The notes under the pieces were generated by a model that searched no databases, had not been told where the DNA came from, and was given only the letters and a program-made list of their open reading frames with translations. A program made the translations under genes and the position numbers. From Dysgonamonadaceae bacterium (GTDB lineage Bacteria; Bacteroidota; Bacteroidia; Bacteroidales; Azobacteroidaceae), in assembly GCA_031289145.1 (NCBI GenBank), contig JAITQA010000078.1, forward strand, positions 1 through 43,534: a DNA stretch of 43,534 nucleotides, read 5' to 3'. Below, in pieces: positions 1 through 43,534 of the stretch (its first letter is position 1; every line of letters starts with the position of its first letter).

Positions 1-209
1 GGATGCGCTTCGTCTAAAGGAAAAGCGTCAATCCATTCTCTGAGCGACATGTTACGCTCATTAATAAAGACTTTGTCTGCGGCAAACAATAAATTGTTTC
101 GCACAACAGCGCCCGTCCATGCATCGAAAACGACGTCGGCGGTAGCAATCATCCGTATTTCGAAACAGTGGTAATAGATTTCCCCGTATAATTTCCAAAA
201 ATTATTCAT
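1..209 (-). CDS. N-terminal fragment of an unidentified protein, possibly Cas6/RAMP-like (cut by window edge)
   Basis: An open minus-strand frame starts with ATG at 207-209 and runs off the left edge without a stop, giving about 69 residues that begin MNNFWKLYGEIYYHCFEIRM. The segment ATADVVFDAWTGAVVRNNLL loosely matches the N-terminal pattern of Cas6-type RAMP endoribonucleases: a beta strand, a hydrophobic/aromatic-x-x-G turn, then a basic residue at the start of a helix. The usual RG-x-G of that helix is not present, so the family call is only a suggestion. No CRISPR repeats are visible in this window. The reading frame is believable because it has a clear start and no stops, and because AT-rich intergenic sequence lies upstream at 210-340. 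Confidence 0.5.
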   Translation of the reverse strand, partial: MNNFWKLYGEIYYHCFEIRMIATADVVFDAWTGAVVRNNLLFAADKVFINERNMSLREWIDAFPLDEAH

Positions 210-340
210 AATTGTGTGTTAAATCTCATTTTATGGTTTTTTTTGATACCAATCCTTAAGTAAATACGTGTTTTTTGATATTTTTGATATTTTACAAAAG
301 TAATTAATATTTATTTACAAAGCAAATCCCCTCAAAAATA

Positions 341-373
341 ATTGGTCATGTCTAAAAAAATTCCGTATCTTTG
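341..373 (+). promoter_or_regulatory. Bacteroidetes-type promoter of iorAB-mutS2
   Basis: TATCTTTG at 366-373 matches the -7 consensus TAnnTTTG. ATTG at 341-344 lies 21 nt upstream as a -33 element. A transcript starting near 380 would leave a leader of about 28 nt before the ATG at 408. Confidence 0.6.
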
Positions 374-407
374 TCTTCCGTTAAATAAAAATAACTTATA
401 CACGTAT

Positions 408-2048
408 ATGAAGAAACAACTTTTTTTAGGAGACGAAGCCATTGCACAAGCGGCTATTGATGCCGGATTGTCGGGCGTTTATTCGTATCCGGGAACACCT
501 TCCACCGAAATAACAGAATACATCCAAAATTCAAAGGCAGCAAAAGAAAAGGGGATTTTTTCCCAATGGTGCGCCAACGAGAAAACGGCCGTGGAAACAG
601 CTTTGGGTATGTCGTATGCCGGTAAACGGACGCTCTCGTGCATGAAACACGTGGGACTGAACGTGGCTGCCGACGCATTTATGAATGTCGCCATGTCGGG
701 TATCAACGGCGGTATGATTATCGTCACGGCCGACGACCCTTCGATGCATTCTTCCCAAAATGAACAGGATAACCGGGTCTACGGTAATTTTGCCATGCTC
801 CCCGTATTCGAACCTTCCAACCAGCAGGAAGCCTACGATATGATTTACGAAGGCTACGAATGGTCGGAAAAATGGGGGTATCCGGTCTTGTTCCGCATCA
901 CTACCCGGATGGCTCATTCCCGCTCCGGCGTCCGGACACGGGAAACCAGACCGCAAAATCCGGTCAGCGTGGAAAAAGATGCGCAACAGAAATATATTTT
1001 GTTGCCGGTCAATGCTCGAAAAAGGTTCAAAGTATTGCTCGACAAACAAAAAGATTTTCTGGATGCTTCGGAAACTTCCCGATACAATCAATATTTACCC
1101 ATAGACAAAAATAGCTCACACCTAAAAAAACCCCTTCAGGGGCTTGGGAACGGTCAACTGGGGATTATCGCCTGCGGCATCGCATTCAATTATTTGCAGG
1201 AAAATTATCCCGATGGTTTTGAACATCCGGTGTTGAAGATCTGTCAGTATCCGCTACCAAAAAAACAATTGCGCCAAATGGTCGAAGCCTGTGACGAAAT
1301 TCTTGTCCTGGAAGAAGGCTATCCGGTTGTGGAAGAACAACTGAAAGGCTACCTGGGAATCGGCTTGAAAATACATGGACGCTTGGACGGAACGCTCCCG
1401 CGCGAGGGGGAACTGACGCCCGATAAAGTGAGAAAAGCCCTGGGAATGGAAGTCATTTCCGGTTATCCTGTGCCGGAAGTAATCGCGCAGCGCCCGCCCG
1501 CCTTGTGCGCCGGTTGCGGCCACCGCGATGTGTACGAAGCCTTGAATGAAGTGGTGAAGGAGTATAAGAACACAAAGATATTCAGCGACATCGGATGTTA
1601 TACCCTGGGCGCCTTGCCGCCTTTTCGGGCTATCGATACCTGTATTGATATGGGCGCTTCCATCACCATGGCACGGGGCGCTTCCGAAGCCGGAATTTTT
1701 CCCGCGGTAGCGGTTATCGGCGATTCTACATTTACACATTCGGGAATGACCGGATTGCTGGATTGCGTCAATGCCAAAGCCAATGTACTGATTATTATCT
1801 CCGATAATGAAACGACCGGAATGACCGGCGGACAGGACTCTGCCGCTACCGGACGAATCCACGCCATCTGCAAGGGAATCGGCGTCGAGCCGGAACATCT
1901 ACACGGAATCGTACCCTTGAAAAAGAATTTTGAGGAAATGAAACAACTCATCCGAAATGAAATCGAATACCGGGGCGTTTCTGTAATTGTTCCCTGCCGG
2001 GAATGTATTCAAACATACGCGAGAAAAGCGAAGAAAATTAAAAACTAA
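408..2048 (+). CDS. iorA: Indolepyruvate:ferredoxin oxidoreductase, alpha subunit
   Basis: IorA oxidatively decarboxylates aryl pyruvates (indolepyruvate, phenylpyruvate) to aryl-acyl-CoA with thiamine diphosphate and reduces ferredoxin, in amino-acid fermentation in the cytoplasm. The 546-residue product has the pyrimidine-binding domain at the N-terminus (YSYPGTPSTEI, then NEKTAVETALG). The C-terminal TPP domain contains ALCAGCGHRD (C367, C370) and a GDSTFTHSG to NETTGMTGG magnesium/TPP motif. Many IorA proteins end in a two-cluster ferredoxin domain. This one stops after PCRECIQTYARK, so it is the short form and needs electron transfer through another protein. I chose the ATG at 408 over an in-frame TTG at 342, because the promoter -7 box lies inside the longer frame. 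A short PLQGLGN insertion at about residues 240-250 looks like a repeat-derived linker. Confidence 0.93.
   Translation: MKKQLFLGDEAIAQAAIDAGLSGVYSYPGTPSTEITEYIQNSKAAKEKGIFSQWCANEKTAVETALGMSYAGKRTLSCMKHVGLNVAADAFMNVAMSGINGGMIIVTADDPSMHSSQNEQDNRVYGNFAMLPVFEPSNQQEAYDMIYEGYEWSEKWGYPVLFRITTRMAHSRSGVRTRETRPQNPVSVEKDAQQKYILLPVNARKRFKVLLDKQKDFLDASETSRYNQYLPIDKNSSHLKKPLQGLGNGQLGIIACGIAFNYLQENYPDGFEHPVLKICQYPLPKKQLRQMVEACDEILVLEEGYPVVEEQLKGYLGIGLKIHGRLDGTLPREGELTPDKVRKALGMEVISGYPVPEVIAQRPPALCAGCGHRDVYEALNEVVKEYKNTKIFSDIGCYTLGALPPFRAIDTCIDMGASITMARGASEAGIFPAVAVIGDSTFTHSGMTGLLDCVNAKANVLIIISDNETTGMTGGQDSAATGRIHAICKGIGVEPEHLHGIVPLKKNFEEMKQLIRNEIEYRGVSVIVPCRECIQTYARKAKKIKN
1129..1148 (+). repeat. Small palindromic insert within iorA encoding PLQG
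   Basis: CCCCTTCAGGGG follows an A-tract and is a perfect 5-bp stem with a two-base loop. It lies in a proline/glycine-rich linker between the N-terminal and C-terminal domains of IorA, translated KKPLQGLGNG. A similar PLQG-coding sequence sits in the linker of the LysM protein at 29058-29078. It may be a small in-frame repeat family. Confidence 0.35.
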
Positions 2049-2063
2049 AAATTAAGAAAACAG

Positions 2064-2633
2064 ATGAAGACAGATATAATTTTAGCGGGAGTCGGCGGAC
2101 AAGGCATTTTATCTATTGCCGCTGTTATCGGAGAGGCGGCATTGGAGGGCGAATTGTATATGAAGCAATCGGAAGTGCACGGAATGAGCCAGCGGGGCGG
2201 CGATGTACAGTCGCATCTGCGTATCAGTGACAAACCGGTCGCTTCGGATTTGATTCCGCTGGGAAATGCGGATGTCATCGTCTCTCTCGAACCGATGGAG
2301 GCTTTGCGTTACTTGCCTTACCTGAAGAAGGACGGCTGGATTGTAACCAACTCCAAACCGTTTGACAATATCCCCAATTATCCGGAAATGGAGCAGTTAA
2401 TGAATGAATACGAGCATCTACCCCATAAAGTCATTTTGAATGTTGAACAGTTAGCCAAGGATTTAGGCGCTCCCCGTTCAGGAAATGTTGTGCTTCTGGG
2501 AGCTGCTTCGCCCTATATCGGCGTCGATTTTTCTATGTTAGAAAATGGCATCCGCCGGATTTTCAGCCGGAAAGGAGAAGAAATAGTAGAGATGAACCTG
2601 AAAGCTTTACGTGCCGGAAAAGACCAGGCATGA
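2064..2633 (+). CDS. iorB: Indolepyruvate:ferredoxin oxidoreductase, beta subunit
   Basis: This is the gamma-domain partner of IorA. It forms the CoA-proximal part of the 2-oxoacid:ferredoxin oxidoreductase. The 189-residue protein begins with the family signature DIILAGVGGQGILSIAAVIG and carries QSEVHGMSQRGGDVQSHLRI, the conserved loop of the POR gamma domain. Length is normal for the short IorB form. It starts 15 nt after the iorA stop. Its TGA overlaps a potential ATG for mutS2, so the two subunits are co-transcribed with mutS2. Confidence 0.93.
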   Translation: MKTDIILAGVGGQGILSIAAVIGEAALEGELYMKQSEVHGMSQRGGDVQSHLRISDKPVASDLIPLGNADVIVSLEPMEALRYLPYLKKDGWIVTNSKPFDNIPNYPEMEQLMNEYEHLPHKVILNVEQLAKDLGAPRSGNVVLLGAASPYIGVDFSMLENGIRRIFSRKGEEIVEMNLKALRAGKDQA

Positions 2634-2638
2634 CAGGC

Positions 2639-5149
2639 ATGATTTATCCCGAAAACTTCGAACGAAAAATAGGTTTTGATAAAATCCGGCAATTGATTAA
2701 CGCCCGTTGTTTGTCTCCGCTCGGTGAAGAAAAAGTCACCGGGATGGCTTTCTCGTCCACATTCGATTCTATCCGAAAGCAACTGTTTCAGGTGCACGAA
2801 TTTACCCGGATTCTTCGGGAAGAAGACAATTTTCCTACCGACCATTTTTTCGATGTCCGCGGCGTTTTGAAAAAAATCCGCATAGAAGGAACTTATCTGA
2901 TTGAAAAAGAACTGTTTGATATTAGGCGTTCTTTGGAAACCATTAACGAGATCGTGCGGTTTTTTACCCTCCGCTCTTCTGAAGGGGGCGATTATCCCCA
3001 TCTACAGGAATTAGTTACCGACGTAGCCTCTTTTCCCCAATTGACCCGGCAAATCGACACAATTCTCGACAAGTCCGGACGGATAAAAGACAATGCTTCC
3101 CCGGATTTGGCCGACATCCGGCTAAAATTGAATCAGACGGCGTTGGGTATTTCCAAAACCTTGCAAAGCATTTTGCGAATGGCGCAATCGGAAGGATTTG
3201 TCGATAAAGATGTGGCGCCTGCCATGCGCGACGGCCGTTTGGTCATCCCTGTTTCTCCGGCTTATAAACGCAAACTCAAGGGCATTGTTCACGATGAATC
3301 GGCTACCGGCAAAACGGTTTTTATCGAACCGGCCGAGGTCGTGGAGGCCAATAACCGCATCCGCGAACTGGAGGCGGAAGAGAAACGCGAAATCGTCCGT
3401 ATCCTCACGGATTTTACCGACCGCATCCGTCCCGACATCCCGGAAATACTGAATGCTTACCGCTTTCTCGCAGAGATTGATTTTATTCGTGCCAAAGCTT
3501 TGTTTGCCGATGATATAGAAGCTATTCTGCCGGATATTGAAGACAATCGGCAAATCGACTGGATACGGGCTATTCATCCTTTGCTGTATCTTTCGCATAA
3601 AAAACAACATAAAACGGTGGTTCCCCTTGACATAGAATTGAGAAACAAGGAAGAGGGAACAGGAAATCTGGAACAGGAAAGAAGCGGTCGGATGCTGATT
3701 ATTTCCGGGCCTAATGCCGGAGGAAAGTCCGTACTCCTTAAAACCGTGGGTTTATTGCAATACATGTTGCAATCGGGTTTGTTGATTCCGGTCGGCGAAC
3801 GTTCCAAAGCCGGGATATTCCGGGATATTTTCCTGGATATCGGGGATGAACAATCCATTGAAAATGATTTGTCGACTTACAGTTCCCACCTGACCAACAT
3901 GAAGTTTATGGTGAAAAACGCCAATCCGGAATCCCTGATTTTGATTGACGAATTTGGAAGCGGCACCGAACCACAAATCGGGGGAGCCATTGCCGAAGCC
4001 TTGCTTCGCCGGTTCAACGAAAAAGGAAGTTTTGGCGTTATTACGACGCATTATCACAACCTGAAGACGTTTGCGAAAACGCAAACGGGCGTTGTCAACG
4101 GCGCTATGCTGTACGACCGCCACCTGATGCAACCTTTATTCCGGCTGTCGATAGGCAATCCCGGCTCGTCTTTTGCTATTGAAATCGCCCGTAAAATCGG
4201 ACTGCCGGAAGATGTGATTACCGATGCTTCCGAAAAAGTCGGGCAAGACTATATCAACATGGATAAATACCTGCAGGATATCGTCCGCGACAAAAGATAC
4301 TGGGAGGCGAAGCGTCAGCAGGTGCGGCAACAGGAAAAACGGCTGGAAGAATTGGAGGAACGCTATCAGTCGGATTTGGAAAAGATTGAAAACCAACGAA
4401 AAGAATTGATATTGAAAGCCAAAGCCGACGCCGAACGCTTGCTTGCCGAAACCAATGCCCGAATCGAAAATACCATCCGGGAAATCAGAGAAGCGCAAGC
4501 GGACAAAGAGAAAACCAAGAATATCCGCAAATCTTTGGAAAAATTCAAAGAAACCGTGCAGAATAAAACGAATACCGACATCCCTGCCATTACCGGCTTG
4601 ACCCGCAATCCCAAGCATACCCTTAAGCCCAATCATCGGGGGATTACCGGTCAAGCCCGCAATGACGGAACGGATGTCCGGGAGATTCTGGTCGGCGATA
4701 CTGTCCGGATGAAAGGCCAGCGAACAGCGGGAAAAGTGATAGATAAAAAAGACAAACTTTTTGTAGTGGCCTTCGGAACCATCAAAACAACCGTCAAAGC
4801 GGAACAGATAGAAAAAGTCAGCAATAACCAAGTCAAAAAAGATACGATTACTGTCTCCGTCATATCGGCCAACAGTTCCGATTCCCTGTCGGAAAAGAAA
4901 TTGCAATTCAAAACCGAAATTGACGTCCGCGGTATGCGGGGCGAAGAAGCCTTGCAAGCCGTGACTTACTACGTTGACGACGCCATCCAATGCAATGCCG
5001 GACGGATACGTATCCTGCACGGTACCGGAACCGGCGCCCTGCGGCAAATGATTCGGGATTACCTGAAAACGGTAGCGGGAATCAAACGCTTTCAGGATGA
5101 ACATGTACAATTCGGCGGTAGCGGAATTACGGTTGTGGAATTGGAATAA
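2639..5149 (+). CDS. mutS2: Endonuclease MutS2 (MutS-like ATPase with Smr nuclease domain)
   Basis: MutS2 is a homodimeric ATPase. It lacks the mismatch-binding domains of MutS, and is linked to suppression of recombination and, in some bacteria, to rescue of collided ribosomes. The 836-residue protein has a helical clamp/core region, Walker A GPNAGGKS at residues 357-364, Walker B LILIDEFGSG (D437, E438), the STYSSHL signature, a charged coiled coil at about 520-640, and a C-terminal Smr domain from about 760 (DVRGMRGEEAL, then LHGTGTG with H794). The ATG at 2639 (MIYPENFE) matches the usual family N-terminus; an ATG at 2630 overlaps the iorB stop. Residues 649-677 are encoded by an inserted palindromic repeat, in frame, between the coiled coil and the next domain. 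A fragment of its 3' end recurs at 10046. Confidence 0.93.
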   Translation: MIYPENFERKIGFDKIRQLINARCLSPLGEEKVTGMAFSSTFDSIRKQLFQVHEFTRILREEDNFPTDHFFDVRGVLKKIRIEGTYLIEKELFDIRRSLETINEIVRFFTLRSSEGGDYPHLQELVTDVASFPQLTRQIDTILDKSGRIKDNASPDLADIRLKLNQTALGISKTLQSILRMAQSEGFVDKDVAPAMRDGRLVIPVSPAYKRKLKGIVHDESATGKTVFIEPAEVVEANNRIRELEAEEKREIVRILTDFTDRIRPDIPEILNAYRFLAEIDFIRAKALFADDIEAILPDIEDNRQIDWIRAIHPLLYLSHKKQHKTVVPLDIELRNKEEGTGNLEQERSGRMLIISGPNAGGKSVLLKTVGLLQYMLQSGLLIPVGERSKAGIFRDIFLDIGDEQSIENDLSTYSSHLTNMKFMVKNANPESLILIDEFGSGTEPQIGGAIAEALLRRFNEKGSFGVITTHYHNLKTFAKTQTGVVNGAMLYDRHLMQPLFRLSIGNPGSSFAIEIARKIGLPEDVITDASEKVGQDYINMDKYLQDIVRDKRYWEAKRQQVRQQEKRLEELEERYQSDLEKIENQRKELILKAKADAERLLAETNARIENTIREIREAQADKEKTKNIRKSLEKFKETVQNKTNTDIPAITGLTRNPKHTLKPNHRGITGQARNDGTDVREILVGDTVRMKGQRTAGKVIDKKDKLFVVAFGTIKTTVKAEQIEKVSNNQVKKDTITVSVISANSSDSLSEKKLQFKTEIDVRGMRGEEALQAVTYYVDDAIQCNAGRIRILHGTGTGALRQMIRDYLKTVAGIKRFQDEHVQFGGSGITVVELE
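4583..4668. repeat. Palindromic repeat element inserted in frame into mutS2
   Basis: Two inverted arms (4588-4612 and about 4639-4666) match at roughly 21 of 25 positions by hand alignment. The mismatches include CCG/GGT-type exchanges within the arms. The central 26 nt are not palindromic. The core arm motif GGCTTGACCCGCAAT is itself nearly palindromic. The element adds about 28 codons (AITGLTRN to GITGQARND) without breaking the frame, at a linker between the MutS2 coiled coil and the small beta domain. It resembles dispersed intergenic palindromes that have invaded a coding region, like Rickettsia palindromic elements. Confidence 0.75.
5058..5112 (+). repeat. Direct repeat copy 1 (3' end of mutS2)
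   Basis: These 55 nt within the Smr-coding end of mutS2 recur at 10046-10101 in the same orientation with about three mismatches and one inserted base. The two copies bracket the five-gene operon 5163-9868. Confidence 0.85.
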
Positions 5150-5162
5150 AGTACGTCCGCTA

Positions 5163-6092
5163 CTAAATGTATTTCACCATCCTGTAAATAAGCGTATTTT
5201 GGCTGACAAGCGGACTTTGAAGCGCGAAGAATATTACGCCCGACACAGGCGCTACTATTTCACTGCGTAAAGAACCGTCGTAAGGGTCCAGGATTTTTGC
5301 CAACAAATCGCCTGCTTTTACCTCTTTGTTCGCTAGTTTTTTCAGATACAGGATACCGCCGTGATTGGAAACAATGTTGTGCATACTTTTTTCGTTGATG
5401 ACGGACGAAACGTATCCGGGGTGCATTTTGTATTTGATTATCCTGTTTTTATCCATAAATCGAAGGATGGATTTCCATGCAATTTTGGCCGAATCCTTGT
5501 TGATGCTGTCCGTGTTGCTCGAATATACGGTAAAGGCTTGCGTCCCGAATATTTGCCAGTTGTAATTGAGGAGCGTTGTGTCGTAAAAAGTCGGCTCGCT
5601 GAGCAAGACATAAGGCAATCCGAAACTTTGAGCGGTTTCGGAATAACGGAATCCGGTATCCATCACCCGTATATGCGGGATAAATTCGCCCCGCAAATAA
5701 TAACTGGCTAAATGAATGCCGTATTTGTATCCCTTGATGACTTCGAAAAGAGCGGCGGCAATGCGCTGGGTGGTTTCGCCTTTGCCGTATCCCGGAAACA
5801 TCCGGTTGATGTCCGTGTTATCCATCGCCCAAAAACGTTTGTTGATGTTCATCGAGTAGTGATTGACCGAAGGAATTACCAAAATTTCATGTCCTTTCCG
5901 GATGAGACCTTTTTTTTCTATTTCGATAAGGTTTTTAACCAACTGGGAACAGATGAACTGTTGCTGCACTTCGTCGCCGCGCATGGCGCCGACAATAGCC
6001 ACCGTTTTCTTCCCTTCCCCAAACCGGAATCCGTGTATTTGAAAATTGCTGCGATAGGGAGATTTCAAGTCGAACAATAATTCTTTCTTCAT
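5163..6092 (-). CDS. Succinylglutamate desuccinylase/aspartoacylase-like protein lacking canonical zinc ligands
   Basis: This 309-residue protein belongs to the AstE/AspA-type branch of M14-fold hydrolases. These remove acyl groups or amino acids from small peptide-like substrates. The fold is visible as VAIVGAMRGDEVQQ, the NINRMFPG loop, and a C-terminal beta-barrel-like region ending in PVSGVIFF and SQNTLIYRMV. The HxxE zinc motif reads R38-G-D-E41 here, and the usual DIH is GIH, so two expected catalytic features have changed. The neighbouring paralog at 6099 keeps both. It is the last gene of the operon, 6 nt after that paralog, and converges on mutS2 with 13 nt between stops. It may be an inactive partner, or a conserved subfamily with different chemistry. 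Confidence 0.75.
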   Translation of the reverse strand: MKKELLFDLKSPYRSNFQIHGFRFGEGKKTVAIVGAMRGDEVQQQFICSQLVKNLIEIEKKGLIRKGHEILVIPSVNHYSMNINKRFWAMDNTDINRMFPGYGKGETTQRIAAALFEVIKGYKYGIHLASYYLRGEFIPHIRVMDTGFRYSETAQSFGLPYVLLSEPTFYDTTLLNYNWQIFGTQAFTVYSSNTDSINKDSAKIAWKSILRFMDKNRIIKYKMHPGYVSSVINEKSMHNIVSNHGGILYLKKLANKEVKAGDLLAKILDPYDGSLRSEIVAPVSGVIFFALQSPLVSQNTLIYRMVKYI

Positions 6093-6098
6093 TTGTGT

Positions 6099-7046
6099 TC
6101 AGTTTTTTGTGGATTTATAAATACGGGCAATCAGGGAGCCTTCATAAACAATGGGATAAGTCCGCATCGTAAAGAGAAATCCGTCCACCGGCGATAAAAC
6201 ATCCTGCAAAATCTTTCCTTCAAAAGGTTCTACGATATGGCAAAGGACGTCGCCAGCTTTGACGAACGATGAATGAGAGACCGACGGAATGATGACGCCC
6301 GATACATCCGCGTTCATAAAAATCACTTCGCCGTCGGTAGAAATCAATGGTTCGACAATCGTCGGTATTTCGCCTTTCCACATACCCATTTTGTTCATCA
6401 TATTGAAAATGCCGTTCACCAGACGGTTGCCGTATTCCCGCGTGATACGCATCCCGATGCCCATTTCTACAACTAAGGTTTTTGTACCGATGGAATTAAG
6501 CGAATGTGCCAGTGTGGATTGCAGTACGGTAGCGGCGTCGTGTATCCAGATAAAGTCCGTATTCAACATTTTGGCGTATGGAATCAGTTCGTCGGAAGTC
6601 TGTACGTTGATTCGCACCTGCATCACTTCACGCAGGAAAATGTTGCTTGAATGGATGTCGAGCACCATGTCGGCGCCCTTGAGGTCGTGCACAATCTTGT
6701 AGGCGGTGTTTTCTATCAGGTGACCGTTTATTTCTCCGGGAAAGATGCGGTTCATGTCCAAATCGAAACCGGGAAATCCGCGTGTGATGGAATCTACGCC
6801 CAAGGGGTTGAGCGCCGGATAAATTTCTACACTGCCACGCAACTTTTCGGGATGTTCGTTGAGGCGACGCGCCAGCTCGAAGCAGACATACTGTCCTTCC
6901 AGTTCGTCACCGTGCGTACCGGTTACGACACAAAGGCGTTTCCCCTTTTTTTCTCCCCGAATGATATTTTTGCGGATTTCAAATTTCTCGCTGACGGGAA
7001 GTTCTTCAGATACAATTGTTTTTATCATAATTTCATTGGCATTCAT
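6099..7046 (-). CDS. Succinylglutamate desuccinylase/aspartoacylase family protein (M14 fold), canonical motifs
   Basis: A 315-residue predicted zinc-dependent amidohydrolase or carboxypeptidase-like enzyme. TGTHGDELEG holds the HxxE pair (H45, E48). NRIFPGE carries the substrate-binding Asn-Arg. VLDIHSS supplies the third ligand region. VVEMGIG probably holds the catalytic Glu. The C-terminal part (SPVDGFLFTMRTYPIVYEGS) matches that of its neighbour. The ATG at 7046 overlaps the end of the transglutaminase gene by 14 nt; an ATG at 7028 (MIKTIVSE) would start just after that stop and is equally possible. The substrate is unknown. In this operon it could trim a product of the ATP-grasp ligase, which is inference. 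Confidence 0.85.
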   Translation of the reverse strand: MNANEIMIKTIVSEELPVSEKFEIRKNIIRGEKKGKRLCVVTGTHGDELEGQYVCFELARRLNEHPEKLRGSVEIYPALNPLGVDSITRGFPGFDLDMNRIFPGEINGHLIENTAYKIVHDLKGADMVLDIHSSNIFLREVMQVRINVQTSDELIPYAKMLNTDFIWIHDAATVLQSTLAHSLNSIGTKTLVVEMGIGMRITREYGNRLVNGIFNMMNKMGMWKGEIPTIVEPLISTDGEVIFMNADVSGVIIPSVSHSSFVKAGDVLCHIVEPFEGKILQDVLSPVDGFLFTMRTYPIVYEGSLIARIYKSTKN

Positions 7047-7818
7047 TCACTCCGACCGTTAATTGCACTTCCAACTGTTGTTGGACGATGCCCGAAAATA
7101 CGCCTCGCTCAATGGAACAGTCGTCGTAATCGCGTCCGTGCGACAGTTTGATATATCCGGTTTCTATCAGGCGGTTGTGTGTAGGGTCGATGGCACGCCA
7201 ATATCCCTTGTCGTAATATTCCACCCAGGCGTGCGTGTAGCCTTCGCCTTCGATAAGTCCTGCCACATATCGCGCGGCAATTCCGGCGCTCCGGCAAAGA
7301 GAAATCAGCAGATGTGTGTAGTCCTGACAGACACCTTTGCCTATTTTCAATGCTTGAGCGGCTGTGGTATTGATGTCGGTAGTTTGGGGTGAATATTCCA
7401 GCGACCGGTATAAGGCGTCGGACAATTTCACGACTTTATCGGTAACCGAATCGTCCGCGTTCAGGGAAGCGGCATTTAACAGTTCAAGAATAGCGGTGTC
7501 TGGGCGCGTATAAACGGAAGGATACAAATACAGCCGGTTGAGTTTTTCGTCCAGCACATACGAATCGGACAGTTTCACTTCGCCTGAGGCTTCAAACTCA
7601 AAGTAGTTGTGCCGGTCTCCGATAAAACCGCTATACATTTTGTTTCCCAAACTGTCTGTGGCGGTACGAATATTTTCCTGCGGATATACATGGCATTTTT
7701 CCATGATAACCTGCTGATAACCGTTCTGTTGCGGTGTACAGCGCAACAGAAAAAAATGGGAATGGATGGCGTCTGAAAATGTTACTCTTGTCTTGTAATT
7801 GTACCTTACCTGTTTCAT
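7033..7818 (-). CDS. Transglutaminase-like cysteine protease domain protein
   Basis: The 261-residue protein has an N-terminal beta-sandwich domain typical of bacterial transglutaminase-like proteins, followed by a papain-fold core. The catalytic triad is visible as C in GKGVCQDYTH, H in YTHAWVEYY, and D in AIDPTHN. No signal peptide is seen, so it is likely cytoplasmic. Proteins of this type are encoded beside ATP-grasp (COG2308) and alpha-E (COG2307) proteins in many bacteria. They have been proposed to act as peptidases or transferases on the amide-linked product of the ligase. It starts 9 nt after the alpha-E gene. Confidence 0.9.
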   Translation of the reverse strand: MKQVRYNYKTRVTFSDAIHSHFFLLRCTPQQNGYQQVIMEKCHVYPQENIRTATDSLGNKMYSGFIGDRHNYFEFEASGEVKLSDSYVLDEKLNRLYLYPSVYTRPDTAILELLNAASLNADDSVTDKVVKLSDALYRSLEYSPQTTDINTTAAQALKIGKGVCQDYTHLLISLCRSAGIAARYVAGLIEGEGYTHAWVEYYDKGYWRAIDPTHNRLIETGYIKLSHGRDYDDCSIERGVFSGIVQQQLEVQLTVGVNECQ

Positions 7819-7827
7819 CGTTTGTCT

Positions 7828-8499
7828 TTATACAGTAAAAAGCCTGTCAACCCTGCCCAAAATTTCCTGTTTGTTATAAAAGGGCTGTTCTGTTGCCAGC
7901 TTTAATTCAAAAAGCGAATTTTGGTCAAAGATAGACTTTTCTTTTTGAATATGTTTCTCCAAGCGGTCGAAAAGATAGTTAATTCTTTCGCGCGGGTAGT
8001 CGAAACGGATATGTAAATCGAACTTTTCTAAGTATTTACCTGCCTTAATCATGTTTCTCGCATCCCTTTTGTGTATCCTTTCATCGATGGAACCCCAGAA
8101 AGCCATCAGGCTGTCGGTAACCGGTTGCAGCACATCGACATCCGAATTTATGCAGGCGCACTGTTCAATATGACAAATCGCCAGTTGAATGTAAGCGAGC
8201 GTTTCGCTTTTTATCTCTTGCCGCAGCACAATCGCGTTGTCGCTTGCACAAGTCAGGATGGAAATCAGCGAATGTTTGTTGGTTTTATCGAATAAAAACC
8301 GGTTCAGGAAATCGTCGCATGAGGTATAGCAATTTTCAATACCCAGCTTTTCACAAAACAGATGATAAGCATCCGCATCTTCGTCAATCATCCTGTCGCG
8401 ATACTTGCGAAGGAAATGCAGGATAACATGTACCCGTTCGGTATAGCGTCCGAGCCAGAATAAATTTCCCGCTTTTGCATTTGAAATTGTTTCTCCCAT
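7828..8499 (-). CDS. Alpha-E domain protein (DUF403, COG2307)
   Basis: An all-helical protein of 223 residues, starting with NAKAGNLFWLGRYTERVHVI, which matches the conserved N-terminus of the alpha-E family (N-LFWLGRYxER). Alpha-E proteins have no known catalytic motif. They are nearly always encoded next to the circularly permuted ATP-grasp protein and are thought to be its partner. The length is shorter than the usual 300 or so residues of proteobacterial members. It lies 55 nt downstream of the ATP-grasp gene. Confidence 0.85.
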   Translation of the reverse strand: MGETISNAKAGNLFWLGRYTERVHVILHFLRKYRDRMIDEDADAYHLFCEKLGIENCYTSCDDFLNRFLFDKTNKHSLISILTCASDNAIVLRQEIKSETLAYIQLAICHIEQCACINSDVDVLQPVTDSLMAFWGSIDERIHKRDARNMIKAGKYLEKFDLHIRFDYPRERINYLFDRLEKHIQKEKSIFDQNSLFELKLATEQPFYNKQEILGRVDRLFTV

Positions 8500-8554
8500 A
8501 ATTTTATTTCAATTATAATTGTTTATGTCTGTGTGGGCGTTGCACGCAACGCCG

Positions 8555-9868
8555 CTACTTTTCAATCCACGTGTCTTTAAATCCGCCTCCCTGAGAGGAA
8601 TTGACCACAAACGAATCCTGCTGTCTGGCAAACCGCGTGAGACCGCTTTGCCATACTTCAACCGTTTCGCCGCTCAGGATGAATGCACGCAAATCGGCTT
8701 TGCGATACACGCTTTCCGCGCCTTCCAGTACTTCCAAATCAATGAAATCGATGACTTCCTGGGCAATCCAGCGGCGAGGCTCGTTTGTTATCAGTCGCTT
8801 GATGTTGTCCAATTCTTCGGCATTCATGTCGCGTCCGAACATCACCCCGTAGCCGCCCGCTTCCGAAACATCCTTAATCACCAGATTGCGGATATTTTCA
8901 AGTACATATTTCCGGTCGTCGGAAAAATAAGGCAAATAAGTGGGTGCATTTTGCAGCATGGGCGTTTCCTGCAAGTAATATTCAATCATTTTGGGAACAA
9001 AATAGCACAGGCCTTTATCATCGGCGATACCGTTGCCCGGGGCATTCATAACGGCTACGTTGCCTTTGGCGTAAGCCTGCATCAGATTGGGAATGCCCAG
9101 CAAGGATGTTTTATCGAAAACCAGCGGGTCGAGAAATTCGTCGGCGACACGGCGGTAAATAACGCCTACCCGTTCGCGGGAATTGAAAATACCTTTATAA
9201 TACAGTTTGTCGTTTTCAACGACCAAATCTCCCGGAAAAGCCAGGATGGTTTCCGTTTTTTCAGCAAGGAACGAATGTTCGAAAAAAGCCGAATTGAACC
9301 GTCCCGGCGTAAGAACCACACTCAATCCGTTATCGACATTCACATAATCCATCGTTTTACGCAGCAGGCTGGGATAATTCCGGTTGTCAGTAATTTTGTT
9401 GTATTCGAATGTATGCGGCGAAACTTTCCGGGTAATGGTACGTGCGATAATCGGATACGACGCGCCGGAGGGAATTCGCAGGTTGTCTTCCAGTACAATC
9501 CACGAGCCGTCCCGCGCCTGTACCAAATCAATACCGGCGATGTGAACATAAACCTTCTTGGAAGGCATTATTCCTTCGCATTGAGGCAAATAACCTTTCG
9601 ACGAATAAATAAATTCTTCCGGAATCACACCATCGCTTACAATCTGCTTGTCGCCGTAGATGTCCGCCAGAAAGAGATTGAGCGCCCTGACCCGCTGGAC
9701 AAGTCCTTTCTCAATAAACGCCCAGTCTTTACGTGAAATAACACGCGGAATGGGGTCGAACGGAAACAACTGTTCATGGAATACCCCGCCTTTATAAACG
9801 CCAAACCTAACGCCGATGCGTTCAAGCCACTTATTTACAGCCTCTTTTTGTTGAATTAATGTATGCAT
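8555..9868 (-). CDS. Circularly permuted type 2 ATP-grasp protein (COG2308, DUF404/DUF407)
   Basis: The 437-residue protein is a predicted peptide/amide ligase that would use ATP to join a carboxylate to an amine. Family landmarks are FPFDPIPRVI, the helix LVQRVRALNLFLADIYGD, VYVHIAGIDLVQARDG, VLEDNLRIPSG, APGNGIADDKG, and a C-terminal KDVSEAGGYGV loop that binds nucleotide in the permuted fold. It is the first gene of the five-gene operon. Established knowledge ends at the predicted amidoligase activity and its coupling with alpha-E and transglutaminase proteins. The product is not known. Confidence 0.9.
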   Translation of the reverse strand: MHTLIQQKEAVNKWLERIGVRFGVYKGGVFHEQLFPFDPIPRVISRKDWAFIEKGLVQRVRALNLFLADIYGDKQIVSDGVIPEEFIYSSKGYLPQCEGIMPSKKVYVHIAGIDLVQARDGSWIVLEDNLRIPSGASYPIIARTITRKVSPHTFEYNKITDNRNYPSLLRKTMDYVNVDNGLSVVLTPGRFNSAFFEHSFLAEKTETILAFPGDLVVENDKLYYKGIFNSRERVGVIYRRVADEFLDPLVFDKTSLLGIPNLMQAYAKGNVAVMNAPGNGIADDKGLCYFVPKMIEYYLQETPMLQNAPTYLPYFSDDRKYVLENIRNLVIKDVSEAGGYGVMFGRDMNAEELDNIKRLITNEPRRWIAQEVIDFIDLEVLEGAESVYRKADLRAFILSGETVEVWQSGLTRFARQQDSFVVNSSQGGGFKDTWIEK

Positions 9869-9928
9869 AATCTTACCGTTTTAGTTGTGGGTCTGTACTC
9901 TTTATATAACTCACATAACATAATGCCG

Positions 9929-9936
9929 CAAAATTA
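9929..9936 (-). promoter_or_regulatory. Possible -7 element of the amidoligase operon
   Basis: On the minus strand this reads TAATTTTG, a match to TAnnTTTG, about 60 nt upstream of the ATG at 9868. No good -33 TTTG is visible at the expected distance, so support is moderate. Confidence 0.35.
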
Positions 9937-10045
9937 ATAAAAATAATTTTAAAATAACATGTAAATAGAATTTATTTTTACTTTTGTCTGTAAATATTTG
10001 AAATAATACGATATATTGATAAAATTTTGGCAATGTCATAACAGA

Positions 10046-10101
10046 ATTACCTGAAAACGGTATCGGGAATCAAACGTTTTCAGGATGAATTATGTACAAT
10101 T
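10046..10101 (+). pseudogene. Remnant of the mutS2 3' end (direct repeat copy 2)
   Basis: The sequence aligns with 5058-5112 in mutS2 at about 52 of 55 positions plus a one-base insertion, and would translate YLKTVSGIKRFQDE. Similarity stops abruptly at both ends. It is isolated from any Smr or ATPase coding sequence, so it is a fragment and not a gene. Its place upstream of the five-gene operon makes it the far-side partner of the intact copy. Confidence 0.85.
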
Positions 10102-10229
10102 GATGCGTATTGCGTAACAATTTTGCCGATTGTTACTTTTCGGTCTCAAGCAGGTATGCCTTGCCGACGAGGAATTCTTTCTGGGTTGTTATCCGCTTCA
10201 TAAACAGCGTGTCTTGCGAGTAAGAAATA

Positions 10230-11078
10230 TCAGTCAACAAATGCCGGTGCAACAAATAATTTTTTCAATCCCAATTCTTCCCGTTTAATCCCGACGGCCA
10301 GGCCGATAGCTTGGGTAATATACATCACCGGAATATGCGTTTTTGTATGCAAATAACTGTCGATATGCGGACGACGCATATCCAGATTCGATTGACACAT
10401 CGGACAGGCAACGATGATTGCCTCGGCCTCACGGTCTTCGGCGTCTTTTACGATTTTGCCCGACAATTTGGCCACAACATCAGTACGGGAAACGGAAAAA
10501 CCGGCGCCACAACATTCGGTTTTATAAGCCCAATCCAAAGCAGTCGCCCCAATTTTTTGCATCAAGGCATCCATTGATTGCGGATCTTCCAAACGATCGA
10601 AGCGGAGGATATTGTAAGGCCGCACCAAAAGACAACCATAATAACAGACAACTTTATGCGCAAAAGGTTTGCTTATTTTTTCTTCTATCCTCCCGGCAAT
10701 GTATTTTTCGATAAATTGCATCACATTCAGAATCCGGATATTTCCGCTAAGCGGCATTTGAAGCGTATCGGAAAGACGGTCTTTCAAGACAAGGTCTTTA
10801 TTCAATGCATATTGCGTCACAGACAAACGGTTGTAACAAGCGGCACAGGGAACGACAATTTCCATCAAACCCTGTTGCTCGGCCAAAGCCAGTATCCTTG
10901 CAGGCAAAGCGACAGATAACTCATGGTTGAGATTATGCGCGGCAGTAGCCCCACAACAATTCCAATCCCGAATTTCCGTAAAATGAATATCAAAAAACTT
11001 TGCCAGCGCCAAAGTCGACTGAGCGTATTCCGAAGAAGTCCCCTTCAAAGAACAGCCGGGATAAAATCCTATGTTCAT
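10230..11078 (-). CDS. hdrB: HdrB-like subunit (CoB-CoM heterodisulfide reductase subunit B family)
   Basis: The 282-residue protein carries two cysteine-rich CCG domains that hold unusual [4Fe-4S] centres for disulfide or thiol redox chemistry. The first has FYPGCSL, then WNCCGATAAH, then PCAACYNR. The second has CYYGCLL, TECCGAGFS and ACPMCQSN. In methanogens HdrB reduces the CoM-S-S-CoB disulfide; in fermenters the natural substrate is uncertain. It follows hdrC by 13 nt. No hdrA is found nearby, so the flavin subunit must be encoded elsewhere or replaced. Confidence 0.9.
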   Translation of the reverse strand: MNIGFYPGCSLKGTSSEYAQSTLALAKFFDIHFTEIRDWNCCGATAAHNLNHELSVALPARILALAEQQGLMEIVVPCAACYNRLSVTQYALNKDLVLKDRLSDTLQMPLSGNIRILNVMQFIEKYIAGRIEEKISKPFAHKVVCYYGCLLVRPYNILRFDRLEDPQSMDALMQKIGATALDWAYKTECCGAGFSVSRTDVVAKLSGKIVKDAEDREAEAIIVACPMCQSNLDMRRPHIDSYLHTKTHIPVMYITQAIGLAVGIKREELGLKKLFVAPAFVD

Positions 11079-11091
11079 AAATATTATCTGT

Positions 11092-11628
11092 TTAGTGTGA
11101 CGATTTGAAAATTGTATGCAATTGTTTTTTATCTTTCACATTTTCGGGTATTATCGGCAGTTTTCCTTTGGCAAACATTTTCGGAGCGATAGCCATATCC
11201 TGGAGAACATGGAACGTCCGCATTTTATAGTCTGCTACCAATCCTATTTCATAGAGTCGTCCGGTATATTTTACCGAATCAAGGAAAGCTTTGTGGAAAG
11301 AAAGAATATTTTTCGACTTTTTGTTGATGGTTTTTTCTTTGATTGCTCTTTCGCGAAGATAGTCCATTAATCGCGGAATATCAATTTCCATCGGGCACCG
11401 AGTGAGACAATTCTGGCAGGAAACACACAACCAAATCGTTTCCGAAGCAAGGATTTTCCCATAATTTTCTTTGTTGTTGGTTTGGAGCATTCGCATAAGC
11501 CGACTTGGCGGATAATCCATTTCTTCGGCTACAGCACAACCTGCAGAACATTTTCCGCATTGATAACAACGATTTACATTTAATCCTGTATTCGATTTTA
11601 TTTCAGAGAGATACCCTTTCTTTTCCAT
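11092..11628 (-). CDS. hdrC: HdrC-like iron-sulfur subunit
   Basis: A 178-residue 4Fe-4S dicluster protein. The first cluster motif is CYQCGKCSAGC and the second is CVSCQNCLTRCP; helical linker sequence follows. It should pass electrons between HdrB and a flavin partner. The start MEKKGYLSEIK at 11628 fits the family N-terminus; an in-frame ATG at 11643 would add MFLAI. It is the first gene of the hdrCB pair, transcribed divergently from the alpha-2-macroglobulin gene. Confidence 0.9.
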   Translation of the reverse strand: MEKKGYLSEIKSNTGLNVNRCYQCGKCSAGCAVAEEMDYPPSRLMRMLQTNNKENYGKILASETIWLCVSCQNCLTRCPMEIDIPRLMDYLRERAIKEKTINKKSKNILSFHKAFLDSVKYTGRLYEIGLVADYKMRTFHVLQDMAIAPKMFAKGKLPIIPENVKDKKQLHTIFKSSH

Positions 11629-11660
11629 AATTGCCAAAAACATTATCCATGATGAAACCG

Positions 11661-11668
11661 CAAATATA
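11661..11668 (-). promoter_or_regulatory. -7 element of hdrCB
   Basis: On the minus strand this reads TATATTTG (TAnnTTTG), about 33 nt upstream of the ATG at 11628. A clear -33 element is not visible. Confidence 0.45.
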
Positions 11669-11712
11669 CATGATTTTTTTTAATTTCACACAGATAAATC
11701 AAAAAATAATCT

Positions 11713-11720
11713 TAATTTTG
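11713..11720 (+). promoter_or_regulatory. -7 element of the alpha-2-macroglobulin gene
   Basis: TAATTTTG at 11713-11720 matches TAnnTTTG and lies about 26 nt upstream of the first ATG. It is divergent from the hdrC promoter. Confidence 0.45.
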
Positions 11721-11745
11721 AACTTTCTAAAAACACCTAATTATT

Positions 11746-14700
11746 ATGATGATGGTACATATAAAGACAAAATTTTATTTTTTAGTATTTATCTTTTTAG
11801 GCCTTTTATCCTGCAATAAAAGTGAAACAACAGTTCCAGTTACGGAATTTGTCCCTTATATCAGCGCTTATACCGGCGGATTAATTCACACTTCATCTAC
11901 TATCCGGATAGAGTTACAGGAAGCACAAGACAAGGTGGAACTTAATACGGAAGTGAAAAAGAAACTGTTTTCATTCTCCCCTTCCATAAAAGGGAAAACT
12001 TATTGGGTGAATAATCGCACCATAGAGTTTGTCCCGGAAGAAGGTGCGTTGAAAGAAGGTAAAACATACAACGCCGAATTTAAATTGGGCAAAATAATCA
12101 AATTGGACAAACGGCTTCAAATTTTCCGCTTTTCTTTTAAAGTGGAAGAGAAAGATTTTGATATTCAAGAAGATCCCTTGGATATAGCCGACCCTGCTTC
12201 GGTTCTGGCAACGGGAATAATCCGCTTCAGCGACAGTACGCCCTTAGAATTGGTAAAAAAAGCGTTTTCTGCCCGAACAAACGACAAACAAGCCATCTCA
12301 CCGCTTGTTGAAAGTACTGCAGACCCGCGTATTTTCCGGTATTCGATTGCAGATATCCAACGGCAGAAAGCCGCTATAAATTTAGAAATTGCCATTGATG
12401 GAAATGCCTTCGGTATGAGCAAAACGGCTTCCAAAACAATTGAGATACCGGCCATAGATGTATTTAAAGTCCTTTCGGCAGAATTGATTTCCGATCCTGA
12501 AAACGGAGTGCGGATAAATTTCTCCGACCCTGTTTCTACTACACAAGATTTAAGCGGACTCATCACTATCCCCGAATTATCCGCTTTTACCACGCAAATA
12601 CAAAACAACCGGCTTATCTTGTATTTTGACCGGAAAAACATAGAAAACATCACCGTAAATGTGCATAAAGACATTAAAAATACCCTTGGCAAAAAATTGG
12701 ATGCGGATTTTTCAATCTCTTTATCACTCGAAATGCTGAAACCACAGGTAGAATTGTTACGATCCGGAAATATTATACCAAATTCAGACAATTTGACGCT
12801 TCCTTTCAAGGCGGTAAACCTCAGCGCTGTGGATTTGCGGATTATCAAGATTTACGAAAATAATATCCTGCTGTTTTTGCAGACCAACCCACTCAGCGGT
12901 TCTTCCGAACTGCGCAGAGCCGGGCGCCTGATGTACAAAAAAACCATTCAATTGGATAATCCTTCTTCCAAAAAATTGCAGGAATGGCAGAATTACGCCG
13001 TCGACCTTTCCGGTATAATGCGACAAGACCCGGGCGCCGTTTATCGCATCGAACTTTCTTTCAAACAGGCTTATTCGACCTATCCGTGCGGAGATTTCAG
13101 CGATAATACGGATAGAGAAGCGTCTGCCGATATGACCCGGATACAAGTAGATACAGGCGACGAGGAGGAGGATTACTGGGATAAGCCTTATCCTGATTAT
13201 TATAACTCAGACTATGATTGGGATTATTATGATTGGAAAGAGGAGGATAATCCCTGTCATCCAAGCTATTACATGCTGTCACAAAGAAAAGTTTCGTGCA
13301 ATGTAATGCTGTCTGATATCGGCGTTATTGCCAAAAGCAATTCCGGCAACAAATGGTGGATAGCCGTCAGCAACCTGTCGGATACGAAGCCCATAGCCAA
13401 TGCTGATATAACGGCTTACAACTACCAGTTGCAGCCCGTTGCTACAACAAAAACCGATGCGGAAGGTTTTGCCGTATTCGAATCGAAAGGGAAACCGTTT
13501 GTACTGATTGCCGCCGCCAACGGGCAAAAAACCTATCTGCGCTTAGTGGACGGGGAAGATAACTCGTTGAGCCGTTTTGATGCAGGCGGAAAAATTATCG
13601 AAAAAGGACTAAAGGGATATATTTACGGCGAACGCGGCGTATGGCGTCCGGGAGATACCCTGCATATTACTTTTGTACTGCATGATCCCGAAAAACGAAT
13701 TCCCGAAAATCATCCGGTTATTTTCGAATTATACAATGCCAGGGGACAATTTTACAGCAAGCAAATACTCACAAAAGGCGTAAACGGCTTCTATACATAT
13801 ACCGTTCCAACCCAAGCCGACGATCCGACCGGACTATGGAATGCTTATGTAAAATTAGGCGGAACATCTTTCCATAAATCGCTCCGTATCGAAACGATCA
13901 AGCCGAATCGCCTGAAAATAAACTTTTCCATACCGGGCGACCGGATTAACGCTTCTGCCGGAAATATACCGGCTACCCTGACTGCTTCATGGTTGACGGG
14001 TGCAATTGCCCACGACCTGAAAGTGAAAGTGGAAATGACGCTAACCAAAACACAGACCCAGTTTAAAGGATATGAAAAATATACTTTCAATAATCCGGCC
14101 AGCAGTTTTTCAACAAATGAATCGGAATTGTTCGATGGCACATTGAATGAAGAAGGAGTAGTAAAATTTGATTTCAAAACGATCAAAGCCGAAAATGCAC
14201 CGGGCTTATTGAATGCCAATATTGTATGCCGGGTATTCGAACAGGGAGGCGACGCCAGCATTTACACGCAAGCGATGCCTTATTCGCCTTTCAACTCGTA
14301 TGTAGGACTTAATTTGAATCAGAAAGAAGGGCAATACCTCGAAACCGACCAGGATCACCGCTTCGAGGTCGTTACCCTGAATGCAGATGGCAAACCAATC
14401 AGTCACAATAATATAGAATATAAAATATACCGTATCGGCTGGAGTTGGTGGTGGGAGACTAACAATGAATCTTTTGCCAATTATATCAATAATTCTACCT
14501 ATCAACCGGTAGCCGAGGGAAAACTGAAAACGGTAAACGGCAAAAGCCATTTCAATTTCAAGCTCAACTATCCCGGCTGGGGAAGATTTTTTATTTATGT
14601 GAAAGACAATGACAGCGGACATGCTACCGGCGGCACCGTTTATATCGACTGGCCTGAATGGCGTGGTCGTTCGGAAAAGTCAGATCCGGACAATATCAAA

Positions 14701-17316
14701 ATGTTGTCTTTTTCGACCAATAAAACTTCGTATGAAACAGGCGAAGATATTACGGTTATTATCCCTGCGGCTGCCGGAGGAACTGCTTTGGTGGCATTGG
14801 AAAACGGTTCCACCATCCTGAATCGCGCCAGAGTAAGCCTTTCCGACAAGGGCGATACGAAATATACTTTCAAAGCGACAAGCGAAATGGCGCCGAATTT
14901 TTATATCCATATCAGCTTGTTGCAACCGCACGCACAAACGATCAACGATTTGCCGATACGGATGTACGGCGTAATTCCCGTTTTTATCTCCAATAAAGAA
15001 TCCATATTGAATCCGCAGATAAATATGCCGGAAGTACTCCGTCCGGAAACAGAATTTACGGTGGAAGTCAGCGAGAAAACAGGAAAGCCGATGACCTATA
15101 CCGTAGCCATAGTAGATGATGGCCTGCTTGACCTGACTAATTTCAAAACGCCTGACCCCTGGAAAGAATTTTATGCCCGTGAAGCCCTGGGTATTCGTAC
15201 CTGGGATATGTATGACAATGTGATGGGCGCTTTCGGCGGGAAATATGCAGCGATGTTTAGCGTGGGAGGCAGCGATGAAAGTCTGAAGCCGGTTAGCAAA
15301 GCCAATCGTTTCAAACCGGTAGTGAAATATTTAGGGCCTTTTACCCTGGGCAAAGGCGCGAAAAACAAACACAAAATTACCTTACCCGTTTATGTCGGTT
15401 CGGTGCGTACCATGGTTGTGGCCGGACAAAACGGCGCTTTCGGAAAAACCGAGAAAACAACGCCTGTTCGTTCTCCGCTGATGCTATTATCGTCTTTACC
15501 GCGGGTGCTCAGCACAAATGAAGAAATCAGTCTTCCGGTAAATATTTTTGCCATGGAGAACTCGGTGAAAGATGTTACGGTGAAAGTGGAAACCACCGGT
15601 TTACTGCTGGCAAGCGGCGGAAACAGCCAATCGGTGCATTTTTCCAAGCCCGGCGACGAAATGGTTTATATCCCGATGAAAACAGGCGCGAAAACCGGTA
15701 GTGAAAAAGTTACGATTACCGCTTCCGGAGGCGGAAAAACAGCCAAAGAGACCATAGAAATTGACGTTCGCAATCCGAATACTGCTATTTTGCTATCCGA
15801 CAATCAATTGATAAATGCCGGACAAACCGGTGAGTTCAACTATCAACTTACCGGAGCATCCGATGATGATTGGGTGAAATTAGCCATTTTCCGCATCCCT
15901 TCGGTTGATTTTACCCGCCGTTTCGATTTCTTGTATAACTACAGCCATTATTGCTCCGAACAGTTGACTTCAAGGGCATTACCGCTGTTATACATTTCCC
16001 AGTTCAAAGACGTAGATGGACAAGAATCCGAAGCGATCCGTAAAAATATCCGTGAAGCAATTAAAAATCTTTACAGTCGCCAGTCACTCTCCGGCGGATT
16101 CGTTTACTGGCCGGGAGAAAGTTCTGCAAACGAGTGGATTACTACTTATGCGGGAAATTTTCTTGTATTGGCAAAAGAAAAGGGTTATGAAATAAACGAA
16201 GGCGTACTGAATAAATGGAAAAGTTACCAGCAGAAAGCGGTACGTAACTGGTCGCCTACAACTTACAGCAAAGAGGATTATTATTACTACAGCGGCGCCC
16301 ACTATCAACAGGCTTACCGGCTTTATACGCTGGCATTGGCGGGAACTCCCGAATTAGGCGCCATGAACAGGCAAAAAGAAATGAAAGACCTGCCCTTGCA
16401 AGCCCGTTGGTGTCTGGCCGCAGCTTATGCTGTCAGTGGTAAAATAAAACCGGCCGAAGAATTGATTTTCAACCAGCCGACTACCGTTGATTCCTATTAT
16501 TCCCGGTATACTTACGGCTCCTCTTCCCGCGATGAAGCGATGATTTTACAATCCTTAGTCTTAATGGGTCGTTTGGATGCTGCTTTTAAGCAAGCGCAAA
16601 AAATGGCGAAAAACCTGTCGCAAGAAATTTATTTCGATACACAGTCAACCGCTTTTTCATTAATGGCTATGGGAATTTTGGCTGAAAAAATGTCCGGAAC
16701 CATTGAGTTTGAGTGGAAATTGAATGAGAAAAAACAAGGTGACATAAAATCGGCCAAAGCCGGTTATCAATTGCAAATTCCTTCAAAACCGACAGCGGGC
16801 AAGCTCTCGTTTACCAATAAAAGCAAGGGTATGCTGTACGTAAATCTGGTATCAAAGTCGCGGCCGCTTCTTGATACTTTTCCGGCCATCGAAAACAACC
16901 TGCGTCTGGAAGTTCATTACACCGATTTGGCAGGAAAAGCGATCAAGGTATCGGAGATCAAACAGGGCGCTGACTTTATGGCTTCCATTCATGTGACGAA
17001 TCTCAATGTGCTGAGCGATTACACCGATTTGGCCTTGACGCACATCATCCCCTCCGGATGGGAAATCTTCAACGAACGGATGACCGGCGGCAACGATAAT
17101 GTTTCCGCTTCGGATACCTATACTTATCGCGATGTTCGGGACGATCGTGTCTTGACCTACTTCGACTTGTCGAGAGGAACGACCAAGACCATCAAAGTCC
17201 GGCTACAGGCCTCTTATGTAGGTTCATTTGTTTTGCCGGCCATCGCCTGCGAAGCGATGTACGATACATCGGTACAGGCAAAGACAAAAGCCGGACGGGT
17301 AACAGTGGTAAAATAG
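11746..17316 (+). CDS. Bacterial alpha-2-macroglobulin family lipoprotein with thioester motif
   Basis: An envelope protease trap or defence protein of 1856 residues. The N-terminus is a lipoprotein signal with lipobox GLLSC and lipidated C23. A series of macroglobulin-like beta domains follows, with GYIYGERGVWRPGDTLHITF and YVDD/VAIVDDGLLDLTNF as family landmarks. The thioester domain contains YCSEQLTSR with C1403-S-E-Q, the CxEQ motif that forms the reactive thioester. The C-terminal receptor-binding-like region ends in FVLPAIACEAMYD. A Tyr/Trp/Asp-rich stretch lies at about residues 473-502. Three ATG codons in a row leave the exact start open. The penicillin-binding protein PbpC that often accompanies this family is not nearby. 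Confidence 0.92.
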   Translation: MMMVHIKTKFYFLVFIFLGLLSCNKSETTVPVTEFVPYISAYTGGLIHTSSTIRIELQEAQDKVELNTEVKKKLFSFSPSIKGKTYWVNNRTIEFVPEEGALKEGKTYNAEFKLGKIIKLDKRLQIFRFSFKVEEKDFDIQEDPLDIADPASVLATGIIRFSDSTPLELVKKAFSARTNDKQAISPLVESTADPRIFRYSIADIQRQKAAINLEIAIDGNAFGMSKTASKTIEIPAIDVFKVLSAELISDPENGVRINFSDPVSTTQDLSGLITIPELSAFTTQIQNNRLILYFDRKNIENITVNVHKDIKNTLGKKLDADFSISLSLEMLKPQVELLRSGNIIPNSDNLTLPFKAVNLSAVDLRIIKIYENNILLFLQTNPLSGSSELRRAGRLMYKKTIQLDNPSSKKLQEWQNYAVDLSGIMRQDPGAVYRIELSFKQAYSTYPCGDFSDNTDREASADMTRIQVDTGDEEEDYWDKPYPDYYNSDYDWDYYDWKEEDNPCHPSYYMLSQRKVSCNVMLSDIGVIAKSNSGNKWWIAVSNLSDTKPIANADITAYNYQLQPVATTKTDAEGFAVFESKGKPFVLIAAANGQKTYLRLVDGEDNSLSRFDAGGKIIEKGLKGYIYGERGVWRPGDTLHITFVLHDPEKRIPENHPVIFELYNARGQFYSKQILTKGVNGFYTYTVPTQADDPTGLWNAYVKLGGTSFHKSLRIETIKPNRLKINFSIPGDRINASAGNIPATLTASWLTGAIAHDLKVKVEMTLTKTQTQFKGYEKYTFNNPASSFSTNESELFDGTLNEEGVVKFDFKTIKAENAPGLLNANIVCRVFEQGGDASIYTQAMPYSPFNSYVGLNLNQKEGQYLETDQDHRFEVVTLNADGKPISHNNIEYKIYRIGWSWWWETNNESFANYINNSTYQPVAEGKLKTVNGKSHFNFKLNYPGWGRFFIYVKDNDSGHATGGTVYIDWPEWRGRSEKSDPDNIKMLSFSTNKTSYETGEDITVIIPAAAGGTALVALENGSTILNRARVSLSDKGDTKYTFKATSEMAPNFYIHISLLQPHAQTINDLPIRMYGVIPVFISNKESILNPQINMPEVLRPETEFTVEVSEKTGKPMTYTVAIVDDGLLDLTNFKTPDPWKEFYAREALGIRTWDMYDNVMGAFGGKYAAMFSVGGSDESLKPVSKANRFKPVVKYLGPFTLGKGAKNKHKITLPVYVGSVRTMVVAGQNGAFGKTEKTTPVRSPLMLLSSLPRVLSTNEEISLPVNIFAMENSVKDVTVKVETTGLLLASGGNSQSVHFSKPGDEMVYIPMKTGAKTGSEKVTITASGGGKTAKETIEIDVRNPNTAILLSDNQLINAGQTGEFNYQLTGASDDDWVKLAIFRIPSVDFTRRFDFLYNYSHYCSEQLTSRALPLLYISQFKDVDGQESEAIRKNIREAIKNLYSRQSLSGGFVYWPGESSANEWITTYAGNFLVLAKEKGYEINEGVLNKWKSYQQKAVRNWSPTTYSKEDYYYYSGAHYQQAYRLYTLALAGTPELGAMNRQKEMKDLPLQARWCLAAAYAVSGKIKPAEELIFNQPTTVDSYYSRYTYGSSSRDEAMILQSLVLMGRLDAAFKQAQKMAKNLSQEIYFDTQSTAFSLMAMGILAEKMSGTIEFEWKLNEKKQGDIKSAKAGYQLQIPSKPTAGKLSFTNKSKGMLYVNLVSKSRPLLDTFPAIENNLRLEVHYTDLAGKAIKVSEIKQGADFMASIHVTNLNVLSDYTDLALTHIIPSGWEIFNERMTGGNDNVSASDTYTYRDVRDDRVLTYFDLSRGTTKTIKVRLQASYVGSFVLPAIACEAMYDTSVQAKTKAGRVTVVK

Positions 17317-17344
17317 TATTGTTTTTATATTTTTTAATTAAAGC

Positions 17345-18238
17345 ATGGAAAAAAAAAGAATCACAGCTATTCTGAAAACCGGAAAAATTATGGTTTCCGA
17401 CGGAGCATGGGGAACTATCCTGTATCAAAAGGGGTTGAAGCTGGGCGAATGTCCCGACGAATGGTCTTTGACACACCCTGTTGAAGTAGAAGATATTGCC
17501 AAAAAATATATTTTGGCAGGGGCAGATATGGTCGAAACCAACAGTTTTGGAGCGAATTACTATAAATTGGAACATTTTGGCTTGCAAAACAAAGCGGTTG
17601 CGATAAATGAGGCGGCAGCATGCGCTTCACGGCAGGCAGCGGGCGAAGACAAGTATGTAATCGCCTCTGTGGGTCCGACCGGAAAATTACTGCTGATGGG
17701 CGATGTGACGGAAGAAGATTTGTATACTTGTTTCAAAGAACAAATTACAGCTTTGGAAAAGGGAGGTGCCGATGCCGTTTGTATCGAAACCATGAGCGAC
17801 GCCGACGAGGCGGTAGCAGCTATTCGCGCCGCCAAAGAAAATACACAGTTGGAGATAATTTCCACCTTTACGTTTGAAAAAACGTTACAAGGAGAGTTTC
17901 GTACCATGATGGGATTGTCGCCGATTGAGGCAGCCGAAAGGGCTTTGGCCGCCGGCGCCGACATTATAGGAGCTAATTGCGGTAATGGTATGGAACGTAT
18001 GGTAGAAATTACCAAAGAAATACGCACATCATTTCCAAATGCGTACATTCTCATACACGCCAACGCCGGACTTCCGACACAAGTGGACGGAAAGGATGTT
18101 TTTCCGGAAACGCCCGAAATGATGGCAAAACTTGTGCCGCCATTGATAGCGGCAGGCGCCAATATCATCGGTGGTTGCTGCGGCACTACTCCGGCTCACA
18201 TTGAAGCCATAAAAAATGCGGTTGAAAAAGTAACTTGA
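17345..18238 (+). CDS. Homocysteine S-methyltransferase-domain protein
   Basis: The 297-residue barrel corresponds to the N-terminal homocysteine-binding module of MetH. It should transfer a methyl group to homocysteine or a similar thiol. SDGAWGTILYQKG and ETNSFGANYYKL are family motifs. Zinc-binding cysteines are visible in IGANCGNG and GGCCGTTP. The other MetH modules (pterin, cobalamin, activation) are absent, so it either works with separate corrinoid proteins or uses a small methyl donor. It begins 28 nt after the alpha-2-macroglobulin gene and may share its transcript. It converges on the FGE-fold gene at 18264 with a gap of about 25 nt. Confidence 0.9.
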   Translation: MEKKRITAILKTGKIMVSDGAWGTILYQKGLKLGECPDEWSLTHPVEVEDIAKKYILAGADMVETNSFGANYYKLEHFGLQNKAVAINEAAACASRQAAGEDKYVIASVGPTGKLLLMGDVTEEDLYTCFKEQITALEKGGADAVCIETMSDADEAVAAIRAAKENTQLEIISTFTFEKTLQGEFRTMMGLSPIEAAERALAAGADIIGANCGNGMERMVEITKEIRTSFPNAYILIHANAGLPTQVDGKDVFPETPEMMAKLVPPLIAAGANIIGGCCGTTPAHIEAIKNAVEKVT

Positions 18239-18263
18239 ATTATTAATATTTCAACTTGCTTGC

Positions 18264-19298
18264 CTAATTTGAATCGGAGGCCAAGCGGAAGCCCAGACCG
18301 TAGTAGCGGTAGCCCGGCGAACTGCCGACGCGATACGAAACCCGTACGCTCTGTGCACTGTTGCTCCAGCTACCACCACGAGATACGCGGGATAAGCCGG
18401 TTGAAGCGCCTGTGGGATTGGTCTGTGTATTGCTGCTATAATTGTCATAGCGGTCGCTGCACCATTCCCAAACATTGCCGCTCATATCATAAATGCCTAA
18501 TTCGTTCGGCGATTTCTGTCCTACAGGATGGGTTTGCTCGCCGCTGTTTTCGCCATACCATGCCACATTGCCTGCTGTATTGCTGCCGCTGTATTTGTAT
18601 TGGCCGGAATGCACTCCGCTCCTGCCGACATACTCCCATTCCGCTTCCGTCGGTAGCCGGTAATTCTTGCCGGTTTGCGTATTGAGGTTCCGGATAAATT
18701 CCTGTACCTCATTCCAACTTACCTGTTCTACCGGTAAGCTATCGCCCTTGAAATGAGATGGATTGTTGTCCATTATCGCTTTCCACTGCGCCTGCGTGAC
18801 TTCGTATTTGCCAATATAAAAATCGCTTAAACTCACCTGATGCGCCGGTTTTTCATCATCATCGCAGTCCTTGCCTTGCTCGGAGCCGCAACCCATGGTG
18901 AATATGCCGCCCTTGACATACACCAATTCTATGTCATTCTGATTATCCGCCACATTGACCGGCGGTTTGCTTTGTGCGATACACAAATCGTATTGTTTTT
19001 TGGCATAGCTGTCTTTGGGGTTCAGTTTCAGTATCTTGTCGTACTGTTGCGCCGCTTTTTCGTTCTCGTTTTCTTCGAAGTAAGCATCAGCTAATAAACG
19101 GGCTTTCAGGCAGATTTCCACAATCTGAACCTCTTGATCCACGTTTTTTCCCACTTGTTCGTGATAAAGTAACAGGTTGCGTTTGGCGCAATTGTAGTCG
19201 CCTGCCACTAAGCACTTGTCTGCTTCCTGCCGGTAGTCCTGGCTGTAGACCATGCTGCCGGTAAATAGTAAAACCAATAAAATTGATATTTTTCTCAT
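18264..19298 (-). CDS. Secreted TPR-FGE-sulfatase-fold (SUMF1-like, C-type lectin-like) protein A
   Basis: This exported protein of 344 residues starts at MRKISILLVLLFTGSMVYSQ, a clean signal peptide; a longer frame begins at 19340. A short TPR module (LLADAYFEENENEKAAQQYD) precedes an FGE-sulfatase domain (GGIFTMGC, FYIGKYEVTQAQWKAIM, YRLPTEAEWEY, DMSGNVWEWCSD, RGGSW, LGFRLA). The catalytic cysteines of true formylglycine-generating enzyme, which follow the GGS motif, are absent, so it is probably a ligand-binding fold and not an oxidase. Its TPR module is paralogous to that of the gene at 19381, and its FGE domain to those at 20396 and 22209. The C-terminal 37 codons correspond to the variable region discussed in the findings. 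Confidence 0.88.
   Translation of the reverse strand: MRKISILLVLLFTGSMVYSQDYRQEADKCLVAGDYNCAKRNLLLYHEQVGKNVDQEVQIVEICLKARLLADAYFEENENEKAAQQYDKILKLNPKDSYAKKQYDLCIAQSKPPVNVADNQNDIELVYVKGGIFTMGCGSEQGKDCDDDEKPAHQVSLSDFYIGKYEVTQAQWKAIMDNNPSHFKGDSLPVEQVSWNEVQEFIRNLNTQTGKNYRLPTEAEWEYVGRSGVHSGQYKYSGSNTAGNVAWYGENSGEQTHPVGQKSPNELGIYDMSGNVWEWCSDRYDNYSSNTQTNPTGASTGLSRVSRGGSWSNSAQSVRVSYRVGSSPGYRYYGLGFRLASDSN
18279..18405 (-). other. Candidate variable region of protein A
   Basis: The homologous C-terminal segment (RVSRGGSWSNSAQSVRVSYR to LGFRLA) is variable at the same codons. It also differs from B and C at several third positions (for example GTA/GTG, GGT/GGC, GCA/GCG, TTC/TTT). It may derive from another template, or may have drifted longer since the last exchange. 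Confidence 0.4.
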
Positions 19299-19320
19299 AA
19301 CAATTGTTTCATTTGTCTTC

Positions 19321-19341
19321 TTTGTGTAAAAATTACACAAA
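19321..19341. repeat. Perfect 9-bp inverted repeat between protein A and the beta-barrel gene
   Basis: TTTGTGTAA and TTACACAAA flank a 3-nt loop, 22 nt upstream of the ATG at 19298. It could be an operator for gene A or an RNA hairpin within the operon transcript. It is AT-rich and has no strong U-tract, so a terminator is less likely. Confidence 0.55.
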
Positions 19342-19380
19342 TATGTGTTTTTATCTTAACTTGCCTAAACCATGCCTGTT

Positions 19381-20280
19381 TTATTTCTTAAAATAAAACG
19401 AATAGCCGATACCTATGCTAATATCACCAAAACGTTGCTCATTCCCGGACAACAAAGTGTTGTAACCTAATGAAACTGAGACGCCATTGAAAACATATCT
19501 CGCTCCGGCTTCTACCTCTAATCCTTTTTGCTTATCGGGGCAAAGATAGGAAGAAGAATCGTTTATGGGATAGGAAGCGCCATAGGCGCCATACCCTGCA
19601 CCGCCATACAAAAAGGTATTGCTGAATATCCGGGCGATAACGCCAGCCGTAAAAGCCTGTCGGTAGTATTTCTTTTTATCAAAATCCACTTGTGAATAGG
19701 ACGCTGTTTCCTTGATGTCGGAAGCGAAAAGGGTAGCTGTCCGAAAGCGCAGATAGCCTCCCCATTGCTGATAATAGCCAATAGAAACGCCAATCGGCGC
19801 TGTTGGTGCAAACAAGTATTCTACCAATAGTTTTGGCTCCGATTGTTTAGCCGTATCTTCTCTCTTTTTGCCGGGTGCCGTCTGAATAGCCGAATCGGTA
19901 CTTGTTTGTGTAGCAAGCTGCGTGAGGGGGCTTGCTGCCGTCAGTTGGGCTTTACAAAAATCATGCTGTTTTTTGGCATAAGCGTCACTCGAATTCAGTT
20001 CTATGAGTACCTCATACTGTTTTGCGGCTTTTTCATAGTCTCCCTCCTCAAAATAGCCGTCTGCCAACAGGAGCGTTTTTCGGCATTTCTCGGCACGTTT
20101 AATTTCCTTGGAAATGTCCTTAGTCCCATGTAATGTATAACGATTGTAATGCTGTATTGCACATTCGTAATCGCCTTTTGTATAACAGTCGTTACCGGCG
20201 TGTAAAAGTACTTCCGGCGCCTGAGCGTTAGCGCTCAGGCAGCCGAGAAACAATGCGATTATTAAAACTGTTTTCTTCAT
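19381..20280 (-). CDS. TPR module fused to an outer-membrane beta-barrel
   Basis: The 299-residue protein begins with the signal peptide MKKTVLIIALFLGCLSANAQ. A TPR-like module (CYTKGDYECAIQHYNRY, LLLADGYFEEGDYEKAAKQY) closely resembles the module in the gene at 18264. After a Thr/Ser/Lys linker at about 120-150, a C-terminal domain with alternating aromatic strands (VSIGYYQQWGGYLRF, ARYVFNGVSVSLGYN) ends in IGIGYSFYFKK, as in small porin-like outer-membrane barrels. It lies between the kinase gene and gene A. It could anchor or display the neighbouring receptor proteins, which is inference. Confidence 0.75.
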   Translation of the reverse strand: MKKTVLIIALFLGCLSANAQAPEVLLHAGNDCYTKGDYECAIQHYNRYTLHGTKDISKEIKRAEKCRKTLLLADGYFEEGDYEKAAKQYEVLIELNSSDAYAKKQHDFCKAQLTAASPLTQLATQTSTDSAIQTAPGKKREDTAKQSEPKLLVEYLFAPTAPIGVSIGYYQQWGGYLRFRTATLFASDIKETASYSQVDFDKKKYYRQAFTAGVIARIFSNTFLYGGAGYGAYGASYPINDSSSYLCPDKQKGLEVEAGARYVFNGVSVSLGYNTLLSGNEQRFGDISIGIGYSFYFKK

Positions 20281-20331
20281 TTTCCAATTATATTCTTTAT
20301 AATTTCAATTACCCAAGACGTTTTTTTACTC

Positions 20332-20377
20332 GTTCCGCATTTCGCTCGGTCGTCCCTCCCTTCGCTTTTTGCGGAAC
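20332..20377. repeat. Inverted repeat just downstream of the kinase-FGE gene
   Basis: GTTCCGCA at 20332-20339 and TGCGGAAC at 20370-20377 form perfect 8-bp arms around a GC-rich 30-nt loop that contains two TTCGCT copies. It starts 19 nt beyond the stop codon of the kinase gene. It could be a dispersed palindrome, a processing site, or the hairpin that lies beyond variable regions in some DGR targets. Confidence 0.6.
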
Positions 20378-20395
20378 CTGCTGCCACTTGACTTG

Positions 20396-22168
20396 CTAAT
20401 TTGAACTGGAGGCCAAGCGAAAGCCCAAATCGATGCTGCGAACGTCGGGTGTGTCGCTGTAGCGACTCGGAACTCGAACGCTCTGCGCATTGTCGTACCA
20501 GCTACCGCCACGAAACACGCGGTAAGAGCCTGATGAAGCGCCTGTAGGATTGGTCTGTGTATTGCTGTTATAATTACCATACCAGTCGCTGCACCTTTCA
20601 TAAACATTCCCGCTCATATCATAAATGCCCAACTCGTTGGCTGCCTTCGTTCCGACAGGGTGGGTTTGGCCATTGTAGTTGCCATACCACGCTACCCTGT
20701 CGGGAGAAGAACTGCCGCTGTACTTGGCGCCCGTGCTTTCCTTGCCCCCGCGGGCGGCATATTCCCATTCCGCTTCGGTCGGCAAACGATAATGCTTGCC
20801 GGTTTGGGTATTGAGTTTCTTTATAAATGCCTGTACATCGTTCCAGCTTACCTGTTCTACCGGCAAATTGTCCTCTTTGAAATAGCTCGGATTGCTGTCC
20901 ATGACCGCTTTCCATTGCGCTTGCGTGACTTCGTATTTGCCTATGTAAAAATCGCTTAGCGTAACCAGATGCGCCGGTTTTTCATCACCATCGCAGTCGT
21001 TGCCCTGCTCGGCGGTGCAACCCATGGTGAATGTGCCGCCCTCCACGAAGACCATGTCGATAGCTGCAACTTCTGCTACTGCTTGTTCCGGTTCCGTTAC
21101 TTCTGGTATTTGCTTATCAAGCAAAGGATTATTTCCAAGATAGAACAAAAAGAAGAACAATAAGACAATAGCAATTCCGTATAAGACATACCATTGCTTC
21201 AGGTTTTTTCGCTTCGGAGAATTTGCGTTTGGCAAGGGAGGGACAGGGGCGGGTTCAACTTTTGTTTGTTTTTTCGGCGCTAACTTTGTTGTTTCGTCCG
21301 GTTTGGCTTGGGTTTCCCCTTGCAGGATTGCGGTAGCTTCTTTGCAATTCTTTACCCGTTGCGCTACCTCTTTCAGCAGACATTGCTGAATCAGGGTTTG
21401 CCAAGGCTTGGGGATGTCATTAATTGTATCCGGAAATTTTCCGCTGTTGATTTGACTGAACAGTTCTTGCCGTCCCGATTCACTTGTCGTGGCATGTCCA
21501 CCTGTGGAGAAAGGCAATTGTCCGGTCAATACCTGAAAGGCAATGACCCCGAAACTCCACAAATCAGTATTTTTGCGTATTTCCAGGTCGCCCAATTGTT
21601 CGGGAGAGGAATACGAAAGTGTCCCGGCGCCTGCCAGGGAGTTGTTGAAAACAGAACTTTTGTTTATTTCCAGTTTCTTGCTGATGCCAAAGTCGGTGAT
21701 TTTGGGGACAAACGTCCCCTCTTTCCGCTTGACAATCAGTATGTTTTGTGGTTTCAGGTCGCGGTGGATAATGCCGTTGTCGTGCAGAAAAGCCAAACCG
21801 GAAAGGATCTGTTTCAGCAAGGATTCTTTTTGTGCCAAAGAAAGTTTTTCATTTTGAATCAATTGCAACAAGTTGCCTTCTTCGTAGTACTGCAAAATGC
21901 CGAAATCGTATTCGCCGTCGAAAGAAGAGAATGTGTAACATTCCTCATAGCGGGCAATATTGGGGTGAACCGGCAACCGGCTGACCATTTCCACTTCTTT
22001 CCGTAGTCGTACAGATTCATATTGCGGATTGACCGAAGCTATTTTGATAGCTACCCAACGATCCAAATAGGTGTCGTAGGCCTTGAATACTTTGCCGAAA
22101 CCGCCCTCGCCGAGTTTGTCGGTAGCAGGGTCGTACAGGTAACGGGTTTTAAATTCTTCGTGTGTCAT
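20396..22168 (-). CDS. Ser/Thr protein kinase with transmembrane segment and C-terminal FGE-sulfatase-fold sensor (protein B)
   Basis: A 590-residue receptor-like kinase. The N-terminal catalytic domain has GEGGFGKV (residues 20-27), the lysine K42 of VAIKIA, catalytic loop HRDLKPQN (H135-D137), DFG (D159) and GTLSYSSPEQ. A Lys/Pro-rich linker is followed by one transmembrane helix (LYGIAIVLLFFFLFYLG, about 328-346). An FGE-sulfatase fold from about 374 (FVEGGTFTMGC) is then predicted to be periplasmic. All kinase residues needed for activity seem present. The FGE domain lacks the redox cysteines of SUMF1. The last 37 codons are nearly identical in frame to those of gene 22209 at constant positions but vary at 13 codons. 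It starts 40 nt after that gene. Confidence 0.92.
   Translation of the reverse strand: MTHEEFKTRYLYDPATDKLGEGGFGKVFKAYDTYLDRWVAIKIASVNPQYESVRLRKEVEMVSRLPVHPNIARYEECYTFSSFDGEYDFGILQYYEEGNLLQLIQNEKLSLAQKESLLKQILSGLAFLHDNGIIHRDLKPQNILIVKRKEGTFVPKITDFGISKKLEINKSSVFNNSLAGAGTLSYSSPEQLGDLEIRKNTDLWSFGVIAFQVLTGQLPFSTGGHATTSESGRQELFSQINSGKFPDTINDIPKPWQTLIQQCLLKEVAQRVKNCKEATAILQGETQAKPDETTKLAPKKQTKVEPAPVPPLPNANSPKRKNLKQWYVLYGIAIVLLFFFLFYLGNNPLLDKQIPEVTEPEQAVAEVAAIDMVFVEGGTFTMGCTAEQGNDCDGDEKPAHLVTLSDFYIGKYEVTQAQWKAVMDSNPSYFKEDNLPVEQVSWNDVQAFIKKLNTQTGKHYRLPTEAEWEYAARGGKESTGAKYSGSSSPDRVAWYGNYNGQTHPVGTKAANELGIYDMSGNVYERCSDWYGNYNSNTQTNPTGASSGSYRVFRGGSWYDNAQSVRVPSRYSDTPDVRSIDLGFRLASSSN
20410..20540 (-). other. 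Candidate DGR-type variable region of protein B
   Basis: This C-terminal coding segment encodes RVFRGGSW, then a stretch of variable residues interspersed with AQ, VRVP, TP and LGFRLA. Against gene 22209, 20 of 23 conserved codons are identical in nucleotide sequence; only 7 of 17 are identical just upstream. Changes in variable codons fall mainly at first and second positions. This is the signature of template-directed adenine mutagenesis. Confidence 0.55.
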
Positions 22169-22208
22169 AATTTATGTTTTATCAATCTTGTAAAAATCCC
22201 GGTTCAGA

Positions 22209-23045
22209 CTATTTTGAACTACAGGCCAGGCGAAAGCCCAAAAAGTTGTGCTGAACGCCGGGCGTGTCACCGCCGCGATCCGGAACTCGCACGTCCTGCG
22301 CGTCGCCGAACCAGCTACCGCCACGAAGCACGCGGAAAGAGCCGGAAGAAGCGCCCGTGGGATTATTTGTTCCGGATGGATAAGCGCCATACCAATCACT
22401 GCACCATTCCTGTACATTACCACTCATGTCGTAGATACCCAACTCGTTCGGCGATTTTTGTCCTGCCGGATGAGATGTATCTCCACTGTTATAGCGATAC
22501 CAGGCTACTTCGTCAATACTGTTGCTGCCACTATAGGTATAGTTATACGTCTGTTGTCCGCCTTTGGCTGCATACTCCCATTCTGCTTCGGTCGGTAAAC
22601 GGAATTGTTTGCCGCCACCTACGAATTGACTCAATTTGTAAGAAAAACCATTTGTGTAATAAGCAATACCGTTTATCGTATATCCTATGCTACCCGATGT
22701 GCCAACAATATCATCCCAGCTCACATAATATACAGGATAACTTGCCCCTTTACCATAAGTCGTACTTGGCGCATTTCCGGGATAACTTGTTCCCATCACA
22801 GCCTCCCATAAACCTTGCGTTACTTCGTACTTGCCGATGGTAAATGAATTAAGCGTAACAGTGACGTCATTGAGTACAGTTGTCCCGCCCGGTACTGCAA
22901 GCATATCGAACGATACGCCATTAGCGGTATAAGATACTTTTGGAAGTTCATCTAACCGTTTTCTTATTTCGTCATTCGATAGTTCAGGATAATTGCAACC
23001 AAAAATAAAACCGAGTATTACCGGTAAATAGAAATTTTTCTTCAT
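22209..23045 (-). CDS. FGE-sulfatase-fold lipoprotein (protein C)
   Basis: An exported 278-residue protein. MKKNFYLPVILGFIFGC is a lipoprotein signal with Cys17 as the modified residue. I chose 23045 because an upstream extension to 23183 would bury the signal. The FGE domain starts directly after (SFDMLAVPGGTTVLNDVTVT) and includes FTIGKYEVTQGLWEAVMG, FRLPTEAEWEYAAKGG, LGIYDMSGNVQEWCSDW and RVLRGGSW. It has an insertion with SIGYTINGIAYYTNGFSYKL compared with A and B. No catalytic cysteine pair is present. It is the first gene of the four-gene operon. Its C-terminal segment is the second candidate variable region. Confidence 0.88.
   Translation of the reverse strand: MKKNFYLPVILGFIFGCNYPELSNDEIRKRLDELPKVSYTANGVSFDMLAVPGGTTVLNDVTVTLNSFTIGKYEVTQGLWEAVMGTSYPGNAPSTTYGKGASYPVYYVSWDDIVGTSGSIGYTINGIAYYTNGFSYKLSQFVGGGKQFRLPTEAEWEYAAKGGQQTYNYTYSGSNSIDEVAWYRYNSGDTSHPAGQKSPNELGIYDMSGNVQEWCSDWYGAYPSGTNNPTGASSGSFRVLRGGSWFGDAQDVRVPDRGGDTPGVQHNFLGFRLACSSK
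22222..22350 (-). other. Candidate DGR-type variable region of protein C
   Basis: This segment encodes RVLRGGSWFGDAQDVRVPDR and on to LGFRLA at the C-terminus, in the same place as in protein B. Ten of the 13 residue-changing codons relative to B keep the same third base while bases 1 and 2 differ, as AAC or AAT template codons would produce. Confidence 0.55.
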
Positions 23046-23084
23046 GCGCCAACTATTTTTTTGATTAGTAAACAAGTTACGGGG

Positions 23085-23092
23085 CAAAGTTA
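23085..23092 (-). promoter_or_regulatory. -7 element of the kinase/FGE operon
   Basis: The minus strand reads TAACTTTG, a match to TAnnTTTG, about 40 nt upstream of the ATG at 23045. No convincing -33 element is seen. Confidence 0.5.
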
Positions 23093-23186
23093 CGAAAAAG
23101 ATTGATATATAGCTTCTCCGTAATCTAAAAAATACGGTTAATAAAGTGTCGTCTTTGCGAGACTGACTACAACACTTCACCACTTA

Positions 23187-23238
23187 TTTTTAGTTTTTAG
23201 TTTTTAACTTTTAGTTTTTAACATTTTTCGTACCTTTG
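23187..23238 (+). promoter_or_regulatory. AT-rich tandem repeats and promoter of the M48 protease gene
   Basis: TACCTTTG at 23231-23238 is a good -7 element, 24 nt upstream of the ATG at 23262. It is preceded by four near-copies of TTTTTAG or TTTTTAAC at 23187-23221, a run of short direct repeats covering the -33 position. Such repeats can act as an UP-like element or slip during replication. Confidence 0.5.
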
Positions 23239-23261
23239 TAGCCATTAACAACACCATAAAT

Positions 23262-24497
23262 ATGTACAACCTGTATTTTTTCATTATCGTATCTGTCTTT
23301 GTGCTCAGTTTTATTTGGGGACAAATTTTAGCGTATCTGAACAGAAAACAGATGAGTCCCGTTATCCCCAAAGAACTGGAAGGAATTTACAATCCGGAGG
23401 AATATGCGAAACAACAGGATTACCAGAAAACAAACAGCCGGTTCGGACTTGTTTCCGGCGGATTTTCTTTTCTACTACTCCTGGCGGTACTGCTTTTCGG
23501 ATTTTTTGGCTGGTTCGACAGCCTGCTACGGGAGTATACGGTTCATTTTCTGGCTTTACCGCTGATGTTTTTCGGCATACTTATGATAATCAATGAAATA
23601 CTTGATTTTCCATTTGATTGGTACGCTACATTTACCATTGAAGAACGTTTCGGATTCAATAAATCGACCCGCAAATTGTTCGTTTCGGATTGGCTGAAGG
23701 AAATTTTGCTCGGATTTGTTCTCGGCGGATTGATACTGACAGTCGTTATTTATATCTACCAATACACAGGCCGGTGGTTCTGGTTATTGGCGTGGATGGC
23801 TGTTTCCGGTTTTTCTTTGTTGATGACTTTCTTTTATTCGGAATGGATTGTTCCTTTGTTCAATAAACAGAAGCCTTTGGAAGCAGGTGAACTGCGCACG
23901 GCTATCGAAACTTTTGCCGGTAAAGCAGGCTTCCAACTGCACAATATCTATGTGATGGACGGCTCGAAGCGGAGTTCCAAGGCAAACGCTTATTTTACCG
24001 GTTTCGGCAAAAAGAAACGCATCGTTTTGTTCGACACCTTGATGAAAGATTTGGAAACAGCGGAAATTGTAGCGGTATTAGCCCATGAAACAGGACATTA
24101 CAAAAAGAAACATATCATTTCTTCCATGATTCTTTCGATACTGACCACAGGACTTACATTGTATATTTTATCTTTGTTTCTGGATAGCTTGCCTTTGGCG
24201 GAAGCTTTGGGTGGAAAAGCGCCTTCTTTCCATTTGGGTTTAATCGGATTTTCGCTGCTTTTCACCCCGGTTTCTGAAGCGCTGGGACTTGCCGTGAATT
24301 ATATTTCGCGTAAAAACGAATACGAAGCCGATGCCTTTGCCGCGCAATATGGGCTGGGTGAAGCGCTCATTTCGGCTTTGAAAAAGATTTCCGTACAGTC
24401 GCTGACCAATCTGAATCCACACCCTTGGGTCGTGCGCTGGTACTATTCGCATCCGACCTTGTTGCAGAGAACACGGCGGATTATGGAACACGAATAA
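23262..24497 (+). CDS. M48 family membrane metalloprotease (Ste24/CAAX protease-like)
   Basis: A 411-residue multi-pass zinc protease of the Ste24 type. Transmembrane segments are visible at the N-terminus (LYFFIIVSVFVLSFIWGQIL), at about 60-85, 105-130, 145-200 and 285-330. The zinc motif is HETGH in VVAVLAHETGHYKKKH. A third ligand is probably the Glu of RKNEYEADAFA, and MDGSKRSSKANAYFTG is a conserved Ste24 segment. Bacterial members degrade or process membrane and lipoprotein substrates. Its last 17 nt overlap the convergent methyltransferase gene. Confidence 0.93.
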   Translation: MYNLYFFIIVSVFVLSFIWGQILAYLNRKQMSPVIPKELEGIYNPEEYAKQQDYQKTNSRFGLVSGGFSFLLLLAVLLFGFFGWFDSLLREYTVHFLALPLMFFGILMIINEILDFPFDWYATFTIEERFGFNKSTRKLFVSDWLKEILLGFVLGGLILTVVIYIYQYTGRWFWLLAWMAVSGFSLLMTFFYSEWIVPLFNKQKPLEAGELRTAIETFAGKAGFQLHNIYVMDGSKRSSKANAYFTGFGKKKRIVLFDTLMKDLETAEIVAVLAHETGHYKKKHIISSMILSILTTGLTLYILSLFLDSLPLAEALGGKAPSFHLGLIGFSLLFTPVSEALGLAVNYISRKNEYEADAFAAQYGLGEALISALKKISVQSLTNLNPHPWVVRWYYSHPTLLQRTRRIMEHE

Positions 24498-25299
24498 GAC
24501 AGAGACCGAGCATCTTTAAATCGACCGCCAAAGCAATGCGTTCATCGCAACTGATTTTCTGCCAGGCATTTTTCATTCCGACAGACCATGAGATATCGTC
24601 GAAAATCAGCAGGGCGCCGGACGAAAGCGCCGGAAGTATCATTTCGAAATAATCAATCGTAGCCTGTTCATCATGATGCCCGTCAATGAAAACACAATCA
24701 AACGGCTGATTGTCTTGCAACACAGCGGGAAGTACATCCTTAAACCGGCCGCAGACAACTTCCACATTGTCCAATTGCAATGACCGGATGTTTTTTCGCG
24801 CCAAAGCAGCTATGGCCTCCGAACCTTCTATGGTAATCAAGCGGCCTTTGCCATTCAGTTTTTGAGCTGTCGCCTGATAGGATGCCGAAATACCGATACA
24901 TGTTCCCAATTCCAACGCCCGGAGCGGCTGAAAAATTTTTATCAGATTGAACAGCAAAAACGCCCACAAAGCAGGTTTACTCCCCAAACTGATATCCCCG
25001 TAAGTGGCTGTTTGGGAAAAGCCTTGCTGCATCTCGTTTTCGGAGCGGCGACTGTCGGGATTACCCGCGCCGTAATCCGTAACGATAACCGGCGTTTCGT
25101 CCTGCGCAAAACGATTGCGTAGTTGTTCTATCTCCCGTATCCGGCCTTTTGCTTCCTGACCGATTGCAGGACGAATCGTCTCTGCTATCGCACAACGGAT
25201 TTTAGCTTGCAAAGGGTCTGTTTTTTTCAGGGATTTTATCCCGCGATACAGCCAAAATTTCCAAAGAATATTTTTTATGCTGTTTTTTAAAGAATTCAT
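24481..25299 (-). CDS. Class I SAM-dependent methyltransferase (O-methyltransferase-like)
   Basis: The 272-residue protein has a Rossmann-type SAM-binding core: LELGTCIGIS (motif I), RLITIEGSEAIAALARKNI (motif II, with acidic E), FDCVFIDGHHDEQATIDYF, and LLIFDDISWSVGM. This pattern is close to the catechol-O-methyltransferase/Methyltransf_24 group. The substrate is unknown. The start at 25299 (MNSLKNSIKNILWKFWLY) is preferred, because the longer frame runs through the shared promoter and into the glycosyltransferase gene. It is divergent from the GT2 gene with a 59-nt gap and overlaps the M48 gene at its 3' end. Confidence 0.88.
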   Translation of the reverse strand: MNSLKNSIKNILWKFWLYRGIKSLKKTDPLQAKIRCAIAETIRPAIGQEAKGRIREIEQLRNRFAQDETPVIVTDYGAGNPDSRRSENEMQQGFSQTATYGDISLGSKPALWAFLLFNLIKIFQPLRALELGTCIGISASYQATAQKLNGKGRLITIEGSEAIAALARKNIRSLQLDNVEVVCGRFKDVLPAVLQDNQPFDCVFIDGHHDEQATIDYFEMILPALSSGALLIFDDISWSVGMKNAWQKISCDERIALAVDLKMLGLCLIRVP

Positions 25300-25311
25300 C
25301 AGATTAAATTT

Positions 25312-25327
25312 TATCTTTGCAAAGATA
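25312..25327. promoter_or_regulatory. Palindromic pair of divergent -7 elements
   Basis: The 16-bp perfect palindrome TATCTTTGCAAAGATA gives TATCTTTG on both strands, back to back. One copy points towards the glycosyltransferase ATG at 25359 and the other towards the methyltransferase ATG at 25299. The two promoters overlap head to head, so RNA polymerase could occupy only one at a time. Confidence 0.6.
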
Positions 25328-25358
25328 TACAAAAAAGAAAGAACAAAAAAACAAAACG

Positions 25359-26252
25359 ATGTTAAGTATTTGCATTCCCATATACAACTACGATGTAAGC
25401 CTGTTGGTACGCGATTTGCACCTTCAGGCCGGAAAAACAGGCCGTCCTTTCGAGATTTTGCTGATGGACGACGCCTCCGACGAGGCATTCGAAAAAAAGA
25501 ACCGGGCTTTGGCTTTGGATAATGTGCGTTACATCCAATTAGACAAGAACATAGGCCGAGCTAAAATACGAAACCGCTTGGCCGGAGAAGCCCGTTACCC
25601 CTACCTGCTTTTTATGGACTGCGATTCGGCTGTGTCGTCGGACTTGTATATCGAAAATTACATACCGCATTGTGAACCGCAGATTGTTTGCTACGGCGGA
25701 CGAAAATATGCGGATAAAAAACCGGACGATGCTACTTATCTTCGCTGGAAATACGGTGTGGAACGGGAATGTTTCCCGGCTGCGGAGCGACGCAAGAATC
25801 CCGATTTGGGCTTTTGTACAAATAATTTCCTGATTCACCGTCCACTCTTCGAAAAAGTAAAATTTGATGAAAGTTTAGACGGTTACGGCCATGAAGATAC
25901 CTTTTTCGGTCTGGAATTACAGGCCAAATGCATTCACATTCGGCATATCGACAATCCTTTGATACATATCGGGTTGGAAAGTGCGGCAATTTTTATTGAA
26001 AAAACAGAAAACGGAATAATCAACCTTCAGAGAATGGAAAAACTGCTGGCAGTACAGTATCCGGAACATCTCGGACATTCCCGCCTGACAAGGACAAAAC
26101 TGCGTTTGCAAAAACTGCATCTGATAAAACCGGCAGCATGGCTTTTCAAACTTGCCCGAAAAGCGATGAAAAAGCATCTCTCAGGCAAAAATCCCTCCCT
26201 TCGGATATTTGACCTTTACAAATTAGGTTTGTTGGTGACAAGCTCACAGTGA
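25359..26252 (+). CDS. Family 2 glycosyltransferase
   Basis: A 297-residue GT-A fold enzyme. It starts with LSICIPIYNYDVSLLVRDL, has ILLMDDASDE, then NIGRAKIRNRLA, and the metal/nucleotide-sugar DxD equivalent FMDCDSAV. GYGHEDTFFG matches the ED-containing acceptor/catalytic-base loop. No transmembrane helix is visible, so it is cytosolic or membrane-associated through its basic C-terminus. It probably adds a sugar to an envelope glycan or lipid. The ATG at 25359 is preferred over 25317, because the -7 element lies at 25312-25319. Confidence 0.9.
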   Translation: MLSICIPIYNYDVSLLVRDLHLQAGKTGRPFEILLMDDASDEAFEKKNRALALDNVRYIQLDKNIGRAKIRNRLAGEARYPYLLFMDCDSAVSSDLYIENYIPHCEPQIVCYGGRKYADKKPDDATYLRWKYGVERECFPAAERRKNPDLGFCTNNFLIHRPLFEKVKFDESLDGYGHEDTFFGLELQAKCIHIRHIDNPLIHIGLESAAIFIEKTENGIINLQRMEKLLAVQYPEHLGHSRLTRTKLRLQKLHLIKPAAWLFKLARKAMKKHLSGKNPSLRIFDLYKLGLLVTSSQ

Positions 26253-26271
26253 ACGCCCGTCACTATATGCG

Positions 26272-27258
26272 TTAATCCTTTATCCAGGCGCTGTTATGCA
26301 CTTTTATTTTGTCAGGATTGTAGTACAAATCTTTTTTTTCAGGAATAGCTACCTGGTAAGATTTCCCCAAGCGAACCGTTAGTTTTGTATCCCGCAACCA
26401 TGGATTAAAGTCTTTGAGTTGCATATAATTCAAATCATATTCTTTGGCAAATGCAGCGATATTGCCTATCGTTTGCGTTACCGTAATATTCCGTACCGGA
26501 ACGTAAGGATATAAATTCTCTTTTTTCAATACAAAACCGTATTGATAAGGACGGGTAAAAATTTGCTTGACAGCTAATATCCGGAATACATAACGTGAAG
26601 TTTCCGAAACCAACAACAAGTCAAACGCGGAATCAACCATCTGATTATCCAGAGCAGCGGATATTCTGCCCATACCGGCATTGTAAGATGCTGCCGCATT
26701 TACCCAATTGTGGTATTTTGAGTACGCATCTTTGAAATAACGGCAAGCCGCTTCAGTTGCTTTTTCGATATGATAACGTTCGTCCACTTCAGCCGTGATT
26801 TCCAAACCGTAAGCTTTTCCGGTCGATTCGATAAATTGCCAGAATCCCGCCGCATTAGCCGGTGATAAAGCCCTGGCGTCCAAGTTACTTTCTATCACAC
26901 ACAAATATTTGAAATCATCCGGAATGCCATACCGTTTCAGAATAGGTTCGATAACCGGAAAATAACGGTTCGCTCGTTTGATATATAACATCGTAGTCGA
27001 ATGAAGATAGGTGAAAGTATTGATTTCCCGGTCAAAACGCTCGCGTATATCCAAGCGGTCGAGCGGGATGGTCTCACCGCAAAACACGACCGATTCGGGT
27101 AAGGGCACAGAAAAAACCATGGCCTGCGAATCGATATTCGCTTCTGTTGCAACGGAAATCTCCCGATTTTTGACGTCTTTTCCCGATAACAAAAAAATGC
27201 CGACAAGAACGATAAAACCTAAACTGAAAACACCTAAGATTAAATTTATTTTCTTCAT
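26272..27258 (-). CDS. MltD-like lytic transglycosylase
   Basis: The 328-residue exported enzyme cleaves peptidoglycan between MurNAc and GlcNAc. The N-terminal hydrophobic segment LILGVFSLGFIVLVGIFLL is a signal or anchor. The SLT domain has the catalytic glutamate in LCVIESNLDARALSPANAAG, then GFWQFIESTGKAYGL and NAAASYNAGMGRI. The C-terminal 70 residues (VRNITVTQTIGNIAAFAKEY) resemble a degenerate LysM. It converges on the glycosyltransferase gene and follows the CHU_C gene by 3 nt, so the two are an operon. Confidence 0.92.
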   Translation of the reverse strand: MKKINLILGVFSLGFIVLVGIFLLSGKDVKNREISVATEANIDSQAMVFSVPLPESVVFCGETIPLDRLDIRERFDREINTFTYLHSTTMLYIKRANRYFPVIEPILKRYGIPDDFKYLCVIESNLDARALSPANAAGFWQFIESTGKAYGLEITAEVDERYHIEKATEAACRYFKDAYSKYHNWVNAAASYNAGMGRISAALDNQMVDSAFDLLLVSETSRYVFRILAVKQIFTRPYQYGFVLKKENLYPYVPVRNITVTQTIGNIAAFAKEYDLNYMQLKDFNPWLRDTKLTVRLGKSYQVAIPEKKDLYYNPDKIKVHNSAWIKD

Positions 27259-27261
27259 TAC

Positions 27262-28575
27262 TTATTCTTTAGCTCTTAAAATATTGACATCCTGCGAAAC
27301 AGTACGTTTTTCCCCTTTCGAATTGGTGTATTCGACGATGATATAATAGGCGCCTGTCGGAACAAATTTGCCGCTCACCCTTCCATCCCAGCCTTTGGAT
27401 GGGTCTGTCCATTGGTAGAGCAACCTGCCCCAACGGTTGAAAATGGTGGCTTTGAACGATGTGATAGAAGTATAGGCAATCCTCAATTCATCGTTTATGC
27501 CTCTCGAACTTCCCGGACTGAAAGCATTGGGAATTTTGATATAAGTTCGGCCTATCGAAATGGGAAAAACCTGGGTAGTATCCACACAAACAGATTTGGA
27601 ATCAATCACTTCCAATTGGACAACAAACGTCCCATCCTTGTCGAAAGTCCAACGCAAAACCTTATCGGTATAGCGAAGTAAGGTATTCATAGCGCCGGTA
27701 ATACTATCCCGTTCCATCACTTTCCAAATATAAAATGCAGCCACAGGTTCATTGGCATAAGCCGTGAAAGTGTAATCTATCGGCGCGGAACCACCTAAAA
27801 CGGTACCTGAGTTATGAATTTCATTATCGGCATGCACCTTATCTGTTTCCGCCATGCCATGCGCTTCGACAGCAATCGCCTGGTACTCCGCCGAACGAAT
27901 GGTTTGTTCCATTCCGAAATGTCCGGCAAAATCATCGCCGGTCAGCGTGAAATCCGTATTTGCAAGCGGGGCTTCTATGGTAATTTCGGATATTATTCCT
28001 TTCTGTTCCAAGTCAATCTCCTGTGGCATAAACATCAGCATATCCTCATCCCATTTCTGCGTTTGGTACTTCAAATGATAATTTCGCAGCAAATTAACCG
28101 GAGCGCCCGAAGGAAGGTAATAGACAACAGGTTCGGCTTCCACATCAGCCGTTATCTTTAAAAAACTGCATTTATCTTCCTCTTCCTGTATATCCAAAGA
28201 AAAAAATTGCGGTATATAAAGACTATAATCAATTATCCAGACAAAATAGGTATTCGGATCGGTAGGAGAACCTGTGAAATAGCCACATCCGTCTTCAATA
28301 TCCGTAATCAAAGAGGTATTCCCGTTCTGTTCACATACAACAGACGTTGCTTCCAAGGCCCTTTCCTTGTATTTATACCAGCTGTGCGGTTCCGTATCAG
28401 CTGAGGTAAAAGAAATCTGAGCGCCTTGCAAGCCGTTCAACAGGTATACTTTCAAATGGTTCCGAACATCGTCTTCCGCTAAGTACGGAATGCCGTTTCC
28501 ACCGGTCACACTATACTGCGAAAACATGCGAAAAAAGACGCACAGAAAAATTATCAAAAATATGAATCGTTTCAT
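27262..28575 (-). CDS. T9SS type B sorting (CHU_C / gliding-motility C-terminal domain) protein
   Basis: A 437-residue protein with signal peptide MKRFIFLIIFLCVFFRMFSQ. Beta-sandwich domains follow, including a PKD-like region at about 250-330 (ADNEIHNSGTVLGGSAPIDY, FTAYANEPVAAFYIW). The final 85 residues (IKIPNAFSPGSSRGINDELR, then FNRWGRLLYQW, GWDGRVSGKFVPTGAYYIIV) are the CHU_C type B sorting domain, used for export through the type IX secretion system. The function of the passenger part is not recognised. It is divergent from the LysM gene at 28637. Confidence 0.88.
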   Translation of the reverse strand: MKRFIFLIIFLCVFFRMFSQYSVTGGNGIPYLAEDDVRNHLKVYLLNGLQGAQISFTSADTEPHSWYKYKERALEATSVVCEQNGNTSLITDIEDGCGYFTGSPTDPNTYFVWIIDYSLYIPQFFSLDIQEEEDKCSFLKITADVEAEPVVYYLPSGAPVNLLRNYHLKYQTQKWDEDMLMFMPQEIDLEQKGIISEITIEAPLANTDFTLTGDDFAGHFGMEQTIRSAEYQAIAVEAHGMAETDKVHADNEIHNSGTVLGGSAPIDYTFTAYANEPVAAFYIWKVMERDSITGAMNTLLRYTDKVLRWTFDKDGTFVVQLEVIDSKSVCVDTTQVFPISIGRTYIKIPNAFSPGSSRGINDELRIAYTSITSFKATIFNRWGRLLYQWTDPSKGWDGRVSGKFVPTGAYYIIVEYTNSKGEKRTVSQDVNILRAKE

Positions 28576-28600
28576 ACGTACAAATTTACTATTTTTTTTC

Positions 28601-28608
28601 TATCTTTG
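28601..28608 (+). promoter_or_regulatory. -7 element of the LysM/beta-barrel operon
   Basis: TATCTTTG lies 28 nt upstream of the ATG at 28637. A minus-strand TAAATTTG at 28581-28588 sits only 5 nt before the divergent gene's ATG; it would give a nearly leaderless transcript and is doubtful. Confidence 0.5.
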
Positions 28609-28636
28609 CACCATAATACTCAATAATTTGAAAATT

Positions 28637-30220
28637 ATGTCAAAATATTCGTTTATATTGTTGTTGTTTATAAGTACATATAGCTATAACGTAAAATCCG
28701 CCGAAGCATTTTATCCGGAGGCGACTTTTTTTATGCAAGACAATAACAACTACTTTCTCCATACCGTAGAAAGAGGGCAGACAGTATATTCTATTGCTGC
28801 CATGTACTCTATTTCCACAGAAGATATTTACAGTTTAAATCCGGATAGCAGAAATGTCATTCGCATTGGGTCGGTCTTAAAAATCCCGCAAGAATCCGGG
28901 TCGTATCTCTACCATACCATCCAGCCGAAGGAAACTTTGTATGCGCTTTCACAAAAATACCAGATGAAAGGAGAAGACATTATCGCCGTCAATCCCGGAT
29001 TATCCGTCGAAACTTTCACTATCGGTAAAATTATACGGATTCCTACCAACAAGGTGACATCGCCGCTACAGGGAGGTAGTGAAGACGCAAACAGAAAAAA
29101 AACAAATTCATTACTCAACAAAAATTACCAGTCGGAAACCGTCGGAACCATCAAAGTAGCGCTTATCTTGCCTTTCGAAGAAGCTAATACACAAAACGAT
29201 GGCCGGATGATAGAGTATTACGAAGGCTTTCTCCTTGCTTTGAGAGATCTCAAACAAAAAGGAATTTCCGTTGATTTATTGACATTTGATACCGGAATTG
29301 GTACGGAAGCGCTAAACAAAGTGTTGGAAAAAAGTGAGATACAGAATGTAAACCTTTTGATTGGAGGACGCCATGAAGACCAAATCAAACTCATGTCACG
29401 CTTTTCCAAAGAAAAAAATATTCCATACGTCATTCCCTTCACTTCCAAAAACGATGAAACTTACAACAACCCAAATGTCTATCAAGTCAATCCGCCGCAG
29501 TCTAATTTGTATTCAAAAGCATCTTTGGCTTTTATCAATAAATACCAGAATAACAATATTATCGTGGCTTCGGTAGAAGCAGCCGCTTCCAGCCAAGCCG
29601 ATTTTATAAAAGTCTTAAAAGATGATTTGAATGATAAAAAAATTCCTTTTAAAACCATTGCTTTGGATACAGACTTTTATAACAAACTGAATGCGCAGTT
29701 AAGCAAGGAAAAACGAAATGTAATCATTCCTACGGATGATTCGGCAGAAACATTATCCCGGTTGACTGCTCTTTTGAAAACAGCGGCAGACAGCCACCCC
29801 GACTTCCGGTTTGCTTTGTTCGGTTATCCAAACTGGCAGGTGCACATTGCCCGTTTTTCTGATTCGTCCGACGATTTTTTCCGCTTGAATACCTCTTTTT
29901 ACACCCTGTTTTATACCAATCCGACAGCGCCCGAAGTAAAATTATTCTACAATACTTTCTACAAATGGTATGGAAAGAGCCTTACCAACATGTTTCCTAA
30001 ATTTGGCATCCTCGGATACGATACCGGCATGTATTTCATACAAGTGGTAAATGCTTTCGGCACACAGTTTCACAGCCGCGCAAACGAATTAAAATACAAA
30101 GGCATACAAATAGATTTTAATTTTAAACGCGTAACCAACTGGGGTGGATTTGTTAATACCAACTTGTATGTAGTTGATTACAATCAGGATTATTCAATAA
30201 GCAAAAGTTTGGTCAAATGA
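28637..30220 (+). CDS. LysM peptidoglycan-binding protein with ABC-type substrate-binding-like domain
   Basis: An exported protein of 527 residues starting at MSKYSFILLLFISTYSYNVK; an upstream start at 28490 would be implausible. Two LysM repeats follow (FLHTVERGQTVYSIAAMYSI; YLYHTIQPKETLYALSQKYQ). After a linker with SPLQGGSEDANRKK comes a periplasmic-binding-protein type 1 fold (VALILPFEEANTQ, EGFLLALRDLKQKGI, LIGGRHEDQIK), as in LivJ/LivK and LpoA-like proteins. It probably binds peptidoglycan and serves as a regulator or scaffold, not a transporter subunit, since no permease is nearby. Its stop overlaps the next start (ATGA). Confidence 0.88.
   Translation: MSKYSFILLLFISTYSYNVKSAEAFYPEATFFMQDNNNYFLHTVERGQTVYSIAAMYSISTEDIYSLNPDSRNVIRIGSVLKIPQESGSYLYHTIQPKETLYALSQKYQMKGEDIIAVNPGLSVETFTIGKIIRIPTNKVTSPLQGGSEDANRKKTNSLLNKNYQSETVGTIKVALILPFEEANTQNDGRMIEYYEGFLLALRDLKQKGISVDLLTFDTGIGTEALNKVLEKSEIQNVNLLIGGRHEDQIKLMSRFSKEKNIPYVIPFTSKNDETYNNPNVYQVNPPQSNLYSKASLAFINKYQNNNIIVASVEAAASSQADFIKVLKDDLNDKKIPFKTIALDTDFYNKLNAQLSKEKRNVIIPTDDSAETLSRLTALLKTAADSHPDFRFALFGYPNWQVHIARFSDSSDDFFRLNTSFYTLFYTNPTAPEVKLFYNTFYKWYGKSLTNMFPKFGILGYDTGMYFIQVVNAFGTQFHSRANELKYKGIQIDFNFKRVTNWGGFVNTNLYVVDYNQDYSISKSLVK
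29058..29078 (+). repeat. PLQG-coding repeat in the LysM protein linker
   Basis: CGCCGCTACAGGGAGG encodes SPLQGG in a low-complexity linker, resembling the CCCCTTCAGGGG insert in iorA. It is imperfect and shown only as a possible family member. Confidence 0.3.
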
Positions 30221-30888
30221 ACAAAAAACGGCTCATTGGCGTTTTATGCTTTCTGATTGCCTGCGTAGTTGCTTTTTCACAAAACAATTCTTTCACGCCG
30301 GAATGGGCTGTCGGTATAAATGGCGGCGCTACTTTTTCCAAAATAAGTTTCAGTACGGGATTTCGTATTCCTCAGGAATTATTGCTGCAATCTTCCGAAG
30401 GAATTACTGTCCGCTATATTTCAGAAAACCATTTCGGCATCCAAGGCGAATTGAATTATTCTCTCAGGGGATGGAAAGAGATTACGGATTCGGTGCACCT
30501 GAACCGGCAAACACGTTCATTGGCCTATCTTGAACTGCCTTTGATGACTCATATCTATTTCGGAATGGGAAAAAGGGTGAATTTTATTTTCAACTTAGGC
30601 CCGCAATTCAGTTATTTCCTGCATGAAAAAAACCTTGAAACCGAAATAAATACCGTCAATGCAAGTTCGGAATATTACAATATGAAGATACAGCATAAGT
30701 TCGATTACGGGCTAAAAGTAACAATGGGCATTGAATTTAAAACGGGCGTCGGTTCTTTTGTGCTTGATGGGCGATATTATTTTGGCCTTTCCGATATCTT
30801 CAACAATACAAAAGGCGACCTCTTCCAAGCATCGTCACATAAAGTGATCGGATTGAGTCTGACTTATTTATACAACATAAAAAGATAA
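30217..30888 (+). CDS. Outer-membrane beta-barrel protein (PorT-like)
   Basis: The 223-residue protein begins with a signal peptide (MNKKRLIGVLCFLIACVVAFSQ). It continues with alternating strands such as AVGINGGATFSKISF, LAYLELPLMTHIYFG, VNFIFNLGPQFSYFL and YGLKVTMGIEFKTG. It ends in LSLTYLYNIKR, as expected for the eight-stranded outer-membrane barrels common in Bacteroidetes (PorT family and related). It overlaps the LysM gene by 4 nt, so translation is probably coupled. The pair may join the outer membrane to peptidoglycan, which is inference. Confidence 0.85.
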   Translation: MNKKRLIGVLCFLIACVVAFSQNNSFTPEWAVGINGGATFSKISFSTGFRIPQELLLQSSEGITVRYISENHFGIQGELNYSLRGWKEITDSVHLNRQTRSLAYLELPLMTHIYFGMGKRVNFIFNLGPQFSYFLHEKNLETEINTVNASSEYYNMKIQHKFDYGLKVTMGIEFKTGVGSFVLDGRYYFGLSDIFNNTKGDLFQASSHKVIGLSLTYLYNIKR

Positions 30889-30933
30889 TCTGTCGAAGCG
30901 CCAAGATTTAAATTTCTTGCTATTATTCTTTAA

Positions 30934-31296
30934 TTACCTGTTCATCCATTTTTTGAAAGATGCAACACGTTCCCTACTTATTACTATTTCTTCTTTTTCA
31001 GTCCAATTACTAAGAAATATTTTTAACCTGTTCGTTGAATAAGCAAGAATATCCCGGATAGCATAAAAGTTAACGATAAAGTTACGGTTAATCCTGAAAA
31101 ATAATGTAGAATCCATCAATTGCTCTATTTGATCCAGAGAATAATCAAGCGGATAATTTTTAGCGGTATCAGTAAAAAGAAAAGTACATCGTTCATTGAT
31201 ATAGAAGCAATTAATAGTTGAGGTCGGGAATGCTTTTGGTGCATATTCATCATAAGCTGTAGTGAAATTTAATCGGTTGTCTTGATTTGGTTGTTA
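30934..31296 (-). pseudogene. 5'-truncated LytTR response-regulator DNA-binding domain
   Basis: A minus-strand frame open from a stop near 31297 to a stop at 30934 encodes FYINERCTFLFTDTAKNYPL, then FFRINRNFIVNFYAIRDIL and ISRERVASFKKWMNR. This is the LytTR DNA-binding fold, with the usual R-I-x-R-x-F-I-V-N motif. No ATG precedes it and no receiver domain is present. The frame ends close to the tRNA-Pro gene. The domain could start at a TTG at 31119 or be a remnant. I favour a broken gene, because the first half of LytTR lies before any start codon. Confidence 0.6.
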
Positions 31297-31321
31297 TTCG
31301 CTTTTTTGATATGGTTTCTTG

Positions 31322-31396
31322 TCGAGGTACCAAGATTCGAACTTGGGACCCCCTGCTCCCAAAGCAGGTGCGCTAACCGGGCTGCGCTACACCTCG
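31322..31396 (-). tRNA. tRNA-Pro (UGG)
   Basis: The 75-nt gene folds as a cloverleaf with a 7-bp acceptor (CGAGGTG / TACCTCG with G-U), T-loop GTTCGAATC, and anticodon loop TTTGGGA giving anticodon TGG. CCA is not encoded. It lies between the LytTR remnant and aspS, on the opposite strand to aspS. Confidence 0.95.
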
Positions 31397-31408
31397 ATTT
31401 TGTGACGG

Positions 31409-31438
31409 CAAAGGTAAGTGTTTTTTTTTATATTCAAA
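31409..31438 (-). promoter_or_regulatory. Promoter of tRNA-Pro
   Basis: On the minus strand TACCTTTG (31409-31416) is preceded by TTTG (31435-31438) at 18 nt, a Bacteroidetes -33/-7 pair just upstream of the tRNA. Confidence 0.6.
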
Positions 31439-31489
31439 AATATTTTGCAGAAAATTGCCTGAAATTCTGTTTGAATAATTCCTTTTATG

Positions 31490-31497
31490 TAAATTTG
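31490..31497 (+). promoter_or_regulatory. -7 element of aspS
   Basis: TAAATTTG matches TAnnTTTG and lies 24 nt upstream of the ATG at 31522. TTTG at 31470-31473 is nearer than the usual -33 distance. Confidence 0.5.
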
Positions 31498-31521
31498 CAG
31501 CATATTTCAAAATTTAACAAT

Positions 31522-33276
31522 ATGTATAGAACGAATAACTGCGGAGAACTACGTCTCGCAAATATGAATCAGGAAGTGGTTCTGGCCGGTTGGGTACAAA
31601 AATCCCGGAAGTTTGGCGGAATGATATTTATAGATATCAGAGATCGCTATGGAATCACTCAATTAGTTTTTAATCAGGAAAATAACGCTCAATTGTGTGA
31701 TTCCGCCGAAAAACTTGGGCGAGAATGGGTCATACAAGTAAAAGGAATAGTAGCCGAACGTTCCAACAAAAATGCCAATATCCCTACGGGAGATATAGAA
31801 ATTATCGTTTCGGAACTAACTGTTTTGAACCCGGCTAAAACGCCGCCGTTTACGATCGAAGAAGATACCGACGGCGGCGACGATTTACGCATGAAATACC
31901 GTTACCTTGATTTGCGAAGGGCTTCTGTCCGCGCCAACATGGAGTTGCGCCACAAGATGGCTTTCGCCACCCGCCAATACTTGTCGGAACAGCAGTTCTT
32001 AGAAGTGGAAACGCCCGTCCTCATCGGGTCTACCCCCGAAGGCGCCCGCGACTTTATCGTCCCTTCACGGATGAATCAGGGTGAATTTTATGCCTTGCCC
32101 CAATCACCCCAACTTTTCAAGCAACTATTGATGGTTTCCGGATTCGACCGCTATTTCCAAATCGTAAAATGTTTCAGAGATGAAGATTTACGCGCCGACC
32201 GCCAACCGGAATTTACGCAGATAGACTGTGAAATGTCATTTGTTGAACAAGAAGATATACTGCAACTCTTTGAAGGACTGACTAAATTTCTGTTCAAAAC
32301 GATTAAAGGAATTGACTTGCCCAATTTTCCCCGCTTAACTTACGCCGACGCCATGAGATTGTACGGTTCCGACAAACCCGATACCCGTTTCGGCATGCAA
32401 TTCGTAGAAATCAAGGACTTAACCGCAGGAAAAGGATTCGGCGTTTTCGATAATGCTGCATACGTAGGCGCTATCTGTGCAACAGGTTGTGCCGCTTATA
32501 CCCGCAAACAGATCGATGAATTGACCGATTTTGTGAAACGTCCGCAAATCGGTGCAAACGGCCTGATTTACGTTCGATATGATGCCGATGGAAGTATAAA
32601 ATCATCCGTCGATAAATTCTATGCCCCGGACGACCTGAAAAAATGGTTGGAACGCGCCGACGCAAAACCGGGTGATTTATTGTTGATTCTTTGCGGGAAA
32701 ACGGAAAAAACACAGAAGCAGTTGAGCGAACTCCGTTTAGAAGTAGGCACACGCTTGGGATTGCGGAATAAGGACCAATTCAATTGCCTTTGGGTCTTCG
32801 ACTTTCCGCTATTGGAATACGATGAAGAACTAAAGCGTTACTTTGCCAAACATCATCCTTTCACCAGCCCTAAACCCGAAGATATCCCTTTATTGGACGC
32901 CGATCCGGGTGCAGTGCGTGCCAATGCTTACGATATCGTAATCAACGGAATAGAAGTTGGAGGTGGTTCAATCCGTATCTACAACAGCGATTTACAAAAG
33001 AAAATGTTTTCTATACTCGGCTTCACGGACGAGCAGGCGCAAGCCCAATTCGGATTTCTGATGAGCGCCTTTCAATACGGAGCGCCCCCTCACGGCGGCA
33101 TCGCTTTCGGATTAGACCGTTTTGTTTCAATATTCGCCGGCCTGGACTCCATCCGCGATTGCATCGCATTTCCCAAAAATAACTCCGGACGCGATGTGAT
33201 GATGGATGCCCCTTCCAGCGTAACACAGGAACAATTAGATGAATTACGCTTAATAATAGCGGAAAAGACCCAATAA
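31522..33276 (+). CDS. aspS: Aspartyl-tRNA synthetase
   Basis: A 584-residue class II synthetase that charges tRNA-Asp. An N-terminal OB anticodon-binding domain ([40 protein letters not shown]) is followed by the catalytic core with motif 1 ([17 protein letters not shown]), motif 2 ([20 protein letters not shown]) and motif 3 ([13 protein letters not shown]). The bacterial GAD insertion lies at about 280-420. I set the start at the ATG at 31522, which fits the family N-terminus. A longer frame from 31282 would read through the antisense of tRNA-Pro. Confidence 0.96.
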
Positions 33277-33298
33277 AAAAGTTTCCCATAAGGAAACT
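33275..33298 (-). terminator. Terminator downstream of tRNA-Leu
   Basis: On the minus strand, stem AGTTTCC / GGAAACT (33280-33298) with a 5-nt loop is followed by a U-tract of six. It ends transcription from tRNA-Leu and overlaps the aspS stop region. Confidence 0.75.
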
Positions 33299-33310
33299 TC
33301 TAAAGGTCTG

Positions 33311-33395
33311 TGCCCGGGACGGGATTTGAACCCACACGCCGAAAACCGGCACCACCCCCTCAAAGTGGCGTGTCTACCAATTTCACCACCCGGGC
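33311..33395 (-). tRNA. tRNA-Leu (GAG)
   Basis: The 85-nt class II tRNA has acceptor arms GCCCGGG / CCCGGGC, a long variable arm (GTGCCGGTTTTCGGCGTG), T-loop GGTTCAAATCC, and anticodon stem CCACT/GGTGG with loop TTGAGGG giving anticodon GAG. CCA is not encoded. Confidence 0.93.
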
Positions 33396-33408
33396 TTGAA
33401 GAATGGTG

Positions 33409-33439
33409 CAAAAGTACGCTTTAAAATCGGTTTCTCAAA
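33409..33439 (-). promoter_or_regulatory. Promoter of tRNA-Leu
   Basis: The minus strand has TACTTTTG (33409-33416) with TTTG (33436-33439) 19 nt upstream, matching the Bacteroidetes -7/-33 pair. Confidence 0.65.
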
Positions 33440-33527
33440 AAAAAACCAAATTTATTTTAGAAATTAAATTTATTTTCAAAAAAACACTTAAAAAAGTAAA
33501 TAATGATGGTGGTATACAAATTTTTTT

Positions 33528-33535
33528 TAACTTTG
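33528..33535 (+). promoter_or_regulatory. -7 element of the AraC-family gene
   Basis: TAACTTTG matches TAnnTTTG and lies 44 nt upstream of the ATG at 33580, preceded by a T-tract. Confidence 0.55.
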
Positions 33536-33579
33536 CATAGCGAATTCCGAAATCTGATTTTGCATAAATAACACAAAAT

Positions 33580-34422
33580 ATGAGCATATTCTATTTAGAT
33601 GAGCACACAGCCTGCGGTAATTACATTTCCGATTACACTGTCGGATTCAAAAATTACCATATCCCTCAAGGAGACTACTTTGTCCCTGCCAATAAAGAGC
33701 ACCACTATCTGTTTTTCGTGAGTAAAGGACGGGCAGAACTCCATTATGAATCCAAGGTTTACAGTCTGAAAAAAGATATGGTATGCTTTATTCCTATTTC
33801 GTCCGATTATAAATTATACGCTGAAACAGATACAAATATAATCATCAATTATTTCAATAAACCCATCGACTTATGCGAGAAGTTAGCCTTGGAAAATCTG
33901 AATGCATACGTTGATCAGAAAGTACATATACCGATATTGAAAGTCAATCAGCCGATGAAAAAGTTTTTGTCCTCCCTGACTTTCTATATAAACGAAGGTA
34001 TATTTTGCAAACATTTTCACGAAATCAAGCAAAAAGAATTGTTTTGCATTTTCCGTTATTTCTATTCCAAAAAAGAAATAGCCGGTCTGTTCGCGCCGAT
34101 TATCAGTAAAAATATAGATTTTAAAAATATGGTACTGAGCAATTATCTCCATGCCTGTTCAGTAAAAGAGCTTGCCAATATCTGCAACTACTCTTTGTCT
34201 TCTTTCAACCGTATTTTTAAGAAAAATTTTAATGAGAATCCGTATACATGGCTGCAAAATCAGAAATTGAAGTATATTACCGGAAAACTTTCCGACAAAA
34301 ATATACCTTTAGGGCAAATCATAGATGAATTCCGGTTCTCATCGCCCAGTCATTTCACTATTTTTTGCAAAAAACACCTCCATGTAACGCCAAGTCAGTT
34401 CAGAAAACAATACATAAAGTAA
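33580..34422 (+). CDS. AraC-family transcriptional regulator
   Basis: The 280-residue protein has an N-terminal cupin-like sensor (YFVPANKEHHYLFFVSKGRA, LHYESKVYSLKKDMVCFIP) and a C-terminal double helix-turn-helix domain at about 185-280 (KELANICNYSLSSFNRIFKK; GQIIDEFRFSSPSHFTIFCK, then VTPSQFRKQYIK). It lies just upstream of the DUF4492-cydAB genes in the same direction, 100 nt away, so it may control respiratory or oxygen-response genes. The ligand is unknown. Confidence 0.9.
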   Translation: MSIFYLDEHTACGNYISDYTVGFKNYHIPQGDYFVPANKEHHYLFFVSKGRAELHYESKVYSLKKDMVCFIPISSDYKLYAETDTNIIINYFNKPIDLCEKLALENLNAYVDQKVHIPILKVNQPMKKFLSSLTFYINEGIFCKHFHEIKQKELFCIFRYFYSKKEIAGLFAPIISKNIDFKNMVLSNYLHACSVKELANICNYSLSSFNRIFKKNFNENPYTWLQNQKLKYITGKLSDKNIPLGQIIDEFRFSSPSHFTIFCKKHLHVTPSQFRKQYIK

Positions 34423-34522
34423 ATATATAATTTTTTGAAAGGTTTATATAACAATGGATAATCAATTAGTAGCTAATTTTACAACCGTTAATTTGTTTTT
34501 ACATTAATTTCAATCTAATTAT

Positions 34523-34747
34523 ATGGATAGAATAAGAAACTTCTCGGATTTCATCGCCATGTATGTGGAGGGTTTTAAAAACCTTACATGGGGTAAACCT
34601 TTATGGGTTATCATCTTGTTAAAACTGTTCATCATGTTTGCCATTCTCCGGGTCTTTTTCTTTCCCAATTTTCTTAACAGTCGTTTCGACACGGAAAAAG
34701 AGAAAAGCGAATATGTTACTAACGAACTCACAACAAAGTCATATTAA
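34523..34747 (+). CDS. DUF4492 small membrane protein
   Basis: A 74-residue protein with one transmembrane helix (LWVIILLKLFIMFAILRVFF) flanked by basic residues. Proteins of this kind (DUF4492) commonly precede cydA in Bacteroidetes, so it is probably an accessory subunit or assembly factor for cytochrome bd. That role is inference from position, similar to small CydX-type subunits. It starts 100 nt after the AraC gene and 25 nt before cydA. A weak -7 (TTAATTTG) is seen at 34488-34495. Confidence 0.85.
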   Translation: MDRIRNFSDFIAMYVEGFKNLTWGKPLWVIILLKLFIMFAILRVFFFPNFLNSRFDTEKEKSEYVTNELTTKSY

Positions 34748-34772
34748 TTATTAACGAAAAACACCATTCAAA

Positions 34773-36335
34773 ATGAATCAAATCGATGTCTCATTAATTG
34801 ACTGGTCAAGGGCGCAGTTCGCTCTTACAGCAATGTATCACTGGCTGTTTGTTCCACTCACCTTAGGTTTAGGTCTTATCATGTCTATTATGGAAACGAT
34901 CTACTATCGGACAGGGGATGAAAAATGGAAAAGAACAGCTAAATTCTGGATGAAACTCTTCGGCATAAATTTTGCCGTAGGAGTCGCCACGGGTATAATC
35001 CTCGAATTCGAATTCGGGACTAACTGGTCTAATTACAGTTGGTTTGTAGGTGACATTTTTGGCGCACCTTTAGCGATTGAAGGCATTGTAGCTTTCTTTT
35101 TGGAAGCCACATTCATCGCAGTTATGTATTTCGGTTGGACCAAAGTAAGTAAACGCTTCCATTTGGTTTCTACCTGGCTCACTGTCGGAGGCGCCACGCT
35201 TTCGGCTTTATGGATTCTGGTTGCCAACGCATGGATGCAGTATCCTGCCGGAATGGGATTCAACCCCGACACCGTACGGAATGAAATGGAAAGTTTCTGG
35301 GCGGTAGCGCTCTCCCCGATCGCAATCAACAAGTTTTTCCACACGGTAATCTCGTCTTGGATGCTTGGCGCTGCTTTTGTGGCCGGTATCAGTTCGTGGT
35401 ATCTGTTGAAAAAACGGGAAAAGGTTTTTGCTTTAGACAGCATTAAAGTGGCTGTATTAGTCGGTATTACCGGCATTGTGCTATCGTTCGTCACCGGCGA
35501 CGGCTCTGCCAATCAGGTTGCCGAGAAACAACCGATGAAATTGGCTGCCATGGAAGGCCTTTACGACGGTGGAAACGGAGTAGGTCTGGTAGCTGCCGCC
35601 GTCTTAACCCCCGGCAAGCAGTACAACGACTCAAAGGATCCTTTTGTTTTCAAAATTGAGTTTCCCAAGATGCTCTCTTTCTTGGCAAACAGGGACGCCA
35701 ACAGTTTCGTTCCGGGTATCAACGACTTGGTAAAAGGCGGCTACAGCACGCCGGAAGGACCAGCCCTTTCTATTGAACAAAAAATAGAAAAAGGCAAGAT
35801 AGCCAGATCCGCTTTGGCCGAATACAGCGTAGCCAAGAAGGCAAACGATGCCGACCGCGCCGCAGACGCCAGACAACGTTTGGAGGCTAACTTCGACTAT
35901 TTCGGTTATGCCTATTTCAATTCACCGGCCGACGCCATCCCCAACGTTCCTTTGGTATTCTACGCTTTCAGGATAATGGTGATTCTGGGTGGATTTTTCT
36001 TGCTGCTCTTTATCGTAGTGTGGTATTACAGCGCTAAAAATAAATTTGCCGATGCACCTTGGTTACAATGGGTCTGCCTCTTTTCTATTCCCTTGGCCTA
36101 CATTACCTCTCAGGCCGGATGGATTGTAGCGGAAGTTGGACGCCAACCCTGGGCTATTCAGGATATTCTACCGGTAGGTGCTGCTATCTCCAATATCAGT
36201 GCAGCATCTGTAAGATTGACTTTCTTTGTATTCCTCATCCTGTTTACGGTTCTGTTGATTGCCGAATTAAGCATCATGCTGAAGCAAATCAAAGCCGGAC
36301 CCGAAAAAATAGACGAAGGAAACGAAGGATATTAA
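34773..36335 (+). CDS. cydA: Cytochrome bd ubiquinol oxidase subunit I
   Basis: CydA holds all the hemes and the quinol site of the cytochrome bd oxidase, which reduces oxygen to water with high affinity. The 520-residue membrane protein has the heme b595 ligand region AMYHWLFVPLTLG (H23), then GINFAVGVATGIILEFEFG and EGIVAFFLEATFIAVMYFGW. The periplasmic Q-loop around residues 245-380 is long and charged. QAGWIVAEVGRQPW is the conserved C-terminal motif. It is the middle gene of DUF4492-cydA-cydB. Confidence 0.96.
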   Translation: MNQIDVSLIDWSRAQFALTAMYHWLFVPLTLGLGLIMSIMETIYYRTGDEKWKRTAKFWMKLFGINFAVGVATGIILEFEFGTNWSNYSWFVGDIFGAPLAIEGIVAFFLEATFIAVMYFGWTKVSKRFHLVSTWLTVGGATLSALWILVANAWMQYPAGMGFNPDTVRNEMESFWAVALSPIAINKFFHTVISSWMLGAAFVAGISSWYLLKKREKVFALDSIKVAVLVGITGIVLSFVTGDGSANQVAEKQPMKLAAMEGLYDGGNGVGLVAAAVLTPGKQYNDSKDPFVFKIEFPKMLSFLANRDANSFVPGINDLVKGGYSTPEGPALSIEQKIEKGKIARSALAEYSVAKKANDADRAADARQRLEANFDYFGYAYFNSPADAIPNVPLVFYAFRIMVILGGFFLLLFIVVWYYSAKNKFADAPWLQWVCLFSIPLAYITSQAGWIVAEVGRQPWAIQDILPVGAAISNISAASVRLTFFVFLILFTVLLIAELSIMLKQIKAGPEKIDEGNEGY

Positions 36336-36378
36336 TATCCTCCTTATATAATTAATCACTTAATTTAATCATAATATT

Positions 36379-37482
36379 ATGGATTATTCATTTTATCAAC
36401 ATTACTGGTGGTTTCTCGTTTCTTTGCTGGGAGCCCTGTTAGTATTCCTGCTTTTTGTACAAGGTGGTCAATCGCAAATATATACATTGGGAAAAGAAAA
36501 ACGCGAGTTGGATCTCCTCTTCAATTCTATGGCAAAGAAATGGGAGTTGACGTTTACAACTTTGGTAACTTTTGGCGGCGCATTTTTCGCTTCTTTCCCA
36601 CTCTTTTACTCGACCAGTTTCGGTGGCGCTTATTGGGTATGGATGCTGATACTTTTCAGTTTCGTCATTCAGACTGTAGGCTACGAATTTATGAACAAGA
36701 AAGGTAATTTCCTTGGAAACAAGACTTATAAGTTATTCTTGTTCCTGAACGGCGCTTTAGCACCCATTCTGTTGGGAACCGCTGTTTCTACACTTTTCTT
36801 CGGCGCTGAATTTGTGGTGCAGAAAGAAAACCTGGCCGGAGGCGGTATGCCGGTTATTTCTTCCTGGCAAAACGCGCTGCATGGTCTGGAAGCCGTAGGA
36901 AATCTTTGGAACGTTGCCTTTGGTATAGCGGTCTTCTTCCTTTCCCGCAGTTTGGGATGCCTCTATTTCATCAATAATATTCAGGATGAAAGCATTCGCA
37001 AAAATTCGCGCAAACATTTATTGTACAATGCCGTTCTCTTTTTGTTGTTCTTCCTCCCCTACCTGATCAACTTATTGTTGAAATCGGGATTGGCCGAAAA
37101 TGCGCCAAACGGCATCATCGCGGAAGAAAGCTACAAATACTTCAACAATCTTTGGACAAATCCATGGATTTTGGTATTGCTGCTGGTAGGCGTAGTGTTG
37201 GTGCTTTACGGATTTATCCGCGGCGCCTTCTCCGAGAAATTCATCTATGGCATCTGGTATGCAGGCCCCGGCGTGGTATTGGTCGTTCTCTCGCTGTTGT
37301 TAATAGCCGGTTTCGGCGGAACAGCTTATTACCCTTCATTAGTAGATGCGCAAAGTTCCCTGACTATTACGAACAGCAGTTCCAGTTTGTTTACCCTGAA
37401 AACAATGTCTGTCGTTTCGCTACTTATTCCGTTTGTGCTCGCATATATATGGTACGTTTGGCGGGCAATGGATAAAAAATAG
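36379..37482 (+). CDS. cydB: Cytochrome bd ubiquinol oxidase subunit II
   Basis: The 367-residue partner of CydA has about nine transmembrane helices (WWFLVSLLGALLVFLLFVQG, TLVTFGGAFFASFPLFYS, LILFSFVIQTVGYEF and others). It stabilises the oxidase and binds quinone or ubiquinol-like lipids. GGQSQIYTLGKEKRELDL is the family's conserved early segment. It begins 43 nt after cydA, and a strong terminator follows at 37503. Confidence 0.95.
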   Translation: MDYSFYQHYWWFLVSLLGALLVFLLFVQGGQSQIYTLGKEKRELDLLFNSMAKKWELTFTTLVTFGGAFFASFPLFYSTSFGGAYWVWMLILFSFVIQTVGYEFMNKKGNFLGNKTYKLFLFLNGALAPILLGTAVSTLFFGAEFVVQKENLAGGGMPVISSWQNALHGLEAVGNLWNVAFGIAVFFLSRSLGCLYFINNIQDESIRKNSRKHLLYNAVLFLLFFLPYLINLLLKSGLAENAPNGIIAEESYKYFNNLWTNPWILVLLLVGVVLVLYGFIRGAFSEKFIYGIWYAGPGVVLVVLSLLLIAGFGGTAYYPSLVDAQSSLTITNSSSSLFTLKTMSVVSLLIPFVLAYIWYVWRAMDKK

Positions 37483-37502
37483 TTGTTTTTCATTTGGTTT
37501 GT

Positions 37503-37533
37503 AAAGCCCATTCTTCCCGAATGGGCTTTTTTT
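37503..37533 (+). terminator. Rho-independent terminator of cydAB
   Basis: AAAGCCCATTC (37503-37513) pairs with GAATGGGCTTT (37519-37529), loop TTCCC, followed by a T-run. The 11-bp stem is perfect. Confidence 0.95.
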
Positions 37534-37734
37534 GTTGCAAGATAGAAACATTGATTGTCATATATAAAATCAATAAACAAAAAAAATGTCAAAACAAAGA
37601 CAAACACACGCTATCTTCGATACAATATTGTCTATTTGACAAGACAAAGAAAAGTTTCGGATTAAATCCGTATTTTTTTTAACCGAGACAACAATATTTG
37701 AAAAAAATTAGTGAAAAAAAAAATTTTTTGTACG

Positions 37735-37742
37735 TACATTTG
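37735..37742 (+). promoter_or_regulatory. -7 element of the large surface-protein gene
   Basis: TACATTTG matches TAnnTTTG about 90 nt upstream of the ATG at 37832, leaving a long AT-rich leader. Confidence 0.45.
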
Positions 37743-37831
37743 TAAAGAAAAAATGATAATAAATATAAATACAATCTTAACATGACGTTTTTACATACTT
37801 ATTTTATAATTTTCAAACTAATATTAACTAA

Positions 37832-40800
37832 ATGAAAACATTTTTTTTTACAGGTACGCTGAATTTGAATGCTACCTTTTATCCTAAAAAACAAAACTAC
37901 TTGGAATTTGTTTTGAAAAAAAAAGAGCTGAAAAACGCTTTTTTAGTTTTTCTGATGGCTTGCTTTTGGGCTTTGCCGGATGTGTCGATGGCGCAAACTA
38001 TTGATCGGGTTGCGCCGGAATTTCTGCGTAATGCTTTGTATGTCGTCTATACGACTGAAGCATATCAATATGATGATCCTAAATCTTCAGCAGCAACTAC
38101 TTTGTTATATTCCACATCAGGAGATTGGGGAACGGATCCTTTATCTACTATGGCGATAGGCCCTTGGAATCATGATGGAGACTCGACTACACCGGACATA
38201 TTGGTTGCCTACCATTGGTACTGGGGTTCAAATGCAATTTTACGACGTGTTACTCCCGGACAAACTTCGGTTCAAAGCATCACACTTCCTACTGCCTCAA
38301 ACAATTGGGCGGGAGGGGAAGTAAACCAGTTAACAGGAGAAGTCTATTTTTCCGGGCCATACAACGGCGCATTACCTAATAATGCCGCAGAAGATAATAA
38401 CACTTTTCGGATGATGAAATTCAATCCTTATACGAACGAATCCCTTCAAAGCGGTTATCTTAAAGCAAAAACAGGCGAGGACAAAACAGACATTGCAGGC
38501 ACAAATCCTGTATCGGATATGGCAGTGGATGCGGAGGGAAATATTTATTTATTGATTCGTGGCGATGCAAGTGACTGGTTGATTAAAGTGGAAGTACCCC
38601 AAACTTATGCACTGAATCAAACATGGTATTACAGCAAGGTAAAAGAAATACAAGGTTTAACTAACGGCACTTATTATGGGCTTGCTTTTGCGGGCGGACA
38701 ATTATATGCCTTGCAAAATACAGGTGGGTTGTGGAAAATCGACCCGCTATCCGGCTTCGCAGAAAAAATAGGAAATACTTCCAGTCGTAGATATTACTAC
38801 GACCTTGCCAGCGCCCAAACAGCTTCAATTGTCCGGGGTAAAGTTTATAATGACAGCAATGGCGATGGCAATATTTCTCCCGAAGAACAAGCTGCAAGCG
38901 GCGTGCCGAATGTAACAATCGAAATATATAACAGCAGTAAAACTTATTTAGGCAGTACGCAGACCAATGGCAGCGGCGAATACAGTTTTTTAACCAACGA
39001 AGCAACCGCAACTTTCTATATCCGCGTTAAACGGCCGAAGATCAATACGATCAAGGCCGTCCAAACTTGGGCTTCGGCAGGCACTGTCTCCAATTCCCGG
39101 TCGCATTATACCGTTACGGCATACAGTATCGGCGGTACGGAGCTAAATGCTTCAGGCCCTTGTTTTGGAGCACATTTTGGAACAGACCCCGATACTCAAA
39201 ATTTGAATGAAGCGCTTATTTACAGTAAAATAGATATGGCGGACGAATTAATTGTTGGCGTGGTCAACTTCGGCCTCACCGCCATCAGCGATTGGGGCGA
39301 TGCACCGGATACTGCCCCCAATGCCTTTTTCACCGGTACGACTGTTAGCAAAGGCGGTCCTGCACACCTTACCCACCGGAAACTTTTATATCTGGGTAAC
39401 GACGTCAGCGACGAAACGGACGGTCAACCGACTGCAAGCCCCGGGGCAGGACTTGTCGGCGCCGGCGTAGATACTTTCGATGATGGTGTAACCGTAATGA
39501 TTGACGGAGAGGAAAAATCGCTTCAAGGAGTTTATTTAGAAGCAAATACAACTTATACTTTCAAAGTGAAAACCGGCGGCCCCAACCGGACAGGCGCTTA
39601 CCTGAGCGGATGGTTCAGCTACAGAACTGTCGGTAGCGGAACGGGCGCTGTCACCACCGCACAGATAGTAAGCAATCAACAACCCGATGCCCAGGGTGAT
39701 ATTCAATTCGCCTATACAATGCCTGTTTACTCGGGCGCCAACTATGGTGCATACCAGGCTTACTTCCGGTTCCGGTTCTCTAATGTAAGCGGACTAAGCG
39801 CTACGGGTAATCCCGATCCGGGAACGGGCGACAATTACTGGGCTATCTATGGAGAAGTGGAAGATTATGGCATCTGGCTGAGACTGAGACGAGCGCCCAA
39901 CACGATAACCTGGCCCACCGGTGGTGGTAGCCTCACATACGGACAAACTTTGTCGGTTGCCGATGCAAACCTCACAGGTGGAAGTGAAGCTGCTTCTGGA
40001 ACGTTTTCGTTCAAAAACGGCGCTACGATTTATCCGAAAGTATCCGACAGTGAGACTACCCTGTATACGCTCTTATTCATACCGACCGATACGAATATCT
40101 ATTCACCTGCATCACAACAAAAAGCGGTAACTGTCAACAGAAAATCTCTGACCATTTCAAACTATACCGTCGCCAACAAGTTTTACGATGGAACGAAGGC
40201 TGCACTGATAAAATCGATAACGTTCGAAGGACTTGTCTTCGGTGATGTTCTGACAAAGAGGACGGACTATACAGCCACCGGAACTTTTGGAAATGCGGCC
40301 GTCGGAACTCAATCGGCGTCTATTTCCGTCACTATGAGCACAGTATCTACCACAACAGGAAATAATTACACCGTTTCAACACCGAATATTCATCCTTTGG
40401 CAAATATTCTGGATGCACCTTTGAGAAATGGAATTGCGCTCAGTCAGGACATTACGCCGACGGCAGCGCCTGTTTATTCCTCGCTATTCCTGAATTCAAC
40501 ATCCAAAGGCCTTCGTTTGCCTCGCCTGAGCAGCAATGCCCGTGATTTATTAAGCGCTAATTTTGGAACAGCGGGCGGTCCGATAGCTGCCGGTGGCTTG
40601 CTGATATACAATACGGACGATGCCGGAATTCAGTTCTGGAACGGAACAGCATGGAAAAATATAGCCGGAACGCCGGTTACGACCGGAACAGGTACAGCCG
40701 TACCTAAAACGCCCGGCGCCATGATTATTGGCAGTACTAAGATTCCTCATTATTTCGCATTTTTGGAACTGGAATCCGACAAGCAAGGCTTACGCTTGCC

Positions 40801-41212
40801 ACAAATAGACAGCAACATGAGTGATTTATTGGAACAATTGGCGAGCGTTGATAATGAAGCAGATGGCCTACTGGTGTTTAATGCAGAAACAAGCATGATA
40901 CAATATTGGAATGGAACACAATGGGTAGTATTAGCCGACGCCGATGTGACCCCGGCTAAGCCTTCCGGCGCTATGCCTACTGATTATGGCGTCAATATCG
41001 GCGAGTTGACCCAACCGCATATTTATGCTTTGTTAGAAGTGAATTCCCTTGAGAAAGGCATCCGCCTGCCTCAATTAAGCGCTGTTACCCGCAATAGTTT
41101 ATTAGTCGGCACCACAGTAGAGGAACGGGCTATAGCAGCCGGATTGCTTATCTTCAATACAGATACGAAGAAATTGGAATATTACAACGGTACAAGTTGG
41201 TATTCTTTCTGA
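37832..41212 (+). CDS. Large surface protein with SdrD-B, GEVED and YDG domains and a triple C-terminal repeat
   Basis: A 1126-residue exported protein. A hydrophobic signal core lies at about residues 34-50 (KNAFLVFLMACFWALPDVSM), preceded by about 32 extra residues. Then come a beta-propeller-like part at 60-330 (AVDAEGNIYLLIRG), an SdrD-B-like domain at about 337-395 (VRGKVYNDSNGDGNISPEEQ), and a GEVED domain ending in NYWAIYGEVEDYGIW. A YDG domain (NKFYDGTKAALI) follows. Three repeats of about 65 residues lie at 885-1126, each with KGLRLPRL/KQGLRLPQI/KGIRLPQL, then GLLIYNTD or GLLVFNAE, then W/Y-NGT-W. No type IX C-terminal domain is obvious. It is probably a cell-surface adhesin or tail-fibre-like protein. 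Confidence 0.85.
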   Translation: MKTFFFTGTLNLNATFYPKKQNYLEFVLKKKELKNAFLVFLMACFWALPDVSMAQTIDRVAPEFLRNALYVVYTTEAYQYDDPKSSAATTLLYSTSGDWGTDPLSTMAIGPWNHDGDSTTPDILVAYHWYWGSNAILRRVTPGQTSVQSITLPTASNNWAGGEVNQLTGEVYFSGPYNGALPNNAAEDNNTFRMMKFNPYTNESLQSGYLKAKTGEDKTDIAGTNPVSDMAVDAEGNIYLLIRGDASDWLIKVEVPQTYALNQTWYYSKVKEIQGLTNGTYYGLAFAGGQLYALQNTGGLWKIDPLSGFAEKIGNTSSRRYYYDLASAQTASIVRGKVYNDSNGDGNISPEEQAASGVPNVTIEIYNSSKTYLGSTQTNGSGEYSFLTNEATATFYIRVKRPKINTIKAVQTWASAGTVSNSRSHYTVTAYSIGGTELNASGPCFGAHFGTDPDTQNLNEALIYSKIDMADELIVGVVNFGLTAISDWGDAPDTAPNAFFTGTTVSKGGPAHLTHRKLLYLGNDVSDETDGQPTASPGAGLVGAGVDTFDDGVTVMIDGEEKSLQGVYLEANTTYTFKVKTGGPNRTGAYLSGWFSYRTVGSGTGAVTTAQIVSNQQPDAQGDIQFAYTMPVYSGANYGAYQAYFRFRFSNVSGLSATGNPDPGTGDNYWAIYGEVEDYGIWLRLRRAPNTITWPTGGGSLTYGQTLSVADANLTGGSEAASGTFSFKNGATIYPKVSDSETTLYTLLFIPTDTNIYSPASQQKAVTVNRKSLTISNYTVANKFYDGTKAALIKSITFEGLVFGDVLTKRTDYTATGTFGNAAVGTQSASISVTMSTVSTTTGNNYTVSTPNIHPLANILDAPLRNGIALSQDITPTAAPVYSSLFLNSTSKGLRLPRLSSNARDLLSANFGTAGGPIAAGGLLIYNTDDAGIQFWNGTAWKNIAGTPVTTGTGTAVPKTPGAMIIGSTKIPHYFAFLELESDKQGLRLPQIDSNMSDLLEQLASVDNEADGLLVFNAETSMIQYWNGTQWVVLADADVTPAKPSGAMPTDYGVNIGELTQPHIYALLEVNSLEKGIRLPQLSAVTRNSLLVGTTVEERAIAAGLLIFNTDTKKLEYYNGTSWYSF

Positions 41213-41245
41213 ATTTGTTAGAGAATACTTTTAAAAAAATTTCCG

Positions 41246-41291
41246 ACAAAAACCGATTTTCAGTAAAAAGATGCTGAAAATCGGTTTTTGT
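41246..41291 (+). terminator. Terminator after the surface-protein gene
   Basis: An 18-bp perfect stem (ACAAAAACCGATTTTCAG and its complement, 41246-41263 and 41274-41291) has a 10-nt loop. T-rich sequence lies in the 3' arm. It is strong and probably bidirectional. Confidence 0.85.
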
Positions 41292-41375
41292 GCTTTGATC
41301 TCATACATTCTCTTCCATTTTTTAGAAGATTAATAGTTTATAAAACAACAATTTAAAAATATATTTTTCAAAAAT

Positions 41376-41407
41376 ATTGCACAATTCAAAAATAAGTATT
41401 ACTTTTG
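41376..41407 (+). promoter_or_regulatory. Promoter of tRNA-Asp
   Basis: ATTG (41376-41379) and TACTTTTG (41400-41407) are 20 nt apart, a typical -33/-7 pair, about 32 nt upstream of the tRNA. Confidence 0.7.
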
Positions 41408-41439
41408 CATCGCATTTGAGAGAATGCCCTCAAGAAAAT

Positions 41440-41513
41440 GGTGTGGTAGTTCAGCTGGTTAGAATACCTGCCTGTCACGCAGGGGGTCGCGGGTTCGAGT
41501 CCCGTCCATACCG
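41440..41513 (+). tRNA. tRNA-Asp (GUC)
   Basis: The 74-nt gene folds with acceptor GGTGTGG / CCATACC, anticodon stem CCTGC/GCAGG with loop CTGTCAC (anticodon GTC), and T-arm GCGGGTTCGAGTCCCGT. The terminal CCA is not encoded. An integrase gene follows downstream, so its 3' end is a likely attachment site. Confidence 0.96.
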
Positions 41514-41548
41514 CTCTAAATCAAGCCGTTAGGCGACAAAAGCAAGAC

Positions 41549-41584
41549 AAATCCTACAATCTCAACAGGTTGTAGGATTTTTTA
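41549..41584 (+). terminator. Terminator of tRNA-Asp
   Basis: An 11-bp stem AAATCCTACAA / TTGTAGGATTT with a 10-nt loop and a T-tract, 35 nt beyond the tRNA end. Confidence 0.85.
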
Positions 41585-41758
41585 TTTCCTATCTGTCCTG
41601 TCCGGAAAGACAAAAAACAGCCTCGAAAAGACATGTTTTTATGACTTAATCGTGACCTGTCCGAAAATCTCGAAAACAGGTCACGAATTGTCCAAAATTG
41701 GCTGAGTGATGTCGAGTATTGTCTATGCTGTAAATATCTCATTTTTATAGTTTTGAAG

Positions 41759-41766
41759 TAATTTTG
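41759..41766 (+). promoter_or_regulatory. -7 element of the integrase gene
   Basis: TAATTTTG lies 20 nt upstream of the integrase ATG at 41787. No clear -33 element. Confidence 0.4.
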
Positions 41767-41786
41767 TAACGTTAAAATGAGTAGAT

Positions 41787-43031
41787 ATGAAAACAGTTAA
41801 AAGTACATTCAGCGTATCGTTCTTCTTAAAGAGGAACGCGCAAAAAACCAACGGCAATATGCCTGTCATTGCTCGGATTACGATTAATGGAGACGTGGCG
41901 CAGTTTAGCACAAAACTCGAAATCGCTCCTAACCAATGGAGCGTACAAACCGGAAAGGCTGTCGGGAGAAGTACCGAAGCCATACAGATTAATAATGTAT
42001 TGGATGGGATTAGGGCGAAAATCCAATCCCACTACCATTCATTGTTGGCAGGAGGACGGGGAGTTACTTCCGAAATCCTGAAAAACTCTTTCCTTGGCAT
42101 AGATGATTCCTACGAAACCATCCTGACCATCTTTGACAAGCATAATGCCGATTTGAAAAAGCTGGTCGGCGTGGACAAATCGGATTCTACTTACAAGAAA
42201 TACCTGTTGGCACGACAACGGGTTGCCGAGTTTATGAAGTTCCGCTACCATGTGGCAGACATGCAGTTACGGAACATGAACTTGATGTTTGTAACAGATT
42301 ATGAGGTATTCCTAAAAACCGAATGTCGGTTAAGCCATAACGTGGCGGCAAAGATGATTCAATACCTTAAAAAAATGGTAACTTTTGCCCACAACACTGG
42401 AATAATCCAGCATCAGCCGTTCACAGGATATGTAATTTCAGTTAAAAAGGTGGATAAAGGATATTTGACTGAGCAGGAACTGAAAGTCATAATTGGAAAA
42501 CAGTTTGACTCTTTGAGGTTGGAACACGTAAAGGACATTTTTCTATTTGCTTGCTATACAGGATTATCCTACATTGATATTGCCAACCTGCAAGATAGCA
42601 ACATCCGTCAGTCGTTTGACGGGAACATGTGGTTAATCGGGAAACGAGGGAAAACAGGAATATCCTATAACGTTCCGCTTTTCAATATTCCGCGGATGAT
42701 TATTGATAAATATAAGGATAAACAGTCGGAGGGGAAAATATTACCTGTTATCAGCAATCAGAAACTTAATTCCTACTTGAAAGAAATTGCAGATGTCTGT
42801 GGAATAGCAACTAACTTGACTTTCCATATCGCCAGACATACCTTCGCCACAACTGTTACTTTGGGGAATGGCGTGTCTATTGAAGCCGTTTCCGGTATGT
42901 TGGGACACTCCGACATAAAGACAACACAAATCTATGCGCGGATTACAAATGAAAAAATCAGGAAAGACACCCAATGTCTGGGTGCTAAATTTTCTGAAGT
43001 CGAAAATCTTTTCACACAGGTAAATTATTGA
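41787..43031 (+). CDS. Tyrosine recombinase/integrase of the Bacteroidetes mobile-element type
   Basis: The 414-residue protein has an N-terminal arm-DNA-binding domain (STFSVSFFLKRNAQKTNGNM), a SAM-like core-binding domain at about 100-210, and a C-terminal catalytic domain. H347-x-x-R350, H374 and the nucleophile Y383 are visible (HIARHTFATT, LGHSDIKTTQIYARI). The position of the first catalytic Arg reads TGLSYIDIANL, with Ser in place of Arg; the CTnDOT integrase is reported to have the same replacement. It should insert or excise a conjugative or phage-like element. It sits 273 nt after tRNA-Asp, with only the ORF6N gene visible beyond, so the element continues past the right edge. Confidence 0.93.
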   Translation: MKTVKSTFSVSFFLKRNAQKTNGNMPVIARITINGDVAQFSTKLEIAPNQWSVQTGKAVGRSTEAIQINNVLDGIRAKIQSHYHSLLAGGRGVTSEILKNSFLGIDDSYETILTIFDKHNADLKKLVGVDKSDSTYKKYLLARQRVAEFMKFRYHVADMQLRNMNLMFVTDYEVFLKTECRLSHNVAAKMIQYLKKMVTFAHNTGIIQHQPFTGYVISVKKVDKGYLTEQELKVIIGKQFDSLRLEHVKDIFLFACYTGLSYIDIANLQDSNIRQSFDGNMWLIGKRGKTGISYNVPLFNIPRMIIDKYKDKQSEGKILPVISNQKLNSYLKEIADVCGIATNLTFHIARHTFATTVTLGNGVSIEAVSGMLGHSDIKTTQIYARITNEKIRKDTQCLGAKFSEVENLFTQVNY

Positions 43032-43067
43032 TTAAAGTATTCAATTCTTAAACAATCGTATATAATC

Positions 43068-43534
43068 ATGGATTTAGAAAAAATCAAAAGTAAGATTATC
43101 ACCGTTCAGGGACAACAGGTGATATTGGATTATGATGTTGCATCTCTTTACGGAGTGCAGACAAAAGAAGTAAATCAGGCAGTCAGAAACAATCCCGACA
43201 AATTTCCGGAAGGATATATTATTACGCTGACTGATAATGAGAAAGCAGAGGTGGTCAAAAATTTTGACCACCTCGCCAAACTGAAATTTTCCCCTGCCCC
43301 TGTAAAAGGCATGTCGGAAAAAGCGCTGTACATGCTTGCGACCATTCTTAAAAGTCCGGTAGCAACCGAAACGACACTTGCCATCATCGAAACGTTTGCA
43401 AAGGTTCGGGAGTTATCCCGCAACATTGCGGAATTGCACCGGCATGATAAGGAAACGCAAAAATCAATGCTGCAAAAGAGCGGAGAGATTATTTCGGACA
43501 TCATTTGCAGCGATTTGGAGCCGACGGAAACGGA
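43068..43534 (+). CDS. ORF6N-domain protein (partial, cut by window edge)
   Basis: The frame starts with ATG at 43068 and runs off the right end after 155 codons. The N-terminal IITVQGQQVILDYDVASLYG, VKEVNQAVRNNPDKFPEGYI-type sequence is the ORF6N domain found in phage antirepressors and mobile-element regulators, with a helical C-terminal part (IIETFAKVRELSRNIAEL). It lies 36 nt after the integrase gene, supporting a mobile element. Confidence 0.88.
   Translation, partial: MDLEKIKSKIITVQGQQVILDYDVASLYGVQTKEVNQAVRNNPDKFPEGYIITLTDNEKAEVVKNFDHLAKLKFSPAPVKGMSEKALYMLATILKSPVATETTLAIIETFAKVRELSRNIAELHRHDKETQKSMLQKSGEIISDIICSDLEPTET

Follow-up and report, generated by a model that had tools for sequence, protein, structure and literature searches.

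FGE-domain variable regions with a DGR-type mutation signature in a Dysgonamonadaceae genome, one of them in a putative transmembrane Ser/Thr kinase

Introduction

In DGRs, a reverse transcriptase (RT) randomises the adenines of a template repeat (TR), and the resulting cDNA is inserted at the 3' terminus of the target gene, where the variable region (VR) lies. The DGR of Treponema denticola, in the sections of PMC4891356 that describe its layout, resembles the system considered here in having FGE/CLec targets, targets remote from the cassette, and an HRDC accessory; the word 'kinase' does not occur in the main text of that paper. Another close parallel is provided by cyanobacterial STK-CLec proteins, which, in the passages of PMC7517822 that deal with them, join a Ser/Thr kinase to a DGR-varied CLec domain at the C-terminus, like protein B described below, and are often encoded remote from the cassette. 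An autoinhibition model has been proposed for these kinase–CLec proteins, and most of them are predicted to be cytosolic, with some transmembrane or secreted (same passages), whereas the hydrophobic stretch of B would place its varied domain on the outer side. Their hosts appear to belong to a phylum different from that of the host studied here. The DGRs of Thiohalocapsa PB-PSB1, as far as the account of these loci in PMC10907252 goes, likewise have several targets with CLec/FGE domains, have target annotations that include a protein kinase domain, and comprise both complete and degenerate loci. In contrast to the cluster described here, in which no such domain was among the Pfam matches, they carry NTPase conflict domains.

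Kinase–CLec DGR targets (in cyanobacteria) and multi-target HRDC DGRs (in Treponema denticola) are already published. What is distinctive in the present case is the presence of three VR genes in one cluster, an inverted-repeat motif that follows some VRs across species, and the separation of the targets from a cassette that is either absent or unassembled; in addition, the kinase seems to carry its variable tip outside the membrane. No title describing this cluster was among the literature matches listed, a scope outside which subscription papers largely fall.

A Four-Gene Cluster Encodes Three FGE-Domain Proteins

The window, i.e., the whole stretch of 43,534 nucleotides that was analysed, lies on contig C59 of a Dysgonamonadaceae assembly of 3.94 Mb in 169 contigs, which is 96% complete. 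On its minus strand it carries a cluster of four genes, which are, in reading order, C, B, a gene for a TPR/outer-membrane barrel protein, and A. The features of the cluster are as follows:

22209..23045, minus strand: gene C, FGE-domain protein of 278 aa (PF03781, E 6.8e-40)
22224..22334, minus strand: VR of C, 37 codons, RV..LGFRLA (VR alignment)
20396..22168, minus strand: gene B, Ser/Thr kinase with a hydrophobic putative transmembrane stretch and a C-terminal FGE domain, 590 aa
21350..22120, minus strand: kinase domain of B (PF00069)
21137..21193, minus strand: single hydrophobic stretch of B, residues 326–344, putative transmembrane helix (by eye)
20411..20521, minus strand: VR of B (VR alignment)
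20332..20377, minus strand: inverted repeat directly 3' of B (outer stem positions obtained by counting along the sequence)
20347–20365, minus strand: core of the inverted repeat 3' of B, GCGAAGNGNGGGACGNNCG (sequence search)
19381..20280, minus strand: protein with TPR and an outer-membrane beta-barrel, encoded between B and A (PF13505, E 2.2e-7)
18264..19298, minus strand: gene A, C-terminal FGE domain and a sub-threshold TPR match (Pfam)
18279..18389, minus strand: VR of A (VR alignment)

All three proteins, A, B and C, have a C-terminal FGE-sulfatase domain (PF03781). In B, this domain (residues 371–586) is preceded by a Hanks-type kinase domain (PF00069, residues 17–273), in which the VAIK, HRDLKPQN and DFG motifs are present. 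With the hydrophobic stretch between the two, the FGE domain of B seems to lie outside the cytoplasm and the kinase inside. The N-terminus of A is signal-like by eye (the ORF was listed from a TTG at 19340, and the first ATG is at 19298), and that of C resembles a lipoprotein signal. A and C appear to be secreted or lipoprotein partners, encoded in the same cluster as B. We infer that the cluster could be an operon and that it could serve ligand sensing. The PADLOC matches of B (MAD6 and PD-T4-6) were read as general kinase similarity. Beyond A, on the opposite strand, the window encodes an alpha-2-macroglobulin-like bacterial protein of 1856 aa (11746–17316), and a phage-type integrase gene is located near the contig end (41787–43031).

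Six Genes of the Genome Share a Scrambled C-Terminal Segment

PF03781 matched at 13 places in the assembly. The ending of A, B and C is common to three more FGE genes, one on contig C138 and two on C168, and the FGE genes on C43, C45, C101 and C159 were more distant from these six. The scrambled segment that had been pointed out in an earlier note on this DNA is real and extends to genes outside the cluster. It comprises about 37 codons, which could be aligned across all six genes, and in each of them the reading frame of the VR is intact. The analyses of VRs described below concern these six genes; a third C168 gene, a second C45 stretch and a short C18 stretch fall outside the set.

In formylglycine-generating enzyme, the active-site cysteines are contained in the segment that follows RGGS. 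None of the 37 VR codons of A, B or C encodes a cysteine, and the active-site cysteines of an FGE are thus absent from the three segments. Of the PDB entries, the one that the B domain matched best by sequence was 2y3c, T. denticola variable protein 1 (E 5.5e-36), which we take to be TvpA, a solved DGR target, and the second-best was an FGE (E 2.3e-24). Judged by sequence, this is a CLec/FGE-family domain with a C-terminal VR, as in DGR targets.

The Codon Pattern of the Segment Differs from That of the Upstream Domain

Among the codons for the same residue in B and C (Trp and Met left out), 20/23 are identical within the segment, exactly as the earlier note had claimed, and its count of changed codons that keep the third base (10/13) was reproduced as well. 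For the NELGIYDMSGNV stretch, our recount gave 6/15 identical codons (Met and Trp left out) instead of the claimed 7/17, and in the whole domain upstream of the VR the value was 45/87. The contrast in same-residue identity stands for B and C, but does not hold in general: in all 15 pairs of the six genes, 226/317 codons (71%) were identical inside the VR and 1062/1646 (65%) upstream, and the contrast was clear mainly in pairs containing the divergent gene C.

The retention of the third base does generalise. In the 15 pairs, it was observed in 176 of the 223 changed codons inside the VR (79%) and in 289 of the 748 upstream (39%), and the best of 191 upstream windows reached only 0.52, as compared to 0.79 in the VR. 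At columns with at least three residues, codons ended in C/T in 87/101 cases inside and in 121/226 cases upstream. However, such endings at variable columns were also found in the distant FGE genes on C43 (12/14), C101 (14/17) and, less often, C45 (12/17), and, since C43 and C101 are also rich in them, a C/T ending alone is not discriminating.

Congeners Carry Template Repeats of the Matching Type

When the VR of C was used as a query over the genus (38 genomes, including the one studied here), 10 genomes had a match. In one congener (G004, contig C133), a 308-aa FGE target, a 154-aa HRDC protein (PF00570) and a 404-aa RT ORF are encoded consecutively on the same strand. The TR, which reads VNRGGRWNNDAQNVRVPNRNNNTPDNRNSNIGFRLAS, lies within the last part of the RT ORF. 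Overlaps between a TR and one end of an RT ORF are already known, as stated in the passage of PMC3521204 on such cases. Over 36 codons, the VR of G004 differs from the TR at 15 of 31 adenines and at none of 77 other bases. Over 136 bases, the differences amount to 20 at adenines and four at other bases, and the latter four are all located beyond the VR core, in the 3' tail. The same was seen in a second congener (G005, contig C134), in which the VR differs from the TR at 14/29 adenines and 0/94 other bases. A third cassette (G033, contig C20) shows only the HRDC gene, the TR and the RT. The gene orders, target-HRDC-TR-RT in G005, HRDC-TR-RT in G033, and with the TR inside the RT ORF in G004, differ from that in T. 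denticola, where, in the layout given in PMC4891356, the HRDC gene lies between the TR and the RT. Adjoining the G004 target are a kinase gene and a Lcl_C-domain gene with YYWSST (2838–4547 and 4588–5160 of that locus).

The Six Variable Regions Differ from a Congener's Template Mainly at Adenines

Compared with the G004 TR, the six VRs of the genome studied here differ at 113 of 184 adenines and at 65 of 461 other bases; for the individual VRs, the one-sided Fisher p values range from 7e-4 to 1e-9. Hence, with a congener's template, the differences fall mainly at template adenines, as in DGR targets. As a control, the six gene bodies were compared with the body of the G004 target; they differ from it at 28–38% of A and at 26–42% of the positions elsewhere, with no adenine bias. 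As the adenine bias is present in the VRs and absent from the gene bodies, the six segments are DGR variable regions. The template with AAC/AAT codons that had been postulated, and the check by differences at adenines proposed along with it, were in this way borne out through the templates of congeners, and both the FGE identity of the domain (PF03781) and the mutation pattern (adenine bias) were confirmed.

Among the six VRs themselves, variation was found in 28/31 columns that have A in the TR and in 28/80 other columns. At least three different bases occur in 19 A columns and in five others, and two of the latter correspond to the third base of Val and Arg codons, in which the genome's own template may carry A. 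Of the 65 codons at template AAY positions, 64 end in C/T and 55 retain the third base of the template. They encode only S, Y, N, G, F, D, V, L, I and H, and none of the 65 is a codon for K, E, Q, M or W, or a stop. The non-adenine differences among the six VRs (28/80 columns) indicate that not all of them were freshly copied from one template, and, with 65/461 non-adenine differences, the comparison with a foreign template demonstrates neither current activity nor one shared template.

A Proposed Model of Diversification in Trans

We consider it very probable that the VRs of A, B, C and of the three genes on C138 and C168 were written by an HRDC-accessory-type DGR of this genus. The mutation signature, the protein family and the pairing of template and VR in two congeners support this. 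The RT of such a DGR would copy template RNA with AAY codons, placing random bases opposite adenines, and the cDNA would, by retrohoming in trans, take the place of the corresponding 3' end in every FGE/CLec-fold target. The fold would be maintained by the constant codons (RGGSW, VRV, GFRLA), while about 11–14 AAY-type codons would vary the binding surface. In B, given the putative membrane topology, the varied surface would be exposed outside the cytoplasm and feed the Hanks-type kinase inside, and binding by this face might change the kinase output.

The fuller picture, of a chromosomal DGR of this genus that acts in trans over dispersed receptors including a transmembrane Ser/Thr kinase, with its hypervariable tip beyond the inner membrane and the randomised surface wired directly to phosphorylation and with a cross-species inverted-repeat core 3' of some targets, is possible, but we propose it only tentatively. 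If the cassette is live, the bacterium would keep redrawing the sensing face of a signalling kinase, and the question of how ligand is linked to kinase in DGR-varied kinases could be tested with an extracytoplasmic sensor. Additionally, with a congener's template, DGR targets can be identified and assigned to an RT clade even where the assembly contains neither template nor RT.

The Cognate Cassette in the Assembly: Lost or in a Gap

The check for a template and a cognate RT in the genome itself, which the earlier note had proposed, revealed neither in the 96%-complete assembly. A DNA search with the VR of B gave 11 places, 8 of them in FGE genes and none a template; the three short matches (14–17 bases, on C165, C18 and C27) were rejected, as a script found no RGG..GFR frame in them. 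A search of the assembly for a TR-like pattern found none. The G004 RT ORF including its TR, used as a query, detected an RT fragment on contig C106, the FGE targets and C129 (E 0.2, very weak), and a full-length RT of the congener G006 detected the C106 fragment only. With an HRDC query, only three open frames of 551–743 aa and no stand-alone HRDC gene were found in the assembly, and the query touches a long ORF beside the C106 RT. An Avd query of the assembly gave nothing at E 1, and by eye neither an accessory nor a template was seen in the terminal part of C168 that follows the VR gene there. Altogether, the assembly yielded no whole cassette of cognate RT, TR and HRDC/Avd; as it is incomplete and consists of 169 contigs, this empty search does not tell the loss of a cassette from a gap.

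Within the DGR reading, it may be that the HRDC cassette has been lost and that the six genes are frozen, drifting former targets, to which we give somewhat less than an even chance. The failure to find the cassette and the non-adenine differences among the six VRs speak for this, and so does the retention of target genes by T. denticola isolates without RT and TR, as reported in the part of PMC4891356 on isolates. However, G005 has a cassette, and yet five of its other FGE endings show differences from the TR at 9–28 of 94 non-adenine sites, with gaps, so that drift is not a sign of loss. Moreover, the number of contigs leaves room for an assembly gap, and the intact VR frames of the six genes do not fit well with a loss.

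The C106 RT Fragment Falls into a Different DGR Group

The only RVT_1 match in the assembly was the fragment of 251 aa on C106 (3–758), which is cut by the contig start, its 5' part being missing beyond it together with any upstream template. The best PDB match of this fragment, as of the G004 RT, was 8ub7, named Reverse transcriptase, presumably that of a Bordetella phage DGR. That this RT diversifies the A, B and C targets would be in keeping with its being the sole match and with its missing end, which could hold a template, but on the basis of template types and of a tree we regard it as improbable. In the tree of 19 RTs, the C106 fragment grouped with two G006 RTs (100/97), whereas three RTs with FGE templates formed a separate clade (98/96). 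The C106 group includes 16 RT loci from other genomes (12 placed by the tree and 4 by identity only), 13 of which had an Avd match and 14 an N-rich YWSS-like template candidate; no FGE-type template was present in the stretches examined around these 16 RTs. Of 23 RT loci, three had a template or VR of FGE type, and these are the same three that have a stand-alone HRDC gene; FGE templates thus go with the HRDC clade (3/3). Taken together, the RT of C106 is probably not the partner of the A, B and C targets. Of the RT and accessory for which the earlier note had proposed to search, a DGR RT fragment exists, but in the wrong clade, and the accessory of the FGE-template cassettes of congeners is HRDC, and not Avd as anticipated.

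As such, the C106 RT is a 5'-truncated, DGR-type enzyme of the Avd/YWSS clade, whose own template and targets were not seen in the assembly; Fib_succ_major targets for it were absent from the genome at E 0.001 or better. Matches to this RT numbered five in G006 and four in G010, suggesting several DGRs per genome in both. RTs of a third group (G033:C58, G002:C374 and G026:C9) have IGNYLSQ and YADD motifs and N-rich segments nearby (GNANNSANAG and the like), with neither HRDC nor Avd matches. The group represents another type of DGR within the genus.

Explanations without a Retroelement

Gene conversion between paralogs, combined with diversifying selection, could account for the VR of C being nearer to the other genes than the body of C is. 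It would not, however, single out template adenines while sparing the neighbouring bases, and is most unlikely. Ordinary divergence of FGE paralogs, with selection on a binding loop, could appeal to the RGGS..GFR landmarks, which are common to FGE proteins generally (PDB-match alignments), and to the C/T-rich variable columns of C43 and C101, but it is scarcely credible against an adenine bias confined to the VR, the excess of third-base retention and the existence of templates in congeners.

Sequence Elements 3' of the Variable Regions

The inverted repeat that follows B contains GCGAAGGGAGGGACGACCG, thirty bases 3' of the B stop. The core of this repeat is common to the VR ends of B, the C138 gene and the cassette-linked target of G005, and occurs with one mismatch at that of G004; in about 633 kb of non-redundant sequence, these four sites, all after VR stops, were the only ones with at most one mismatch. 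At two mismatches, four more sites were found, none of them at a VR end. As the searched sequence was enriched in VR loci, the specificity of the core is suggestive only. Neither A nor C nor the C168 genes are followed by this core. In a Bordetella phage, efficient homing depends on hairpins located behind the VR, according to the part of PMC3240598 that concerns them; no match to the 4-base GRNA loop given there was established in the inverted repeat of B and C138. C and both C168 genes have a different shared post-stop sequence, TCTGAACC.GGATTTTTACAAGATTGA (for C, window 22140–22208), which might represent either another type of 3' element or an intergenic repeat.
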